Shown here in pieces: positions 1-64,000 of a DNA stretch of 64,000 nt. How positions within the stretch are numbered: position 1 is the first letter of the stretch; each line of letters begins with the position of its first letter. Position numbers and translations under genes: made by a program. This stretch comes from Verrucomicrobiota bacterium (lineage in GTDB: Bacteria > Verrucomicrobiota > Verrucomicrobiia > Opitutales > Opitutaceae), in NCBI GenBank assembly GCA_016871755.1, contig VHCJ01000005.1, forward strand, positions 62,001 to 126,000, written 5' to 3'. The notes under the pieces are model-generated. The model was not told the origin of the DNA and did not search any database. It saw only the letters and a list, made by a program, of their open reading frames with translations.

Positions 1-20
1 CGCTGGATTCACTCCGCCCC

Positions 21-596
21 ATGTCCGCCCGCCCGCTCCCGCCCGCGCACGCCGACCTCGAGACCGTCCTCGTCAGCGCCACCGCCATCCGCCGGCGCCT
101 GAAGCGGCTCGGCGCCGAAATCAGCCGCGTGTACGGCAAGGAGGAGATCACGGTGGTCGCCATCATCAACGGCGCCATCCTCTTCACCGCCGACCTGCTG
201 CGCGAGATTCCCAATCCGGTCCGCCTCGACTGCATCCGCGTCTCAAGCTACCGCAACGCGACGCGCTCGCACGCGCGGCCCAAGCTCCTGCAAAATCTCA
301 CGCTCGATCTCGCCAACCGCCACGTCCTCCTGATCGACGACATCCTCGACACCGGCAAGACGCTGTCGCTCGTCGTGGAGCTAATCCGCAAGCAGGATCC
401 CGCCAGCGTGAAGGTGTGCGTGCTGCTCGACAAGCGTGGGAGGCGCGAGGTGCCGTTCGAAGCCGACTTCGTCGGCTTCTCCATTCCCGACACCTTCGTC
501 GTGGGCTACGGGCTCGATTTCGCGGAACGCTACCGCAACCTGCCGTGCATCGGGGTGCTCAAGCCCCAGCACCAGAATCCGCCGGAGTGGGCGTAG
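21..596 (+). CDS. hpt: hypoxanthine phosphoribosyltransferase
   Basis: Purine-salvage enzyme of the cytoplasm. It joins hypoxanthine (often also guanine) to PRPP, giving IMP or GMP. The 191-residue length is normal for the family. The PRPP-binding loop is visible near residue 113 as VLLIDDILDTGKTL, and an upstream SYRNATRS segment fits the flexible active-site loop. The C-terminal FVVGYGLDFAERYRNLP stretch is the usual base-binding end of bacterial Hpt. The ATG at the feature start has no Shine-Dalgarno sequence, as is common in this window. It converges on uvrB. Purine genes guaB and a purA-like gene lie further along, but not in an operon with it. Confidence 0.95.
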   Translation: MSARPLPPAHADLETVLVSATAIRRRLKRLGAEISRVYGKEEITVVAIINGAILFTADLLREIPNPVRLDCIRVSSYRNATRSHARPKLLQNLTLDLANRHVLLIDDILDTGKTLSLVVELIRKQDPASVKVCVLLDKRGRREVPFEADFVGFSIPDTFVVGYGLDFAERYRNLPCIGVLKPQHQNPPEWA

Positions 597-719
597 GCCG
601 CCGGATGCCCCGGGTCCGTTCCCACGGTTGGGCGCACCGATCGCCCGCCGGAGGGGTCCCGTAGCCAAGACCCGTGCGATGACCGAGTTCGGCGGGCGCG
701 TGCACAACGGCCGCGAACG

Positions 720-4272
<3,553 letters not shown>

Positions 4273-4302
4273 GTCCGAGCCCCTCGGCCTTCCGCATTCC
4301 CT

Positions 4303-4335
4303 CTGCCTCCGGGGTGTTCATCCACCCGGAGGCAG
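4303..4335. terminator. hairpin between convergent eno and methyltransferase genes
   Basis: Perfect 11-bp inverted repeat CTGCCTCCGGG / CCCGGAGGCAG with an 11-nt loop. It lies 30 nt after the enolase stop and 127 nt beyond the end of the opposing methyltransferase gene. There is no T-run, so its role as a bidirectional terminator is inferred from position. Confidence 0.5.
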
Positions 4336-4462
4336 GGAACGTTCCCAGGCCACCGCGCACCCGCTCCACCTCGTTCTGCCGGTTGGCCGGAGCCGGTGGA
4401 CGAAGGCGCGACCGGGGCAAGCCACGCCCCCGCTGGGAAGCTGACTCCCGTCTTCGAGGAAC

Positions 4463-5650
4463 TCAGTCCACCCGAAGCAGGTAGCCGCGCAGGTACTCGC
4501 TTTCCGCCATCGTCACGAGCACCGGGTGATCCGGGGGCTGATGGCAATACTCGACGACCGTGACGCGGCGGCGCGCATCCGTGGCCGCGTCCGCGAGGAC
4601 GCCCCGCAGCTCTGCGTCCTGCATATGGTGGGAGCAGGTGTAGGTTGCCAGCAACCCGCCCGGCACCAGCCGCTGCATGGCGCGAAGATTGATCTCCTTG
4701 TAGCCGCGCAGCGCGCCTTCGAGCGCCGACTTCGACTTCGCGAACGGCGGCGGATCGAGGATGATCACATCCCATGCGGGCTCCTGCTGCCGCACCGGGG
4801 CGTTGAACCAATCGAAGACGTTTGCCACGGAGAAACTGACGGCCCGGTTGCCGAGCCGCTCCGCGTTGCGGCGCGCTGCCGCGATCGCGTCCTCCGCGCT
4901 GTCGAGACCCAGGACCTCGGTTGCCCCCGCCCGCGCGGCCTGCAGGGCGAAGCCGCCTTGATTGCAGAAGGCATCGAGCACGCGACGTCCGGCGCAGTGA
5001 CGGGCCACCCGCGCATGCTGCTGCCGCTGGTCCAGATAGAATCCGGTTTTCTGACCCTGCTGCAGGTCCAGCCACACGTCCACGCCGTCAATCGTCATCC
5101 AACGCGGTTCCCACGCCCGCCCCGAGCGGGTGAAGGTTCCACCCGGCAGGCCCTCGAGACGGCGCAGCGTGCCATCCTGACGGTAAATGATCTCGCGCGG
5201 GCTCACCGCGCGATCGAGGGCTGTCTCCAGCAGAGCGCGCCGGCGCTCCATCGCCAGCGTCTGGATCTGCACCACGAGCGTGTCGGCGTACTGATCCACG
5301 ACAACGCCCGGCAGGTCGTCGGCCTCCGACCAGATCAGTCGCCGCACTTCGCCAAAGGGAGTCCCCAAACCATCGCGGTGCGCCTTCGCGCGCTCCACCG
5401 CCCGATGGAAATAGTCCTGATCCAGACTCGCCCGCTCCCGCGAGAAGCGACGCCACACGATCTGCGAGCGCGAATTGTAGATCCCGCTTCCAAGCGGCCT
5501 CCCCGCACGATCCCGGCACTCGACCACCTCCCCGTCAAATGACGCCGGCAGGGGCGCCTCCACTTCATTGACGAACACCCACGGGTGCCCATGGAGCACC
5601 CGCGCACGGGCGTTCGCCTTGAGCCGCAACGTTCCAACCGGATTCGACAT
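4463..5650 (-). CDS. RlmI-type class I SAM-dependent rRNA methyltransferase
   Basis: 395-residue protein with the RlmI/YccW layout. An N-terminal PUA RNA-binding domain (about residues 1-75, beginning VGTLRLKANARARVLHGHPW) is followed by a linker and a Rossmann methyltransferase domain. The SAM-binding motif is VLDAFCNQGGFALQAA, the catalytic-loop motif is LDPPPFAKSK, and a late TYTCSHHM segment carries the family Cys. E. coli RlmI makes m5C1962 in 23S rRNA. The same substrate is likely here but not provable from sequence. The ATG start is clear. A small membrane-protein gene lies 52 nt upstream on the same strand and may be cotranscribed. Confidence 0.88.
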   Translation of the reverse strand: MSNPVGTLRLKANARARVLHGHPWVFVNEVEAPLPASFDGEVVECRDRAGRPLGSGIYNSRSQIVWRRFSRERASLDQDYFHRAVERAKAHRDGLGTPFGEVRRLIWSEADDLPGVVVDQYADTLVVQIQTLAMERRRALLETALDRAVSPREIIYRQDGTLRRLEGLPGGTFTRSGRAWEPRWMTIDGVDVWLDLQQGQKTGFYLDQRQQHARVARHCAGRRVLDAFCNQGGFALQAARAGATEVLGLDSAEDAIAAARRNAERLGNRAVSFSVANVFDWFNAPVRQQEPAWDVIILDPPPFAKSKSALEGALRGYKEINLRAMQRLVPGGLLATYTCSHHMQDAELRGVLADAATDARRRVTVVEYCHQPPDHPVLVTMAESEYLRGYLLRVD

Positions 5651-5702
5651 CAGGCCACCTCAACGGCGCCCGGCGTCGGATCAAAGCAAAAACGCCGACC
5701 GA

Positions 5703-5849
5703 TCAGTCCAACTGCGTGCGGCCGTAGGGCACGCTCTCGGAATCGCGGCGGTTGGCCGTCGACTCCCGCTGCGTCACGTACGTCGCGAGGGCCTTGCAGG
5801 CAAAGGTGAAGGCAACCGCGCCGAGGACGAACAAGATGAGGGAGTTCAT
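5703..5849 (-). CDS. 48-residue single-pass membrane protein
   Basis: Short frame starting MNSLILFVLGAVAFTFACKA. One hydrophobic segment (about residues 3-25) is followed by a polar, charged tail ending in PYGRTQLD. I do not recognise a family. It is supported by the protein-like hydrophobic/polar architecture, an ATG start, and its position 52 nt upstream of the RlmI-type gene on the same strand. The AT-richer stretch at about 5850-5950 could hold its promoter. It could still be a chance frame. Confidence 0.45.
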   Translation of the reverse strand: MNSLILFVLGAVAFTFACKALATYVTQRESTANRRDSESVPYGRTQLD

Positions 5850-6014
5850 ACGGGAAAGGACGGCACATCCCCTAGGCGAACTAAAGCCCTCAACGATAAA
5901 CGAAGTGTGAAAGACACCCTGACGGCCGGCGGGGTCACGGTTTCTCCGGCTCACCAGCCCGCGCTTTTGCGCTTCCCCCCGTCGTCCCGGCTCCCTTCGA
6001 TGGTCCCTTGTTCC

Positions 6015-7682
6015 ATGTCCGCCGCCGCTGAAATCGCCCGCCGTCGCACCTTTGCGATCATCTCCCATCCCGATGCGGGCAAGACGACCCTGACCGAGAA
6101 GTTCCTGCTTTACGGAAACGCCATCCACCTCGCCGGCACCGTCACCGCCCGCAAGAACCAGCGTTCGACCGCCTCGGACTGGATGGAGCTCGAGAAGCAG
6201 CGCGGCATCTCCATCAGCTCCACGGTTTTGCAATTCGACTACCGCGGATTCGCCGTGAACCTGCTGGATACGCCGGGTCACAAGGACTTCTCCGAGGACA
6301 CCTACCGCGTTCTCACCGCGGTGGACGCGGCGCTGATGGTGATCGACGCCGGTAAGGGCGTGCAGGCGCAGACCCGCAAGCTGTTTGAGGTCTGCCGACG
6401 CCGGAGCGTGCCTATCTTCACGTTCATGAACAAGTGCGATCGGCCCACGCTGAACCCGATCGCACTGGTCGATGAGTTGGAAAGTGTCCTCGGACTCCAA
6501 GCCTCGCCGGTGATCTGGCCGCTGGGCAACGGACCGTCGTTCCGCGGCGTCTTCGACCGGCGCTCGCGGCAGGTGCACCTATTCGAACGAGTCCCCGGCG
6601 GCGCGTACCAAGCGCCGGTGAACGTCACGTCACTCGACGACGAAGCCGTGCGGTCGCGACTCGACGACTACACGTACGGCGAGGTCACGGAGCAACTGGA
6701 GATGCTCGATGGAGCCGGGCACCCCTTCGACCTCGCCGCCGTCCGGGCTGGGCGACAGACGCCGGTGTACTTCGGCAGCGCGGTCAACAACTTCGGCATC
6801 CAGTTGCTCCTCGATGGCTTCCTTGAGCACTCCGTCCCCCCGGCACCGCGGAGGATTGCGGTCCCCGGCGCCGCGCTCGCCGCCACCGCCGGCGCCAAGC
6901 CCGATGCCTCCCCGGCGTCGTCGGCGGAGATCGTTCCGGTGACCCACCCGAAGTTCTCGGGCTTCGTCTTCAAGATCCAGGCGAACATGGATCCGAAGCA
7001 CCGGGACCGGATCGCATTTCTCCGGGTCTGCTCCGGCCGCTTCACGCGCGACATGACCGTGGTCCACGCCCGCACGGGCCGCTCCGTTCGGCTCTCCTCC
7101 TCCCACAAACTGTTCGGTCAGGAACGGGAGACAGTGGACGAGGCCTACCCCGGGGACGTGATCGGGCTGGTGGGCCATGATTCGTTTGGCATCGGGGACA
7201 CCCTGACGGAGGACAAGGCGATCGTCTTCGATGAGATCCCGCGCTTCCCGCCGGAGGTTTTCACCTACATCTCGAATCCGAATCCCGCGGATGCGAAGAA
7301 ATTCCGGGCCGGCCTCGAGCAACTCCTGCAGGAGGGCGTCGTGCAGTCCTTCGCGGCTCGGCACGCCCCCCCCGGGTCCACCCTGCTCGCAGCGGTGGGC
7401 CCGTTGCAGTTCGAAGTCGTGCAGTACCGACTCCAAGCGGAGTACGGGGCCGAATCGCGCCTCGAGCCGACGCCCTGGACGCTCCTCCGCTGGCTCGAAC
7501 CCCACCCCAGCCTCCGGAACCCCGGTTCGCTCATCGTCGCCAGCGGCGTGAGCTTCGGCTTCGACCGCTTCGATCAACCGGTCGTGCTCTTTCCGAATGA
7601 CTGGACGATGGGTTACTTCCAGGAGAAGAATCCCGACCTGCGCCTGCGCGAGTTGCCCCTTGAGCAGGCCACCGCCTCCTGA
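6015..7682 (+). CDS. prfC: peptide chain release factor 3
   Basis: Translational GTPase that recycles RF1/RF2 after peptide release. The ATG used gives 555 residues (E. coli RF3 has 529). An in-frame ATG five codons upstream is also possible. G motifs are SHPDAGKTTL (P-loop), the switch-I region around GISISSTVL, DTPGHKDFSED (G3) and NKCDRP (NKxD). Extra length comes partly from an Ala/Pro-rich insert (GAALAATAGAKPDASPA) near the G domain/domain II boundary, an insert not usual in RF3. The C-terminus WTMGYFQEKNPDL is typical of the family. No Shine-Dalgarno is visible. The D-Ala-D-Ala carboxypeptidase gene follows 34 nt later. Confidence 0.95.
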   Translation: MSAAAEIARRRTFAIISHPDAGKTTLTEKFLLYGNAIHLAGTVTARKNQRSTASDWMELEKQRGISISSTVLQFDYRGFAVNLLDTPGHKDFSEDTYRVLTAVDAALMVIDAGKGVQAQTRKLFEVCRRRSVPIFTFMNKCDRPTLNPIALVDELESVLGLQASPVIWPLGNGPSFRGVFDRRSRQVHLFERVPGGAYQAPVNVTSLDDEAVRSRLDDYTYGEVTEQLEMLDGAGHPFDLAAVRAGRQTPVYFGSAVNNFGIQLLLDGFLEHSVPPAPRRIAVPGAALAATAGAKPDASPASSAEIVPVTHPKFSGFVFKIQANMDPKHRDRIAFLRVCSGRFTRDMTVVHARTGRSVRLSSSHKLFGQERETVDEAYPGDVIGLVGHDSFGIGDTLTEDKAIVFDEIPRFPPEVFTYISNPNPADAKKFRAGLEQLLQEGVVQSFAARHAPPGSTLLAAVGPLQFEVVQYRLQAEYGAESRLEPTPWTLLRWLEPHPSLRNPGSLIVASGVSFGFDRFDQPVVLFPNDWTMGYFQEKNPDLRLRELPLEQATAS

Positions 7683-7716
7683 GCCCACTGCTCCGTCGAC
7701 GCCACGCCTCTCCGCC

Positions 7717-8703
7717 ATGGTCCGAATCTGGCTCCCCCTCGCCCTCCTCGCCCTTGCCGGATGGTATCACGACGCTGGCGCTGCGCCCGCCGACTATCGG
7801 GGCGCGATGGTGATTGACGCCGCCAACGGCAAAGTGATCTTCGCGGACGATGCGGACCGGACCAACCCACCCGCCAGCGTCACGAAGCTGATGACCTTCC
7901 TCGTGGTGCACGACGCGATCCGCGCCGGCACCCTCACCCTAGGGACTCCCGTGACGATCACCCGGGAGGATGCCGGCATGGGGGGAACCCAAGTGTGGCT
8001 TGAGGCGGGAGAGTCCTTCGCGGTGGAGGACCTCCTGTATGCGCTCCTGATTCAGTCCGCCAACGACGCCGCGCACGCCCTTGCGCGCACCGCGCGCGGC
8101 TCCGTGCCCGCCTTCGTGGCGGAGATGAACCGGCGGGCCCAGGTCCTCGGGATGGCGCAAACGACTTTCCGCACCCCGCACGGCCTGCCTCCGCGCAGTC
8201 GCAAGCCCTCTGAAGGCGACCTGACCTCGGCGCGGGACCTCGCGCTGCTCAGCCGCGAATTGCTCACGCACACCGATGTACTGAAGTACACGTCCGTGCG
8301 GGAACGCACCTTCCGGCCCGGCCAACCGCCGCCGCGCGAGGTGATCATGCGCAACCACAATCACCTGCTCGCGAAGGTGCGCGGAGTGGACGGCTTGAAG
8401 ACCGGCTTCACCGCCGCCGCAGGCTTCTGCCTCGCCGCCACCGCCGAGCGGGACGGACGACGGCTCATCGTGGTCGTCGTTGGCAGCCCCGACGCCAAGA
8501 GCCGGGACATCAAGGTGGCGGAGTTCATCGAGCGTTTCCTCGCCCGCCCCGCCGACCTCGCGGTCTTCCGGCATGCCGACGAGAGCCCGTTCGTCCACCC
8601 CGCCCCAGCCAAGGCCGCCGGCACCAATCCGGTCGCGAAGGACGCACCCAGCCAGCCCCCGGAAACCCTGCCGACGGTGCGGTTCCCCCGTCCGCGGTCC
8701 TGA
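7717..8703 (+). CDS. D-alanyl-D-alanine carboxypeptidase (PBP5/6 type)
   Basis: Periplasmic peptidoglycan-trimming serine enzyme of MEROPS family S11 with 328 residues. An N-terminal signal peptide of about 23 residues ([12 protein letters not shown] core) is followed by the three penicillin-binding motifs: SVTK (SxxK, residues 54-57), SAND (SxN) and KTG in [12 protein letters not shown]. The C-terminus is a short Pro/Ala-rich tail instead of the amphipathic membrane anchor of E. coli DacA, so the protein may be soluble. The chosen ATG places the signal peptide correctly. The frame is open upstream without signal-like sequence. hemF starts 8 nt after its stop, which suggests cotranscription with the heme genes. 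Confidence 0.9.
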
Positions 8704-8711
8704 TTCCCGCC

Positions 8712-9647
8712 ATGTCCGAGAGCCTCGCCGCCGTCGAACGCTACCTGACCGACCTGCAGGACCGCATCTGCGCGGCGCTCGCGCAGGCGGACGGTTCGGC
8801 CAGTTTTGCGGAGGATGCGTGGACCCGCGCCGAAGGCGGCGGGGGCCGCACGCGGGTGCTGGCTGACGGGACGCTCTTCGAAAAGGCGGGAGTCGCGTTC
8901 TCCCGCGTGCACGGATCGCGTCTGCCCCCATCCGCCACCCAGCACCGTCCCGAACTCGCTGGGCGCCCGTGGACGGCCGTGGGCGTGTCGCTGGTCCTGC
9001 ATCCCCGCAACCCCTACGTTCCCACCAGCCATGCCAACGTCCGATTCTTCACGACCGGCGAGACGGGGGACGGCGCGCCGGCGGTGTGGTGGTTCGGCGG
9101 CGGCTTCGACCTGACTCCCTACTACGGGTTTGAGGAGGATGCGATCCACTGGCACTGCACCGCCCGGGCGGCCGTGGAGCCGTTCGGCGACGACCTCTAC
9201 CCGCGCTTCAAGCGCCAGTGCGACGAGTACTTCTTCCTGCGGCACCGACAGGAAGCCCGCGGCGTCGGCGGACTCTTCTTCGACGATTTCAACCAGCTCG
9301 GATTCGACGCCAGCTTCCGTCTGCTGCGGGCCGTCGGCGACGCGTTCCTCCCCGCCTACCTCCCCATCGTCGCCCGGCGGCGGCACGCCCCGTACGGCGA
9401 ACGCGAGCGCAACTTCCAGCTGTATCGGCGCGGTCGCTACGTGGAGTTCAATCTCGTCTGGGACCGCGGCACCCACTTCGGACTCCAGAGCGGCGGGCGC
9501 ACCGAATCGATCTTGATGAGCCTTCCTCCGCTGGTTCGCTGGGACTACGGCTGGACGCCTCCGCCGGATTCAGCGGAGGCCCGATTGACCCAGCACTTCC
9601 TCGTCCCGCGCGACTGGGCCAGCCTGTCGCCCCCTTCCTCCGCATGA
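8712..9647 (+). CDS. hemF: oxygen-dependent coproporphyrinogen III oxidase
   Basis: Aerobic heme-pathway enzyme decarboxylating coproporphyrinogen III to protoporphyrinogen IX. It has 311 residues. Family blocks are visible: [20 protein letters not shown] near the N-terminal third, [34 protein letters not shown], and [20 protein letters not shown] near the C-terminus. Its stop overlaps the hemE start as ATGA, so the two are probably translationally coupled. Using the O2-dependent enzyme points to growth with oxygen. Confidence 0.96.
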
Positions 9648-10675
9648 ACTCCCGCGAACGCTTTCTCGCCGCCTGCGCCTGCCAGCCGCTCGGACGCCCG
9701 CCGCTCTGGGTCATGCGACAGGCGGGGCGCTACCTGCCGGAGTATCGCGACCTCAAGGCGAAGTCATCGTTCCTTGAGATGGTGCGGACGCCGGAGTTGG
9801 CGACCGAGGTGACGCTGCAGCCGCTGCGCCGTTTTCCCGGGATCGACGCCGCGATCCTGTTCTCCGACATCCTCGTGATCCCGGAGGCGCTCGGTCAGCC
9901 GTACGCCTTCCGGGACACGGGCGGCATCGCCATGGCGTTCGCGCTCGCCAGCCGCGAGCAGGTCGATCAGCTCGCCCCCGCCGAGGCCGTGCCGGCGCGG
10001 CTCCAGTACGTTGCGGACGCCCTCCGGCTCCTGAAGCGCGAGCTCGGCGGCCAGCGCGCCCTGCTCGGATTCGGCGGCTCGCCGTGGACGCTCGCCACCT
10101 ACATGGTGGAAGGCGGGAGTTCCGACGAGTTCGAGCGCATCAAGCTCCTCTTCTACACGGACCGGTCGCTGTTCGACGCGCTGCTGACGCGGCTCACCGA
10201 GGCGCTGATCGCGTACTTCCGGCTCCAGATCGAGGCCGGTGCCGACGCGATTCAGATCTTCGATTCCTGGGGCGGGATCGTCGCCGGAGCGGACTACGAG
10301 GCCGCTTCCCTCCGCTGGATCCGCCAGATCATCGCCGCCCTGCCGCGCGACTTCCCGGTCATTCTCTACGCCAAGGGCACCGGCTCCCACCTCGTGGATC
10401 AGACCTTCACCGGTGCCCGCGTGCTTAGCGTGGACTGGACGGTCGACCTGCGCGCCGCGCGCGCCACGGTGCCGAAGACCATCGCGCTGCAGGGCAACCT
10501 CGATCCGGTCCTGATGCAGACCACGCCGGAGATCGTCCGTCGCGAGTCCGCGCGACTGCTCGAGTCGATGCGCGGCGAAACCGGATACATCTTCAACCTG
10601 GGCCATGGCATCACCCCGCAGGCGCGCATCGCCTGCATGGAAGCCCTCGTCGACACCGTCACCTCCTGGCGCTAA
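9644..10675 (+). CDS. hemE: uroporphyrinogen decarboxylase
   Basis: Converts uroporphyrinogen III to coproporphyrinogen III, the step before HemF, in the cytoplasm. It has 343 residues from the ATG that overlaps the hemF stop. The signature [14 protein letters not shown] lies near residue 25, and [16 protein letters not shown] and the substrate-binding FDSWGG segments follow. The ending [12 protein letters not shown] is typical. Gene order hemF-hemE-hemG runs against the pathway order but groups the three consecutive late steps. Confidence 0.97.
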
Positions 10676-10703
10676 GCGGAATTCGCCCACGGGAGGGCAA
10701 GAA

Positions 10704-10748
10704 ATGAACAGACCGGTCGCGACCGCTCCGCTAGACTCACTTCCGTGA
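10704..10748 (+). CDS. possible 14-residue leader peptide before hemG
   Basis: Mini-frame encoding MNRPVATAPLDSLP. It has a strong Shine-Dalgarno-like GGGAGGG 7 nt before its ATG, and its TGA overlaps the GTG start of the downstream oxidase gene (GTGA). Nearly all neighbouring starts lack a Shine-Dalgarno, so the ribosome-loading signal here stands out. It may couple translation into hemG. Whether it is translated is unproven. Confidence 0.35.
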   Translation: MNRPVATAPLDSLP

Positions 10749-12160
10749 GCACGTCGTCCCCCCCTCCCTCCGCGGTCGCCGTGATCGGTGCCGGCGTCAC
10801 CGGTCTCACGGCCGCCTACCAACTGGTTCGGTCTGGCGTGCCGGTCAGGGTCTTTGAGACCGCCGCGCAGGTTGGCGGCCCCGTGCAGACCGAGCAGACC
10901 TCCGATGGCTGGCTGATTGAATCCGGCCCAAATTCCCTCCTCCTGGGAGACGCCGCCGTCACCCGTCTCTTTGACGAACTGGGGCTTTCGGCGCGATTGC
11001 AGGTGGCCGCCGGCAGCGCCCGCAAACGGTTCCTCGTTCGCAAGGGCGAAGTCCTAGCCCTGCCGACCTCGCCCTTGGCCTTTGTCTCGACACCTCTGTT
11101 CTCGGGAGCCGCAAAGCGCCGCCTGCTCCGCGAAGTCATTCGCGGCCGCGGCGCGCCCCGGTCCGCCGACGTCAGCGTCGCCGCGCTGGTGGCCGAGCAC
11201 TTGGGTCAGGAATGGGTGGACACGGCGCTCCAGCCGTTTGTCAGCGGGATTTATGCCGGTGATCCAAGCCGGCTTTCCGCGAAGCATGGCTTCCCCCAAG
11301 TCTGGGAAGCGGAGCAGCGTTCCGGTTCCCTCATCCGGGGCATGCTGGCCGGGGCGAAGGCGCGGCGCCAACGCGGAGAGCCTCGTGCCCGGATGGTATC
11401 CCTGCCCGAAGGACTCCACGGCATCCCTCGCACCCTCGCCGAGAAGCTGCCGACCGAGGCTCTTTCGCTCGGGACCCGCGTCGACGCGCTGCGGCGGACC
11501 GCCGACGGTCGATGGACCGTCCGCTGGAACCGCAAGGGCGAGACGGGCGATGAGACCTTCGGGACCGTTCTCCTCGCCCTGCCCGCCGGCGCCCTCGCCT
11601 GCCTTGAGATCGACGAGCCGGATCACCGTCCTCTCGGCTCGCTCCAGAGCATCGAGTATCCCCCCGTCGCCTCCGTCTTCCTCGGCTACCGCCAGGAACA
11701 GGTCCGGCATCCGCTCGACGGATTCGGCGTCCTGATTCCCGAGTCGGAACGATGCCGCATCCTCGGCGTCCTCTTTTCGTCAACCCTCTTCCCGGGCCGA
11801 GCCCCCGCTGGCTGCGTCGGCCTCACCGTGATGCTGGGCGGCGCGCTCCACCCGGAACGCGGACGACTCGCGGCTCCCGACGCCGTGGGAACCGCCCGCG
11901 AGGAAGTCGGTCGCCTTCTCGGGGTGGTCGGCGAGCCCATCCTGGTCCGCCATCGCGCGTGGCCGCAGGCGATCCCGCAGTACAACCTCGGTTACGACGC
12001 TTTCCTCGCGACGATGGAGTCGTTTGAGCGGAATCACCCCGGCCTCCTGGTCGGCGGTCACGTCCGGGACGGCATCGCGCTGTCGGCGTGCCTCAGCGCA
12101 GGCTTGAAACTCGCTGATCGCGCCCTGGCGCTCCGCCGCCCGAGCGGCCCAGTCGGCTGA
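10745..12160 (+). CDS. hemG: protoporphyrinogen oxidase (HemY-type, FAD)
   Basis: FAD-dependent oxidase of about 471 residues turning protoporphyrinogen IX into protoporphyrin IX. The N-terminal dinucleotide-binding motif VIGAGVTGLTAAYQLVRSG is followed by the amine-oxidase-fold glycine motif VGGPVQTEQ. The C-terminal FAD segment GGHVRDGIALSACLSAG closes the fold. The start is GTG, overlapped by the stop of a possible mini-ORF with a good ribosome site. Located directly after hemF-hemE, which supports this over the coproporphyrinogen-specific HgoX function. The two share the same fold, so sequence alone is not decisive. Confidence 0.9.
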   Translation: MSTSSPPPSAVAVIGAGVTGLTAAYQLVRSGVPVRVFETAAQVGGPVQTEQTSDGWLIESGPNSLLLGDAAVTRLFDELGLSARLQVAAGSARKRFLVRKGEVLALPTSPLAFVSTPLFSGAAKRRLLREVIRGRGAPRSADVSVAALVAEHLGQEWVDTALQPFVSGIYAGDPSRLSAKHGFPQVWEAEQRSGSLIRGMLAGAKARRQRGEPRARMVSLPEGLHGIPRTLAEKLPTEALSLGTRVDALRRTADGRWTVRWNRKGETGDETFGTVLLALPAGALACLEIDEPDHRPLGSLQSIEYPPVASVFLGYRQEQVRHPLDGFGVLIPESERCRILGVLFSSTLFPGRAPAGCVGLTVMLGGALHPERGRLAAPDAVGTAREEVGRLLGVVGEPILVRHRAWPQAIPQYNLGYDAFLATMESFERNHPGLLVGGHVRDGIALSACLSAGLKLADRALALRRPSGPVG

Positions 12161-12386
12161 TCCCGGCTCGACGCCGTTCCCGGAAATCGGGCGGTACCCT
12201 CGCCGCCTTCCGCTGGCTCGTGACGGCGGATTCCGGCCCCATTCGCGCCCACGACGGGAGCGACGGCAGCGCATCCGCCCGGTCCATGGCGACACACCAG
12301 CCGGGCCGACTTGGCGAATCCGGGTGTGCGTGCAGGCCCTTTTCCGGGCGGTGAGCGACGTCGATCGACTTTCGCCCCGCCCTGCC

Positions 12387-12414
12387 TTGACTACCCCCGG
12401 TGCCGCCATACCCT
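12387..12414 (+). promoter_or_regulatory. candidate ileS promoter
   Basis: TTGACT (12387-12392), 16 bp, TACCCT (12409-12414). It ends 19 nt before the ileS ATG, with a short leader and no Shine-Dalgarno. It has the same spacing as the other box pairs noted in this window. The rest of the 273-nt gap from hemG shows no T-box-like specifier or terminator structure that I could recognise. Confidence 0.4.
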
Positions 12415-12433
12415 CGGCGACCCTTTCTTTGGC

Positions 12434-15322
12434 ATGGCGAAAGACCTCAAGGACACCCTGCAGCTACCCCGAACGGATTTCCCGATGCGGGCGAATTTGG
12501 TCCAGCGGGAACCCGCTCGCCTCTCGTGGTGGGAGCAATCAGACCTGTATGGAGCCATCCAAAGGACCCGTGCGGGCCGCCCCGCCTTCGTGCTCCACGA
12601 CGGCCCCCCGTTCACGAACGGGGACGTCCATATCGGCACCGCGCTGAACAAGACGCTGAAGGACATCACGCTGCGTTACAAGAACCTGCGTGGCTTCCGG
12701 ACGCCCTATGTGCCCGGCTGGGACTGCCATGGACTGCCGATCGAGCAGAAGGTCGCGCGTGAGTTGCAGGCCAAGGGCGAGACGGTGTCGACGTCCGGAC
12801 TCCGGGCCCGCTGCGACGCCTTTTCCGAAAGCTGGATTGAGCGTCAGACGACGCAGTTCAAGCGCCTTGGAGTGCTGGCGGATTGGGCGCACGAGTACAA
12901 GACGAAGGACCCCGAGTTCGAGGCGGACATTGTCCGAACCTTCGCAGCCTTCGTCGAACGAGGCTTGGTGTACCGGAGCAAGAAGCCGGTCTACTGGTCG
13001 ATCCCATTCGAGACGGCCCTCGCGGAGGCGGAAATCGAGTACCGCGACCATGTCTCACCCGCCATCTGGGTCCGGTTCCCGGTCCCCGCGGAAGAGGCGA
13101 CGACTCGATCCCTGCCGGCCGACAAGCCCCTCTCCGTGGTGATCTGGACCACGACCCCTTGGACCCTTCCCGCGAACCTCGCGATCGCGGTGCATCCGGA
13201 GGTTTCCTACGTTGTGGCCGACCTCGGTGCCGAACGCATCGTCGTGGCCGAGGCGCTTCTCGGCTCAGTCCTCGCCGCCGCGAAGATCGAGGCACCCGCC
13301 AGCGTGGTCGCGACGCGGCTCGGCCGCGACCTGGAGCACCTGGCGGCGCGACACCCCTTCATTGCGCGACCCGCACTGGTGGTGCTCGCGGACTACGTGA
13401 CCACCGACAGCGGCACGGGAGCGGTGCACACAGCTCCGGGGCATGGCGCGGAGGATCACGTGACCGGCCTGCGCTACGGCCTTCCGGCCTACTGCCCGGT
13501 GGGCGACGATGGACGCTACGTGGATGACGGGCAGATTCCGGCGGACTTTGTCGGCCTCTCCACGCTGGAGACGGTCGAAGACTTAGCGGCCAAGCGCACC
13601 TCGCCCGCCAACATCGCGGTGCTGAAGCGCCTTGCGGAGACCCAGACCCTCTTCGCGCGCCAGCGCTACGTCCATAGCTACCCCCACTGCTGGCGATCCA
13701 AGACTCCAATCATCTTCCGCGCGGTCGACCAGTGGTTCGTGAGCCTCGACGGTCGCGATGGTGCGGCCTCGGCGGGGTCGCCTCGCCAGGTGGCCCTGAA
13801 CGCCCTCCCGGGCGTGCGGTGGATTCCGGCGTGGGGTGAGAACCGCATCCGTGGCGCCGTCGAAGCACGTCCCGACTGGTGCATCAGCCGCCAGCGTTCG
13901 TGGGGGGTTCCGATCGTGGCGTTTTACGACTCCCGCCGCACCCCGTACCTTGATGCCGGCGTGGCGCGCGCGGTCGCAGCCAAGATCGCGGAGCGGGGAA
14001 GCAACCTGTGGTACGACTGCACCGCGGCGGAGATCCTCAGCGACATTCCCCTTCCCCCTGGCTGGCCGCCCGCGGCGGAGCTTACCGCCGGTCGGGACAC
14101 ACTCGATGTCTGGATCGACTCCGGATCCTCGCACGCCGCGGTGCTGCGTCGCCAGCAGGGCGACACCCAGTGGCCGGCGGATCTCTACTTGGAGGGCAGT
14201 GATCAACATCGTGGCTGGTTCCAATCGTCCCTATGGACCTCGGTCATCGCGTACGACGCCGCGCCCTACAAGGCGGTCCTGACGCACGGCTTCATCGTCG
14301 GCGAGGATGGCAAGAAGATCTCGAAGTCCGGCCAGTACGAGAAACCCCCGACGTCGGACAACTTCATCGCCCAGTACGGCGCGGATGTCATCCGCCTCTG
14401 GATCGCGTCGCAGAACTTCACCGAGGACATCACGCTCTCGGAGAAGATCCTGAACAACGCGGCGGAGGCGTACCGGCTTTTCCGCAACACCTTCCGGTAC
14501 CAGCTTTCCAATCTGTGTGACTTTGACGTTGGGCGTGACGCCGTGCCCTTCGAGCGCATGGATGCACTCGATCGGTGGGCGCTGCACCAGCTTTTCACGT
14601 TGGAACGCGAGTGCACGCAGGCCTACGACGCCTACGAATTCCACCGGGTGTACCAACTCTGCAACCAGTTCTGCGCGGTCACCCTGTCGGCGGTGTATCA
14701 CGACATCCTCAAGGATCGACTCTACACGCTCCGCACGACCCACCCGCTCCGCCGGTCGTCGCAGACCGCCATCCACCATCAGTTCCACACGCTGGTTCGG
14801 ATCCTTGCTCCGATCCTCACTCTGACGACGGACGAGGCTTGGTGCCATGCGCGGTTCAATCAGGACCTCCCCTCCGCGGAGGCGCTGGCCACCCGCGATC
14901 CGCGTGAGGCATCCATTCACCTGCAAGACTGGCCCTCGCTCCCCGCGGACTGGCACCAACCGGCCCTTGCCGCCGATCTAGCACGGCTCCTCGAGATCCG
15001 CCGCCGCGTCAACGAGGCGATCGAGCCGCTGCGGGCCGGCGGGAAACTGGGCAAGTCGCTCGACGCCGCGGTGCACATGGTGCCCGGAGACGCCGAAAGT
15101 GCGCGGCTCCTGGCCGCCCACGGCGAGTTCCTCCCCGAACTGTTCATCGTGTCCCACGTCGACGTGGCCCCGCGCCGGGAAGGCGACGGCGAGGTCGCGG
15201 TGACCGTCCGTCACGCCCAGGAACTCAGTCTTCAGCGCTGCCCACGTTGCTGGCGCTGGGTTCCCCAGCTTTGCCCCACCCCGCACGGCGACGTCTGCCC
15301 CCGCTGCGCCGACGCGCTCTAG
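12434..15322 (+). CDS. ileS: isoleucine-tRNA ligase
   Basis: Class I aminoacyl-tRNA synthetase charging tRNA-Ile. It has 962 residues. The N-terminal MAKDLKDTLQLPRTDFPMRANL is the usual bacterial IleS start and decides the ATG. Motifs are HIGT for HIGH in NGDVHIGTALNK, the editing-domain segments around WTTTPWTLPANLA and the late KISKS in DGKKISKSGQYEKP, equivalent to KMSKS. The C-terminus carries an intact CPRC...CPRC zinc ribbon (positions about 941-958), which marks the bacterial IleS1 class. The TraR/DksA-like gene starts 22 nt after the stop, followed by lspA. The ileS-lspA association is common in bacteria. Confidence 0.98.
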   Translation: MAKDLKDTLQLPRTDFPMRANLVQREPARLSWWEQSDLYGAIQRTRAGRPAFVLHDGPPFTNGDVHIGTALNKTLKDITLRYKNLRGFRTPYVPGWDCHGLPIEQKVARELQAKGETVSTSGLRARCDAFSESWIERQTTQFKRLGVLADWAHEYKTKDPEFEADIVRTFAAFVERGLVYRSKKPVYWSIPFETALAEAEIEYRDHVSPAIWVRFPVPAEEATTRSLPADKPLSVVIWTTTPWTLPANLAIAVHPEVSYVVADLGAERIVVAEALLGSVLAAAKIEAPASVVATRLGRDLEHLAARHPFIARPALVVLADYVTTDSGTGAVHTAPGHGAEDHVTGLRYGLPAYCPVGDDGRYVDDGQIPADFVGLSTLETVEDLAAKRTSPANIAVLKRLAETQTLFARQRYVHSYPHCWRSKTPIIFRAVDQWFVSLDGRDGAASAGSPRQVALNALPGVRWIPAWGENRIRGAVEARPDWCISRQRSWGVPIVAFYDSRRTPYLDAGVARAVAAKIAERGSNLWYDCTAAEILSDIPLPPGWPPAAELTAGRDTLDVWIDSGSSHAAVLRRQQGDTQWPADLYLEGSDQHRGWFQSSLWTSVIAYDAAPYKAVLTHGFIVGEDGKKISKSGQYEKPPTSDNFIAQYGADVIRLWIASQNFTEDITLSEKILNNAAEAYRLFRNTFRYQLSNLCDFDVGRDAVPFERMDALDRWALHQLFTLERECTQAYDAYEFHRVYQLCNQFCAVTLSAVYHDILKDRLYTLRTTHPLRRSSQTAIHHQFHTLVRILAPILTLTTDEAWCHARFNQDLPSAEALATRDPREASIHLQDWPSLPADWHQPALAADLARLLEIRRRVNEAIEPLRAGGKLGKSLDAAVHMVPGDAESARLLAAHGEFLPELFIVSHVDVAPRREGDGEVAVTVRHAQELSLQRCPRCWRWVPQLCPTPHGDVCPRCADAL

Positions 15323-15343
15323 AAAATCCCTAAGTACCCCGCC

Positions 15344-16450
15344 ATGGCCTCCAAGAAACCCGCCCGTCCGGTCAAGCCCGCCGCTGCCAAGAAGCCGTCC
15401 TCCTCTTCCGTGCAAAAGAAGCCCACTGCCGACAAGGCACGTCCCGCGATTCCCAAGCCCGCCGCCAAAGCGCCCCCGCCGAAGCCGTCGCCCGCCAAGG
15501 CCACGCCTCCCGCCAAGGCGAGCCCGCCGGCCAAGGCCCCCGCGCCCGCCAAGGCCACGGTGCCGGCCAAGCCCGCGGCACCCCCCAAGGCCCCGGTCGC
15601 CAAGGTTTCCCCGCTTCCGCCATCGCCCAAGCCGACGGCCGCCGCCGAAAAGCCGGTCCCGGCGTCCAAGCCGGAGTCGTCAGCCGATGGCGGCGACAAG
15701 GGGCGCGCCCGAGACGCACTGCGGAGCAAGATCCTCGGCAACCGGAAGCCGGCCAAGCCAATCGCCTTCTCCCTCGACGAAGTGCGCGAACTGGCCAAGG
15801 CGGCCGCCGCCAAGGGCGTCGAGACCCCGGCCAAGGGCAAGGTGGCAACCAGCAAGGGAAAGACCGACAAGGTCCCGGCGCGCAGTCCGGCCCCGAAGCC
15901 GGCGGTCCCGAATCACGTGAAGGCCGCCTCCCTCGCGGACATCCTCGGTTTCAATCCGCGAAAGGCCGCCGCTCCCAGTGCGAAGACGGACGCCGACATC
16001 CCCGAGAAGTTCCGTCGCTACTACCGGCTCCTCATCGAACTGCGCAACCACGTCACCGGCCAGCTCGACCAGCACACCGAGGACACTCTGAAGCGTTCTT
16101 CCAAGGAGGACGCCGGCGACCTTTCGAGCTATGGCCAGCACATGGCCGATGCGGGTACGGACACCTTCGACCGGGACTTCGCCCTCAGCCTCGTCTCCAG
16201 CGAGCAGGAAGCCCTCTCCGAGATCGAGGCGGCCATTCAACGCATCAAGGCAGGCACCTATGGCACGTGCGAAATCAGCCAGAAGCCCATCGCCAAGGAA
16301 CGACTCCTTGCCGTCCCGTTCACCCGCTACTCGGCCGAGGCCCAGAAGGAAATCGAGCGCAATCGATACCGCGCCCGCACCGGCGCCGGCCTGTTCGGCG
16401 AGCTTGGCGATGAGGGGGCCTCGATCAGTGGCGGCAGCGACGACGATTGA
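15344..16450 (+). CDS. TraR/DksA-like protein with Ala/Lys/Pro-rich N-terminus and degenerate zinc finger
   Basis: 368 residues in two parts. Residues 1 to about 200 are low-complexity and rich in Ala, Lys and Pro, including a six-residue PPAKA-type repeat, probably disordered and nucleic-acid-binding by charge. Residues about 215-345 match the TraR/DksA fold: a coiled-coil region with ADAGTDTFDRDFA and the finger start GTYGTCE. Only one of the four zinc cysteines remains (C309). The CxxC partner reads CEIS, and the second pair reads RYSAE. Canonical DksA binds RNA polymerase through its secondary channel, and this protein may do so without zinc. It sits between ileS and lspA, overlapping a possible TTG start of lspA. 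Confidence 0.8.
   Translation: MASKKPARPVKPAAAKKPSSSSVQKKPTADKARPAIPKPAAKAPPPKPSPAKATPPAKASPPAKAPAPAKATVPAKPAAPPKAPVAKVSPLPPSPKPTAAAEKPVPASKPESSADGGDKGRARDALRSKILGNRKPAKPIAFSLDEVRELAKAAAAKGVETPAKGKVATSKGKTDKVPARSPAPKPAVPNHVKAASLADILGFNPRKAAAPSAKTDADIPEKFRRYYRLLIELRNHVTGQLDQHTEDTLKRSSKEDAGDLSSYGQHMADAGTDTFDRDFALSLVSSEQEALSEIEAAIQRIKAGTYGTCEISQKPIAKERLLAVPFTRYSAEAQKEIERNRYRARTGAGLFGELGDEGASISGGSDDD
15494..15605 (+). repeat. 18-bp tandem repeat inside the TraR/DksA-like gene
   Basis: GCCAAGG-type units recur at about 15494, 15512, 15530, 15548, 15566 and 15584 with 18-bp spacing, then a shorter step to 15599. The unit encodes a six-residue Pro/Ala/Lys repeat (PPAKAS-like). The repeat is in frame and therefore protein-level. 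Copy number may vary between strains. Confidence 0.7.
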
Positions 16451-16992
16451 GCGCCCCAGTGTCCAGTCCCAACCCGCCCGCGCCCGCCCCGGCTGACCGG
16501 GCCCGGCGAATCCTCGCGTACCGCCGCTTCTGGATCCTCGCGGTCTCGGTCTTTCTCCTCGACCAAGCCTCAAAGGCTTGGATCTTCGCCACGATCCCGT
16601 ACGGGACCTACAGCCCGCCTGGTGCCATCACCGTCATCGACGGCTTCTTCCACCTCGTTCACGTCGGCAACACCGGTGCGGCGTGGAGCCTATTCAGCGG
16701 TCGGAGCACGCTCCTCGCCGGCCTCGCCGCGCTGACCCTCGCCGCCATCTACCTCTGGCGAGCGACCCTCGGACTGCGCAGCGTCACCGTGCAAACCGGA
16801 TTCGGTCTGCTCTGCGGCGGGATCGTGGGCAACTTCGTTGACCGCCTGCTCCACGGTCACGTGGTCGACTTCATCGACCTGCACTTCGGTTCCTACATCT
16901 ACCCCACCTTCAATGTGGCCGACGCCGGAATCTGCGTCGGCGTGGGACTCTACATGCTCTGGACCCTCCGCCAACCCGCGGGCACCCCTTGA
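16447..16992 (+). CDS. lspA: lipoprotein signal peptidase
   Basis: Inner-membrane aspartic protease that cleaves signal peptides of prolipoproteins. Up to 181 residues, with four hydrophobic segments. Conserved blocks are VFLLDQASKAW, GNTGAAWSLFSG, GGIVGNFVDRLLHGHVVDFID with a catalytic Asp, and FNVADAGICVG with the second catalytic Asp. The start is uncertain: TTG at 16447 overlaps the upstream stop (TTGA), and an in-frame GTG at 16459 is equally likely. Substrates encoded here include several lipobox proteins (41.8-43.2 kb and the M48 protease). Confidence 0.94.
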   Translation: MSAPVSSPNPPAPAPADRARRILAYRRFWILAVSVFLLDQASKAWIFATIPYGTYSPPGAITVIDGFFHLVHVGNTGAAWSLFSGRSTLLAGLAALTLAAIYLWRATLGLRSVTVQTGFGLLCGGIVGNFVDRLLHGHVVDFIDLHFGSYIYPTFNVADAGICVGVGLYMLWTLRQPAGTP

Positions 16993-17017
16993 TTGCGGCT
17001 CCGGGTCGAGATTCCGT

Positions 17018-17045
17018 TTGCGCTTCGGCCCACCACCTTTACCTC
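17018..17045 (+). promoter_or_regulatory. candidate guaB promoter
   Basis: TTGCGC (17018-17023), 16 bp, TACCTC (17040-17045), then 4 nt and the guaB ATG. Spacing and distance to the ATG are the same as at eno, so transcription should start at or next to the start codon (leaderless mRNA). The -35 box is identical to the one before the 43-kb operon. Confidence 0.45.
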
Positions 17046-17049
17046 CTTC

Positions 17050-18645
<1,596 letters not shown>

Positions 18646-18712
18646 ACCGTCGTCCTGCTGAGGTACCGACCGAGGTTATTCACCCGGTTGGGGACGAAGC
18701 CGGCGTCAGGCT

Positions 18713-18743
18713 CCCGGAGGCAACTCCGGGGCGATGGTTTTTT
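18713..18743 (+). terminator. rho-independent-like terminator after guaB
   Basis: Perfect 7-bp stem CCCGGAG / CTCCGGG closed by a GCAA tetraloop (18713-18730). A run of six T residues lies at 18738-18743, 7 nt beyond the stem. It is located 68 nt after the guaB stop. Confidence 0.6.
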
Positions 18744-18819
18744 CGTTTGCGCTGGAGGGCCGGGAACGGCTTGAAAGTGCGGGCAACAGGGGGTTCGCCT
18801 CGGTTGCCTTCCCGGAACC

Positions 18820-20364
18820 ATGTCGCTCCTTCCCTTCTCCAGCCAGCTTATCGCCGATGTCGGCATTTCCCTCGGAGACGAGGGCAAGGGGCGTTTGATC
18901 CCGGAGATTGCCCACGAACTCGCGTCGTCCGCCCATCCCGTCAGCGTCGTGCTGAAGGTCAACGGCGGGGCCAACTCCGGCCACACCGCGGCGGGCATCA
19001 AGCTCAACCTCTTGCCCTCGGGCTTGGTCGAGCGCGCCATCCGCCATCTCGCCATCGGCAGCGGCGTGGTCGCCGATCCGCGAAAGATCCACTGGGAGGC
19101 CCGTCCGCTCGAAGCCCGCGGGTTCGAGGTCTACGGCCGCCTCCTCGTGGACGAGCGCACGCTGGTCTCCGACCTCACGCACCGCCTGCTCGATCTGGCA
19201 TGGGAGGACTACCGCGTGCACGTGCTCGCCGAGGAACCACGCGGCTCCACCGGGCGCGGCATCACCCCGGCCTACCAGGACGAGGTCGGCCAATGGCAGA
19301 TCACGTACGCCGACTTCCTCGGCTCGCGCGATGACTTCGCCCGGAAGGTCACCCAGCGCGCGGACCGCGCCCTGCGGACGATCGAAAACGTCTGCCGGGT
19401 TTCGCCCGGGCGTTTCGCCGAGTTTTTCAGCCGGCTGACCGCCGCGGAGCTGCGCGCCAACGCCGAGCCGGTCGCCGACGGGGTCTTTCCGAAGGAGGAA
19501 TTCGACTTCACCCGTTTCCAAGGCTCCGAACCGTTCAGCCTCAACCTCGATGCGCTGGTCGCCACCTACTGGGATGCCGGTCAGGCCCTGCGTCGCAGCA
19601 TCGGCGAGGTGCGGGAACTCATTCTGTCGGAGACGGCCGCCGGCCGCTCCGTCATCGGGGAGTTCGGACAGGCCTACTGGCTCGACAAGCGACATGGCTT
19701 CTCGCCGAACGTCACGGCGTCCCATACTTACACGCCCGAGTTCTTCGAAAGCGCCGGCATCCCGGTCCAGGCCATCCACACCTTTGGCGTCGCCAAGGCC
19801 TACGACACCAAGGTCGGCACGCACACGTTCCTGACCCAGATGGATCCACAGCACCCGCTGTCCGAGATCCTCCAAAAACTCGAGTTCGGCACCAGCACCG
19901 GCCGCCAGCGGATGGTCGGATGGTTCGATGCGGTCGAAAAAGGCGACGCCCTCCGCTACGGGGGTTTCCAGGACCTGATGATCAACAAGGCCGACGCCCT
20001 GACCCATCGCGGGGCTTGGAACGGCGATCTTCTGATCGCCGTCGCCTACGAGGACGCCGCCGGCCGACGCTACCACCATGTGCCGCGAAACGAGGCGGTC
20101 CGCCGAACCCTTCGTCCCGTCTACACCCGCCACCCCGGCTGGACCACCGACATCTCCCAGGTCCGGCAGTTCGGTGACCTGCCGCGGAATGCACAAACCT
20201 ACGTCGCCGCCATGATGCGCTCCATCGTCGAGGTGGCCGTTGGCAGCAGTGCGTCACCCAGACCGAATGCTCTTCCCAACCTCCGCTACCTCGGAGTCGG
20301 TCCCAATCCGTCGCAGATCATCAAGGACGTACCGGCGACCGCCGATCTCCTCGGGATGCGCTGA
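18820..20364 (+). CDS. purA: divergent adenylosuccinate synthetase family protein
   Basis: 514 residues against about 430 for usual PurA. PurA forms adenylosuccinate from IMP, aspartate and GTP. Recognisable blocks are SLGDEGKGR (residues 18-25; catalytic Asp20 kept), NGGANSGHT (NAGHT in PurA), [10 protein letters not shown] (142-151), the altered IMP-site segment [24 protein letters not shown], and [14 protein letters not shown] (GRRRR-GW in PurA). Extra length is spread through the middle. Retained Asp20 and the Arg cluster argue for a working enzyme. The guaB neighbour supports AMP synthesis. Whether it is the only PurA in the genome cannot be seen. A paralogue with a different substrate is the main alternative. 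Confidence 0.8.
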
Positions 20365-20385
20365 GCGTCCCGCGGGATCGCGACC

Positions 20386-21684
20386 TCAGAAATCCTGAAG
20401 TCGCCCTTCCCCAGGCCCGCGGCCCGGGCTGATCCGCGTCATGACTTCGCCGAGGAGGTAGATCGAACCGGTGACCACGACCACCTCGTCGCCGCGTCCG
20501 GCCCGGCAGGTCTCGGGATCCGGAAAGAGCGAGGCCAGGTCGCGCCGGAAAACTCCCCCCGCATAGCCCGGCGGGATCAGCGACTCCAACTCGGCGAAGC
20601 TGCAGGCCCGGGCCTGCTGGGGGACCACCAGATGGATCTCGGCGGCGAACTCCGCGACGGTCCGCAGAAGGGCGCTCGCGCGGGCGACGCCGAGGGCGCC
20701 GGTGACCACCACCGGGCGCTTCCCCTCCTCCTCGACCAAACGACGGAGGTTGGTCTCCAGCACCTCCGCGCCCTCCGGGTTGTGCGAAGCGTCCAGAATC
20801 AGCCGACGGCTGCCGAGCGTGACCCGCTGCCATCGCCCCGGCCACTGGACCCGGCTCAGGCCCCGCCGCACCGCGTCCTCCGTGACTCCCCACGAGGCCG
20901 GCAACTCCCGGGCCAGCAACGTGGCGGTGGCGGCATTCCAGCGCTGGTAGTCCCCCTCCAGGTTGGTGTGGGGATACCCGGCGAGGTCCTCCCCGAACAG
21001 CTCGCGGACCGAGCGGAGCGCGCTACCGCGCTCCCGGGCCACCGCCCGCACCACCGCCTCGGCCTCCGGTGGCAAGCGGCCCATCACCACCGGCCGCCCG
21101 GGCTTCACGATTCCGGCCTTCTCCGCCGCGATCAGAGCCGGAGTATGCCCGAGCAACTCGCAATGATCCAAGCCAATCGAGGTGATCGCCGTGACTTCAG
21201 GTTGCACGACGTTGGTGGCGTCCAACCGCCCCCCCAGCCCGACCTCGATCACCGCCGCGTCGCAGCCCTTTCGCGCGAACTGCAGGAAGGCCATCGCCGT
21301 CATGAACTCAAAAAACGTGGGGTGAAGATCCGGTCCGCGCCGCCCCAGTGCCTCGGCGATCGGCCGGAGTTCCCGCGTGTAGGCGACGATTTCCCGCTCC
21401 TGCAGGTGCTCACCGTCAACCTGCACGCGCTCACCCAGCCGGATCAGGTGGGGCGACGTGTACAGGCCCGTCCGCTTCCCGGACTCCCTCAGGATCGAAG
21501 CCATCATCGCCGCGGTGGAGCCTTTGCCGTTGGTGCCCGCGATGTGGATGACGGGATACTGGCGCTCGGGGTGTCCGAGTTCCTCCACGAACAGCCGCAT
21601 CCGATCGATGCCGAAGCTCACCCCCTTCGCCTTCAGCGAAAAGAGGTAATCCTGCACCGCCGGATAGTCCGCCAAGGCGTCCAT
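20386..21684 (-). CDS. folC: bifunctional folylpolyglutamate / dihydrofolate synthase
   Basis: Mur-ligase-fold enzyme adding glutamate to dihydropteroate and folates. It has 432 residues from the ATG at 21684. A GTG one codon upstream is possible. The ATP loop HIAGTNGKGSTAAM lies near residue 50. Family blocks TGLYTSPHLIRLGERVQVDG, EVGLGGRLDATNV and ILDASHNPEGAE are present. It is the last gene of a minus-strand run beginning with the manC-type gene. The order accD-folC is a common bacterial neighbour pair, although accD's zinc ribbon is unusual here. Confidence 0.95.
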   Translation of the reverse strand: MDALADYPAVQDYLFSLKAKGVSFGIDRMRLFVEELGHPERQYPVIHIAGTNGKGSTAAMMASILRESGKRTGLYTSPHLIRLGERVQVDGEHLQEREIVAYTRELRPIAEALGRRGPDLHPTFFEFMTAMAFLQFARKGCDAAVIEVGLGGRLDATNVVQPEVTAITSIGLDHCELLGHTPALIAAEKAGIVKPGRPVVMGRLPPEAEAVVRAVARERGSALRSVRELFGEDLAGYPHTNLEGDYQRWNAATATLLARELPASWGVTEDAVRRGLSRVQWPGRWQRVTLGSRRLILDASHNPEGAEVLETNLRRLVEEEGKRPVVVTGALGVARASALLRTVAEFAAEIHLVVPQQARACSFAELESLIPPGYAGGVFRRDLASLFPDPETCRAGRGDEVVVVTGSIYLLGEVMTRISPGRGPGEGRLQDF

Positions 21685-21726
21685 CACTCCCCCTGAAACC
21701 GATGTCCCGATCGTCCGCCGGTGGCT

Positions 21727-22593
21727 TCAGCCGGCATCGCGACCCAGACGCCGCTTCAGGTGCAGCGCCGAAAGGACCGACGCTAGGTGGGAGCGCATCT
21801 CAAGGCGGCTGACAACTTGGTCGATCAGGCCGTGCTTCAAAAGGAACTCGGCACTCTGGAAACCAGCGGGCAGCGTCTGTTTCGTGGTCTCCTTGATCAC
21901 CCGCGCCCCGGCGAACCCGATCAGGGCCCCCGGTTCCGCGATATTGACGTCGCCCAGCGTCGCAAAACTCGCCGTCACGCCACCCATCGTCGGGTGGGTC
22001 AAGACCGAGACGAAGGGAAGCCCGGCCTGAGCGAGGCGTCCCAGTGCGGCGCTCGTTTTCGCCATCTGCATGAGCGAGAAGATGCCTTCCTGCATGCGGG
22101 CGCCACCCGAGGCGCTGAAGATGATGCAGGGAACTTTCTCGCGGATCGCCGCCTCGACGGCGCGGGTGATCTTTTCCCCGACGGCAGAACCCATCGCCCC
22201 GCCGCAAAACCGGAAATCCATCACCGCCACCGAGACGCGGATGCCTTCAATCGAACCCAAGCCACAGACGACGGCCTCCTTCAGCCCGCTCTCCTTCTCG
22301 TACTTCCGGATCCGGTCCGGATAGGCCTGCGAGTCCACGAACCCAAGCGGATCGGCCGAAATGACATCCGCATCCGACTCCACGAACGTCTCCGGGTCGA
22401 AGAGGGCCTCGATCCGCTGCCTTGCCCCGATGGGGAAGTGGTAGCCGCTCTTGGACACCACCATCTGGTTGGACTCAAGCTCCTTGTTGAAGACGATCTC
22501 TCCCGAGAGCGGACACTTGGTCCACAGCCCTTTCGGGATGTCCTTCTTCTTCACCACCACCGTGGAGTACTTCGGCTTGCTGAAGAGCGACAT
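21727..22593 (-). CDS. accD: acetyl-CoA carboxylase carboxyltransferase subunit beta, zinc ribbon degenerate
   Basis: Beta subunit of the carboxyltransferase that makes malonyl-CoA for fatty-acid synthesis. It has 288 residues from the ATG reading MSLFSKPKYS. The crotonase-fold core is clear: FCGGAMGSAVGEK, SASGGARMQEG, LTHPTMGGVTASFA. In E. coli AccD an N-terminal ribbon holds zinc with four Cys (CDSC...CPKC). Here only the first remains (C27), and the others read Ser30, Val46 and Ser49. The ribbon sequence around them (GEIVFNKELESN, YHFPIGARQRIEALFD) is otherwise conserved. Zinc binding by this route is therefore probably lost. It lies 37 nt after comF and before folC. Confidence 0.93.
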   Translation of the reverse strand: MSLFSKPKYSTVVVKKKDIPKGLWTKCPLSGEIVFNKELESNQMVVSKSGYHFPIGARQRIEALFDPETFVESDADVISADPLGFVDSQAYPDRIRKYEKESGLKEAVVCGLGSIEGIRVSVAVMDFRFCGGAMGSAVGEKITRAVEAAIREKVPCIIFSASGGARMQEGIFSLMQMAKTSAALGRLAQAGLPFVSVLTHPTMGGVTASFATLGDVNIAEPGALIGFAGARVIKETTKQTLPAGFQSAEFLLKHGLIDQVVSRLEMRSHLASVLSALHLKRRLGRDAG

Positions 22594-22630
22594 ACTGGGG
22601 AAAGCAGGCGATCCGGAAACGGACTTGAAC

Positions 22631-23386
22631 TCAACCGTGGCCAAACGTCACGACGTCCAGCTTCAACGCCCCTGCGTCGCGCAGTGCAACCGCACAACTG
22701 TTGAGCGTGGAACCCGTGGTGAAGACATCATCGACAAGCACGTAACGTGTCCGGGGAACGATGGTCGCCCCGGAAACGAGTGCAAAGGCATTTTTGAGGT
22801 TCTCCCGCCGCCGCTCCCGATCGAAGGCCGTTTGCGTTACGGTGTCCACCGTCCGCCGCAGGAGGCTGCGCACGCACGTCGCACCGCCCGCTTCGCGGGC
22901 CAGAACCGTCGCGATCAGGTGGCTTTGATTGAAGCCTCGCTCGCGCTGCTTTCGGGGGTGGAGGGGCACCGGTACGAGGGTCGCATCACGCACATGATCA
23001 ATGACATGCCAACTAGCTCGAAGCACGGAGGCCATGTCTTCGAGGACCTGGCGGCCGCCGTGGTACTTGAGCTCGATCACGAGGGCTCGCGCTGCACCGC
23101 GCAGCAGAACCGCCGACGCCCCGGCCCCGAAGCATGGATCCAAGCGTGCGCAGTGCGGGCAGGTCCGTTCTCCCTCCACCACCCCGAAGAAGGGGTGACC
23201 ACAGACGCCGCAGGCCGGTCGTCGGATCCACGGGAACCCCCGTTCACACGCTCCGCAGAGATGCCGGAACGGGGTGTCGTCCTCCACCGGACCACGGCAG
23301 TCCACGCACACCCGCGGGAACAGGGCCTCCGCGAGGCCGCCCAGCATCGTTCGCGCCGCCGCGGTCACGCCTTTCAACCCGCGCAT
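22631..23386 (-). CDS. comF: ComF family phosphoribosyltransferase-fold protein
   Basis: 251 residues from the ATG that begins MRGLKGVTAAARTML. The frame is open to 23539, but that extension is Pro/Gly/Ala-rich and would overlap truA. The N-terminal zinc-finger-like part keeps its cysteines (CVDC, CGAC, CGVC, CPHC). The C-terminal PRPP-loop motif is YVLVDDVFTTGSTLN. ComF proteins function in DNA uptake by competent cells, and the family also occurs in non-competent bacteria, where the role is unclear. No other competence gene is in this window. Confidence 0.88.
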   Translation of the reverse strand: MRGLKGVTAAARTMLGGLAEALFPRVCVDCRGPVEDDTPFRHLCGACERGFPWIRRPACGVCGHPFFGVVEGERTCPHCARLDPCFGAGASAVLLRGAARALVIELKYHGGRQVLEDMASVLRASWHVIDHVRDATLVPVPLHPRKQRERGFNQSHLIATVLAREAGGATCVRSLLRRTVDTVTQTAFDRERRRENLKNAFALVSGATIVPRTRYVLVDDVFTTGSTLNSCAVALRDAGALKLDVVTFGHG

Positions 23387-23525
23387 CGGTCCGCCGACCG
23401 CCCCTGGGGTCGGCACCGCGGCGATAGGCACGCCGGCGGCGGTCGCGCCGGGATCGCCGGGTGTTTCGCTCACCGAGCCCGGTTCGCCGCGCGCGGGAGT
23501 CGCCGGGACGGCGCCGGGATCGTTC

Positions 23526-24362
23526 TCAGCCGTCGGCACGGCTCGACCGGCTGAGGGAGGCCCGCGCTCCGCGCCCCCGCGGATAATCCACTCGGACGAG
23601 GAACAGGCCCTGCGGCGGCGCCGTTTCCACCGCCGGCGTCCGCCGCGCGGCGGCGAGGAATCGCCCCAGATCCTCCGGCGTCAGTTTGCCATAGCCCACC
23701 GCCACCAGCGCGCCGACGAGACTCCGCACCATCTTGTAAAGGAATCCGTCCGCCTCGGCGACAATCGTGACTCCCCGGCCCCGGCGCACAATGTCGAGGC
23801 GCCGCAGGCTGCGCACGGTGTCCTCGCGCTCCTCCCCCGTAAACGCCGAGAACGCCGCGAAGTCGTGACGCCCGCGGAGAATCTTCGCCGCCCGGCGCAT
23901 CGCCGCGAGGTCCGGCTGGGTCGGTCGATCCAAGGCCCAGACGAAGGGTCGAATGAAGGGATCCGGATGTCCCAGAAACAAGCGGTACTCATACCGCTTC
24001 CCGATCGCGGTGAAGCGGGCGTGAAAGTCGCCGGAGACCAACCGGATCGATTTGATCAGGAGGGTCGGCGGCAAGCCGACGCGGAGGGCCGCAAGGAGGC
24101 GATCCGCGCCGTGCCGCCACGCGAGGTCGAAGTGAAACACTTGGCCGCGGGCATGCACGCCCGCATCGGTGCGTCCGCTCGCGTGGATCCGCACCGGTGC
24201 TTTGGCAATCGCGGCGAGACGGCGCTCAATCACATCCTGAATCCCCACCCCGCCCGGCTGGCTCTGCCAGCCCGCAAACGCCGTCCCATCATACGCACAC
24301 ACCACCTTCCAGCGGGTCACGGATGCGGGCGGCACGGAGGGAGTCGGAGCAGCGCGTTGCAC
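23526..24362 (-). CDS. truA: tRNA pseudouridine(38-40) synthase
   Basis: Modifies uridines 38-40 in the anticodon arm of tRNAs. It has 278 residues from a GTG start. A GTG 14 codons later (VTRWKVVCAYDG) would give the more usual 264 residues and is a good alternative. The catalytic Asp lies in GRTDAGVHARGQV. Other family blocks are YDGTAFAGWQSQPGG, FHARFTAIGKRYEYR and FLYKMVRSLVGAL. It sits between ruvX and comF in a tightly spaced minus-strand run. Confidence 0.95.
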   Translation of the reverse strand: MQRAAPTPSVPPASVTRWKVVCAYDGTAFAGWQSQPGGVGIQDVIERRLAAIAKAPVRIHASGRTDAGVHARGQVFHFDLAWRHGADRLLAALRVGLPPTLLIKSIRLVSGDFHARFTAIGKRYEYRLFLGHPDPFIRPFVWALDRPTQPDLAAMRRAAKILRGRHDFAAFSAFTGEEREDTVRSLRRLDIVRRGRGVTIVAEADGFLYKMVRSLVGALVAVGYGKLTPEDLGRFLAAARRTPAVETAPPQGLFLVRVDYPRGRGARASLSRSSRADG

Positions 24363-24427
24363 GTTCCCCGGGCTAGCGATTCGAAGGCCCGCGGTCGAGC
24401 GCCTTCCCGGGCCGGATCGCGACCGCT

Positions 24428-24859
24428 TCAGGGGTCGAGGGGCGTCGGCGGGGGAATCCGCTGATCGAGGAAGTCCTGCAGGATGAGGGTGGCCGCGCGC
24501 GAATCGACGATGCCGCTCGCCCGGAGATCGCGCCGGCGCTGCTTCGGGATGGTCGACTCCGCCTCCGCCGAGGTCAGGCGCTCGTCGACGAGGTGAACCG
24601 GGAGCCCGAAGCGGCGGCTGAGCAACTCGGCGAAGCGTTCCGCCTCCTTCGCCTTGGGGCCGACCGTGTCATCCATGTTCAGCGGCCAGCCGACCACCAG
24701 CTCGGTGATGCGCCTTTGCGCGATGAGGGTCCCGAGTGACGCAATCACCGTCGCTTCGTCGGACTCATGCAGGGCGGGAAGCGGGGTCGCGACTCCGAGT
24801 TCGTCGCCAAAGCTGAGGCCAATCCGCTTCGTCCCATGATCGATGCCGAGGCAACGCAT
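24428..24859 (-). CDS. ruvX: YqgF/RuvX family Holliday-junction-resolvase-like protein
   Basis: 143 residues with an RNase-H-like fold. It starts MRCLGIDHGTKRIGLSFGD. Family blocks WPLNMDDTVGPKAKEAERFAE and VDERLTSAEAE are clear, with acidic active-site residues in GIDHG, VDERL and a late VDSRAA segment. In E. coli the homologue is needed for 16S rRNA 5' end processing. A role in recombination has also been proposed. A longer frame upstream lacks family similarity, so the ATG used is preferred. It lies 28 nt after the manC-type gene. Confidence 0.92.
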   Translation of the reverse strand: MRCLGIDHGTKRIGLSFGDELGVATPLPALHESDEATVIASLGTLIAQRRITELVVGWPLNMDDTVGPKAKEAERFAELLSRRFGLPVHLVDERLTSAEAESTIPKQRRRDLRASGIVDSRAATLILQDFLDQRIPPPTPLDP

Positions 24860-24887
24860 GCGTCCGTTCCTTCGCGTCGAGGCCTCG

Positions 24888-25982
24888 TCAGAGCCAACGG
24901 CGGCCGGCGGGCAGGCGCTCAACGTGCGCCACCACACTCCGCACGTCCTCGGCCCGACCGCGAGGCATGACAAGCGTTGCGTCAGGCGTCTGCACGACCA
25001 CGCAATCGCTCATCCCGAGCAGGGCCACGACGTGGCCAGGCGGGGAAACGATCACGTTGCCCGCCCCGTCGATCACCACGCCGTCACCGGACACCCGGTT
25101 CCCGGCCGGATCGGCGGGCAGATGCCGCCCCATCGCCGCCCACGAACCGGCATCATCCCAATCAAAGGTGGCGGGAAGAACCACGCCGTTGGTGGCTTTC
25201 TCGAGCAGGGCATGGTCGATTGAGATACGCTCCACGCGGCGGTAGGCGGCGCGCAAGGCCGCCTTCACGCCTCGCTCCGTCCCCGCCGCCAAGGCGGCGC
25301 GCACTGGCACGAACGCCGCCCGGAGTTCCGGCGCGTGCGTGTGCAGCGCGGCGTCCAGATGATCCACGCGCCAGACGAACATGCCTGCATTCCAGAGATA
25401 ATCGCCAGCGGCGACATAGCGGCGCGCCACCGCGAGGGGCGGCTTCTCCACAAAGCGATCGATGCGGAAGAAGCGGCGGCCGCCCGCGCGGACGGAGCGG
25501 TCACGACGCCGGATGTAGCCAAAGCCCGTGACCGGACTCGTCGGCCGGATTCCGAGCGTGACGAGAACGTCCTTGGCCGCCGCCACGGCGAACGCCGCCT
25601 CGAGATCCCGCCGGTACGCCGACACGTCGTTCACGACATGATCCGCCGGCAGCACCGCGAAGGTGCCCTGCGGGTCCCGCGCCGCGACCAAGGCACCGGC
25701 GAGCGCCACCGCTGGCCCCGTGTTGCGGGCCGCCGGTTCCACCACGATGTTCTGCGCCGGGAGGCCCGGACAGGCCGCCCGGAGCGCCCGCTCCTGCTCG
25801 GCACCCGTGATGATCAATGTATTCGCCGGCGGTACCACCCGCGCCACCCGGCGCAGCGTCTGCGCAAGCAAGGTGCCGGAGCCCACCACATCCAGAAGAT
25901 GCTTCGGACGCGCCCGGCGGCTCAGGGGCCAGAAGCGCTCCCCACGCCCTCCCGCGATGATGACCACGAACGACTGCGGCAT
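24888..25982 (-). CDS. manC: mannose-1-phosphate guanylyltransferase
   Basis: Nucleotidyltransferase making GDP-mannose for glycans. It has 364 residues. The N-terminal GTP-binding signature reads AGGRGERFWPLSRRARPKH, and PADHVV, RFVEKP and NAGMFVW follow as in ManC-type enzymes. It lacks the C-terminal phosphomannose isomerase domain of long ManC proteins. It is the first gene of the minus-strand run reading through ruvX, truA, comF, accD and folC, and it diverges from the MoeB-rhodanese gene across an 89-nt gap. Confidence 0.9.
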   Translation of the reverse strand: MPQSFVVIIAGGRGERFWPLSRRARPKHLLDVVGSGTLLAQTLRRVARVVPPANTLIITGAEQERALRAACPGLPAQNIVVEPAARNTGPAVALAGALVAARDPQGTFAVLPADHVVNDVSAYRRDLEAAFAVAAAKDVLVTLGIRPTSPVTGFGYIRRRDRSVRAGGRRFFRIDRFVEKPPLAVARRYVAAGDYLWNAGMFVWRVDHLDAALHTHAPELRAAFVPVRAALAAGTERGVKAALRAAYRRVERISIDHALLEKATNGVVLPATFDWDDAGSWAAMGRHLPADPAGNRVSGDGVVIDGAGNVIVSPPGHVVALLGMSDCVVVQTPDATLVMPRGRAEDVRSVVAHVERLPAGRRWL

Positions 25983-26071
25983 GGCCCAACATCAACCGGC
26001 GGCGCAGACGCGCGCAATTTCCATTTGCACCCCCTTCCCAACCTGACCTTTTGGGACGAACGCCCAGTTTC

Positions 26072-27259
26072 ATGGCTCCGCTCTCACCCGCCGAACTCAG
26101 CCGCTACAGCCGGCAACTCCTCCTCCCGGAAATCGGCCCGGCGGGCCAGCAGCGGCTCAAGGAGTCCAAGGTGCTCGTGGTCGGCGCCGGCGGTCTCGGC
26201 AGTCCGACCGCACTCTACCTCGCCGCCGCCGGGGTCGGCACCCTCGGGATCGCCGACTTCGACCGCGTCGCCACCCACAACCTCCACCGACAGCTCCTCC
26301 ACACCGATGCGCGGGTCGGCGAGTCCAAGGTGACCTCCGCCCTCGCCCGCCTGCGCGAGGTCAATCCCGCCGTGAACCTCCTGGCCCACGAAGGGGGAGT
26401 GAACCCGGCGAATGCGATCGGGCTGTTCAGTCAGTACGACGTGATCGTCGATGCGACCGACTCGTTCCCCGCCCGCTACCTGAACAACGATGCCGCGGTG
26501 CGGACGCGGCGTCCGCTCGTCCACGGGAGCGTGTTCCAGTTTGAAGGCTCGGTCGCCGTCTTCGCGCCCCACCTGGGCGGCCCCTGCTATCGGTGCCTGT
26601 TTCCGCGCCCCCCCGCGGCGGGCGCGGTGCCGGGCTGTGGCGAAGCGGGGGTCTTGGGAGCCACGTGCGGAGTCATCGGCAGCCTCCAGGCCCTCGAAGC
26701 CCTGAAACTGATCGTCGGCTTCGGCGAGTCGCTGCTCGGCCGTTACCTGACCTTTGATGCGAGTACGGCCCGCACCCGCTGCGTCCGGCTGACCCGCGAC
26801 CCCGCGTGCCCCGAGTGCAACCGCGTCCACCCACGCGCGCTGGAGTCGCCGGATTACGCCGACGCCTGCAGACTCGGCTCCGAACGCGCGACTGCGCCCT
26901 CCGCCTTTCCCATAACCCTCCCCTCCGATCCCTCTCCTCCTCTGGAAATCGCAGTCCACGACGCCGCGCGTCTGGTCCGCGAGCACGGTTCCTCCGTCTG
27001 CCTGATCGACGTCCGCGAACCCCACGAAGCGGAGATTTGCCGCCTCGCCGGGGCGCGACTGATCCCGATGCAGCAGATTCCCGCCCACGTGGATTCGCTG
27101 CCGAGAGATCAATTGCTCCTCATCCACTGCCATCACGGCGGTCGCAGCCTCCGCGTCACGGAGTACCTGCGCGCACGGGGAATCGCCCGGGTGTGCAACG
27201 TTGCGGGCGGCATTCACGCGTGGGCCGAGAGCATCGACCCCACCCTCGCCCGCTACTGA
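26072..27259 (+). CDS. moeB: MoeB/ThiF-type adenylyltransferase fused to rhodanese
   Basis: 395 residues, organised like MOCS3/Uba4. The E1-like domain (about 1-250) has the ATP motif VLVVGAGGLGSPTALYLAAAGVG, the ligand Arg segment NLHRQLLH and a CYRC...CPEC zinc site. A linker leads to a rhodanese domain (about 290-395) with the persulfide-carrying Cys in IHCHHGGRS. Such proteins adenylate and thiolate small sulfur-carrier proteins (MoaD, ThiS) for molybdopterin or thiamine synthesis. No MoaD/ThiS partner is encoded in this window, so the pathway remains open. The ATG at 26072 is preferred over a TTG 21 nt upstream. Confidence 0.92.
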   Translation: MAPLSPAELSRYSRQLLLPEIGPAGQQRLKESKVLVVGAGGLGSPTALYLAAAGVGTLGIADFDRVATHNLHRQLLHTDARVGESKVTSALARLREVNPAVNLLAHEGGVNPANAIGLFSQYDVIVDATDSFPARYLNNDAAVRTRRPLVHGSVFQFEGSVAVFAPHLGGPCYRCLFPRPPAAGAVPGCGEAGVLGATCGVIGSLQALEALKLIVGFGESLLGRYLTFDASTARTRCVRLTRDPACPECNRVHPRALESPDYADACRLGSERATAPSAFPITLPSDPSPPLEIAVHDAARLVREHGSSVCLIDVREPHEAEICRLAGARLIPMQQIPAHVDSLPRDQLLLIHCHHGGRSLRVTEYLRARGIARVCNVAGGIHAWAESIDPTLARY

Positions 27260-27411
27260 CGCCCCCCACCAAGCAGCGCGGCCGGCTCGGCATGCACCGC
27301 GCCGACCGGATGACGGAGTGACGCCTGCGGACAGCCGCAAGCGATGAATCCTTGGGCGGCGCGGGAGGAGACTCGCCCCGCGTCACCGGACGAACGAAGG
27401 GATGAACCCGC

Positions 27412-27792
27412 CTAGCTGGCCGCTTTTGCCCGCGGCCGGACGAGACCGAACTTCTTCTTGATGTTCTGCACCGTCGGGAGGGAAATCTGCAATTCCTTGG
27501 CGATCGCGGAGCCGGTTTTCTTCTCCTGCACCAATTTCTTCACGGCGTTCCGAATCTCCTCGGTGATTTTCGCCCGGCGGCGACGACCCGTACGTTTGGC
27601 GGCGTCGGCCCGCTTCGGAGCACCGCGATGGGCCTTCCGCAGCGCGCTCATGAACTCCGCGAGCGAACCGTACCCGAAGTCGGCCGGCAGCCGACGCAGC
27701 GCGGCGGAGCGCTCCGCCGACAGCTCCTTCTCGCGCGCGACCAGCTCGGCCTTGCGCTTTTCCAGATCCCTTAATTTATCACTGATGCCCAT
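27412..27792 (-). CDS. small basic coiled-coil / helix-turn-helix protein
   Basis: 126 residues. Residues about 5-30 are charged and heptad-like (LRDLEKRKAELVAREKEL), suggesting a coiled coil. A basic linker TGRRRRAKITEE follows, and then a helix-turn-helix of the resolvase/transposase type (KTGSAIAKELQISLPTVQN). It is probably a DNA-binding regulator or nucleoid-associated protein. I cannot assign a target. The start codon is immediately preceded by a perfect TATAAT box and overlapped by an inverted repeat, in an AT-rich patch unlike the surroundings, suggesting autoregulation and a leaderless transcript. Confidence 0.75.
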   Translation of the reverse strand: MGISDKLRDLEKRKAELVAREKELSAERSAALRRLPADFGYGSLAEFMSALRKAHRGAPKRADAAKRTGRRRRAKITEEIRNAVKKLVQEKKTGSAIAKELQISLPTVQNIKKKFGLVRPRAKAAS

Positions 27793-27877
27793 AATGCTTA
27801 TTATAAAACCCGAGCATTAGTCGGATCGCAAGGTACTTTTCCGGGGCGGTTCGGACTATAAAGAATCGCTTATAAGC
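27793..27877 (-). promoter_or_regulatory. AT-rich promoter/operator region of the small HTH gene
   Basis: On the minus strand TATAAT ends 7 nt before the ATG of the HTH gene. The inverted repeat TAATGCT (27792-27798) / AGCATTA (27813-27819) overlaps the start codon. A perfect 10-bp palindrome GCTTATAAGC lies at 27868-27877, sharing GCTTAT with the repeat near the start. A TTGCGA lies 20 bp upstream of the TATAAT, which is wide for a -35 box. Confidence 0.5.
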
Positions 27878-28000
27878 ACCTCGGTTGGTGCAGCGGCGGG
27901 CTCGGCGGAGCCGGGCTCCGTTTCGCGAAGCGGGGCGCGCTCGCCTTGCGGTCACTGCAGCGCGACCGCCCGGAGCCGGACGGTTCGCCGGGAGCGCGGA

Positions 28001-28020
28001 GCGGCACGGCGCCGTGCCGC
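28001..28020. repeat. 20-bp perfect palindrome downstream of the SDR gene
   Basis: GCGGCACGGC immediately followed by its exact reverse complement, 6 nt beyond the end of the minus-strand SDR gene. Position suggests a transcription terminator, but there is no T-run and no loop, so cruciform/protein-binding roles are possible. Smaller hairpins follow toward 27890. Confidence 0.5.
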
Positions 28021-28026
28021 GCACTG

Positions 28027-28815
28027 CTAGATCGACATTGCGTGGTAGCCGCCGTCCACGACGATCTCCGCTCCCGTGATGAAGGCGCCGGCGTTCGCGC
28101 TGGCGAGCAGCAGCGTGGCGCCGATCAACTCACGGGCCTCGCCAAAACGCTTCATCGGCGTGTGGCCGAGAATGCTGGCGACGCGGTCGGGCGAGAGAAT
28201 CTTTCGATTCTGCTCGGCGGGAAAGAAGCCGGGGACAAGCGTGTTCACCCGGACGGACTTCGGCGCCCACTCCCGGGCGAGGTTCTTCGACAAGTTGTGC
28301 ACCGCGGCCTTGGTCGCCGAATAGGTGAAGACGCGCGACAGCGGCACGAGACCGGACATCGAGCCGAGATTGATGATCGAGCCCCCCTGGCCCTGCTCCA
28401 CCAGATGGCGCCCGAAGATCTGGCAGCCGAGGAAGACGCTGCGGACGTTGACGGCGATGATCCGGTCGAATTCGTCGTCGGAAATATCCAGAAACGGTGT
28501 GGCCGAATTCGTTCCGGCCCCGTTGACGACGATATCCACCCGACCGGAGCGAGCGAGCACGTCCGCGAGCAGGCACTGGAGTTCCGGTCGACTGCTGGCC
28601 TCCGCCGCTGCAAAATAGCCGCGCCCGCCCGCCTGGGCAATCGCGTCGAGCCGGGCCTTCGCCTTGTCCGGGTTGCGCCCCACCAGCACCACCTCCGCCC
28701 CCGCCGCCGCCAGGCCGCCGGCCATCGCGCCGCACAGCTCACCCGTGCCGCCGATGACGACCGCGACCTTGCCCTCCAGGCTGAAGAGCGAGTGTAGATA
28801 CGAGGATGTGCTCAT
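28027..28815 (-). CDS. short-chain dehydrogenase/reductase (sugar-acid type)
   Basis: 262 residues. The cofactor loop [15 protein letters not shown] lies near residue 22, NGAG near 98, and the catalytic Tyr/Lys in [15 protein letters not shown]. The stretch [14 protein letters not shown] and the ending [14 protein letters not shown] resemble NAD(P)-dependent sugar-acid reductases such as fructuronate or gluconate dehydrogenases of this superfamily. Substrate is inference. The ATG beginning [16 protein letters not shown] is chosen because the long open frame upstream has no SDR sequence. It diverges from the HTH-metallo-hydrolase/beta-hydroxyacid dehydrogenase pair across 81 nt containing an inverted repeat. 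Confidence 0.85.
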
Positions 28816-28854
28816 CCCGAAGACCTGCCCGCCGGGATGCGCCGGGGCAACACT

Positions 28855-28876
28855 AGGCTTGCTTAAAGTTAAGCCT
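28855..28876. promoter_or_regulatory. inverted repeat in divergent intergenic region
   Basis: AGGCTT (28855-28860) / AAGCCT (28871-28876) with a 10-nt AT-rich spacer, between the divergent SDR and HTH-metallo-hydrolase genes. It could be the operator for both directions. The HTH domain of the adjacent protein is an obvious candidate binder, by inference only. Confidence 0.35.
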
Positions 28877-28896
28877 CTCATTGCGTAACTCTCCTC

Positions 28897-29778
28897 ATGG
28901 GCAAGATTGCGATCGAAGACAGCTTCGCCGACATCATCAACAAGTCGCAGCGCGGCCTGCACCTGTCCGACGCAGACCTCGCCACGCGTGCCGGCGTCTC
29001 GGCCGAGGACCTCGCCGCCGTCAAGGCGGGCAAGGTGAACATCGCCGTCATCCGCCGCGTCGCCCGTCACCTCCGGCTCGCTCCCAACCCCTTGGAGGAC
29101 CTCGCGCGCAACGCATGGTACCCCAAGCAACCCAACTTCCCCCGCGGGTTCGCGATGTTCAACACGGACTGCGGCGACATGCGAGTGAACAACTACCTCG
29201 TCTGGGATTCGAAGACCCGCGTCGCCGCCGTCTTCGACACCGGCGCGTCCTGCGACGAACTGCTGCACTTCATCCGGGCCGAGAAGCTCAAGGTCCACTA
29301 CGTCTTCATCACCCACGCGCACGACGACCATATCGCGGCCCTCGAGCCGCTCGTTGCGGCGACCGGGGCCGAGGTCTGGACCCACCCCCGCGAGCCCCTG
29401 CCTCGCCCTGGCTTCCGCCCGTTCGCCGAGGGGGCCTACTTCCACATTGGGGAAATCGCGATCAAGACGATCGAGACCAGCGGCCACTCCCCGGGAATGA
29501 CCACGTTCTACGTCACCGGCCTGAGCTGGCCCCTCGCCATCGTGGGCGACAGCCTGTTTGCCGGCTCGATGGGCGGCAGCGCCACGGCGTTCGGACAGCA
29601 GTACCAGAATACCTCGAGCAAGATCCTGACGCTGCCGAAGGACACGGTGCTCGCGCCGGGCCATGGCCCGCTCACCACGGTGAGCCAGGAGAAGCGCCAC
29701 AATCCTTTCTTCGCCCCGCGCAACGAGCGGGCAAGTCTCGAAGAAGTCCTCCAATCCAAATCCTCCCCCAATGCCTGA
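28897..29778 (+). CDS. HTH domain fused to metallo-beta-lactamase-fold hydrolase
   Basis: 293 residues. Residues about 5-70 look like an XRE-type helix-turn-helix ([25 protein letters not shown]). Residues about 80-285 form a glyoxalase-II-like metallo-hydrolase: the metal motif [28 protein letters not shown] and the late APGHG. The domain pairing is unusual, since metallo-hydrolases rarely carry a DNA-binding module. It may be an enzyme that senses its substrate and regulates the divergent genes, or the HTH-like part may serve protein contacts. Its stop overlaps the next gene by 8 nt, so they are coupled. No Shine-Dalgarno is seen. Confidence 0.85.
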
Positions 29779-30655
29779 CAAAATCGCCTTCGTCGGAGTT
29801 GGCCGCATGGGCGCCAACATGGCCCGCCGCCTGCATGAGTGCGGCTTCCCCGTCACTGCCGTCTACGACGTCCACGCCCCTACCGCGCACGCGCTGGCCC
29901 AGGAGTTGGGATGCCGCGCCCCGGCGACGCTCGCGGAGGTCACCGCCGCCGCCGATGTCGTCATCACGGTCGTGACGGACGACGCCGCCCAACTGGCCGT
30001 CTTCGCCGAGTCCGGTGACTCGCTGCTGGTCGGCGCCAAGGGACGGACGTTCATCAACTGCGCGACGCTTTCACCCAAGACCCAGGTCGAGACTGCCCGG
30101 CGGGCCCGCGCCGCCGGTGCCGACGCCCTGGAGGGCTGCATGGCCTCCTCCATCCCCCAGGCCCGCGCCGGCACCCTGTACCTGATGTGCGGCGGCGATC
30201 GCGCCGACTATGATCGCGTCCTTCCCGTGCTGCAAAAGCTGTCCCACACTCCGCGCTACATCGGCGTCGCCGGTCAGGCCGCGCAGGTCAAGGCGCTGGT
30301 CAACATGGTGATGAACATCAACACGGCCGCCCTCGCCGAGGGGCTCGGGCTCGGGCAGGCGCTGGGCCTCGATCTCGATATGCTGCGCGAGGTGTTCGCC
30401 CAAACCGGCGCCAATTCGCAGGTCCTGAAAACCGACGGCGAGGATATGCAGAACCGTGCCCACGATTGTTACTTCTCCGGCGCGCACGCGGCCAAGGATT
30501 CCGGCATCGCCTGGACCATGGGCGTCGAGGCGGGGCTCAACCTTCCCCTCTCCGCCGCCACCAAGCTCCAGTTCGAGCGGATGGTCGCGCTCGGCATCGG
30601 TCAGCTCGACAAGAGCGGCGTGGCCGAGTTGACCTTCAAGGGCCGGCGCGCCTAG
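29771..30655 (+). CDS. beta-hydroxyacid dehydrogenase (tartronate-semialdehyde reductase-like)
   Basis: 294 residues of the 3-hydroxyisobutyrate/6-phosphogluconate dehydrogenase superfamily. The N-terminal NAD(P) motif is [31 protein letters not shown] corresponds to the substrate-binding signature, and the catalytic Lys lies in the [12 protein letters not shown] helix. Such enzymes reduce semialdehydes such as tartronate semialdehyde or oxidise the matching hydroxyacids. With the divergent SDR and the coupled metallo-hydrolase this suggests a small sugar-acid or glyoxylate-type pathway, an inference from context. The ATG lies inside the end of the upstream gene. Confidence 0.87.
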
Positions 30656-31055
30656 GCGCGTTCGGTGCTTGCCCGACCGCCCTCCCGGCCGGTCCGCCGT
30701 ATCCCCGACCGCGCGACGAACCGATCCGGTTCCGCGCCGAGGGGATGGAGCCGGGCGGGGACGTCGACCAAGCCGGTCTCGTCGTATCCCCGCCGCAGCA
30801 CGTGCCTTCGGCGGAGACCGGGCGGGTGAACCGTCGGGTGACCCTTCTCTCCCGCCCGCTGCCGCCGACTGCCCGCGCGGCCGCCTCCCCTCGAACAGGC
30901 GGTGAACATCGACCTCCTGCCTGCCGCGCGTCGCCCCCTCGCCGACATGTCGTCGATTCGTGGCCGAACCGCGGCCTCGGATGAATGCTTCGCATGCTGC
31001 GGCCGATCCAGAGCGATGGCACGCCCGGTGCTCCGTGAGCGACACCCAACCAGCC
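30656..31055 (+). other. 400-nt intergenic region upstream of the TonB-dependent receptor
   Basis: No convincing gene. It contains a long hairpin near its start (listed separately) and a second inverted pair CGGGCGGG (30819-30826) / CCCGCCCG (30851-30858) with a 24-nt loop that includes a GGGTGACCC palindrome. I see no clear promoter. A short GGAGACCGGGC stretch recalls the end of the cobalamin riboswitch, but the other conserved elements are missing. Confidence 0.5.
30701..30746. terminator. long three-part hairpin after the dehydrogenase gene
   Basis: Stem ATCCCC / GGGGAT outside, a 5-bp GC-only helix in the middle and GAACCG-ATC-CGGTTC at the tip: 17 base pairs in 46 nt with small internal loops. 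It lies 45 nt after the stop. There is no T-run, so termination is inferred from position and strength. It might also be a repeated extragenic element. Confidence 0.45.
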
Positions 31056-33545
31056 ATGAACCATCGTCCCACCAGCACCCTCCGATCGGCCGCCGCCGGC
31101 ATTCTCCTCGCCGCGCTCGCTTCCGCTTCGCCCGCGCAGACCGCCTCCGAGCCCGTTACCGAGCTCGAGAAATTCATCGCCTCCGAGTCCGCCGTGGAGA
31201 GCTCCACCACGCTCCTGCCGAACTCGCGGCCGGTCGACTCCCTGTACGGATTCGAACGCAGCCTGTTGGAGACGCCGCGGTCGATCACGGTGATCACGCC
31301 CGAAGCCATCGCCCAGCGCGGGCTGTCCAACGTCTACGACCTCGCCACCCTGGTTCCAGGGAGCACGGTGATAAACTTCTACGGAATGCCCGGCATCCCG
31401 ACGACGCGTGGCCTGTTCTCCAGCGTGTACTTCAACGGCATGCAACGGGTCTGGAACCGCAACGGCTATCCGACCTCCTTCGGGTCCCTTGAGTCGATGG
31501 ACTACGTGCGCGGGCCGGCACCGGGAACCTACAGCGCCGCCAGCCCCGGAGGCTTCGTCAATTTCCTGCCGAAATCGCCCTACTACGACAAACGCCGCGG
31601 ATCCCTCAAACTGACCGTGGGTGAGCACAGCGAGCTCAACGGCCAGTTCGACGCCGGCGGACCGCTGCTCGCCTTCGGAAAGCCGGCCGCCTTTCGCGTT
31701 TCTCTCACCGTCCAGGACGCCGAGTCGTTCTACGACGGAATCAAGAACGACTACGTCTCCGTCTACGCCTCGTTCAAGGCAAAGGTCTCCAAGAACGTGT
31801 CGATCTTCACCGGAGGCGAGTTCTACCGGCACCGCTCAAACGAGAATCCGGGATGGAACCGGGTGACGCAGGACCTGATCGACAACGGCAACTACCTCGT
31901 CGGATCCCCGGTGAACAGCCTGACCGGCCCGAGCGTCACCATTGCGCTGCCGAGCGGCCGCACCTTCACCTTCGCCAACACTTCTCCGGGATTCGTCAAT
32001 CGAGCCGCGCTGGAGACCGCCACGCCCTTCGGCGGTACGCGGGGCAACTTCGACGGGTCGTTCCTCGCCCAGCAGGGCTTCGCCAATTCGGGCTTCCGCC
32101 CCGCACTCATCGCCTCGCGACCCGACGCCGTCGCTCTGTTCAGCTACCTCGGCTCCATCAACAACCCGACCGCCCGCACGGTGAAGCTCGACTCGCGGCG
32201 GATTCTCACCGATGCCACCGACTTCGCGGACGCGGACACCTTTCTTTACTTCTTCGACACGGTCTTCGCGCCCTCGCTACGCTTGAAGCTGACCAACAAG
32301 TTTTTCGTCGACGCCTACTCCCGCGAAAAGGTCTCCACCTACGGATACGGCGAACTGGGTGACAACACGACCATTGAGAACAAGGTCCTCGTCGAACAGC
32401 GCATCGACGCGCTGAAGGGCATCAATCTCGCCTATGGCGTGTCTGCACGGTACGAGGACTCGCTTGCGAAAACCGAGTTCACGGTCGAGCCCTTCAACCG
32501 CCGTGACCTTTCGGTGGCGCCGACCGCCAACGATCGCCTCCTCTCGGGCGGTCAGCGCGACAGCCTCGGCAAGAACTACTGGGATCCTTTCGGCAGCGTG
32601 GAGTCCAAGCAACTCACCGTGGGTGTCTTCGTGACCCCGGAGATCAAAGTCTCGGACTCGCTTTCGGTCATCCTGTCGGCGCGATGGGACAACTCCTCGT
32701 GGTCCCGCGCCGTGCCACGCGACCTCGGCGCCGAGTTCAACAGCGGCCCGCGGCCCGGCGGAGGAATTTCGTACACGAACTTCAGCGTCAGCCCGGTACT
32801 CCGGCTCTCGCCGACGGTCACGACCTACGCAACGGTGCAGCAGGGGACGTCGTTTCAAGGCTTCTACGTTTCCGGCTCGGTCGACCGAGGCGACACGAAC
32901 TTTCAGGAGAGCACGCTGGCCGAGTGGGGCGTGAAGACCTCGGCGCTGGACAACAAACTCTTTGCCGGAGTGAGCGTCTTCTACCAGGAGTTGGTTAACT
33001 TCGACCAGCGCGGCGGGGCGGTGGTCCCACAGCGCGGTCGAGGCTTGGAACTCGAGGCGACCTATGAGGTGTCCCCGGAATTCACGCTCACGGCCAACCT
33101 CGCGCATCAGGAGCACCATTTCCGAACCCCGACGATCCCCGGCGGCTTTGTGCCCCTGACGGCGCAACAGCTCGTGCGGTACGCCGGAATCTTCACCGCC
33201 GACTTCGGTGGTCGCGCAAATCCCGGGGGAGCGCGTGCCGGGATCCCCGACGTTACGGGCGGCCTCTTTGCCAAATATCGTTTTGCCAACGGCTTCGGCA
33301 TCAGTGGAGGGCCGAACTATACCGCCTCGGTCTGGGGTAACCCCGACAAGACGCTCAAGCTGCCCGCCTTCACCCTCTGGAATGCGAGCATTTTCTACGC
33401 CCGGCCCACTTGGGAGGTCGCGCTGACCGGCAGGAACCTGTTCGACGAACGCTACTTCCACCCCTACGACCCGTTCGCCGCGAATGCGATCATCCTACCC
33501 GGCGAGCCGAGTCGGTACTCGGTGTCCTTCACGTACCGGTTCTAG
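31056..33545 (+). CDS. TonB-dependent outer-membrane receptor
   Basis: 829 residues. A signal peptide (AAAGILLAALASASPAQT, cleavage near residue 25) is followed by a plug domain (about 60-170: LLETPRSITVITPEAIAQRG, DYVRGPAPGTYSAASPGGFVN). A large beta-barrel ends with the classic aromatic terminus YSVSFTYRF. It resembles receptors for siderophore-like or other large ligands, and the ligand cannot be told from sequence. It lies opposite a minus-strand operon that includes a TonB-like protein, so energising partner and receptor may be functionally linked. No ExbB/ExbD is adjacent. The ATG is fixed by the signal peptide. Confidence 0.93.
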   Translation: MNHRPTSTLRSAAAGILLAALASASPAQTASEPVTELEKFIASESAVESSTTLLPNSRPVDSLYGFERSLLETPRSITVITPEAIAQRGLSNVYDLATLVPGSTVINFYGMPGIPTTRGLFSSVYFNGMQRVWNRNGYPTSFGSLESMDYVRGPAPGTYSAASPGGFVNFLPKSPYYDKRRGSLKLTVGEHSELNGQFDAGGPLLAFGKPAAFRVSLTVQDAESFYDGIKNDYVSVYASFKAKVSKNVSIFTGGEFYRHRSNENPGWNRVTQDLIDNGNYLVGSPVNSLTGPSVTIALPSGRTFTFANTSPGFVNRAALETATPFGGTRGNFDGSFLAQQGFANSGFRPALIASRPDAVALFSYLGSINNPTARTVKLDSRRILTDATDFADADTFLYFFDTVFAPSLRLKLTNKFFVDAYSREKVSTYGYGELGDNTTIENKVLVEQRIDALKGINLAYGVSARYEDSLAKTEFTVEPFNRRDLSVAPTANDRLLSGGQRDSLGKNYWDPFGSVESKQLTVGVFVTPEIKVSDSLSVILSARWDNSSWSRAVPRDLGAEFNSGPRPGGGISYTNFSVSPVLRLSPTVTTYATVQQGTSFQGFYVSGSVDRGDTNFQESTLAEWGVKTSALDNKLFAGVSVFYQELVNFDQRGGAVVPQRGRGLELEATYEVSPEFTLTANLAHQEHHFRTPTIPGGFVPLTAQQLVRYAGIFTADFGGRANPGGARAGIPDVTGGLFAKYRFANGFGISGGPNYTASVWGNPDKTLKLPAFTLWNASIFYARPTWEVALTGRNLFDERYFHPYDPFAANAIILPGEPSRYSVSFTYRF

Positions 33546-33634
33546 GCCGCCTCCCCGCCTCGCCCCGCCGCGTTCGCCGTTGCGACCCGCGGGCAGGCGG
33601 GTGCGACCCGAGGCCAACCAGAAGCGGACCACGC

Positions 33635-34402
33635 TCAACCCCGCAACGCCCGCGCAAAGCTCGCGGGCAGCGGGGCGCGCGCGGTGAAGCGGTGTCGACG
33701 TCCTTTCCACGCGTACTCAAAGGTGGTTTCGGCGGAGTGCAGGAAGAGGCGGCGCTCCCCGGAGGCGCGGGTGAAGTCGCGGTTGAGCCGGAAGTTGCCG
33801 TAAGTCGCATCGCCGACGATCGGGAGGTGGCGACTGGCGCATTGGACACGCAGTTGATGACTTCGACCGGTCCGGGGCTCGAGCTCGATCAACGCCAGCG
33901 GCGGATCCCCCGCGGACACCTTGAGCACGCGCACCTTCGCCTCGGCCGGGATGTTGCCCGCCGTCTCCGTGCGCACCACGCCGCCCTCCTTCCGCACCGC
34001 GAGGCGGTCCCGCCAGACCTGCACCGGCGGCGTCGGAGCACCGAAGACCAGCGCGGCATAGTGTTTCGCCACGCGCTGGTGGCGGAAGTGCTCACGCAAC
34101 GCTCCCGCCAGTTCCTCCGAGCGCGCCAGAAGGATCACCCCCGATGTGCCGGAATCGAGCCGGTTCAGCAGGTAGGCGCGCCGCGGCGCCGCCTCCGGCG
34201 CGGAACGCCACTCGAAGTACTCGCCATCGAGCCGATAGGGCGCGTTCAGAAGCGACCGCTCCTCCTCCCCCGGCCGGTTCGGGTGCGACAGCACGCCTTC
34301 CGGCTTCGCGAGCGCCACCAGTCCATTCGCGTCCGCCGTGAGGAATTCAACGCCCGGCCCCAGCGGCCAACCACCCGCGGCACTTTCTTCGGCCCGCTTC
34401 AC
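33635..34402 (-). CDS. RluA-family pseudouridine synthase
   Basis: 255 residues with no S4 domain. The catalytic Asp is in LLNRLDSGTSGVILLA (HRLD in most relatives, here NRLD). RTGRSHQLRVQCA and the C-terminal PIVGDATYG are family blocks. Such enzymes isomerise uridines in rRNA or tRNA, and the site cannot be assigned. It begins with GTG overlapping the stop of the TonB-like gene (GTGA), indicating translational coupling at the end of a minus-strand run. Confidence 0.9.
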   Translation of the reverse strand: MKRAEESAAGGWPLGPGVEFLTADANGLVALAKPEGVLSHPNRPGEEERSLLNAPYRLDGEYFEWRSAPEAAPRRAYLLNRLDSGTSGVILLARSEELAGALREHFRHQRVAKHYAALVFGAPTPPVQVWRDRLAVRKEGGVVRTETAGNIPAEAKVRVLKVSAGDPPLALIELEPRTGRSHQLRVQCASRHLPIVGDATYGNFRLNRDFTRASGERRLFLHSAETTFEYAWKGRRHRFTARAPLPASFARALRG

Positions 34403-35535
34403 GGACTGTAGTAGAAGGTGAAGGTCATCTCTTGTTCATGACCCAGCACCGCCACCATGTCGTCACTCCACTTGCCATAGGGAGCCCGCGCCGTGATGGC
34501 GCTCACACACGCCCGCTTGGCCTGCAACGGGGCTTCCCCATCTCCCGGGGCGATGTCCGTGATCTCGCCCTTGTCATTGATGATGAAGGTCACCCGGACA
34601 ATCGTGCCCGGCGGCGGATACACCGAGCTCTGCACGATGAGCCGCTCCCACTGGATCTGCACCGTCTCAATCAGCTTCTGCAGATAGGAGCCGTACTCGC
34701 TCCACTTGGCGTTGTAGGCCACTGGACCGATGTTCTGCGTGCCCAGCTGATTGTCCCGCAGGAAGGCCGGTCGGGCGTTGCGCTGGGCCACCCGCTCCCG
34801 GTCCTGCGGACGACGGGGGTCGATGCGCACGACCTGTCCGTTGAAGGCCACCACTTCGCGGACGTCGGGGCTTCCCTCCACCTCCTCAGGGCCGCGCTGG
34901 GTGGCAGGGGGCGGAATCTTCGCGACAGTGCTGCCGATCGAATCAGGGTCGTCTCCCTCCAGCTTCTCGAATCCCGGGACCGGTGTCTGGGCGACTTTCT
35001 GGCTGGGCGCGGGCTCCACCTCAGGAGGCGCCACGGGCGTCGGTTCCGGCTGCGCGAGGCGCGAGGGAGGCTCCGGGGGCTGCAGGCGACCGGACACGAT
35101 CGCCGTGCTTTGCTTCTCCTTGTCGCCGTCCAGTGCTGGCGCGTCGCTCTTGCCGTCCGGCGTCGGTTTCTCCTGCGCCACCTGTTGGTTCTGCGCGCCG
35201 AAGTTCTCCGCCTGGTCCGGAGGGTTGTCCGGAGCATCCGGGTTCACCTCGACGAACTTGAATGGCTTCGCCGGCGGCTTGGGTTGAGCCAGCGGCGTCT
35301 CCGGTTCCTCCGGAGCCAATTCAATGTTGAAGGTCTTGTCGGCCGGCTTCACCGCCACGGTGTCCGCCGTGCGACGCAGCAGATAGGGCAGCGTGAGCAG
35401 CAGCAGCAGGTGCACCAGCAGGGTCGCCACCACCCCGATCTGGACGGACCGCGTGTCTTCGTCCCGCGACCACCGCGGCCAGATCCAGCGGCGGCCGGGG
35501 CGCCGGGTTTTGGGTGCGGTGGTCGGGGTGGGCAT
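34399..35535 (-). CDS. TonB-like energy-transducer protein
   Basis: 378 residues. A short basic cytoplasmic N-terminus is followed by one membrane helix (about 34-54, VVATLLVHLLLLLTLPYLL), a long Pro/Glu/Lys-rich periplasmic linker (about 60-260), and a C-terminal domain of about 100 residues (YLQKLIETVQIQWERL, PPGTIVRVTFIINDKGEI). The architecture is that of TonB/TolA family proteins linking inner and outer membranes. No ExbB/ExbD pair is next to it, and the nearest channel-like subunit is the MotA-like gene 8 kb away. It lies 14 nt downstream of maf and overlaps the rluA-type start. The TonB-dependent receptor just beyond is a plausible partner. Confidence 0.75.
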   Translation of the reverse strand: MPTPTTAPKTRRPGRRWIWPRWSRDEDTRSVQIGVVATLLVHLLLLLTLPYLLRRTADTVAVKPADKTFNIELAPEEPETPLAQPKPPAKPFKFVEVNPDAPDNPPDQAENFGAQNQQVAQEKPTPDGKSDAPALDGDKEKQSTAIVSGRLQPPEPPSRLAQPEPTPVAPPEVEPAPSQKVAQTPVPGFEKLEGDDPDSIGSTVAKIPPPATQRGPEEVEGSPDVREVVAFNGQVVRIDPRRPQDRERVAQRNARPAFLRDNQLGTQNIGPVAYNAKWSEYGSYLQKLIETVQIQWERLIVQSSVYPPPGTIVRVTFIINDKGEITDIAPGDGEAPLQAKRACVSAITARAPYGKWSDDMVAVLGHEQEMTFTFYYSP

Positions 35536-35549
35536 GCGGGGGGAAGACG

Positions 35550-36125
35550 TTAGTTCAATAGACCCGCCTTCGTCAGCAAGTGTTTCGTCAGAGTGAGCGG
35601 AAGTCCCATGATCGTCGCCTGCTCCCCGGTGTGACCAACGATCAGGAGTTCCCCGTGGTCCTGAATTCCGTAGGCTCCCGCTTTGTCGAGCACGTTCACC
35701 CTCGAGAGGTAACGATCGATGGTGGCCTCGTCGAGCACCTGGAAGGTCACGTCGCAGCGTTCGCTCGCATCCCATGCCACACCCCGGTCGGCCCGGCGCA
35801 GCGCGAGGCCGGTATGCACGGTATGGGTCCGACCCGAGAGGCGGCGCAGCATGTTCCGGGCTTCGGCGAGGTCAGCGGGCTTGTTGAGGGCATGCCCGTC
35901 GATGCAGACCGTCGTGTCGGCGCCGAGGACCCAGGCGGCGGGATGGCGTTCCGCCACCCAGTCCGCCTTGCGGGCGGCGTTGCGGGCCACCATTAGCCGG
36001 GGATCGAGTTCCGGGTCCTCGTCCTCAATAACCGATGCCTCGACCACGGTGAAGGGAAGCCCGAGTCGGGCGAGCAACTCACGCCGTCGGGGCGACGCGG
36101 AGGCGAGAATCAGGCGTTCCTCCAC
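35550..36125 (-). CDS. maf: Maf-family nucleoside triphosphate pyrophosphatase
   Basis: 191 residues, the normal size. It hydrolyses nucleoside triphosphates (dTTP/UTP-type in most Maf proteins), a house-cleaning function, and it is linked historically to septum formation. The N-terminal signature LASASPRRRELLARLG is clear. VLGADTTVCIDG carries the catalytic acidic residue, and KPADLAEARNMLRRLSGRTH and DKAGAYGIQDHG complete the family pattern. The start is GTG, 3 nt after the upstream SDR stop, and the TonB-like gene follows 14 nt later. Confidence 0.94.
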   Translation of the reverse strand: MEERLILASASPRRRELLARLGLPFTVVEASVIEDEDPELDPRLMVARNAARKADWVAERHPAAWVLGADTTVCIDGHALNKPADLAEARNMLRRLSGRTHTVHTGLALRRADRGVAWDASERCDVTFQVLDEATIDRYLSRVNVLDKAGAYGIQDHGELLIVGHTGEQATIMGLPLTLTKHLLTKAGLLN

Positions 36126-36128
36126 CGC

Positions 36129-36815
36129 TCAGTCCTCCGCCCCGGGCACACTCAGCGAGCGGCCATTGTCGCGTTGACCCAGCCCGAGCAGGAAGGGCGC
36201 AGCCCGCCGGGCCCACGCGTCCGCCTTGGGATACTCCCCCGCCCCCTCCGACCAGACGGAACGGAGCATGTCGGTATCGATCACCCCAGGGTTCAGGGGC
36301 ACCGCCGCCATGCCCGCGGGCAGTTCCGCCGCCAAGGCCTTGGTCAGGCCCTCAATTCCCCATTTCGACATGCAGTACGGCGCAACCTCCGGCGCGACGC
36401 TGCGGCCCCAGCCGGAGGACAGGTTCACGATGACGCCAGATCCGCGCCGCACCATCGCGGGCACGAAGTGTCGGATGACGTTCGCGACGCCGCGTAGGTT
36501 GACGTCCACGAGCCGGGTGAACGCCGCGTCGTCCTGCTCCCAGAGGGGCGCGGGCCGGTTCATCACCGCTGCGTTGTTGATCAACAGGTCCGGTGCCTCG
36601 GCGCCCGCCAGTACGTGGGTCGCCCAAATGCCCACCTTCACGTCCTGAGCGACATCCACCACCGAGAAGTGATGTGGCGGGGCATGCGCCAGCCGCAGGT
36701 CGAAGATCGCCTCCCCGCTCGTACCGCAGCCGAAGACGGTGTGGCCACCCGCGACGAATTCCGCCACGAGCGCGCGGCCAAGTCCGCGGGTCGCTCCAGT
36801 AATGACAATGTTCAT
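36129..36815 (-). CDS. short-chain dehydrogenase/reductase
   Basis: 228 residues. Cofactor motif TGATRGLGRALVAEF at the very start, NNAAVMNRP, and the catalytic Ser/Tyr/Lys in NLSSGWGRS and YCMSKWGIEGLTKAL. The ending LPAGMAAVPLNPGVIDTDML is typical of SDRs of unknown substrate related to sepiapterin reductase-like or YciK-type proteins. Position between an SGNH hydrolase and maf gives no substrate clue. It is tightly coupled to maf (3-nt gap). Confidence 0.85.
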   Translation of the reverse strand: MNIVITGATRGLGRALVAEFVAGGHTVFGCGTSGEAIFDLRLAHAPPHHFSVVDVAQDVKVGIWATHVLAGAEAPDLLINNAAVMNRPAPLWEQDDAAFTRLVDVNLRGVANVIRHFVPAMVRRGSGVIVNLSSGWGRSVAPEVAPYCMSKWGIEGLTKALAAELPAGMAAVPLNPGVIDTDMLRSVWSEGAGEYPKADAWARRAAPFLLGLGQRDNGRSLSVPGAED

Positions 36816-36836
36816 GCAAAAAGCGCCGTGCCGCGA

Positions 36837-37475
36837 TCAGCGCCCCGCCTCGGTCAGGCCGGACCAGCGGCCCTGAATGAACCCCGCAAGGAAGGTGCCT
36901 TGGAGGCGCCGTACCTCCACGCCGAAGTGCACATGATCCACCACGCCCCCGGGGAGGAAAGGAAGGGTGAACCGGTACAGGTCGACCATGGGAATCCCGT
37001 GGCGGCCCATCACGCGGTCCGCCCGGGCGTTGTACGCCGCCAGATCCGCCTCCCGGCGGTCAAAGCCCGGCGAACGCGCGCGGTGCAGGGCCTCCACCAC
37101 CGGCGTGGTCCGCACCCAGATCACCTGCAGGGCCCGCTCCGCACCGCAGCGCAGGCTTTCCTCCAGATTGGACTCGTAGCGATCCAGCGGCACTTGGCAG
37201 GAGTCCGCGCCCGGATGCACCTTGATGTCATGGAGGCCGCAGTTAAGGAGGAGAAATCCAGACGGGATCGCCCGCCCGGCCACGCTGCGCAGGTACGCGA
37301 GTACCTGCCCCGAGTCCCCGCCATTGGCCTGATCCGGCGCGGTCGCATCCTCCGGGGCCCGCTTGCGGTCATAGCGGACGCCATCCCCCAACGCCTCCGC
37401 GAGGTAGGGTCCGTAGTGGATGGAAATGCTGTCGCCGAGCACAAAGACGCTCGGCAGGGCAGCGGGGACGGTCAT
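36837..37475 (-). CDS. SGNH/GDSL-type hydrolase
   Basis: 212 residues from the ATG reading MTVPAALPS. The four family blocks are visible: GDSIS with the nucleophile Ser near residue 14, the Gly block GGDSGQV, the Asn block LNCGLHDIK, and the catalytic Asp-His pair in DHVHFG near the C-terminus. No signal peptide is seen, so it is probably cytoplasmic. Substrate (ester or acetylated sugar) is unknown. The frame is open about 30 codons further upstream with unlikely sequence. It is the first gene of the run to the SDR, maf, TonB-like and RluA genes. Confidence 0.8.
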   Translation of the reverse strand: MTVPAALPSVFVLGDSISIHYGPYLAEALGDGVRYDRKRAPEDATAPDQANGGDSGQVLAYLRSVAGRAIPSGFLLLNCGLHDIKVHPGADSCQVPLDRYESNLEESLRCGAERALQVIWVRTTPVVEALHRARSPGFDRREADLAAYNARADRVMGRHGIPMVDLYRFTLPFLPGGVVDHVHFGVEVRRLQGTFLAGFIQGRWSGLTEAGR

Positions 37476-37576
37476 GGCGGGAAAGGAGAAGGCAGCGGAC
37501 CGCGGAGGCGACTCGCTCGCTGCCTCATGTTCCCTCCGCGTCCACGCGCCCGGCAAGCCCGGAAACACGCCAGACC

Positions 37577-38254
37577 TTATGCGCCGACGGGCGCGCAGAC
37601 CTCGGCCGTCTCGTGGCGGGGATTATTGACGAGGGTCGAGACGGGCCAGAGGAGCATGTGCTCCGGACCAATGGCTCGGCAAAGAGCGCGGTAGTCCGCG
37701 TCTGCGAGCGCACCGGGGCTCAGCCAGCGGTCCGCCGCTCCGTCCTCCAGCATCACGGGCATGCGGTCGTGCACGGGCGCCACCGCCTCGTTGGGCTGCG
37801 TGGTCAGGAGTGCAAAGGTCGGGGGGCGCAGCCCGGGAACCGCGTCGGCATAGAGGCCGGCGAGGAAGAACGGGCGTTCAGAGGCGAGGCCGAGGCAGTA
37901 CGGCGTCTTGGTCGTCTCCCCAGTCCGGCGCCACTCGTAGAAGCCGTCTGCCGGGACAAGGCACCGGCGGGCGCGGACAGCCTCGCGGAACAACGGCTTG
38001 CTCCCCGCTTCCTCACTCCGGGCGTTGATCGGGGCCAGCCGGGGCTTCTCACTCCGATCCCATGGCGGCACGAAGCCCCAGCGCATCGCCTCGCCTTCAA
38101 CCCGCGCACCGCGGGTACGCACCACGGTCACTTGCTGGGAGGGGGCAACGTTCCACCGACGCTCCAGCGCGACCGGGCCGAGGCGGTCACCGAACACCGC
38201 CCGCAGGGCCTCCAGCACGCGTTCTGGATCTTTGAGGCGATAGCGGCCGCACAT
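37577..38254 (-). CDS. yedK: SOS response-associated peptidase (YedK/HMCES family)
   Basis: 225 residues beginning MCGRYRL, where Cys2 is the residue that becomes exposed and forms a thiazolidine crosslink with abasic sites in single-stranded DNA. Other family blocks are WNVAPSQQ, INARSEEAGSKPLF, LVPADGFYEW and the catalytic His in PVHDRMPVML. It protects abasic sites at replication forks. An inverted repeat 6 nt upstream of the ATG could be an operator. It lies 101 nt upstream of the SGNH gene on the same strand and diverges from the AI-2E-type transporter. Confidence 0.95.
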   Translation of the reverse strand: MCGRYRLKDPERVLEALRAVFGDRLGPVALERRWNVAPSQQVTVVRTRGARVEGEAMRWGFVPPWDRSEKPRLAPINARSEEAGSKPLFREAVRARRCLVPADGFYEWRRTGETTKTPYCLGLASERPFFLAGLYADAVPGLRPPTFALLTTQPNEAVAPVHDRMPVMLEDGAADRWLSPGALADADYRALCRAIGPEHMLLWPVSTLVNNPRHETAEVCAPVGA

Positions 38255-38260
38255 GACCCC

Positions 38261-38279
38261 GGCAGTCTGCCGAACTGCC
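38261..38279. promoter_or_regulatory. inverted repeat just upstream of yedK
   Basis: GGCAGT (38261-38266) / ACTGCC (38274-38279) with a 7-nt spacer, between the yedK ATG and a TTGCTT-N16-CAGACT box pair on the minus strand. The position suits a repressor site overlapping a promoter. Which regulator binds is not evident. Confidence 0.35.
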
Positions 38280-38347
38280 ATCGGCAAGCAAGGGGAGAAG
38301 CCCCCGCAAAACGAGGCTCGCCCCGCCCGGCGACATCGGCCTGAGTG

Positions 38348-39532
38348 ATGGCGATGAACGAGCCCGGCCCCGCTCCCCGCCCGGAGACGCTGTTCTCCCC
38401 CGCGCAGCGCAAGGTGGTCGCGGCCGCCCTGACCAGCCTCGCCTTTGCCCTCGTCTCCGTGGTCCTGCTCGGCGCCCTGGGACTTCTCGGATGGCTGGTG
38501 GGGCGCTTCTCGGGCGTGCTCTGGCCGCTCGCCGTGGCCGGAATCCTCGCCCTCATGCTCCGCCCCATCGTCGAAGCGCTCGAAACGCGCCTGCGACTGC
38601 GCCGGCTGAGCGCGATCGTGATGGTCTGCGGCGTCCTCGCCCTCGCCGTCGGCGCCGTCGCGCTCACCTTGGTGCCACCAGCCCTCGCCCAAATTCTCGA
38701 CTTCTTCGCCTACCTGCCGGTGCTCTGGGAGCGGGCCGGCGTCTTCATCCGCACCCACACGCCCGAGTGGGCACAGCTCATCGAGCGTCACTGGGAAAAC
38801 CCCACGATCCGCGCCCTTGTGGAGCGGCTCGGACAACAGCTCCAGGGTTTCGTCAAGGAGGCCATTCCCAGCCTCGCAGCCGCCGGCTCCGGAATAGCCC
38901 AAGGCGTCGGGTTCATCACCCAACTGGCCGTGATTCCCATCTACTTTTTCTTCTTCCTCCTCTCCCGGACCCACCCGGCCGACCGGATCCCGGATCAGCT
39001 TCCCTTCCTCAGTCCGTCACTCCGCGCCGACCTCGCATTCCTCGCCCGCGAGTTCGTCTCGATCATCGTCTCGTTCTTCCGCGGCCAGTTACTCATCGGC
39101 CTGATCATGGGACTCCTCTATGCCGTGGGTTTCGCCATCATCGGCCTGAAGTTTGGTCCGGTCATCGGACTCCTGCTCGGCTTGCTGAACGTCGTGCCCT
39201 ACTTGGGTTCAATCCTGGGCCTCGCCGTCACGATTCCCGTAGCCCTGCTCCAACCCGACGGCGGCTGGCAGTTGGTGGCCCTGACGCTCGGCGTACAGGT
39301 GGTGGTGCAGAACATCGAAGGCTGGTTCCTCACGCCCAAGATCATGTCCAACCGCACCGGCCTCCACCCGGTCACAATCATCGTCGCGATCTTCTTCTGG
39401 GGCACGGCGCTGGGCGGCCTGCTGGGGATGATCCTCGCGATCCCGCTCACGGCGTTCTTCGTGTCGGCGTGGCGGTTCGTGCGGCACCGCTACCTCGGCG
39501 GGGGCACGACGACGGCCGCAGCGCGCGGGTGA
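38348..39532 (+). CDS. AI-2E family (PerM/TqsA-like) membrane transporter
   Basis: 394 residues with about eight hydrophobic segments: two or three at the N-terminus (LTSLAFALVSVVLLGALGLLG, FSGVLWPLAVAGILALML), a soluble middle part, and a C-terminal bundle (LLIGLIMGLLYAVGFAIIGL, GLLLGLLNVVPYLGSILGLA). PYLGSI and the NxxGLHP-type ending (NRTGLHPVTIIVAIF) are typical. Members export quorum-sensing AI-2, ions or unknown solutes, and the cargo is unknown here. A GTG one codon upstream of the ATG is possible. Confidence 0.9.
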   Translation: MAMNEPGPAPRPETLFSPAQRKVVAAALTSLAFALVSVVLLGALGLLGWLVGRFSGVLWPLAVAGILALMLRPIVEALETRLRLRRLSAIVMVCGVLALAVGAVALTLVPPALAQILDFFAYLPVLWERAGVFIRTHTPEWAQLIERHWENPTIRALVERLGQQLQGFVKEAIPSLAAAGSGIAQGVGFITQLAVIPIYFFFFLLSRTHPADRIPDQLPFLSPSLRADLAFLAREFVSIIVSFFRGQLLIGLIMGLLYAVGFAIIGLKFGPVIGLLLGLLNVVPYLGSILGLAVTIPVALLQPDGGWQLVALTLGVQVVVQNIEGWFLTPKIMSNRTGLHPVTIIVAIFFWGTALGGLLGMILAIPLTAFFVSAWRFVRHRYLGGGTTTAAARG

Positions 39533-39543
39533 GAGCCAAGCCG

Positions 39544-39572
39544 GCGGCGACGGCGGGATCGCCGTACGCCGC
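39544..39572. terminator. hairpin between convergent transporter and oligopeptidase genes
   Basis: GCGGCG-A-CGGCG / GGAT loop / CGCCG-TA-CGCCGC, an 11-bp GC-rich stem with small bulges, 11 nt after the transporter stop. A second stem GCGGCG / CGCCGC follows at 39604-39625, 9 nt from the end of the opposing gene. Each is placed to end one transcript. There are no T-runs. Confidence 0.45.
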
Positions 39573-39633
39573 GGGAAGGCGTTCCAGCGGTTGAGTCGAC
39601 GCAGCGGCGGAGCGAGTAGCGCCGCCGCGAACC

Positions 39634-41706
39634 TCACGCGGGCGTCGCCGTGAGACCGCTGCGGACAAGCAGGGCCGTGAGGTCCGGGTCGCGAGCCATG
39701 AAGCCGCGATAGAGGTCGCCCGCATCCGCCGAGTCACCCTTGCTGAGGATGTGCTCGACGAAGTCCGCGCCGGTCTTCGCGTTGAAGATGCCTTCCCGCT
39801 GGAAGCGGGTGAAGGCGTCGGCGTCGAGCACCTCCGCCCACTTGTAGGAGTAGTACCCCGCCGCGTAGCCCACCGGATCGCTGAACAAGTGATTGAACCG
39901 CTTCACGACGGTGCGCGCCGGCGGCTGGGTCGGGATCATGCAGTCCTCGATGACGACGCGCACCTTGGACTCGAGGTCGCCCTCGGTGAAGGCGGCGGAG
40001 CGCATGTGGAGGACGAGGTCCATCTTGGCGAACTGGATCTGCCGCATCACCGCACACGCCCCACGGAAACGCCGGGCGGCGATCATCTTCTCGTACAGTG
40101 CCTCAGGAATCGGTTCGCCGGTCTCGTGATGGCGCGCAAAGAGGTCCAGACCCTCGCGCTCCCAGGTCCAGTTTTCCATAATCTGGGACGGCAGCTCCAC
40201 AAAGTCCCACGTCACGTTGGTACCGGCGAGGGAGCGGACCGGGACCTCCGAGAGGAGATGGTGGAGGAGGTGACCAAACTCGTGGAACACGGTCTGCACC
40301 TCCCGGTGGGTGAGCAGCGCGGGGCGGCCGTCGACCGGCGGGGTCATGTTCCCACAGATGTATCCGAGGTGCGGACCGCGCGGGCCGTCGGGCCGCGGGG
40401 CTCCGGTGATCAGGCTGCCCATCCACGCACCGCCGCGCTTCGATTCGCGGGGATGCCAGTCGGCATAGAATGCGCCCAGATGCCGGCCCCCGGCGTCGGA
40501 CATGTCGTACGCCCGCACCTCCGGGTGCCAGGCATCGAACGAGCCTGCGGGTTTCTCGACCACGTGGACGCCCATGACCCGACGGACGATCTCGAACATG
40601 CCCGCGATGACGCGATCCATCGGGAAGTAGGGGCGCAGCGCCTCTTCATTGAAGTCATACCGGGACAACCGCAACCGCTCGGCCCAGAGCGCGACCTCCC
40701 ACGCCTTCAGCGGGCCGGCGGGTTCGCTGGTGCGCTCCGCCTTAAAGGCCTCCAGGTCGCGGCACTCGCGCGCAAAGCCCGGAGCCGCCCGGCGCTGCAG
40801 ATCCTCGACGAAGGCCAGGGCCCGGGCACCGGTCTTCGCCATGCGGCGTTCAAGTACGAGGTCGGCAAAGTGCGCCTTGCCGAGGAGCTCGGCCTTCTCC
40901 CGCCGCAGCGAGAGAATGCGCTTCACAAGGGGCTCATTGTCATGCTTGCCCTCCGCTCCGATGGCAACCGATGCGGTCCACAGTTCCCGGCGCAGGCCCT
41001 CATCCTCCGCGTAGGTCATCACCGGCTCCATCGAGGGCGCCTGCAGGGTGAAGCGCCACACCGGACGCTCCGGGGTGCCGTGTCCCTTGCGGCGCGCAAG
41101 GGTGAGCGCAGTCGCGACCGCATGCGGGGGCAGCCCGGCGAGGCGCGCGGGGTCGTCCACCAGCAACTCCCAGGCATTCGTGGCGTCCAGAACGTTCTCC
41201 GAGTAGCGTTGGGTGACCTGCGCCAGTTCGCTCTCAATCGCTTCCAAGCGAGCCCGCGCCGCGTCGGCCAGGTCCGCCCCGGCCAGACGGAAGGCCGCCA
41301 GCTTGTCCGCGACCAGCCGCGCTTCGATGCCCCGCAGCGCCTGTGCCGCCGGCGAGGCGGCGAACGTCTTCAGGCGCAGCCAGAGGCCGGGATTGAGCTC
41401 AATCCTCGCCTGGAACACGGTGACCTTCGGCAGCAGCGCATTGTAGGCTTCCCGCACCGCCGGGGAATCCGCCACCGCTTGGAGGTGGGAAAGCTTATCC
41501 CATGCAAGGTCCACCTCCTCCGTGGAACGCTCCAACGCACCAAAGGTCCCGGCGAACGTCAGGGAGCCCAGATCCGCCCCGGCAATCCGATCAATCGCCG
41601 CCTGCGCACGTTCCAGCGCCGCTTCGATGTCCGGCACCGCATGCTCAGCCGCAAGGTCGGACCAACGGATCGCGAAGGTAGGATCAGTGAAGGGATGAGT
41701 CGCCAT
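39634..41706 (-). CDS. prlC: M3-family oligopeptidase A-like metallopeptidase
   Basis: 690 residues. Cytoplasmic zinc peptidase degrading short peptides, including cleaved signal peptides. The zinc motif HEFGH is at residues 475-479 within QTVFHEFGHLLHHLL, and the third ligand Glu follows in the ELPSQIMENW helix. MDRVIAGMFEIV and GYAAGYYSYKWAEVL are typical of the OpdA/Dcp group. The ATG start is clear. Family membership is firm, while OpdA versus dipeptidyl carboxypeptidase is not settled by eye. Confidence 0.93.
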   Translation of the reverse strand: MATHPFTDPTFAIRWSDLAAEHAVPDIEAALERAQAAIDRIAGADLGSLTFAGTFGALERSTEEVDLAWDKLSHLQAVADSPAVREAYNALLPKVTVFQARIELNPGLWLRLKTFAASPAAQALRGIEARLVADKLAAFRLAGADLADAARARLEAIESELAQVTQRYSENVLDATNAWELLVDDPARLAGLPPHAVATALTLARRKGHGTPERPVWRFTLQAPSMEPVMTYAEDEGLRRELWTASVAIGAEGKHDNEPLVKRILSLRREKAELLGKAHFADLVLERRMAKTGARALAFVEDLQRRAAPGFARECRDLEAFKAERTSEPAGPLKAWEVALWAERLRLSRYDFNEEALRPYFPMDRVIAGMFEIVRRVMGVHVVEKPAGSFDAWHPEVRAYDMSDAGGRHLGAFYADWHPRESKRGGAWMGSLITGAPRPDGPRGPHLGYICGNMTPPVDGRPALLTHREVQTVFHEFGHLLHHLLSEVPVRSLAGTNVTWDFVELPSQIMENWTWEREGLDLFARHHETGEPIPEALYEKMIAARRFRGACAVMRQIQFAKMDLVLHMRSAAFTEGDLESKVRVVIEDCMIPTQPPARTVVKRFNHLFSDPVGYAAGYYSYKWAEVLDADAFTRFQREGIFNAKTGADFVEHILSKGDSADAGDLYRGFMARDPDLTALLVRSGLTATPA

Positions 41707-41759
41707 GCGTCCACGGTGCCGCCGCCACCCGGGGGCGCAAGCGGCGAAGCAAGACGCGG

Positions 41760-42488
41760 TTAGAGTCCGCGCCGGACGAAGGCGACATCCGGGTCGTCCT
41801 CCGCCACCCGAACCTCGCCCGACCCCACCTCCCCCGCCAGCGAACGCATGGTCACCGACGCAAGCACCGGAAGGTACCGGCGGAGGTCGTCACTCCGATC
41901 CTCACTCGTTGCCCGGACACTCCACAAATCCCGCGTCACTCCGTCCTTTTCCTGGGGACGGGCCTCGCGCGCCTGCACGCGCAGAAACTTGCGGTAAACC
42001 GGCACGGCGTCGACGAGTTGCTGGTAGCCGATGACCTCGCGCCGCGGCGGCACCGCCACGCGCACCGTCTCGGTCGTGGTCTTTCCGTCCGGACCCGTCG
42101 TCGTAACGGTCTCCTCGCGGACTCCGCCGGCCACCTCCGCATAAATCGGCAACCGATCCGGGCCACCCTCGCCGCGAACCGGCTCGACGCCGAACTCCAC
42201 CTCGATCACGACGTCAGCCCGGGCCGCCGACGGGGCCTCATAGAAGCCGCGCCCGGACAGGGCGGTCCGGACGTAGCCCGCCGCCTCCGCCTCCCGCAGT
42301 CGCGCCACGCCATCCGAGCCCGTCCCCTTGAACTCGATCCGGTAAGCGAGTCCCGGCGAAGGACGGCCCGCGCTCGCGGCCTCGATCTTGACCGGATAGG
42401 AGGTGGCGCAGCCCGCGGCGAGTGCCAGCGATGCCCCCGCCACGAGCCGAACCAGCAGGGGGCGAAGCGTCGCAACGGCGGACAGCAC
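41760..42488 (-). CDS. lipoprotein of unknown function
   Basis: 242 residues from a GTG start. The lipobox LALAAGC places the acylated Cys near residue 26. The rest is soluble and rich in Asp, Glu and Arg, with ADVVIEVEFGVEP and IGYQQLVDAVPVYRKFLRVQARE segments. It resembles the outer-membrane-associated DUF4136-like lipoprotein type, but I cannot confirm membership. It lies 17 nt after the glycine-zipper lipoprotein gene on the same strand and is probably cotranscribed with it. Confidence 0.65.
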   Translation of the reverse strand: MLSAVATLRPLLVRLVAGASLALAAGCATSYPVKIEAASAGRPSPGLAYRIEFKGTGSDGVARLREAEAAGYVRTALSGRGFYEAPSAARADVVIEVEFGVEPVRGEGGPDRLPIYAEVAGGVREETVTTTGPDGKTTTETVRVAVPPRREVIGYQQLVDAVPVYRKFLRVQAREARPQEKDGVTRDLWSVRATSEDRSDDLRRYLPVLASVTMRSLAGEVGSGEVRVAEDDPDVAFVRRGL

Positions 42489-42505
42489 GGTGGACGGGCC
42501 GGCGT

Positions 42506-43183
42506 TCAGGGCGCGCCAGGAGCCTTGTTCGAACCCGCCGACGGGGTGGAGGTCCGATCCGAACCGGCTGCCGACGCCGGGGCGAGGGCAGTCGCCGCCG
42601 CGTCGTCGCTCTTCAGCCGGGCCAGTTCCTCCTCCATCCGGGCAATCTCCGCCTCGGTGAGGAGCAGCTTCTCATTCGCCTCATCCAGCGAGCGCTTCTT
42701 GTTCAGCGCCGCCGTCCGCTCCTCCTTCAATTTCTGCAAACGCTCGTTGGCCTGCTGCACCTTCTTCTGGGCGTCGGCCAATTCCATTTCCGAAATCCGG
42801 AACCCCTGGGTCACCGCCAACTCCTCCTCGATCTCCGCCTTCCGCTTCGCCTCCTCGGCGCGCTTCCGCGCGAGTTCCTGCTGGTAGGCCCGCTCCTGCG
42901 CCAACCGGTCCTGCTCCTTGCGCTCCTTGGAGTCCTTGACCATGCCGACCACGCCGCCGATCAGCGCGCCGGCCGCGGCTCCCGCCAGCACGCCCGTGCT
43001 CGTGTTGCCGCCCGTCGCGCCGGCACCCAGTCCGCCCACGACGGCACCCGCCATCGCGCCGGTGCCGGCACCGGTCGCGGTCTTGGACGGAGCCGGGGAG
43101 TTGCAGGAGGTCAGGCCAAGCAGGACCGCAACCGCGGTCACGCTCGCGATGCCAGGACGAAGGAAACGACGGGTGGCGGTCAT
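42506..43183 (-). CDS. glycine-zipper, coiled-coil lipoprotein
   Basis: 225 residues. Lipobox VLLGLTSC (Cys near residue 27). A Gly/Ala-rich zipper segment (about 37-80: GTGAMAGAVVGGLGAGATGG and GAAAGALIGGVVGMV) could insert in or cross a membrane. A long charged coiled coil (about 85-190) and an Ala/Ser-rich tail follow. The general layout recalls envelope-spanning YMGG/glycine-zipper proteins. It is divergently transcribed from the MotA-like operon, with overlapping candidate promoters, so it may belong functionally to that envelope system. That link is inference from position. Confidence 0.7.
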   Translation of the reverse strand: MTATRRFLRPGIASVTAVAVLLGLTSCNSPAPSKTATGAGTGAMAGAVVGGLGAGATGGNTSTGVLAGAAAGALIGGVVGMVKDSKERKEQDRLAQERAYQQELARKRAEEAKRKAEIEEELAVTQGFRISEMELADAQKKVQQANERLQKLKEERTAALNKKRSLDEANEKLLLTEAEIARMEEELARLKSDDAAATALAPASAAGSDRTSTPSAGSNKAPGAP

Positions 43184-43220
43184 GAGGGGAGTGGTCGAGG
43201 GAGGAGATGCTAAACCGGCA

Positions 43221-43248
43221 TTGCGCTCAGGCGACTCTCGCGTACCTT
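43221..43248 (+). promoter_or_regulatory. candidate promoter of the MotA-like/VWA operon
   Basis: TTGCGC (43221-43226), 16 bp, TACCTT (43243-43248). The -35 box equals that of guaB and the -10 box equals that of eno. It predicts a leader of about 95 nt before the MotA-like ATG. The -10 box overlaps that of the divergent lipoprotein promoter. Confidence 0.45.
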
Positions 43249-43271
43249 AGTCATAAATCGGGGTTTTTCAA
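43244..43271 (-). promoter_or_regulatory. candidate promoter of the glycine-zipper lipoprotein gene
   Basis: Minus strand: TTGAAA (43266-43271), 16 bp, TAAGGT (43244-43249), about 60 nt before the ATG at 43183. Its -10 box shares five base pairs with the -10 box of the opposite promoter, so the two directions should compete for polymerase. Confidence 0.4.
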
Positions 43272-43348
43272 TCGCGCACCGGCACCGCCTCGCGTCCCGC
43301 CTCCCGCCGGTGCCGGGGCTCCGACGCCCCCCCCTCCTCGCCCTCCGC

Positions 43349-44212
43349 ATGATCTCCCGCAACAAGGGGATTCTTTCCCTGGAGTTCCTCATTCCCAACC
43401 TCGGCCTGATCCTCGCGTTCGTGGTCGTCGAAATGTTCTACAGCGCCGTTGTCCGACCCCGCGCCGACGAACTGCTCCTCAAGAACAAGGTCATGCGCGC
43501 CCAAGCCGGCGCCAACGCGTCAGCCACCCTGGATGAGCGCTCGATCTACATCATCATCCGCGACCCGGAGCAGCAGTGGGAGATCATCCTGTTTCTCTGG
43601 GGCATGACCGTGCTTAGCTACAAACTGACCCAGATCGGGCGCGAGCGGCGCCTGTTCAAGCAGGACTTCCTGGCCCTGCAGGAAGGGGAGCGCATCATCC
43701 CGGAGGACGCCTTCGACCGCTACAAGGAGCTCAAGGTGCAGGTGGAGCGCGACCCGAAGCTCCGCGAGCGGCTTCTGCCGGAGTGCCTCCTCGCCGCGCT
43801 CCATCGGTTCCACGCCTCCCACTCGATCCAAGACGCCGCCAACGCCGTCAAGGAACGCACCGACTTGGCGGCCGATCAACTCGACTCCTCGCTCTCGCTG
43901 GTGCGCTACATCGCATGGGCCATCCCCGCGATTGGCTTCATCGGCACCGTCCGCGGCATCGGCTACGCGCTCGCCTACGCCGAGGAGGCGATTCAGGGGG
44001 ACATCTCCGCCGTCACCAGCTGGCTCGGCCTCGCGTTCAATTCCACCCTCGTGGCGCTGCTCCTCAGCCTGGTCCTCATGTTCATCCTCCATATGATGCA
44101 GTCCCGCCAGGAGGCCTTCGTGATCGAGACGCAGTCCTACTGCCGCGACCGCCTGATCGATGTGATGAAGGTCCCGGCAAACGAGACCAACTCCCCCGCC
44201 TCGGTCGCCTGA
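43349..44212 (+). CDS. MotA/TolQ/ExbB-like proton-channel subunit
   Basis: 287 residues with four predicted membrane helices (about 13-32, 77-94, 184-207, 225-249) and a cytoplasmic loop of about 90 residues between the second and third. The last two helices carry the MotA/ExbB signature: AIPAIGFIGTVRGIGYAL, and WLGLAFNSTLVALLLSL with the conserved Thr of the ion path. An extra N-terminal helix and a periplasmic loop (about 33-76) distinguish it from plain TolQ/ExbB (three helices). Such subunits form pentameric ion-driven motors with a B subunit having one helix and an essential Asp. The two VWA proteins downstream fit that role. Alternative upstream start GTG at 43310. Confidence 0.85.
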   Translation: MISRNKGILSLEFLIPNLGLILAFVVVEMFYSAVVRPRADELLLKNKVMRAQAGANASATLDERSIYIIIRDPEQQWEIILFLWGMTVLSYKLTQIGRERRLFKQDFLALQEGERIIPEDAFDRYKELKVQVERDPKLRERLLPECLLAALHRFHASHSIQDAANAVKERTDLAADQLDSSLSLVRYIAWAIPAIGFIGTVRGIGYALAYAEEAIQGDISAVTSWLGLAFNSTLVALLLSLVLMFILHMMQSRQEAFVIETQSYCRDRLIDVMKVPANETNSPASVA

Positions 44213-44242
44213 ACGCCATCGCGGTCACCGTCGCCCCCATCC

Positions 44243-45718
44243 ATGATGCAGGGAATCGAACTTTGTGACGCCAATCTGCAGGCGGCGACCTCCGACGGCG
44301 CGTCGCCGTCGCTGCTGCGGGTCACCGCCCGCGACGGCGCCACTTCCTGGCCGGGCTACGCCCTGCGGGACGGCGATGCCTTGCTCTGCGGTCAGGCGGC
44401 CGAGGATCTCTGGCTCGTCCGGCCGCGCAACATCGTCCACGCCTTCTGGAGCCGCCTGGGCCACGAGCCCGCCACCGTCGCGGGCGGCTCCCGGCCGCTC
44501 TCCTACTCGGAAATCGCGTACGACTTCCTGCGTCGGTTCACCGAGCAACTGCGGGCCGCGGCCAAGACACCCGAGCGCCTCGCCCTCGCCGTGCCGGGTG
44601 CCTACTTGAAGGATCAGGTCACCGCCGAGGAGAAGGTCGGGCTGCTCCTCGGCATGGCGGCCGATCTACGGCTGCCGCTCTGCGGCATCGTCGATCTCGC
44701 CACCGCCTCCCTCTGCGATCCCCGCGCACCCCGCTTCAATCCGGCCCGGCCCGTCCTCCACCTCGACCTGCACCTGCACGCCGCCGAGTTGTCCCTCGTG
44801 GTCGCGGGCGAGCACCTTGAACGCCGCGCTTTCCTGCACCTCCCCGGGTCCGGGCTCGCCGCGCTGCTGAAGCACCTGACCTCCACGATGGCCAACCGCT
44901 TCCTCCGCCAGACCTCCTTCGATGTCATGGCGGACGGGCGGACGGAACAGCTGTTCTACAACCAGACGAAGGCCTTTTTCCTCGGGCACGAGTCCGACTT
45001 CGTCTACCAGATCAATACCGCCCGGCGGGCCTATGAGCTTCCGGTCAAGCGCGAAGGCCTCGGCGCGGACTCTCAGGCCTTCTCGGACGCCCTGCTCAAG
45101 TCCATCCTCGCCTTCGCCGACGAGAACCGCCTCCGGCCTGGGCTCTGCGCCGTCGCGCTCTCCGAGCGCGCCAGCCGCGTCCCCCTGCTTGAGACCCGGC
45201 TGCGGACGGCCGGATTCGTCCGCTTCCTGCACCTGCCAGCGGGCGCTGCGGCGGCCGGGGCCGCGCAACTCGCCGCCTCCTGCCTCGCCGCGCCCGCCGA
45301 ACTCGCGGACATTCCTGTGCTCACGGCGGTCCCCGCCACCTTCGCCGCGCGCCGCCTCTCCGCCCCGTGGGACGTTCATGTCCAGAAGGCCCGTCACACC
45401 CTGCCTCCGCCACCACCTCCCACCCACCTTGTCCTCGAGGGGGTGGGCCTGCCGCTCGCCGGCCGCGACCGCGTGACCGTCGGCACGCAGGGTCAGGGAG
45501 CCACCCTGCCGCTGCCCGATTCCTTCAATCCCGCGGCGAACTGCAGCATCATGCTCGAGCGCTCCGCTGGTCACTGGCAGATGGAGGACCCCGCCTTGCC
45601 CGAGGGCGGCGCGGACCGCGGCGTGCGCATCGACCTCGAGACCGGGGATCGTCTCGTTTTCCGCAGCGGCAACAACACCGTCGAAGTCCTGCTCGTTCAC
45701 TGTTCGGCCGGAAGTTGA
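44243..45718 (+). CDS. degenerate Hsp70/actin-fold protein with FHA-like C-terminus
   Basis: 491 residues, no signal peptide or membrane helix. The layout follows the Hsp70/actin ATPase fold: GIELCDANLQAA at the N-terminus (phosphate-1 position), LALAVPGAYLKDQ (117-125), IVDLATASL (149-157) where Hsp70 has its EPTAAAL helix, and VLHLDLHLHAAELSLV (171-186) in place of the DLGGGTFD loop. The glycine-rich nucleotide loops are lost, so ATP turnover is doubtful. After a Pro-rich hinge (PPPPPPTH, about 400), the last 90 residues look FHA-like (CSIMLERSAGHWQMED, LETGDRLVFRSGNN) but lack the clear phosphothreonine-binding Arg/Ser/His set. It lies between the channel and VWA genes, 30 and 13 nt apart. 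Probably a cytoplasmic scaffold or regulator of the motor. Confidence 0.6.
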   Translation: MMQGIELCDANLQAATSDGASPSLLRVTARDGATSWPGYALRDGDALLCGQAAEDLWLVRPRNIVHAFWSRLGHEPATVAGGSRPLSYSEIAYDFLRRFTEQLRAAAKTPERLALAVPGAYLKDQVTAEEKVGLLLGMAADLRLPLCGIVDLATASLCDPRAPRFNPARPVLHLDLHLHAAELSLVVAGEHLERRAFLHLPGSGLAALLKHLTSTMANRFLRQTSFDVMADGRTEQLFYNQTKAFFLGHESDFVYQINTARRAYELPVKREGLGADSQAFSDALLKSILAFADENRLRPGLCAVALSERASRVPLLETRLRTAGFVRFLHLPAGAAAAGAAQLAASCLAAPAELADIPVLTAVPATFAARRLSAPWDVHVQKARHTLPPPPPPTHLVLEGVGLPLAGRDRVTVGTQGQGATLPLPDSFNPAANCSIMLERSAGHWQMEDPALPEGGADRGVRIDLETGDRLVFRSGNNTVEVLLVHCSAGS

Positions 45719-45731
45719 ACCGTACCCGCCC

Positions 45732-46799
45732 ATGCCCCAGATCAAGAGGCGCCGCGACACCGAGGCCTTCAGTCTCTCCTTCCTTGACTGCATCTGCTGC
45801 GGCTTCGGCGCCATCATCCTGGTCTTCATCCTCACGGTCGCCGAGCGGCGGTCTGTGGCCCGCATCAACGTCGATGACCTCGACGAGCGGGTGCGGCGCA
45901 TGGAAACTCAGGTCGCCACCACCCGCAACGAGGTTGAACGGGTCGAACGCCTGCTGGCCGCCGCCCAGGCCGAGTTGCCGGCCCTCCAGCAAAAGACAAC
46001 GGATACGCAGCTCAAGCTCACCGATCGCCAGCGCCAGTTGCTGGCCATGCTCGAGCAGACCGGCAAGCTCCGCGAGGCCCTGGCCACGCTGCTTGAGCAA
46101 AAAAAGTCGCTTCCGACCGTCGATCAATCACCCATCCCGATCCCGGAGGTCGACCGCCGCCAGTACCTCACCGGCGTCAAGCTGGAGGGTGAATGCGTCC
46201 TGTTCATCGTCCGCACCTCCGGCTCGATGCTCGGCGAAACCGTCGAGGAAGCCAGCGCGATGCTGGAGGAGAACGAAACACGCAAACGCGAGGCTCCCAA
46301 GTGGCAGCGCGCCCTCCGCTCCCTCGAGTGGATGATCGCATCGCTGGACGAAAAGACCCGGTTCCAAGTCCTCCTCTTCAACGAGGACGCCTCCTTGATC
46401 CTGCCGGACCGGGGCGACGAATGGTTCTCGATCAACGACCGGCAGACCCTCAAGCAGGTGGTCGGCCGCCTGCGCGAGATCGTCCCCGGAGGCAGCGCCA
46501 ACTTGGAGCGCGCCTTCTTCCGCGTCCGCACGCTTTCCCGGTTGCCCGACGCGATCGTCCTCATCACCGATGGGCTGCCGACCGCGAGCGATTCCTTTCT
46601 CAGCGAGGGAGCGACCAACGACGAGCAGCGCATCCGTTTCTTCCGGGAGGCCGTCCGCGGCCTGCCCGAACGCATCCCAGTCAGCACGATCCTCATGCCG
46701 ATGAGCGGTGACCCGGCCGCTCCGGCGCTGTTCTGGGAACTCGCCAACCGCACCCGGGGCGCCCTCGTCAGCCCGGCCAAGACCTGGCCCGAAGCATGA
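45732..46799 (+). CDS. single-pass membrane protein with coiled coil and VWA domain (B-subunit-like, altered MIDAS)
   Basis: 355 residues. Basic N-terminus, then FSLSFLDCICCGFGA (13-27) opening one membrane helix (about 17-36), a coiled coil (about 40-125), and a VWA domain (about 150-350) that should be periplasmic. Asp19 stands at the head of the helix, where MotB, TolR and ExbD have their proton-carrying Asp. The MIDAS motif reads RTSGS (161-165) in place of DxSxS: Arg replaces the first metal ligand, whereas the later VLITDG is kept. The domain may therefore bind a partner without metal, or bind a different ligand. Its stop overlaps the next start as ATGA, and the downstream protein is a paralogue. 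Confidence 0.8.
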   Translation: MPQIKRRRDTEAFSLSFLDCICCGFGAIILVFILTVAERRSVARINVDDLDERVRRMETQVATTRNEVERVERLLAAAQAELPALQQKTTDTQLKLTDRQRQLLAMLEQTGKLREALATLLEQKKSLPTVDQSPIPIPEVDRRQYLTGVKLEGECVLFIVRTSGSMLGETVEEASAMLEENETRKREAPKWQRALRSLEWMIASLDEKTRFQVLLFNEDASLILPDRGDEWFSINDRQTLKQVVGRLREIVPGGSANLERAFFRVRTLSRLPDAIVLITDGLPTASDSFLSEGATNDEQRIRFFREAVRGLPERIPVSTILMPMSGDPAAPALFWELANRTRGALVSPAKTWPEA

Positions 46800-47797
46800 T
46801 CCGCCGCCGCAAGATCGAGGTCTTCAGCCTCTCCTTTCTGGACTGCATCTGCTGCGGCTTCGGCGCGATGATCCTGATCTTCGTGCTCTCGATCGGCGCT
46901 CAGGGCCGCAACCAGCGCGCCACGATCGAGGCCCTCCAGCGCATGCTCGCGGCTCACCTCGCCAGCCTCGCCCAACTCACCCAGACCAAACAGGAGCTGG
47001 AGCTGAACTACACCGCGACCCTCACGCTGGCCGCCGACACCAAGCTCAAGAACGCCGACCTGCAGTCCCTGCTCGACGACCTCGACCGCCAGCTGTCGCG
47101 CGAGAAGTCCGGGCAGGAGGCGCTGCTGGTCGACGTGGACGAGCTGCGCCGCGAGATCGCCGCCCGCCAGAAGCGGCCGGAGATGGTCCTGCCCAAGGTC
47201 GAGCCGGCCCCGGTCGGCGTGCCCGTCGGCAGCAACCACATCGCGTTCGTCATCGATACCTCGGGCTCCATGCGCGACTTCAACTCCGGGCAGCTCTGGC
47301 CGATCGTCATCCGGAAGGTCGAGGAAGTGCTGGATGTCTATCCCCAGGTCGATGGCATCCAGATCCTCGACGCCGACGGACGCTTCGTCCTCGGGGAACG
47401 GGGAGGCGCGCAGTGGCTGCCGGACAGCCCGGAAACCCGCGAGGGCATCAAGCGAGCCCTGCGCCGCTACGACGTGTTCAGCGAGAGCAACCCAGTCCCC
47501 GGGATCTTCCGCGCGCTCCGCCTTCTTCACGATCCCAACGACCCCAACATGCGCATGGGACTCTACATCTTCGGCGACGAATTCACCGGACTGGCGGACG
47601 CGGTGCTTCGCCGGGTCGACGAACTCAATCCCGCCGACGAAAAGGGGGAGCGTCGCGTGGTGATCAACGCCGTGGCGTTCCCCACGACCATCCGGTTCGA
47701 CGTGTCCCTGGGCAACACCGGGCTCAAGCTGGCCAACCTGATGCGCGAACTCTGCTACCAGCACGGCGGGGCCTTCGTCGCCCTTCAGGATCTGTAG
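46796..47797 (+). CDS. single-pass membrane protein with coiled coil and VWA domain (B-subunit-like, intact MIDAS)
   Basis: 333 residues, paralogue of the upstream protein. The same N-terminal FSLSFLDCICCGFGA motif (10-24, Asp16) opens one membrane helix (about 14-33). A coiled coil (about 38-125) and a VWA domain (about 147-330) follow. Here the MIDAS is intact: FVIDTSGSM with DxSxS at 154-158. The pair may form a heterodimeric B subunit with one metal-binding and one altered VWA head. It starts with ATG overlapping the previous stop and is the last gene of the plus-strand operon, facing the TPR operon across a short hairpin. Confidence 0.82.
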   Translation: MIRRRKIEVFSLSFLDCICCGFGAMILIFVLSIGAQGRNQRATIEALQRMLAAHLASLAQLTQTKQELELNYTATLTLAADTKLKNADLQSLLDDLDRQLSREKSGQEALLVDVDELRREIAARQKRPEMVLPKVEPAPVGVPVGSNHIAFVIDTSGSMRDFNSGQLWPIVIRKVEEVLDVYPQVDGIQILDADGRFVLGERGGAQWLPDSPETREGIKRALRRYDVFSESNPVPGIFRALRLLHDPNDPNMRMGLYIFGDEFTGLADAVLRRVDELNPADEKGERRVVINAVAFPTTIRFDVSLGNTGLKLANLMRELCYQHGGAFVALQDL

Positions 47798-47816
47798 TTC
47801 GATTCGACCTCACGCA

Positions 47817-47831
47817 ACCGCACCGAGCGGT
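47817..47831. terminator. short hairpin between the two converging operons
   Basis: ACCGC / GCGGT with a 5-nt loop, in the 37-nt gap between the VWA operon and the opposing exported-protein gene. There is no T-run. Termination role inferred from position. Confidence 0.35.
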
Positions 47832-47834
47832 CCG

Positions 47835-48746
47835 CTATAGTCCGAGAATCCGACGGAAGAGTCCGACAATCGCGGAGAGCGGATCCGAACCGCCGGACTG
47901 ACCGCTCGACGGCGCCCCGGGGGATCCGGGCATTCCGGCTCCACCCCCCGCGCCTTGGCCGGTCGACTGCCCGGAAGCCGCGCTGCCGGGCTGGCCAGCC
48001 TGCGATCCCTGGCCCGCGCCCGCCCCCGCGGCGCCGCTCGCGCCCCGGTTGCCCGGAGCCGCGCCCGAATTGGACTGACCTCCGCCCAAGGAAGCCACCT
48101 GCTGCGAACCCAGCCCGTCACCCTGCCCGGCCCCGCTGCCGGCGTTGCCGTCCGCAGCTCCGCTCTGCCGGCCGGCCCGCGAGCCGCGCCCATCGGCCCC
48201 AGAGTCACCGGGGCCCGTACCGTCCGTTGCCGTCCCGCGCTCGGCCCCACCCGCGCCGCCGGCGCGGTCGGCACCTCCCGAGTTCGCACCGTCGCCCTCG
48301 CCGCCCTCCCGACCACCCCCGGCTCCGTCGCCCCCGTCCTCCTCCCCCCCACCTCCCGCTCCGCGGGATCCGTACCGGCCCGAGAGGGTGAAACGCACGA
48401 AGTCGACTTTGCTCGACGCGAGCGAGGCGCGGTTGCGGACCGCGGCATCCCGCACCGACTCCAGTTCCCAGGCATGGCGGCGCGCGGTCTCGCGGTCCGG
48501 CAAGGGACCGAAAAGCAGCGTGAGGTTCTCATGCTGGTAGCGCACGTACCAGCCTTCGTCGCTCAGCCCGAGTCCCGTGACGTTGATCCCGCCAAACTTC
48601 GTCTGGAAGTCCGTCGCGCCGAGTTGCCACAAGTCCGCAATCGCCTCGACCGGGTACACCACCGTCTTGGCGGGAAGGCTCGCCGCGAGTCCGGCCACGA
48701 CCGCCAACAGGACCGACACTCTCAGAGAACGGGAAAGCAGCTTCAT
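47835..48746 (-). CDS. exported protein with Gly/Ser/Ala-rich tail
   Basis: 303 residues from the ATG reading MKLLSRSLRV. A TTG six codons upstream is less likely. A signal peptide (SVLLAVVAGLAASLPAKT) leads to a folded-looking domain of about 100 residues (VEAIADLWQLGATDFQTKFG, WYVRYQHENLTLLFGPLPD). About 170 residues of Gly/Ser/Ala/Gln-rich low complexity follow, and the short hydrophobic/amphipathic end is AIVGLFRRILGL. I do not recognise a family. It is the third gene of the TPR operon and lies 14 nt after the preceding stop. It is probably periplasmic or cell-surface. Confidence 0.7.
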   Translation of the reverse strand: MKLLSRSLRVSVLLAVVAGLAASLPAKTVVYPVEAIADLWQLGATDFQTKFGGINVTGLGLSDEGWYVRYQHENLTLLFGPLPDRETARRHAWELESVRDAAVRNRASLASSKVDFVRFTLSGRYGSRGAGGGGEEDGGDGAGGGREGGEGDGANSGGADRAGGAGGAERGTATDGTGPGDSGADGRGSRAGRQSGAADGNAGSGAGQGDGLGSQQVASLGGGQSNSGAAPGNRGASGAAGAGAGQGSQAGQPGSAASGQSTGQGAGGGAGMPGSPGAPSSGQSGGSDPLSAIVGLFRRILGL

Positions 48747-48760
48747 CGTCGGGATCGCGC

Positions 48761-49489
48761 TCAAAGCCCGGTCGGCATGACCTTGCCCTTCTCCACGCCT
48801 TGATTTCCCCGCCCGCCCGACTGCTTGCCCCCGCCTGGCGTCTTGGGATCATAGCTCTGCGGCGTCTCCTTGCCCTTCTGCTGGGGTTCGAGTCCCACGA
48901 CGCTTGCGGCCGAGCCCGGCGGGAGCGTCTTGATCTGCATCGAGGCATCGCCGATCCGGACGTCGCCCGGCTTTGACGCCTTCCCCTGCGCCTGACTCGC
49001 CGCAGCCCCGCCCGAGGGATCGCTCAGGCTTGATGCCTGCGTGCCCTCGGCAACCGCATCCGCAGCTCCCTGCGCCTGAATCGGCTCGATCCCCCCCGCC
49101 CCGGCTGCGCCCGCCGCCGAGCCCGCCGCCGAGCTCCCCCCGGCCGCTGACGCCGACGCGGCGGCGGCCGCTGACGCCGCAGGACCCTGGGCACCGGACG
49201 CCGGCGGGGGCTCTCCGGACGAGCCCACCCGATCGCTCTTGGCATCCTCCTGCCCCGGCAACTCGAAGTTTCCGATCATTCCATACTCCGGCCGCTTCTC
49301 GGCCGCTTCCTTGCTGCCATCGAGCAAGGCCGGGTCCGGCAACGGACCTTTGGTCTGGCCACGAGCCGGACGAGCGGAGTCGCGCTCGGATTGAGCGGGG
49401 GCGATCGAGGCGGCCAGGAGCGATGCCGCACCGATCAGGCTCCGGAGCAAGGCGGAAACGCCCGCCGAGGGAAGAGAGGCCGTGCTCAT
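48761..49489 (-). CDS. exported low-complexity protein
   Basis: 242 residues. Signal-peptide-like start (ALLRSLIGAASLLAASIAPAQS), then an Ala/Gly/Ser/Gln-rich chain with no obvious fold. It contains a short ordered-looking patch DVRIGDASMQIKTLPPGSAA near residue 175. No family recognised. Its ATG overlaps the stop of the TPR gene (ATGA), which implies coupled expression with that membrane protein. Composition resembles the tail of the next exported protein, suggesting that both may be structural or spacer components. Confidence 0.7.
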   Translation of the reverse strand: MSTASLPSAGVSALLRSLIGAASLLAASIAPAQSERDSARPARGQTKGPLPDPALLDGSKEAAEKRPEYGMIGNFELPGQEDAKSDRVGSSGEPPPASGAQGPAASAAAAASASAAGGSSAAGSAAGAAGAGGIEPIQAQGAADAVAEGTQASSLSDPSGGAAASQAQGKASKPGDVRIGDASMQIKTLPPGSAASVVGLEPQQKGKETPQSYDPKTPGGGKQSGGRGNQGVEKGKVMPTGL

Positions 49490-51204
49490 AGTTTGTCCGC
49501 CTTCAGGGTGCAGATGACTGAGACGACCGGCGCGGGCGCACCATTGTTCCGGACCTGCAGCGACAGCAGCACGTCCTGATAGCCCTTGCGACGCCCGATC
49601 ACTTCATAATCCCCCGGCAGGATCTTGACCTTGGTCTCCTCGGCCTGACCCAGGAGGCGGAAGTTCGTGATCGAGATCCACGTCTTTCCATCGCCCCGAA
49701 AGGTGATCTCGACCGGCTGGTTCTGCTGGTACAGCAGGTCGCGCAGCTGCGCGAGGCGCTCCGCCACCGGCAAGTATTCCGGCTTCAGGGACATCGCCTT
49801 GTTGAAGTCCCGGATGGCGGACTGGAACTCCGCCCGCGCCGCCTTCTGCTCAGCCACCTCGATGAGCTTGTAATACTCCAGCAACGTGCGGATCACCCGG
49901 CCGGAGCGCGCATAGCCCTCCTTGGCCTCGACATGATCCGACTTCAGCTGCAGCGCCTCGTAGTACGCGCCCCGCGCTTCCTTCCATTGGTACTGATTCT
50001 CGTAGGCGAAGGCCTTGGCGACGGCGGAGTCGACCGCGTCCTGATGCGCCTTGGCGCGGGCCGAGGCGAGTTGCTCCTTCACATCCTCCGCCTTCGGGGA
50101 AACCTTCAGGGCCTTCTCAAACTCGGCGATGGCGACGGGCCAGTCGCGCTTGGCGTAAGCCGCCTTGGCCGTCGACACCGCGGCGGCGAACCGCGTCTCG
50201 CTCTCAAGGCGAAGCGCGCGCGCCTTGCCCTGCTGCGCCGTGGCATTGAGCGCGTCGAGGCCAAACGCCTTTTCGTAGGCCGCCGCGGCCGCCGCATACC
50301 GACCGGCCGTCTCGTGGCCCGTCGCATCCTGCAGCAGCGCGTGCACCTGCTCCGCGTGCACCGCACGCTTCAATCCCTGCAGCGCCATCTCATTGCCGGG
50401 GGACTTTTCCAGCGTGGCCCGGAAGGCGGTCTCCGCCTCGCTGCGCCGTCCCTCCACGAGCGCCCGCTGGCCGCGGATCAGGTTGCCCTCGATGAACCCG
50501 TTGAGCGCGTACTCCGCGCGCTTCAATTCCGCGAAACCGCGATCGAACGTGCGCTTCGCCGCGAGAAAGCTTCCCTCCAGCATGAACTGCCGTCCACTCC
50601 CCGCCGCCGCGAACGCACCCTCGAGCGCATCGGGGGCCAGGCTGCGCGCGCGTTCCAAGTCCTGAATCCGCGCGAGGATCGTGTCGTAGGCCGTCTGCGC
50701 CTCGCCCCGCGCCTTCACCGACTGCGCGAACTCGTCGATCTCGCGGTTCAGGAATTCAAACTGCGTCAGCGCGGCCGCGAAGCTGCGCGAACTCAGAAGC
50801 GCCTCCCCGGCGAGAAACGACTTCTCAAGGAGGATCAGCTTTTCCAACTGCCGCGGATGATCAGTAGGGAGCTTCCGGACCTCCGCCAGGGCCTTGCCGG
50901 CCGTCTCCCGTGCCAACTCCGCCTTCGACTGACTCACAAACGCCGCGCCGGGATCCGCCGGAGTCGCGCCCGGCGAACCGGCGATCGGCGACGAACTCGC
51001 GACGAAGACGTCCGGCCCAAACACGAGCTTGATCCCGCGGATGACGATTCCCGCCGCGAAAAGAAGTCCGAAGAATCCCCCCACCGTCCACGCGAGTACG
51101 CGCCACCACGACAGTCGTCGGCGCGAGGGGGCGTTGCCCGCGTCCGGATTCCAATGGATCACCCGATGCTTGCGACTGGGGGAAGGAAGCGGTTCGTCAG
51201 CCAT
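49486..51204 (-). CDS. membrane-anchored TPR protein with PEGA-like C-terminus
   Basis: 572 residues from the ATG beginning MADEPLPSPSRKH. About 30 basic cytoplasmic residues, one membrane helix (about 33-57, VLAWTVGGFFGLLFAAGIVI), then a long helical periplasmic region (about 80-480) with tetratricopeptide-like repeats (YAKRDWPVAIAEFEKALKVS, YQWKEARGAYYEALQLKSDH, FQSAIRDFNKAMSLKPEYLP). The C-terminal domain of about 80 residues looks PEGA-like (TKVKILPGDYEVIGRRKGYQ). It is a likely scaffold for periplasmic or wall partners. It is first in the minus-strand operon and is preceded by a candidate promoter of the same type as that of the MotA-like operon. Confidence 0.8.
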   Translation of the reverse strand: MADEPLPSPSRKHRVIHWNPDAGNAPSRRRLSWWRVLAWTVGGFFGLLFAAGIVIRGIKLVFGPDVFVASSSPIAGSPGATPADPGAAFVSQSKAELARETAGKALAEVRKLPTDHPRQLEKLILLEKSFLAGEALLSSRSFAAALTQFEFLNREIDEFAQSVKARGEAQTAYDTILARIQDLERARSLAPDALEGAFAAAGSGRQFMLEGSFLAAKRTFDRGFAELKRAEYALNGFIEGNLIRGQRALVEGRRSEAETAFRATLEKSPGNEMALQGLKRAVHAEQVHALLQDATGHETAGRYAAAAAAYEKAFGLDALNATAQQGKARALRLESETRFAAAVSTAKAAYAKRDWPVAIAEFEKALKVSPKAEDVKEQLASARAKAHQDAVDSAVAKAFAYENQYQWKEARGAYYEALQLKSDHVEAKEGYARSGRVIRTLLEYYKLIEVAEQKAARAEFQSAIRDFNKAMSLKPEYLPVAERLAQLRDLLYQQNQPVEITFRGDGKTWISITNFRLLGQAEETKVKILPGDYEVIGRRKGYQDVLLSLQVRNNGAPAPVVSVICTLKADKL

Positions 51205-51319
51205 GGTGCGGAAGGGATGAAGGGGAATGGGGGGGACCTTTCCGGGGCCCACGACCTGGCCATCCAAAAGGTCAACCGGTGCTCGCCGCGGGCACGCGGG
51301 ACCCACCGCGAACGCGCAA

Positions 51320-51347
51320 ACCGTAGCCGAATTGCCGCGCTCCGCAA
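51320..51347 (-). promoter_or_regulatory. candidate promoter of the TPR operon
   Basis: Minus strand: TTGCGG (51342-51347), 16 bp, TACGGT (51320-51325), about 110 nt before the TPR-protein ATG. Box identity, spacing and leader length are close to those of the MotA-like operon promoter at 43.2 kb, compatible with co-expression. Confidence 0.4.
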
Positions 51348-51445
51348 GGGGCGAGTGCACGCCTTGCGATTCCCCACGCCTCATGCGACTTTTCTGGCAC
51401 TCCGCCGCCAAATCCGTGTCCAGTCGTCCGACTCCCCCGACTCCC

Positions 51446-52276
51446 ATGAGCGCGCGTCTCGCCCTCCGCCCTCCGGTGTTCCTCGCCGTCCTTGCCGCCC
51501 TTTCCCTCAGCGGCTGCTATCAGGTGCCGGTGACCGGCCGGAAGGCCCTCGATCTGACCTCCGACGTGGAACTGGCCAAGGTCTCCAGCAAGGCCTTCGA
51601 CGAGATCAAGTCGCGGCATCGTCGCTCGACTGACCGGGCCCGCCTTGATCAGGTCCAACGAGTCGGGGAGCGCATCGCCAAGGTGGTGTTCTGGGACATG
51701 CCAAACGCCGACTGGGAGTTCGTGCTATTCGATGAACCGCGGCAGATCAATGCCTTTGCCATGGCGGGCGGCAAGGTCGGGGTCTTCTCCGGCCTTTTCC
51801 GGATCGCTGACTCCGACGACGAACTGGCGTCCGTCATCGCCCATGAGATCGCCCACGTGACTGCCCGCCATGTCCACGAGCGTCTCTCCCAAGAGATGCT
51901 CGCCCAGGCCGGCGGTGTGATCGGCGGCGTCGGACTGATGGGTGCCGGGGCGGGCTCGCTTACCACCTCCGCCCTGCTCGGCCTCTACGACAGCACCGCC
52001 ACCCTGCAGATGCTCGCCTATGACCGGGGCAAGGAGAAGGAGGCCGACTACATCGGGTTGATGTACGCTGCCCGCGCCGGCTTCAACCCGGAGGCGGCCA
52101 TCAGCGTCCTCGAAAAGCTGGAGGCCGAAACCGGGTCGCAACCGCGGCCCCCGGCCTTCGCCTCAACGCACCCTCCCACCCCGGATCGCATCGTCCAACT
52201 CCGCGACGCCATGCCCAAGGCACTCGAGGTCTACCGTACGGCGGGAAGTCGAGCGGCGGCCCCGGTGGTTCGGTAG
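51446..52276 (+). CDS. M48-family metalloprotease lipoprotein
   Basis: 276 residues. The lipobox LSLSGC makes Cys24 the lipid-anchored residue. The zinc motif HEIAH lies at 133-137 within VIAHEIAHVTARH, and the third ligand Glu is in KEKEADYIGL. It resembles LoiP/YcaL and BepA-type periplasmic proteases that check outer-membrane protein assembly. No TPR repeats follow, so it is LoiP-like and not BepA. The ATG is chosen from the signal peptide. The frame is open upstream without signal character. It diverges from the TPR operon across 241 nt. Confidence 0.9.
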   Translation: MSARLALRPPVFLAVLAALSLSGCYQVPVTGRKALDLTSDVELAKVSSKAFDEIKSRHRRSTDRARLDQVQRVGERIAKVVFWDMPNADWEFVLFDEPRQINAFAMAGGKVGVFSGLFRIADSDDELASVIAHEIAHVTARHVHERLSQEMLAQAGGVIGGVGLMGAGAGSLTTSALLGLYDSTATLQMLAYDRGKEKEADYIGLMYAARAGFNPEAAISVLEKLEAETGSQPRPPAFASTHPPTPDRIVQLRDAMPKALEVYRTAGSRAAAPVVR

Positions 52277-52417
52277 GCCAACCGGCAACGGCTTACCCAA
52301 GGCCCCGCCGCTCCGTCGGAGGTTCGGGCGCTCGCCACGGATCGCCCGCGGACCCGCACCGTCGGGGCCCCAGAGGCTTGCCCCGCACGCCGGAGCGCGA
52401 CACATTCAGTTCTTTCC

Positions 52418-53659
52418 GTGAGCAAACCCCTCGTTCCTTCCGATCTCGACGCCCTGCTCGTCGCCGGCACCATGCTGAGCGACCCATTCCCGGCCTACGC
52501 GCGACTGCGCGAGGAGGCTCCGATCGCCTGGAGCGAGCGCTGGAACGCGTGGATCGTGTCCCGCTACGCCGACGTCGACGTGTCGCTGCGGGACAAGGAA
52601 AACCTGTCCAACGAGAACCGTCAGGCCCTGCTCTTCGACGACATGACCGCGGAGCAGCGCGAGGCTCTCGCCAAGCTCCGTCACTACTATGCCCAGAAGG
52701 ACGTGATCGGGTCCGATCCGCCCGATCACACGCGCATGCGCGGCCTCGTCCAGAAAGCCTTCACGCCGAAGACCGTCGCGTCCCTCCAGCCCCGCGTCGA
52801 GGCCCTGGCTCGCGAGATGGTTGAGGCGGCGGTCCAACAAGGGGAGTTCGACTTCGTCGCCGAGGTGGCCCACCCGCTGCCCGTTGTCCTGATCGCCGAA
52901 CTGCTCGGTGCCCCCCCGGAGGACCGCCCGCTCTTCAAGCGCTGGTCCTCGGAAATCCTCGGGTTTCAGGGATCCGGTCGCACCGCGTTCACCAGCGCCC
53001 TGACCTCGCAGCAGAGCCTCACCGAGTTGTTCGCCTACATGAACGCGCTCATCGAGGACCGGCGCCGCAATCCGCGGGAGGATCTCATCAGCGTCCTGGC
53101 CGCCGCCGAGGAGGGTGGAGCCCGCCTCAGTCGCGACGAACTCCTTGCCACCTGCAATACGCTGCTGACCGCCGGGCACGAGACGACCACCAATCTCATC
53201 GGAAATCTGCTCCGCGAACTCCTCGGCGACCGACGCCACTGGGAGTCAATCCAGGCCCAGCCGCGCCTCCTCGCGAATGCGATCGAGGAGTCGCTCCGCC
53301 TCGACGCCCCGAAGCAGCGGAACTTCCGCCGCATCAAGCGGGCGCACACGTTCGGCGGAGTGGACCTTCCGGCGGACCAGATGATCTTCCAACTGATCGG
53401 CTCCGCCAACCGTGATCCGGACGTGTTCGCGCGGCCGGATCGCTTCGAGATCGAGAGGACCAACGCCCGCGATCACCTGAGCTTCGGGGCGGGGATGCAC
53501 TTCTGCCTCGGCGCCGGACTCGCCCGGTCCGAGGCCTCCGTGGTACTCACGCGACTCATGGAGGCGGCTCCCCAACTGCGCCTCGTCGGACGTCCGCACA
53601 CGTGGCAGGAACGCGCCCAGTTCCGCGGACCCGGCGCCCTCTGGGTGCGCACCCGTTAG
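52418..53659 (+). CDS. cytochrome P450
   Basis: 413 residues from GTG, soluble bacterial class. The I-helix oxygen motif AGHETT is at 252-257, the K-helix ExxR at 291-294 (ESLR), and the heme loop FGAGMHFCLGAGLA carries Cys363. This fits CYP107-like or related hydroxylases. Substrate unknown. No ferredoxin or reductase gene lies nearby, so electrons must come from partners elsewhere. It converges on the S8 protease gene with a 4-nt overlap of stops. Confidence 0.93.
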   Translation: MSKPLVPSDLDALLVAGTMLSDPFPAYARLREEAPIAWSERWNAWIVSRYADVDVSLRDKENLSNENRQALLFDDMTAEQREALAKLRHYYAQKDVIGSDPPDHTRMRGLVQKAFTPKTVASLQPRVEALAREMVEAAVQQGEFDFVAEVAHPLPVVLIAELLGAPPEDRPLFKRWSSEILGFQGSGRTAFTSALTSQQSLTELFAYMNALIEDRRRNPREDLISVLAAAEEGGARLSRDELLATCNTLLTAGHETTTNLIGNLLRELLGDRRHWESIQAQPRLLANAIEESLRLDAPKQRNFRRIKRAHTFGGVDLPADQMIFQLIGSANRDPDVFARPDRFEIERTNARDHLSFGAGMHFCLGAGLARSEASVVLTRLMEAAPQLRLVGRPHTWQERAQFRGPGALWVRTR

Positions 53660-56600
53660 CGGATTTCGTACACCTCGACGAGCGCGACGCCGGATCCGCC
53701 GTCAGCGCCCCGGGCCTGGACGGAGTACGCTCCCGGCGCGAGCAGGACCACCATCGCGGCATCCTTGGAGCCCGGCCCCAGCGCGAAGGCACCGACGCGC
53801 TGACCCGCCTGCGTGACCAACGGGTTGCCTGACCAGTCGCCGTTGCCGTCGATCCGCGTCTGATCCCGAAAGAGGTCGATCTGGGGGTCGGCCAGCACCC
53901 CGTTCACCCCGAACGCGGTCAGACCCGGCCCCGCCGCGCGGATGAGCACCCGACGGGGTCCGTCCGCGACAACGAACCCGGCGATCAGCACCCCCGCTCC
54001 CGAACCCGTCGCCGCCCGCACCGAAACGTTGACGAGGCGAAGCTCACCGGACCCGGCGGCAGTGGCATCGTAGACCTCCGCCAGAGCCACCCCCGTCTCG
54101 CCCGCGGTCCCCGAGACGCGAGCCGAATACTGGCCACTTCCCAGCGACGCCACGAGCGCCGCATCCCGGCTCCCGGCATCGGCCAGCGCAAACGCGCCGA
54201 CTTGCGAGCCCACGGTCACTATTTCCGCGCCGCCCTGCCAGTCGTCGTTGCTCGCGAGCACCCGTCCCTCGGGATCGGTCACCACCAAGGTCGGATTTGC
54301 CAGCACGCCCGACACGCCGAACGGCGTCAGTCCGGGTCCGATTCCGCGCACCAGCAGTCGCTTGGGCGACGCACCCGCGGCACCGGTCACCACAAAACCC
54401 GTGATGAGCGCCGCGTCGCCGCTGGCGGCATTCGTGCGGACGGAGAGATTCACCAGCCGTCCCGTGCCGTGTTCGTCGCCGAGGACCGGCGGTTCATCGA
54501 GCCCGCTGACCAGTCGGCCGGATCGGCGCACGTTGTGGCGGTGCTGCGGCCAAGGCGCGGTGCCGCCCGAGGCGGCGCGGAGTCCGACGTCGAAGGCATA
54601 GACGCGGCCGTCGTTGCTGCCGATGTAGAGCCGGCCGCCGGCGAGGAGCGGCGAGGACCGGAACCAGTTCGACGCCGCGTAGGTGCGCCGCAGGGTGCCG
54701 TCGGAGTTCACCTGATGCACCCGACGGTCGTACGCCCCGATGAAGATGGAGCCGTCCTCCGCCACCGCCGGCGATGAGGCCCGCACCTCCTCGCCGATGA
54801 AGTACGTCCAGCGGGTCTGTCCCGTCGCCGTGTCCAACGCGTAGAGCCGGCGGTCGTAACTGGCGAAGTAGGCCGTGCTGTTGGCGAGGGCGAGGGACGA
54901 CGTGACGAACCCACCGGCGGAGACGCGCCACCGTTGCACGCCCTGGGAGGTGGTGGAGTAGACCGAACCGCTCAGCGAGGCGAAGTAGAGATTGCCCGCC
55001 GCATCGACCGCAGGCGCCGTGTAGACTTGGTTGTCGGCGGCGAAGCGCCACCGGCGCACGCCCGCCGGGGTCACCGCGTGCACCGCGGCGTCACCGCCCG
55101 CGGCATAGATCGTCCCGTCGCTCCCGATCGTGGGCGGCGCATAGGTGGCCTCCGTTCCGAACGCGTACCGCCACAGCACCGATCCATCCGTCGGAGCGAG
55201 AGCGACCAGTTGCGACTGGGCGTTCGCCGCCGCCGTTCCGCGGTCGATCCGGATGTACACCGTGCCGTCTGCGGCGAGGGCCGGGGCGTTCGCGATCGAC
55301 CCGCCGAGCGGCGCTGCCCACTTCAGGTTCGCCCGGTCACCGCGGTCCTCCAACGCGTACAACGAGCCGTTGGCGGCGCCAAAGTAGATCGTCCCGTCCG
55401 CGCCGACCGCCGCCACGCCCGTGTCGATGATCGTCAGAGGCGAGAGCGTGTACTTCCACCGCACCGCACCCGTCGCGGGACTCAGGGCGTAAAAGCTGCT
55501 GTCGTTCGCACCGACATAGACCGTGCCGTCCGCTCCCACCGCGGCGGAACTGGTGACGCTGTCCTCCGTGCGCGCGATCCAAGCCGCATCCGTGAGCGCA
55601 AAGGTGAACTCACCGTTCAACTCCGTCGTCCCCACCGCGGCGGAATCCACCGCGATGAGGTAGGTGCGCCCCGCCACGGCGTCGAAACTCGCGATCGCGC
55701 TCTTGGTCTCCGCATCCGGCAGGGGACTGACGTCCGACGCCACGGCGGTCAATGAACCGAGCGACTCGCCCGTGTACACCGCCACGACCGGGTTCAGCTG
55801 CGCGCTCGCCGCCGTGGCGTGGAAGCGCACCGACGCCGGTGCGGTCCACCGATACCAGAGCGAGCGGCGGGCCGCGAGGCCGCCGTGGGGAGGCTCACCC
55901 GCCTGCGCCGAGGCCTTCGAGTTCGTCCCGGTCACAATCGGGTTCCGCTCCGTCAGCACCGTCGCCCCCGCGAGAGTGTCGTTCGCCGGCACCGCCCCGA
56001 GGCTCAGCAGCACCAGCCCAGTCGCATTGCCTTTGCCGCCGACCGCAATCTGGTAGGTCCTTCCCGCGACCGCCGCAAACGTGACCGAACTGGCGACCTG
56101 ACCGCCGGCGAAATCGTCGTTGGAGTCGACCAGGCTGAGTCCACCGAGCGATGCGCCTTCGTACACCGCGAGGACCGTATCGAAGCCGGAGCCGCGGGTG
56201 TCCACGTTCACCGTCCCGGCCCCCGCGGCCGTCCAGGTCCACCACAGGGTCGCCCCGCCACCCTCGGGCGGCGTCGGCTCCCCGGACTCCAGCGTCGCGC
56301 CCTCGGATCCAGCGCGAGCCTGGATGAGTTCGCCCACCAACCGCGAGCGCGCGGCGAAGTCGTCGTTGAACGGCCGTGCGTCCGTGGTCGCGAGCGCCCG
56401 CTGCAGGTTCAGCCGCCCGCCCGTCGCCGCCTTGCCGGAATACTTCGGCACCGGGTCCACTGAGCGGAGGATGCGGTTCATCGTCTGGCGGTAGGTGTCG
56501 TTCGGATACTTCGCACGGAGCAGCGCCGCGGCACCCGCCACGTGCGGCGCCGCCATCGAGGTGCCGCTGAGTTGGACGTATGCCGTGTCGGAGGACGATG

Positions 56601-57762
56601 AGAGGGAAAGGATCCCGGTCCCGGGCGCGAGCAGGTCGACCGCCCCGGAGCCGACGTTGGACGAGGGGGAGAGATCCTCCAGACGCGTGGTATTGCCGAC
56701 CGTGAGGAGGTTGTCGATCGGGTACGTCGCCGGAAACGTCCGCGCGACATCGAGATTCAATCCATCGTTGCCCGAGGCGGCGACGAAGATGATGCCCGCG
56801 TCGCGGGCGCGCTGGATCGCCGCGACCTCGGTCTGCGAGGGACTCTGGCCGGTGCTGAGCGCGCCGTAGCTCCCATTGATGACGCGGGCACCGTGGGCGA
56901 TGGCATAGTCGATGCACTCGGCCGCGTCCGACACCGTCCCTCGCCCGTCGGCCGAGAGGAACTTGAGGGCCATGATGCGGACCCGCCACGCCACCCCCGC
57001 CACGCCGCGCCCGTTGTTGCCGACCGCCCCGATGATGCCCGCGACGTGGGTGCCGTGCCCGTTGTCGTCGGCCGGATTGCCAGCGGCGGCCGACGCGCGG
57101 CTGGCCGTGGCGTTGATGCCGTTGCGGTCATCGATGTAGCCATTGCCGTCGTCATCCCGCCCATTGCCCGGGATCTCCCCGGGGTTCTCCCACAGATTGT
57201 CGACGATGTCCTCGTGCGTCACGCGCAGGCCGGAGTCGATGACTGCGACCGTGACCACCGACGCGTCGGATCCGGCATCCCAGGCCTCCACCGCGTCGAT
57301 GTCGGCGTCCGGAGTCCCCCCGCCCTGACCGGAATTGTTCAGCGACCACTGTTCGCTGAAGCGGGGGTCGTTCGGCACCGCGAGAGCAACGCGAAGGTAG
57401 TCCGGCTCGACGAACTCGTACAGACCGCTCTCGCGCAGGCGCGCCACCACCTCCGGGATCGAGGCTGCGGTATCCACCTCCAGGACCTCCTGCCGGGCCA
57501 ACCGGCGAAACACCTTCCGGCCACGCACCCCCGCCCGGGCCTCGGCGCGGGCGAACCCCGCCTCGGCATCCACGCCGGCCACGCGGGACAGGTCGCGACG
57601 CTTCGCCAGCACGCGGCCCTGGCGGTAGCCGCGCTCAAGTTCCTGCGCCGAAAACGACGGCTCGCGCGTCGAAGGCGCTAGGGCCCCGAGCAAAGGACCT
57701 TCCAAGCCAAGGCAGCACCAGACGATCGCAAGAACCGAGGGCAAACGACCGGGACGAAGCAT
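53656..57762 (-). CDS. large exported S8 subtilisin-like protease with PQQ-type propeller and duplicated C-terminal module
   Basis: 1368 residues from the ATG after a GTG alternative at 57783. Signal peptide (VLAIVWCCLGLEGPLLGALA), propeptide-like segment to about 130, then the S8 domain: catalytic Asp176 (VAVIDSGLRVTHED), His236 (NGHGTHVAG), Ser402 (SGTSMAAPHVAG). Two pre-peptidase C-terminal-like beta domains follow (about 470-770; DSNDDFAGG). Then come about nine beta-propeller repeats of the PQQ type (VGADGTVYVGANDSSFYAL and variants, about 780-1110). Two copies of a module of about 120 residues end the protein (GIGPGLTPFGVSGVLANP, AAGPGLTAFGVNGVLADP). It is probably secreted or surface-bound and may degrade extracellular protein. 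It lies alone between P450 and cdd. Confidence 0.92.
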   Translation of the reverse strand: MLRPGRLPSVLAIVWCCLGLEGPLLGALAPSTREPSFSAQELERGYRQGRVLAKRRDLSRVAGVDAEAGFARAEARAGVRGRKVFRRLARQEVLEVDTAASIPEVVARLRESGLYEFVEPDYLRVALAVPNDPRFSEQWSLNNSGQGGGTPDADIDAVEAWDAGSDASVVTVAVIDSGLRVTHEDIVDNLWENPGEIPGNGRDDDGNGYIDDRNGINATASRASAAAGNPADDNGHGTHVAGIIGAVGNNGRGVAGVAWRVRIMALKFLSADGRGTVSDAAECIDYAIAHGARVINGSYGALSTGQSPSQTEVAAIQRARDAGIIFVAASGNDGLNLDVARTFPATYPIDNLLTVGNTTRLEDLSPSSNVGSGAVDLLAPGTGILSLSSSSDTAYVQLSGTSMAAPHVAGAAALLRAKYPNDTYRQTMNRILRSVDPVPKYSGKAATGGRLNLQRALATTDARPFNDDFAARSRLVGELIQARAGSEGATLESGEPTPPEGGGATLWWTWTAAGAGTVNVDTRGSGFDTVLAVYEGASLGGLSLVDSNDDFAGGQVASSVTFAAVAGRTYQIAVGGKGNATGLVLLSLGAVPANDTLAGATVLTERNPIVTGTNSKASAQAGEPPHGGLAARRSLWYRWTAPASVRFHATAASAQLNPVVAVYTGESLGSLTAVASDVSPLPDAETKSAIASFDAVAGRTYLIAVDSAAVGTTELNGEFTFALTDAAWIARTEDSVTSSAAVGADGTVYVGANDSSFYALSPATGAVRWKYTLSPLTIIDTGVAAVGADGTIYFGAANGSLYALEDRGDRANLKWAAPLGGSIANAPALAADGTVYIRIDRGTAAANAQSQLVALAPTDGSVLWRYAFGTEATYAPPTIGSDGTIYAAGGDAAVHAVTPAGVRRWRFAADNQVYTAPAVDAAGNLYFASLSGSVYSTTSQGVQRWRVSAGGFVTSSLALANSTAYFASYDRRLYALDTATGQTRWTYFIGEEVRASSPAVAEDGSIFIGAYDRRVHQVNSDGTLRRTYAASNWFRSSPLLAGGRLYIGSNDGRVYAFDVGLRAASGGTAPWPQHRHNVRRSGRLVSGLDEPPVLGDEHGTGRLVNLSVRTNAASGDAALITGFVVTGAAGASPKRLLVRGIGPGLTPFGVSGVLANPTLVVTDPEGRVLASNDDWQGGAEIVTVGSQVGAFALADAGSRDAALVASLGSGQYSARVSGTAGETGVALAEVYDATAAGSGELRLVNVSVRAATGSGAGVLIAGFVVADGPRRVLIRAAGPGLTAFGVNGVLADPQIDLFRDQTRIDGNGDWSGNPLVTQAGQRVGAFALGPGSKDAAMVVLLAPGAYSVQARGADGGSGVALVEVYEIR

Positions 57763-57872
57763 GCGCGGCAAAGGTCTCAGCACCTAACGACACGCGGGAA
57801 CCGGAGGCGATCCCTAAAATCGAGGGTTCGGCGCGACCAGCCCCCGCGGATCCGGAAATGCATCGCGCCGCT

Positions 57873-57897
57873 CCCGCCACCCGCCTAGGGTGGCGGG
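57873..57897 (+). promoter_or_regulatory. 10-bp hairpin abutting the cytidine deaminase start
   Basis: CCCGCCACCC, loop GCCTA, GGGTGGCGGG, followed directly by the ATG. The 3' arm is purine-rich and the only candidate ribosome-binding stretch, so folding would hide it. It may control translation of cdd or act as a protein operator. Confidence 0.45.
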
Positions 57898-58350
57898 ATG
57901 GCCACGCCCTCCGCCCTGCCCGCCCGCACCCGCGCCCGGCTCGACGCCGCCGCCCGGTCCGCCGCCGCCCGCGCCTACGCTCCCTACTCCCAGTTCCGCG
58001 TCGGCGCCGCCGTGCTGGCCGGCTCCGGTCGTCTGTACTCCGGCGCGAACGTCGAGAACGCCTCCTACGGGCTGTGCCAGTGCGCCGAGCGCACCGCGAT
58101 CACCCATGCCATTGCGGAGGGGGAGTCATCCATCATCGCCGTCGCGGTCTACACGCCCACCCCAACCCCCACCCTGCCGTGCGGCGCCTGCCGGCAGGTG
58201 ATCCGCGAGTTCGGACCCGCCGCCACGATCCGCTCCACCTGCCGCGGCAAGGCCGCAGTCGAGACGTCGCTCGACGCGCTGCTGCCGGCCGCGTTCGGCC
58301 CAGAGGACCTCGGCCGCCGCCCGCTCGCGCGCCGCGTCAAGCGGTCGTGA
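57898..58350 (+). CDS. cdd: cytidine deaminase
   Basis: 150 residues, the short tetrameric class. It deaminates cytidine and deoxycytidine in pyrimidine salvage. The family signature is complete: YAPYSQFRVGAAV, GANVENASYG, CAERTA with the catalytic Glu, and PCGACRQV with the two zinc cysteines. Start directly after a 10-bp hairpin. Its end overlaps the hisS end by 14 nt in convergent orientation. Confidence 0.96.
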   Translation: MATPSALPARTRARLDAAARSAAARAYAPYSQFRVGAAVLAGSGRLYSGANVENASYGLCQCAERTAITHAIAEGESSIIAVAVYTPTPTPTLPCGACRQVIREFGPAATIRSTCRGKAAVETSLDALLPAAFGPEDLGRRPLARRVKRS

Positions 58351-59650
58351 AGAAGGAGCGGACCTCGTCGAGGACGTGGGCCGCCGACACCTCGCGCTCG
58401 GAACGCTCACCGAGGTCGCGGAACTTGACGACGCCCTTCGCCCGCTCGTCGGTGCCGTAGATCAGGGCCAGACGCGCCCCCGTCTCGGCGGCCGCCTTGA
58501 ACTGCTTCCCAAACGCCATCTCCCGCAGCGGATACTCCACGCGATACCCGGCCGCGCGCAGAGCGTGAATGTCGCCGAAGGCCATCCGCCGCTCCTCCTC
58601 ACCGCCGATCACGACGTACACATCCGGCGCCTGCACGAGGGCCGGCATCAGGCCGCGTCGCTCCAACAGGAGCGAGAACGTCATGTCGCCGATCGCGAAA
58701 CCCACCGCCGGGAGTTCCGCATAGCCGAGCTTGCCGACCAGGTCATCATAGCGCCCCCCGCCGGCGAGAGCGCGCAACTCGCCCTTGCGGTCGAAGGCCT
58801 CGAAGACAAAGCCCGTGTAATACGCAAGGCCCCGCACGACTCCGAGGTCGACTTCGACAAAGCGGGAAAGTCCCATCGCATCGAGGTTCCCGAGCAGGCG
58901 ACGCCACTCCCCGAGCCGCGTCGCGATCCGCGGCGACCCGAGAGACGCCACGGCGGCTTCCAGCGCCGGCAGCGATCGGATCGCGAGGAACGCAAGGATC
59001 TGCGCGCGACGCTCCGGATCGAGCGGTCCGAACTCGGCCGCGTCGTCCTTGAAGGCGTCATCGCCCAGCTTCTCGTAGCGATCCACCGCCGTCAGCAGAC
59101 TCCGGCTTCGTGCCTCGTCAAACCCAAGCGCCTCCAGGAAATAGAACCACAGGTTCCGGTCGCTCAGCCGGATGAAGAAATCGTCCGCCGTGAGGCCAAA
59201 ACTGCAGAGGCACTGCGCCAGCAGCGCGATCAACTCCGTCTCCGCCTCGATGCCTGGTTCCCCGAAGATGTCGGCGTTGAACTGGAAGAAACAACGGCCC
59301 CGGCCCTTCTGCATCCGTTCGTAGCGGTAGAATTCGGCGATGCTGAACCACTTGATCGGACGCTTCAGCGCGCTCGCCTTCTCGCCGACGAGGCGGCACA
59401 CGGTCGGCGTCATCTCCGGACGCAGGGCGACCTCGCGGCCGCCCTTGTCGGTGAAGCTGAAGAGCTGCGCCTCGATTTCCGGCCCCGATTTCGCCCGATA
59501 AAGATCCAGCGGCTCGAGGACCGGGGCGTCGTACTCGGAGAACCCGAACGCCGTGGCCGTCTGGCGCCAAAGCCGGAACACGTGACTCCGGCGAGCCATC
59601 GCGTCGGGATAGAACTCACGGAATCCGGGGAGCGTCTGGAACGAGGCCAT
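58337..59650 (-). CDS. hisS: histidine-tRNA ligase
   Basis: Class II aminoacyl-tRNA synthetase for tRNA-His. It has 437 residues from the ATG reading MASFQTLPGFREFYPDAMARR, which matches the usual HisS start. Motif 2 region ALRPEMTPTVCRLV with the loop YERMQKGRGRCFFQFNADIF, the histidine-binding GLAYYTGFVFEAF, and motif 3 in AGGGRYDDLVG and VGFAIGDMTFSLL are present, and a C-terminal anticodon-binding domain follows. The upstream extension of the frame has no family sequence. The terminator of the HU-type gene lies just upstream. Confidence 0.97.
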   Translation of the reverse strand: MASFQTLPGFREFYPDAMARRSHVFRLWRQTATAFGFSEYDAPVLEPLDLYRAKSGPEIEAQLFSFTDKGGREVALRPEMTPTVCRLVGEKASALKRPIKWFSIAEFYRYERMQKGRGRCFFQFNADIFGEPGIEAETELIALLAQCLCSFGLTADDFFIRLSDRNLWFYFLEALGFDEARSRSLLTAVDRYEKLGDDAFKDDAAEFGPLDPERRAQILAFLAIRSLPALEAAVASLGSPRIATRLGEWRRLLGNLDAMGLSRFVEVDLGVVRGLAYYTGFVFEAFDRKGELRALAGGGRYDDLVGKLGYAELPAVGFAIGDMTFSLLLERRGLMPALVQAPDVYVVIGGEEERRMAFGDIHALRAAGYRVEYPLREMAFGKQFKAAAETGARLALIYGTDERAKGVVKFRDLGERSEREVSAAHVLDEVRSFFTTA

Positions 59651-59721
59651 ACGGAGAAGGAAATGGAAGGGACGAGGGACGGCGGCGACACAAAACCCGC
59701 GTGGCACCGCAGGCTCCGGGC

Positions 59722-59748
59722 AAAAAAACACCCGGCCGAGGCCGGGTG
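59722..59748 (-). terminator. rho-independent terminator of the HU/IHF gene
   Basis: Perfect 9-bp stem CACCCGGCC / GGCCGGGTG with a 2-nt loop (59729-59748). On the minus strand it is followed directly by seven T residues (A-run 59722-59728 on the plus strand). It lies 28 nt after the HU-type stop. This is the most canonical terminator in the window. Confidence 0.88.
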
Positions 59749-59775
59749 GAAAACTGCGCGGGCGGCGGAGAGGAC

Positions 59776-60096
59776 CTACGGCAACGCCTGCACGTCGAGC
59801 TTCTTCAGCAGTTGCTTGAGGATCTTGCCTGACTTGAACTTCACCACCGCCCGCTCCGGGATCACGACCTCGGTCTCCGGCTTGTTCGGGTTGCGGCCGA
59901 TCCGCGCCTTCCGGCGCTGGACTTCAAGGACGCCGAAATTGCGGAGCTCAACATTCCGACCTTCCGCCAGCGCCCGCATCACGATGTCGAGCGTCATCTG
60001 GACCGTGTGGACGATCTCCTTCTGCGGAAACCCCGTCTTTTCGTAGATCTCGAGTACAATTTCCCGTTTGGTCAGGTTGGTCATGTTATTCGTCAT
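59776..60096 (-). CDS. HU/IHF family DNA-binding protein
   Basis: 106 residues from ATG at 60096, or 102 from a second ATG four codons in. Histone-like dimeric protein that bends DNA. Core features are LTKREIVLEIYEKTG, the VELRNFGVLEVQ strand, and the arm/RNP segment RRKARIGRNPNKPETEV with the tip Pro, then VVKFKSGKILKQLL. The GRNP signature fits both HU and IHF, and I cannot choose between them. It stands alone: an AT-rich upstream region with a candidate promoter, and a canonical terminator after it. Confidence 0.93.
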   Translation of the reverse strand: MTNNMTNLTKREIVLEIYEKTGFPQKEIVHTVQMTLDIVMRALAEGRNVELRNFGVLEVQRRKARIGRNPNKPETEVVIPERAVVKFKSGKILKQLLKKLDVQALP

Positions 60097-60143
60097 GGGA
60101 GTTATCCGTGAAAGCGATCTGGTGAATTACCTCGACAATGCCT

Positions 60144-60172
60144 ATTGATTTAGCGTTCCATAAATTCGTCAA
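60144..60172 (-). promoter_or_regulatory. candidate promoter of the HU/IHF gene
   Basis: Minus strand: TTGACG (60167-60172), 17 bp, ATCAAT (60144-60149), about 50 nt before the ATG, in an AT-rich patch (60100-60180). The -35 box is good and the -10 box is weak. Further upstream, 60181-60368 shows no gene. Confidence 0.4.
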
Positions 60173-60368
60173 CCCGTAACGACCGTTTTCACGCTGATCA
60201 TCATGCTGCGGACGAGCAGGAAGCGTGACTGGAATATCGCGACGAAATACCAATTCCCGCGACGCTGAGGTTCGCACTCAGAGAACGGCTCGGACGACAG
60301 CGATTTCGTCGCGGGCTTTGCGCCGACCGCTGACGCGGCCCAGGCGCGAGCCCGCACGCCCGCATCGG

Positions 60369-61031
60369 TCACTCGCTCACCCGCCGTCGCGCCAGCCGCA
60401 CCCAGAGCCAGAGCGCGCCGGAAGCGGCGACGGTGCCGAGGAACGCGAGGCTCGCCGTGAGGAACGAGTCGCTCGCCGCCACTGCGTAGATGAGGGAAAC
60501 GGCGAGATTGGGCAGGAGCGTGAGCGTCACGATCCGGCGCAGGGGCACGCCCGCCGCGGCCGCGACGATCACCGAGGTCTCGGCCAGCACGGGGACGCTG
60601 CGCAGGCAGGCAAGGGTCCAACCGAGGCGGGTCTGCAGCGTGATCCGGAGCCGCCCGAGTTCGGCGTCCGGCAGGATGCGCGGAGCGATCCGCCCGACCG
60701 CGAAACGCCCGAACCAGCCGGCGAACACCACCCCCGCCGTCATCCCGAGCCATCCTCCAATCAGACCGGCGAGGAAGCCCTCCTTCGCGGCGAGCGACAT
60801 GATGACCAGCGTGGCCGGCACCGGAGCGACGGAATCGGCGGCGAGCAGCACCGCCGCCGCAAGCGTCAGGCCGATCCCGCGCTGCGCCGGCGAGGCGAGA
60901 AACGGCTCCGCCAGCGCCTCCCCGAACACCATGAAGGGAATGGAAACCAACGCGACGACGAAGAGGATCAGGAGCACGAGGCGCACCATCCCGACCGGGG
61001 AGCGCGCTGGGGGCTGGAGCGGAGGATTCAT
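60369..61031 (-). CDS. DedA/VTT-domain membrane protein
   Basis: 220 residues with four to six hydrophobic segments (LVLLILFVVALVSIPFMVFG, IGLTLAAAVLLAADSV, FLAGLIGGWLGMTAGVVFAG, and two near the C-terminus). The reentrant-loop region VPATLVIMSLAAKEGFLAGLIGG and the RSVPVLAETSVIVAAAAGV stretch match the VTT (formerly SNARE-associated) family, whose members flip or transport lipids. It begins 6 nt after the ABC permease stop on the same strand, so it is likely the third gene of that operon. Confidence 0.82.
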   Translation of the reverse strand: MNPPLQPPARSPVGMVRLVLLILFVVALVSIPFMVFGEALAEPFLASPAQRGIGLTLAAAVLLAADSVAPVPATLVIMSLAAKEGFLAGLIGGWLGMTAGVVFAGWFGRFAVGRIAPRILPDAELGRLRITLQTRLGWTLACLRSVPVLAETSVIVAAAAGVPLRRIVTLTLLPNLAVSLIYAVAASDSFLTASLAFLGTVAASGALWLWVRLARRRVSE

Positions 61032-61037
61032 GGCCTG

Positions 61038-62405
61038 CTATCCGGCCGGCCGACCCGTGAGGCGGGCAACGAACTTGATCGCATAAAAGTAAGCCCGTTC
61101 GCGCACCGTCCACGGATCCCCCACGGCCGCCTCGAGCCCGAGATCCCCGAGGTTCACGATGACTCCGCCCTCCTCGGGGTGCAGCGCGATGTAGGTCAGG
61201 ATCCTCACCAGCTTGTCTTCCGGATACATATCCGTGAGATAGCGCAGGACGAGGGGCGGAAGATGGCGCTCGACCGGCAACTGGACCGAGTCGGGGACCG
61301 CGGCCACGTAGAGCAGGTTCCGCACCCGTTGAATGTCGTCGCCCTCGAACGCGGGACGCCAGCTGTAGAGGGCGCGGCGCACCGTCTCGAGTTCCTGCGC
61401 CGTGTACTCGTCCGGCTCCTCTTGGTCGCCCGCGAAGGGGGCCACCACGCCGCGGTCCGGCGGCACCTGGTAGTTGAGCCCGGCAATGTCGGCGGCCGTG
61501 ATGCGGGCCCACGGCGGTTCGGGGAGCACCGGAGCCGCCGGGGCCGCGGCCGCCGGTTCGATCACCACGCCAATGGGCGGGACAAGGGCGCGCCCAGCGC
61601 GCTCGGCCCAAGCACCGACCGCTAGCCAGCCGGCGAGCACCGGAACCAGCCAGAGCGTCCGCCGCCGCCACTCCACCTTTTGTTGCGTGTCCCAGCGGAA
61701 GAGTCCAGCGGCGGCCAGCCCGGCCGCCACTCCCATTCCCCCCAGCGCGGCGAGAGGAAAACCGATCTCGGCGAACCCCTCCCCCGTGACCGCCCCTTGG
61801 ATCGCCTCCACGGCATAGCGGCCGGGGAAGAACGCCGAGACGTGCTGGGCCCACTCGGGCAGACTCGCGAGCTTCACCGCCACGCCCCCGATGATGAGCA
61901 TCGGCAGAAAAACGCACTGCCCGAGGGCCTGCACCGCCGGAACGTTGTTCGCGAGTTGCGCGATCAGGAGACCAAGGCCGATGAAGGCGAAGCACACCGC
62001 GAGGAACGCAATCATCAAGGCCCACGGATGCTCCGGGGCGGTCATCCCTGCCAGCACCGCCACACCCCATTGGAGCGCCCCGGCGGAGAAGAGGAGGACG
62101 CCGCGGGCCGCCACCGCCGCCGCGAGCATCGCCCACAGCGGCAGGGGCGAGAGACGGTAGCGCCGCCACACCCCGCGCTCCCGCTCCCCAACCAAGGTGG
62201 TGGGAAGACCGAAACACGCCCCCCCCAGCACGCTCACGGTCAGCAGTTCCCCGATGTGCCGCAGCAGGGGCACGCTCTCATGCCGGTAAAGCACCCAGAA
62301 GGCCACGAGGAAGATGAGCGGGAAGAGATACCCGTAAAACAACGCCATCCGGTTCCGGAAATGGAGCCGCAAAGCCACGTCCACCTGCACCCACCAGGCT
62401 TTCAT
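61038..62405 (-). CDS. ABC-2 type transporter permease with C-terminal soluble extension
   Basis: 455 residues. The first 250 or so form the ABC-2 exporter membrane domain with about six helices (LFYGYLFPLIFLVAFWVLY, LAVCFAFIGLGLLIAQLANN, GQCVFLPMLIIGGVAV and others). One further helix near 260 (LWLVPVLAGWLAVGAW) is followed by an extension of about 190 residues that is uncommon in this family and looks like a folded periplasmic domain (DEYTAQELETVRRALYSW, LVLRYLTDMYPEDKLVRIL). ATG overlaps the stop of the ATPase gene (ATGA). With the ATPase it should export a lipid, drug or glycan. Substrate unknown. Confidence 0.85.
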   Translation of the reverse strand: MKAWWVQVDVALRLHFRNRMALFYGYLFPLIFLVAFWVLYRHESVPLLRHIGELLTVSVLGGACFGLPTTLVGERERGVWRRYRLSPLPLWAMLAAAVAARGVLLFSAGALQWGVAVLAGMTAPEHPWALMIAFLAVCFAFIGLGLLIAQLANNVPAVQALGQCVFLPMLIIGGVAVKLASLPEWAQHVSAFFPGRYAVEAIQGAVTGEGFAEIGFPLAALGGMGVAAGLAAAGLFRWDTQQKVEWRRRTLWLVPVLAGWLAVGAWAERAGRALVPPIGVVIEPAAAAPAAPVLPEPPWARITAADIAGLNYQVPPDRGVVAPFAGDQEEPDEYTAQELETVRRALYSWRPAFEGDDIQRVRNLLYVAAVPDSVQLPVERHLPPLVLRYLTDMYPEDKLVRILTYIALHPEEGGVIVNLGDLGLEAAVGDPWTVRERAYFYAIKFVARLTGRPAG

Positions 62406-63334
62406 GGTGCGTCCTCCCCCGCCGCCGCCCCGGCGTCGGTCAGGCGCAGGAACGCCTCCTCCAGCGACACCTGGCGGACCGACAACGCGACCACCTCGAG
62501 TTCAGCCGCGCGCAGGCGGCGCGCGAGTTCCGCGACCGCCTCCGCCGGGCGGCGCGTGTAGGCAAGCAGCCGATTTCCGGTGCAGCGGCCCCGCTCCAGC
62601 GCGGCAATCTCATGCGACCACGCTTCGGGAACCGGCCCGCTGGCCTCCAGATCAAGGCGATGCCGCTCCTCCACTGCAGTCAGCAACGCCCGCGGTGCGC
62701 CTTCCGCGAGGATTCTGCCTCGCACCAGGATCGCCAAGCGGTCGCAGAGCGCCTCCGCCTCTTCAAGGTAGTGGGTCGACAACACCACGGCGCAGCCATC
62801 CGCCCGCGCGCGGCGGATCTCCTCGTGAAGTCCAGCGCGGACCACCGGATCCAATCCCGCCGTGGGTTCGTCGAGGACGAGGACCTCTGGTCGCCCCGCG
62901 AACGCGAGTGCCAGAGCAAGGCGCTGCCGCTCCCCACCGGAGAGGCCCTCGAAGCGCGTCCCCGCCACCGCCGCGAGACCGAAACGCTCCATCAATTCAG
63001 CCGGTGGAACCGGGTCGGGGTAAAGCGCCGCAAACAACCGCACCGCTTCCCGCACCGTGATGCGCTCCGGGAGGAGCGTCGATTGCAGCACCGCGCCGAT
63101 CTTCCGCCGCGCCGCCGACGGATGCCGCCGCAGGTCCACCCCACCCAACTCCAAAACGCCCGCATCCGGAGTCCGCAGGCCCAGAAGGCATTCCAGAGTC
63201 GTCGTCTTCCCCGCCCCGTTCGGACCCAGCAGCCCGAACACTTCTCCCCGTTCCACCGCAAAGCTGACGCCGGCCACCGCCTCTACCTCCCGGTAGGCTT
63301 TCCGCAGGTCCCGGACCGTCACCGCGGCACTCAT
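62402..63334 (-). CDS. ABC transporter ATP-binding protein
   Basis: 310 residues. Walker A GPNGAGKTTT near residue 37, Q-loop at VLQSTLLPE, signature LSGGERQR, Walker B VLVLDEPTAGLD, and the switch His in STHYLEEAE. The long C-terminal tail (about 215-310) is like the DrrA/CcmA-type exporters with ABC-2 partners. First gene of the operon with the permease (4-nt overlap) and the VTT protein. Confidence 0.95.
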   Translation of the reverse strand: MSAAVTVRDLRKAYREVEAVAGVSFAVERGEVFGLLGPNGAGKTTTLECLLGLRTPDAGVLELGGVDLRRHPSAARRKIGAVLQSTLLPERITVREAVRLFAALYPDPVPPAELMERFGLAAVAGTRFEGLSGGERQRLALALAFAGRPEVLVLDEPTAGLDPVVRAGLHEEIRRARADGCAVVLSTHYLEEAEALCDRLAILVRGRILAEGAPRALLTAVEERHRLDLEASGPVPEAWSHEIAALERGRCTGNRLLAYTRRPAEAVAELARRLRAAELEVVALSVRQVSLEEAFLRLTDAGAAAGEDAP

Positions 63335-63346
63335 GCGTCCGGGCCG

Positions 63347-64000
63347 CTACTTGGTTCCCAGTTCCGGGGCCGCGTAGACGGTCAGGCCGACGCGGGCCCG
63401 GAGGGGCGCCAGCGCTGACTCCTCAACCGCCGTGGCCGTGAGGTTCAACGCGCGAAGGCCCGTCGCCTTCATGAGCGACTCCACGCCCCGCGACGTGACC
63501 GCCGTCTGCGTCAGGTCGAGGCGCCGCAAATGGCGCCACGCCGCGATCTCGGCGAGGGCGCGATCCGTCACCGCCGACCGGGCCAGCTCCGCATCGACGA
63601 TCAAATCCCCCAGAGCGCCGAGCGCGGCGATGGCCTCGTCGGTGCACCGGGACGGCGAACTGGCCGTCCGGAGGATCAACCCGTCGGTACCGGACTGGGA
63701 AACCGGCACCAGACGGAGGCCCCACGCCCGCTCCCACGCGCGCACCGCCTCAAGTTGGGGATGGTAGTCCGGCACTTGGGGACCGGCATTGGCCGCCGGA
63801 GCAGCCGCCTTCGGGGCGGCCAGTACCGCGACACCGGACAACTCCGACAACGGTGCGTCCGGGGACGCACCGGCGTTGATCCACTGCTTGATCCACTCGG
63901 TTTCCTCCGCCGTGAGCGGCTTCTTCCCGTCGGTGGGCATGAACTCCTCGTCGTCGTGCGGCAGCGTGATCCGGCGGTACAACTCACTCCGGGCGGCATC
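63347..64000 (-). CDS. planctomycete-type cytochrome c fragment with leucine-rich C-terminus (partial)
   Basis: The frame continues off the right edge (no start in the window). The visible end carries SELYRRITLPHDDEEFMPTD and LTAEETEWIKQWINAGA, the C-terminal pattern of the planctomycete/verrucomicrobial C1-type cytochrome domain (MP-methionine segment, WI..GA). The heme CxxCH must lie beyond the edge. After an Ala/Pro linker comes a leucine-rich-repeat-like region (LRRLDLTQTAVTSRGVESLM, LRALNLTATAVEESALAPL). Such fusions sit in the extracytoplasmic space. It ends 13 nt upstream of the ABC ATPase start on the same strand. Confidence 0.75.
   Translation of the reverse strand, partial: DAARSELYRRITLPHDDEEFMPTDGKKPLTAEETEWIKQWINAGASPDAPLSELSGVAVLAAPKAAAPAANAGPQVPDYHPQLEAVRAWERAWGLRLVPVSQSGTDGLILRTASSPSRCTDEAIAALGALGDLIVDAELARSAVTDRALAEIAAWRHLRRLDLTQTAVTSRGVESLMKATGLRALNLTATAVEESALAPLRARVGLTVYAAPELGTK

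Follow-up and report, generated by a model that had tools for sequence, protein, structure and literature searches.

A predicted envelope motor operon combining a MotA-family channel, an Hsp70-fold protein and two VWA membrane proteins in Verrucomicrobiota and other phyla

Gene content of the locus

The window analyzed here is a 64,000-nucleotide stretch of a contig from a verrucomicrobial member of the Opitutaceae. Four plus-strand genes with ATG starts occupy positions 43349-47797, with spacings of 30, 13 and -4 nt. They encode a channel of the MotA/TolQ/ExbB family, a protein that combines an Hsp70-type fold with an FHA-type tail, and a paralogous pair of membrane proteins with coiled coils and VWA domains (VWA1 and VWA2). 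The earlier note on this DNA had described a tight MotA-like/Hsp70-like/VWA/VWA operon, and coordinates, spacing, Pfam matches and models agree with that description. The gene order and motifs reappear in loci assigned to several phyla, and the four-gene arrangement is therefore not a chance one. The linked cluster extends beyond these genes, to about 41760-52276 (Table 1).

Table 1. Features of the operon and linked genes in the window
Feature	Coordinates	Strand	Basis
Divergent lipoprotein, linked in related loci	41760..42488	-	Cluster U5204o, 23 loci
Divergent glycine-zipper-like lipoprotein, linked in related loci	42506..43183	-	Cluster U4424o, 17 loci
MotA/TolQ/ExbB-family channel, proposed A subunit, 287 aa	43349..44212	+	Pfam MotA_ExbB, signature, invariant Thr
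Hsp70-type nucleotide-binding-fold protein with FHA-type C-terminal tail, 491 aa	44243..45718	+	AlphaFold2 model, fold search
VWA1, proposed B subunit, 355 aa: TM helix with Asp17, coiled coil, degenerate MIDAS	45732..46799	+	Conservation, weak Pfam VWA_2
VWA2, proposed B subunit, 333 aa: TM helix with Asp16, long helix, MIDAS DTSGS	46796..47797	+	Conservation, model search
Exported protein, family unassigned, convergent three-gene operon	47835..48764	-	4-nt overlap with neighbor
Gly/Ser/Pro-rich exported protein, convergent three-gene operon	48761..49489	-	4-nt overlaps on both sides
Membrane-anchored TPR protein, PEGA-like C terminus by resemblance, 572 aa from ATG at 51204	49486..51204	-	TPR matches, co-inheritance
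M48 metallopeptidase, lipobox-like signal LSGC, 276 aa, proposed start	51446..52276	+	Pfam Peptidase_M48, 132.8 bits

Channel and VWA proteins

The channel scores above the curated cut-off of Pfam MotA_ExbB (PF01618; 48.1 bits versus 22.9) and carries the signature RYIAWAIPxIGFIGTVRGIG. All 95 aligned unique rows keep two threonines within its last two helices (T205 and T238 in alignment numbering, T200 and T233 in the ATG-started protein); the role of the channel threonine ring is treated in PMC12204202. NCBIfam equivalog cut-offs were missed widely (tolQ, 19.4 bits versus 221; exbB2, 18.3 versus 135.35), and a PDB sequence search returned TolQ alone (E = 0.64 and 0.65).

PADLOC ZorA models also match the channel weakly, over about 90 residues and with E = 9e-6 at best, as might be expected of an anti-phage system related to Zorya, whose ZorAB motor likewise has a MotA-family channel. 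That reading is nevertheless extremely improbable. Among six proteins there was no PADLOC match to ZorB, and the sole further match was LmuB (E = 0.005), on the helical stretch of VWA1. The VWA pair has no Pfam OmpA match, the Pfam-tested operon proteins include no nuclease or similar defense effector, and a search of 72,556 plasmid records with VWA1 found nothing. The lipoproteins and M48 peptidase indicate envelope work instead.

VWA1 and VWA2 have one strong N-terminal hydrophobic segment apiece, and both match Pfam VWA_2 below its curated cut-off (E = 1.6e-4 for VWA1 and 0.035 for VWA2). The helix residue Asp17 of VWA1 is kept in 108 of 108 aligned unique rows, and Asp16 (helix) and Asp154 (MIDAS) of VWA2 are kept in 98 of 98. 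The first MIDAS residue of VWA1 varies (D in 79, E in 15 and R in 14 of 108 rows) and is Arg in the window. Confidence in the VWA2 model is moderate (pLDDT 78.1, pTM 0.56). A PDB search with this model recovered, among others, the VWA protein 4fx5 (E = 4.1e-7, probability 1.00, TM-score 0.41 normalized to the length of the query); the top rank went to chain I of an entry with the title B19V capsid (E = 4.6e-8). VWA2 has no PADLOC or NCBIfam family.

The invariant Asp opens both VWA helices and was aligned by eye with the Asp of Escherichia coli TolR and with that of ExbD-like proteins from the window's own genome. Because each helix carries an invariant Asp and the channel carries invariant Thr residues, the VWA pair is taken as the putative B subunits, a proposal of the earlier note that conservation thus favors. 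With the channel as A subunit, these sequence features fit the expectation for a 5:2 motor. ExbBD and TolQR share the A-subunit superfamily, the Asp opening the B helix and the channel threonines, whereas the present set has two different B proteins, each with a long helix and a VWA head.

Alternatively, the VWA proteins could be TolA- or TonB-like transducers on the side of the channel, with an unlinked ExbD or TolR as the B subunit. ExbD-like genes do lie near other channel genes in the same genome, and PMC12204202 describes a different, side-binding vWA family that carries an SHLS motif and for which a TPR gene is named. However, the invariant Asp that a B subunit should have is present in both VWA helices, and no SHLS motif is visible by eye in the alignment of these helices. 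The ExbD, TolR and MotB families had no Pfam match in ten window proteins, including VWA1 and VWA2 (at E up to 1), or in ten proteins from loci L124, L099, L084 and L102. A side-transducer role is thus very unlikely.

The motor core was already predicted in 2025, contrary to the view that no system with this set had been described. Williams-Jones et al. (PMC12204202) predicted “TPH-vWA” pairs inside TolQ-like pentamers from AlphaFold3 models. Their description matches the core of the present set: a heterologous vWA pair beside a TolQ-like gene with tight co-occurrence, a conserved Asp in the TM helix of both vWA proteins, no adjoining TolR/ExbD gene, and occurrence in Proteobacteria and Verrucomicrobia. 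Several partner proteins reported here are unnamed in the main text of that paper, which does not mention Hsp70, DnaK, sulfatase, PEGA or M48 and where FHA appears as FhaC only. It was the only description of a channel-VWA pair in a literature search that covered a minority of subscription papers and no preprints. The consulted portions of PMC9389320 and PMC12505986 mention neither VWA nor von Willebrand; those of PMC7159879 place VWA, PEGA and Hsp70 in MoxR- and GTPase-centered systems, with MotA and TolQ absent.

Hsp70-like protein, distribution and partners

The Hsp70-like protein has no Pfam match at E up to 1 and no PADLOC or NCBIfam family, and its AlphaFold2 model has a pLDDT of 93.2 and a pTM of 0.85. 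In a fold search, residues 1-350 matched Hsp70 nucleotide-binding domains (best Z 33.2, 336 aligned, 2.6 Å, 15% identity); the beta-rich tail after residue 350 was barely covered. Tails of relatives match Pfam FHA (E = 1.6e-8 in L099 and 1.1e-12 to 7.6e-11 in L125, L136, L165 and L172), and the FHA-type tail of the window protein lacks the canonical SxxH. An Hsp70/actin fold with an FHA-like tail, as first read from the sequence, is therefore upheld. The phosphate loops of Hsp70 are expected to be Gly rich (GTT and DLGGGT). At these positions, matched by eye in 83 aligned unique rows, the protein has D-x-G/N without GTT, and D/E-L-x-L-H for DLGGGT. It is probably a pseudo-ATPase. The nucleotide-binding-domain fold is shared with DnaK, mortalin and Ssz1 (Z about 33), but the Gly-rich loops are not conserved and relatives have the FHA-type tail. 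Four genomes within a single Verrucomicrobiota family lack the gene, as do 11 of 11 small-genome Pseudomonadota tested, and five further genomes have a match limited to about 200 N-terminal residues. Its absence from some motor-bearing genomes indicates that it is not core.

Among 387 Verrucomicrobiota genomes, the MotA type was found in 24 and a strong VWA match in 23, all within the 24 (Fisher, 3.7e-36, relatedness ignored). Co-occurrence in relatives, a check set beforehand, thus held wherever a strong VWA match was present (23 of 23). In the single MotA genome without such a match (G364), MotA sits at the end of a contig. Genome searches scored 3 to 6 candidates per genome, and statements of absence apply within that depth. 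Named contigs with the gene set (from the best 80 of 193) belong to Gammaproteobacteria, Desulfobacterota, Acidobacteriota and Myxococcota. Carriers by record title include Microbulbifer agarilyticus (L149), Seongchinamella unica (L128), Bowmanella yangjiangensis (L159) and Pseudohalioglobus sediminis (L138).

Where 3.6 kb or more of sequence was available upstream of VWA2, MotA is present in 57 of the 58 named loci, in all 13 sampled from Pseudomonadota and in 33 of 35 from Verrucomicrobiota. Locus sampling was not neutral (17 neighborhoods came from an Hsp70-like query and others from VWA1, and the named scan took the best 80 of 193). Where the VWA genes are split or lack an adjoining MotA, MotA was present in the genome (five of five cases, apparently four distinct genomes). 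VWA1 and VWA2 are on separate contigs in G205, and Peristeroidobacter soli carries an additional VWA pair with no channel next to it. The system is absent from a genome of the same genus as the window (G007) and is thus accessory. Distance correlations among operon proteins range from 0.74 to 0.95 and were not used as proof, because shared species history alone can produce high values.

The TPR-PEGA protein is co-inherited with the motor, and the machine comprises more than the four genes. The window protein has TPR matches in Pfam but none to Pfam PEGA, and is a homologue of the proteobacterial operon protein. TPR-PEGA occurs in 24 of the 387 Verrucomicrobiota genomes, 23 of them shared with the 24 of the MotA type; the exceptions are G205, without TPR-PEGA, and G158, which has TPR-PEGA without the motor. 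In 15 of the 23 shared genomes it is unlinked to the motor, lying on a different contig or 0.3 Mb or more away. The four genes named in the earlier note are therefore a conserved set but an incomplete one, given this co-inheritance, the further envelope proteins linked to them and an Hsp70-like gene that is sometimes missing.

In six loci the TPR protein bears Ser/Thr kinase motifs, and the Hsp70-like protein has a canonical FHA in 6/6 of these versus 4/54 of the Hsp-bearing loci counted without a kinase-like domain (Fisher, 4.2e-6, relatedness ignored). Such a pairing might point to an outside-in sensor, in which load or ligand on the VWA heads would gate ion flow or the kinase/FHA branch and the output would be signaling, not work. 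VWA and PEGA domains are mostly for binding, which also favors a sensor. PEGA is presented as a binding domain in PMC7159879. However, the kinase-like motif is missing in 70 of 79 loci, by a motif test that overlooked at least L084 and L146 (N termini kinase-like by eye), and the channel and VWA pair survive without Hsp70/FHA. A purely sensory role is thus unlikely.

Other envelope proteins are linked to the motor. The exported protein of unassigned family has homologues at 11 of 36 other loci searched and the Gly/Ser/Pro-rich protein at 10 of 36 (three weak). The M48 peptidase clusters with an M48 gene downstream of VWA2 in Gammaproteobacteria; clustering of these sequences shows family, not orthology. 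Of the two divergent lipoproteins, the one at 42506..43183 matches Pfam Gly-zipper families weakly (E = 0.045 and 0.057) and the one at 41760..42488 matches DUF4136 weakly (E = 0.081). In other lineages, PEGA-SUMF1, lipoproteins and an M48 peptidase join the motor. At E = 1e-60, PEGA-SUMF1 was found in none of 11 motor-bearing genomes tested from the window's family. A search of the window's own genome gave two short matches and none of full length, and the proteobacterial 410-aa lipoprotein had no match there in a search run without its own positive control. Since neither was found, the proteobacterial machine differs from the window's version. An FHA fold guessed by eye at the N terminus of the 800-aa form of PEGA-SUMF1 is not claimed, as L102, L112 and L125 have no Pfam FHA match there.

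The best NCBIfam match of PEGA-SUMF1 (L124) is GldK/PorK (TIGR03525; E = 9.5e-30). GldLM, which serves gliding and type IX secretion, is powered by protons and has been proposed to work on a ring of GldKN (PMC8986121). Like the machine proposed here, it is coupled to periplasmic and outer-membrane parts (PMC8986121), and a SUMF1-fold partner is shared with the present set in other lineages. The locus might then power secretion or surface movement as GldKLMN does in Bacteroidota, with PEGA-SUMF1 as a GldK-like ring part. This is unlikely: the score of 104.2 bits falls far short of the cut-off (350) and could stem from the common SUMF1 fold alone, and the window's genome has no full-length PEGA-SUMF1. 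The B protein and partners also differ, and the present set occurs outside Bacteroidota.

Proposed machine and significance

The locus probably encodes the motor of an ion-gradient-driven trans-envelope force machine, functionally nearest to TolQR and GldLM. The data establish which genes are present and in what order, the conserved residues, two protein folds and the co-inheritance; the mechanism outlined next is a proposal. Five channel copies would make a ring whose pore holds the TM helices of one VWA1 and one VWA2, a putative stoichiometry and heterodimer. Ions would pass the VWA aspartates and channel threonines, so that the VWA pair is turned or pushed, and the long helices would transmit the motion to the periplasm. 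The VWA heads, chiefly that of VWA2 with its intact metal site, may grip partners. Candidate ligands are the co-inherited TPR-PEGA and, in other lineages, PEGA-SUMF1 and lipoproteins. The degenerate Hsp70-fold/FHA protein would be a cytoplasmic adaptor, which in some lineages probably reads phosphorylation by the kinase fused to TPR-PEGA, and such regulation could make the motor switchable. Its most likely purpose would be to move or unload outer-membrane components, like Tol-Pal or GldKLMN.

We put forward more tentatively a widespread, undescribed envelope machine that might be a GldKLMN counterpart outside Bacteroidota. In it, an asymmetric VWA1/VWA2 motor would have an Hsp70-FHA clutch reading the TPR-PEGA kinase and act through PEGA-SUMF1 and lipoproteins.

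Motors of the 5:2 type power flagella, nutrient uptake, division, gliding, secretion and phage defense (described in part in PMC12905483). The set described here would add a further motor of this type, with different heads on its moving part, found across several phyla and here given a list of partners. This list makes a short published prediction testable by providing deletion targets, motor-bound candidates and possible regulation points.

The operon and its four proteins

The operon encodes a MotA/ExbB-like channel, an Hsp70-like protein and two VWA proteins (VWA1 and VWA2), and lies in a draft genome of 3.67 Mb (144 contigs, 97% complete). All four ORFs have ATG starts on the plus strand, exactly where the earlier note had placed them, with intergenic distances of 30, 13 and -4 nt. 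The channel is a member of MotA_ExbB, its score exceeding the Pfam cut-off, and the Hsp70-like protein gave no match in a Pfam search. The fold proposed for the latter from sequence was borne out by a confident structure model (pLDDT 93.2, pTM 0.85; built with 60 sequences), residues 1 to 350 of which resemble Hsp70 nucleotide-binding domains (Z about 33), with Foldseek E values of 4e-19 to 7e-17 among the 50 matches listed. Hsp70 carries Gly-rich phosphate loops. Since these are unconserved in 83 aligned unique relatives (positions paired by eye), the Hsp70-like protein is likely a pseudo-ATPase. Its tail lacks the canonical SxxH and is assigned to the FHA type because the tails of relatives match Pfam FHA (neighbourhoods L099, L125, L136, L165 and L172).

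VWA1 and VWA2 are paralogues, each with a single strong N-terminal hydrophobic segment. In the VWA2 model, a long helix and then the VWA fold come after this segment. Alignments filtered by length and freed of duplicates show an invariant aspartate at the helix start in VWA1 (108/108 unique rows) and VWA2 (98/98), and two invariant threonines in the channel (95/95). The first MIDAS aspartate is present in all 98 VWA2 rows, while the corresponding VWA1 residue varies over the 108 rows (79 D, 15 E, 14 R), the window's VWA1 belonging to the R group. Aligned by eye, FLD at the helix start pairs with LLD of Escherichia coli TolR and with LID, LVD or MID of ExbD-like proteins of the same genome. This genome also contains five other MotA/ExbB-family genes (G000, L001 to L005), some with ExbD-like neighbours, so other energized envelope systems probably coexist with the operon.

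Distribution of the channel and VWA pair

The operon is real, conserved and interesting. Co-occurrence in related genomes, to which the earlier note had looked, was found: the MotA type (E of 1e-50 or better) occurs in 24 of 387 Verrucomicrobiota genomes and strong VWA1 in 23, all within the 24 (Fisher 3.7e-36, kinship of genomes ignored; both counts apparently cover the same 387, as handles and count agree). The VWA1 query matched 27 of 387 genomes. In 23 the match is strong (E of 1e-45 or better) and accompanied by a second match, that of VWA2; in four it is weak (E above 1e-4, partial), and these four were left out of later counts. In the genome with MotA and no strong VWA1 (G364), MotA lies 260 bases from a contig end, upstream machine parts are on the same contig, and a VWA2 search of the genome gave no match. 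VWA genes without adjacent MotA, or split pairs, occur in L163, L118/G338, G206 and G205, and all five such handles have a strong MotA match in the genome (G338 and G428 are apparently one genome). In Peristeroidobacter soli, this MotA is part of a complete operon at a second site (L210); the extra VWA1-VWA2 pair (L163:8901-10996, also L211) adjoins neither channel nor partners and lies near cytochrome c maturation-like genes (by eye). Statements of absence are limited by the number of candidates scored per genome (five for VWA1, six for MotA and three for TPR-PEGA, a membrane-anchored TPR protein).

VWA2 is present in 128 loci after removal of duplicates (L093, L118 and L211). Among loci in which the sequence upstream of VWA2 extends for 3.6 kb or more, MotA, Hsp70-like and VWA1 genes were found, respectively, in 23, 23 and 23 of 23 loci of the window's family (17 obtained with the Hsp70-like query itself), 10, 6 and 11 of 12 in other Verrucomicrobiota, 57, 49 and 58 of 58 in the named-genome scan (20 further loci with shorter upstream sequence excluded) and 13, 3 and 13 of 13 in a Pseudomonadota sample. 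The named loci, biased towards close relatives of the query because only the best 80 of 193 confirmed loci were kept, are, judged by record titles, mostly from Gammaproteobacteria and Desulfobacterota-type genomes, with Acidobacteria, Myxococcales and others. The fourth sample comes from a set of 398 genomes of Pseudomonadota, the phylum of P. soli; VWA2 matched 21 (16 strong, five weak), and neighbourhoods were taken for 14 of the 16. A small-genome clade in this sample (L202 to L207 and L212 to L216; 1.6 to 3.1 Mb) has the channel and shorter VWA proteins, without an Hsp70-like gene. Within the window's family, the Hsp70-like query matched 22 of 61 genomes; one genome of the window's genus (G007, 97% complete) gave no match for channel, VWA, Hsp70-like protein or TPR-PEGA.

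Linked genes and a co-inherited partner

All-against-all comparison of neighbourhoods identified further conserved genes. The proteobacterial order is a secreted Gly/Ser-rich protein, a 410-amino-acid lipoprotein, TPR-PEGA, PEGA-SUMF1, MotA, Hsp70-like, VWA1 and VWA2, followed in many Gammaproteobacteria by two lipoproteins and an M48 peptidase. Domains were called with Pfam on L124 and other loci, with no match for the lipoproteins or the first gene. The four upstream genes, in order, occur in 47, 52, 51 and 52 of 54 named loci with 8.5 kb upstream, and all four in 10/10 such Pseudomonadota loci, including the small-genome clade; the last three downstream genes occur in 34, 33 and 32 of 61 named loci with 4 kb downstream. 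A TonB-like C-terminal region was seen by eye in a gene upstream of the operon (L124:7-618; cluster U10136, 12 loci).

Features of the window related to the wider gene set
Feature	Position	Strand	Remark
TPR-PEGA homologue	49486-51204	minus	just downstream of the operon
M48 peptidase	51446-52276	plus	just downstream of the operon; lipobox-like signal

Two exported proteins share the minus-strand operon of the TPR-PEGA homologue. Translation of this homologue probably does not begin at 51447, the start of the long ORF; the conserved start, 51204, leaves a divergent gap of 241 nt to the M48 gene. The PEGA label for the C terminus of the TPR protein is a putative one, given by resemblance, and Pfam matched TPR but not PEGA in it.

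TPR-PEGA (E of 1e-25 or better) was detected in 24 of 387 genomes, 23 of them common to the MotA set (absent in G205, extra in G158; Fisher 8.8e-35, kinship ignored); because the window's family supplied four of the ten profile rows, detection is partly by construction there, but not in other families. In 8 of the 23, TPR-PEGA adjoins the motor genes; in the other 15 it is separated from them by 0.3 Mb or more (about 2 Mb in G048, for example) or sits on a different contig. Contigs of a draft assembly may be neighbours. The G158 match (C6:255992-256891), in a 1.7-Mb genome without a motor match, is possibly a remnant of loss. PEGA-SUMF1 (E of 1e-60 or better) was found in 9 of 36 genomes, comprising 9/25 with the motor and 0/11 without it. 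No match at this level came from the 11 tested genomes of the window's family that bear the motor. The Hsp70-like protein was found in 20 of 48 genomes, all motor bearing; searches gave no match in 12 motor-free genomes and in 16 that bear the motor, namely 11 small-genome Pseudomonadota, four members of a single Verrucomicrobiota family and G364. In five genomes the match spans only about 200 N-terminal residues.

A suggested kinase-FHA link and published motors

Kinase motifs, H(R/C)D and DFG, occur at the TPR-PEGA N terminus in 6 of 79 loci with a TPR-PEGA match (L125, L136, L153, L165, L172 and L210), and Pfam Pkinase matched 3/3 tested. In each of the six, the Hsp70-like protein ends in a canonical SxxH FHA tail, as it does in 4 of 54 Hsp-bearing loci scored without a kinase-like motif (L097, L099, L103 and L130); three of the 79 are kinase-like, one with SxxH, and 16 lack the Hsp70-like gene. 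The association (Fisher 4.2e-6, or 1.9e-5 with kinase-like counted as kinase) is inflated because the species are related. At least two loci that look kinase-like by eye, L084 and L146, both with degenerate tails, escaped the motif pattern. The association suggests that the Hsp70-like protein may read the kinase of TPR-PEGA.

The earlier note's ion-driven machine with a VWA pair as B subunit is sound as an idea but not novel, the motor having already been predicted in print (PMC12204202). This study reports heterologous vWA pairs, found predominantly in Proteobacteria and Verrucomicrobia, that co-occur tightly with TolQ homologues, without TolR/ExbD, and whose Asp-bearing helix is modelled within the pentamer. 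Compared by described features, the window's core agrees with this family in every feature tested. That paper gives the paired family no function, and its remark on the lack of reported deletion phenotypes concerns the side-binding vWA family. Its main text includes no Hsp70, DnaK, sulfatase, PEGA or M48, some of which its figure or supplement may show. The portions of the 5:2-motor papers covered here (PMC9389320 and PMC12505986) contain no VWA, and, from the part of PMC8986121 considered, GldLM with the GldKN ring is the nearest functional model for the machine. To the published prediction, the present analysis adds a co-inherited TPR-PEGA partner, a wider parts list and the suggested kinase-FHA link.
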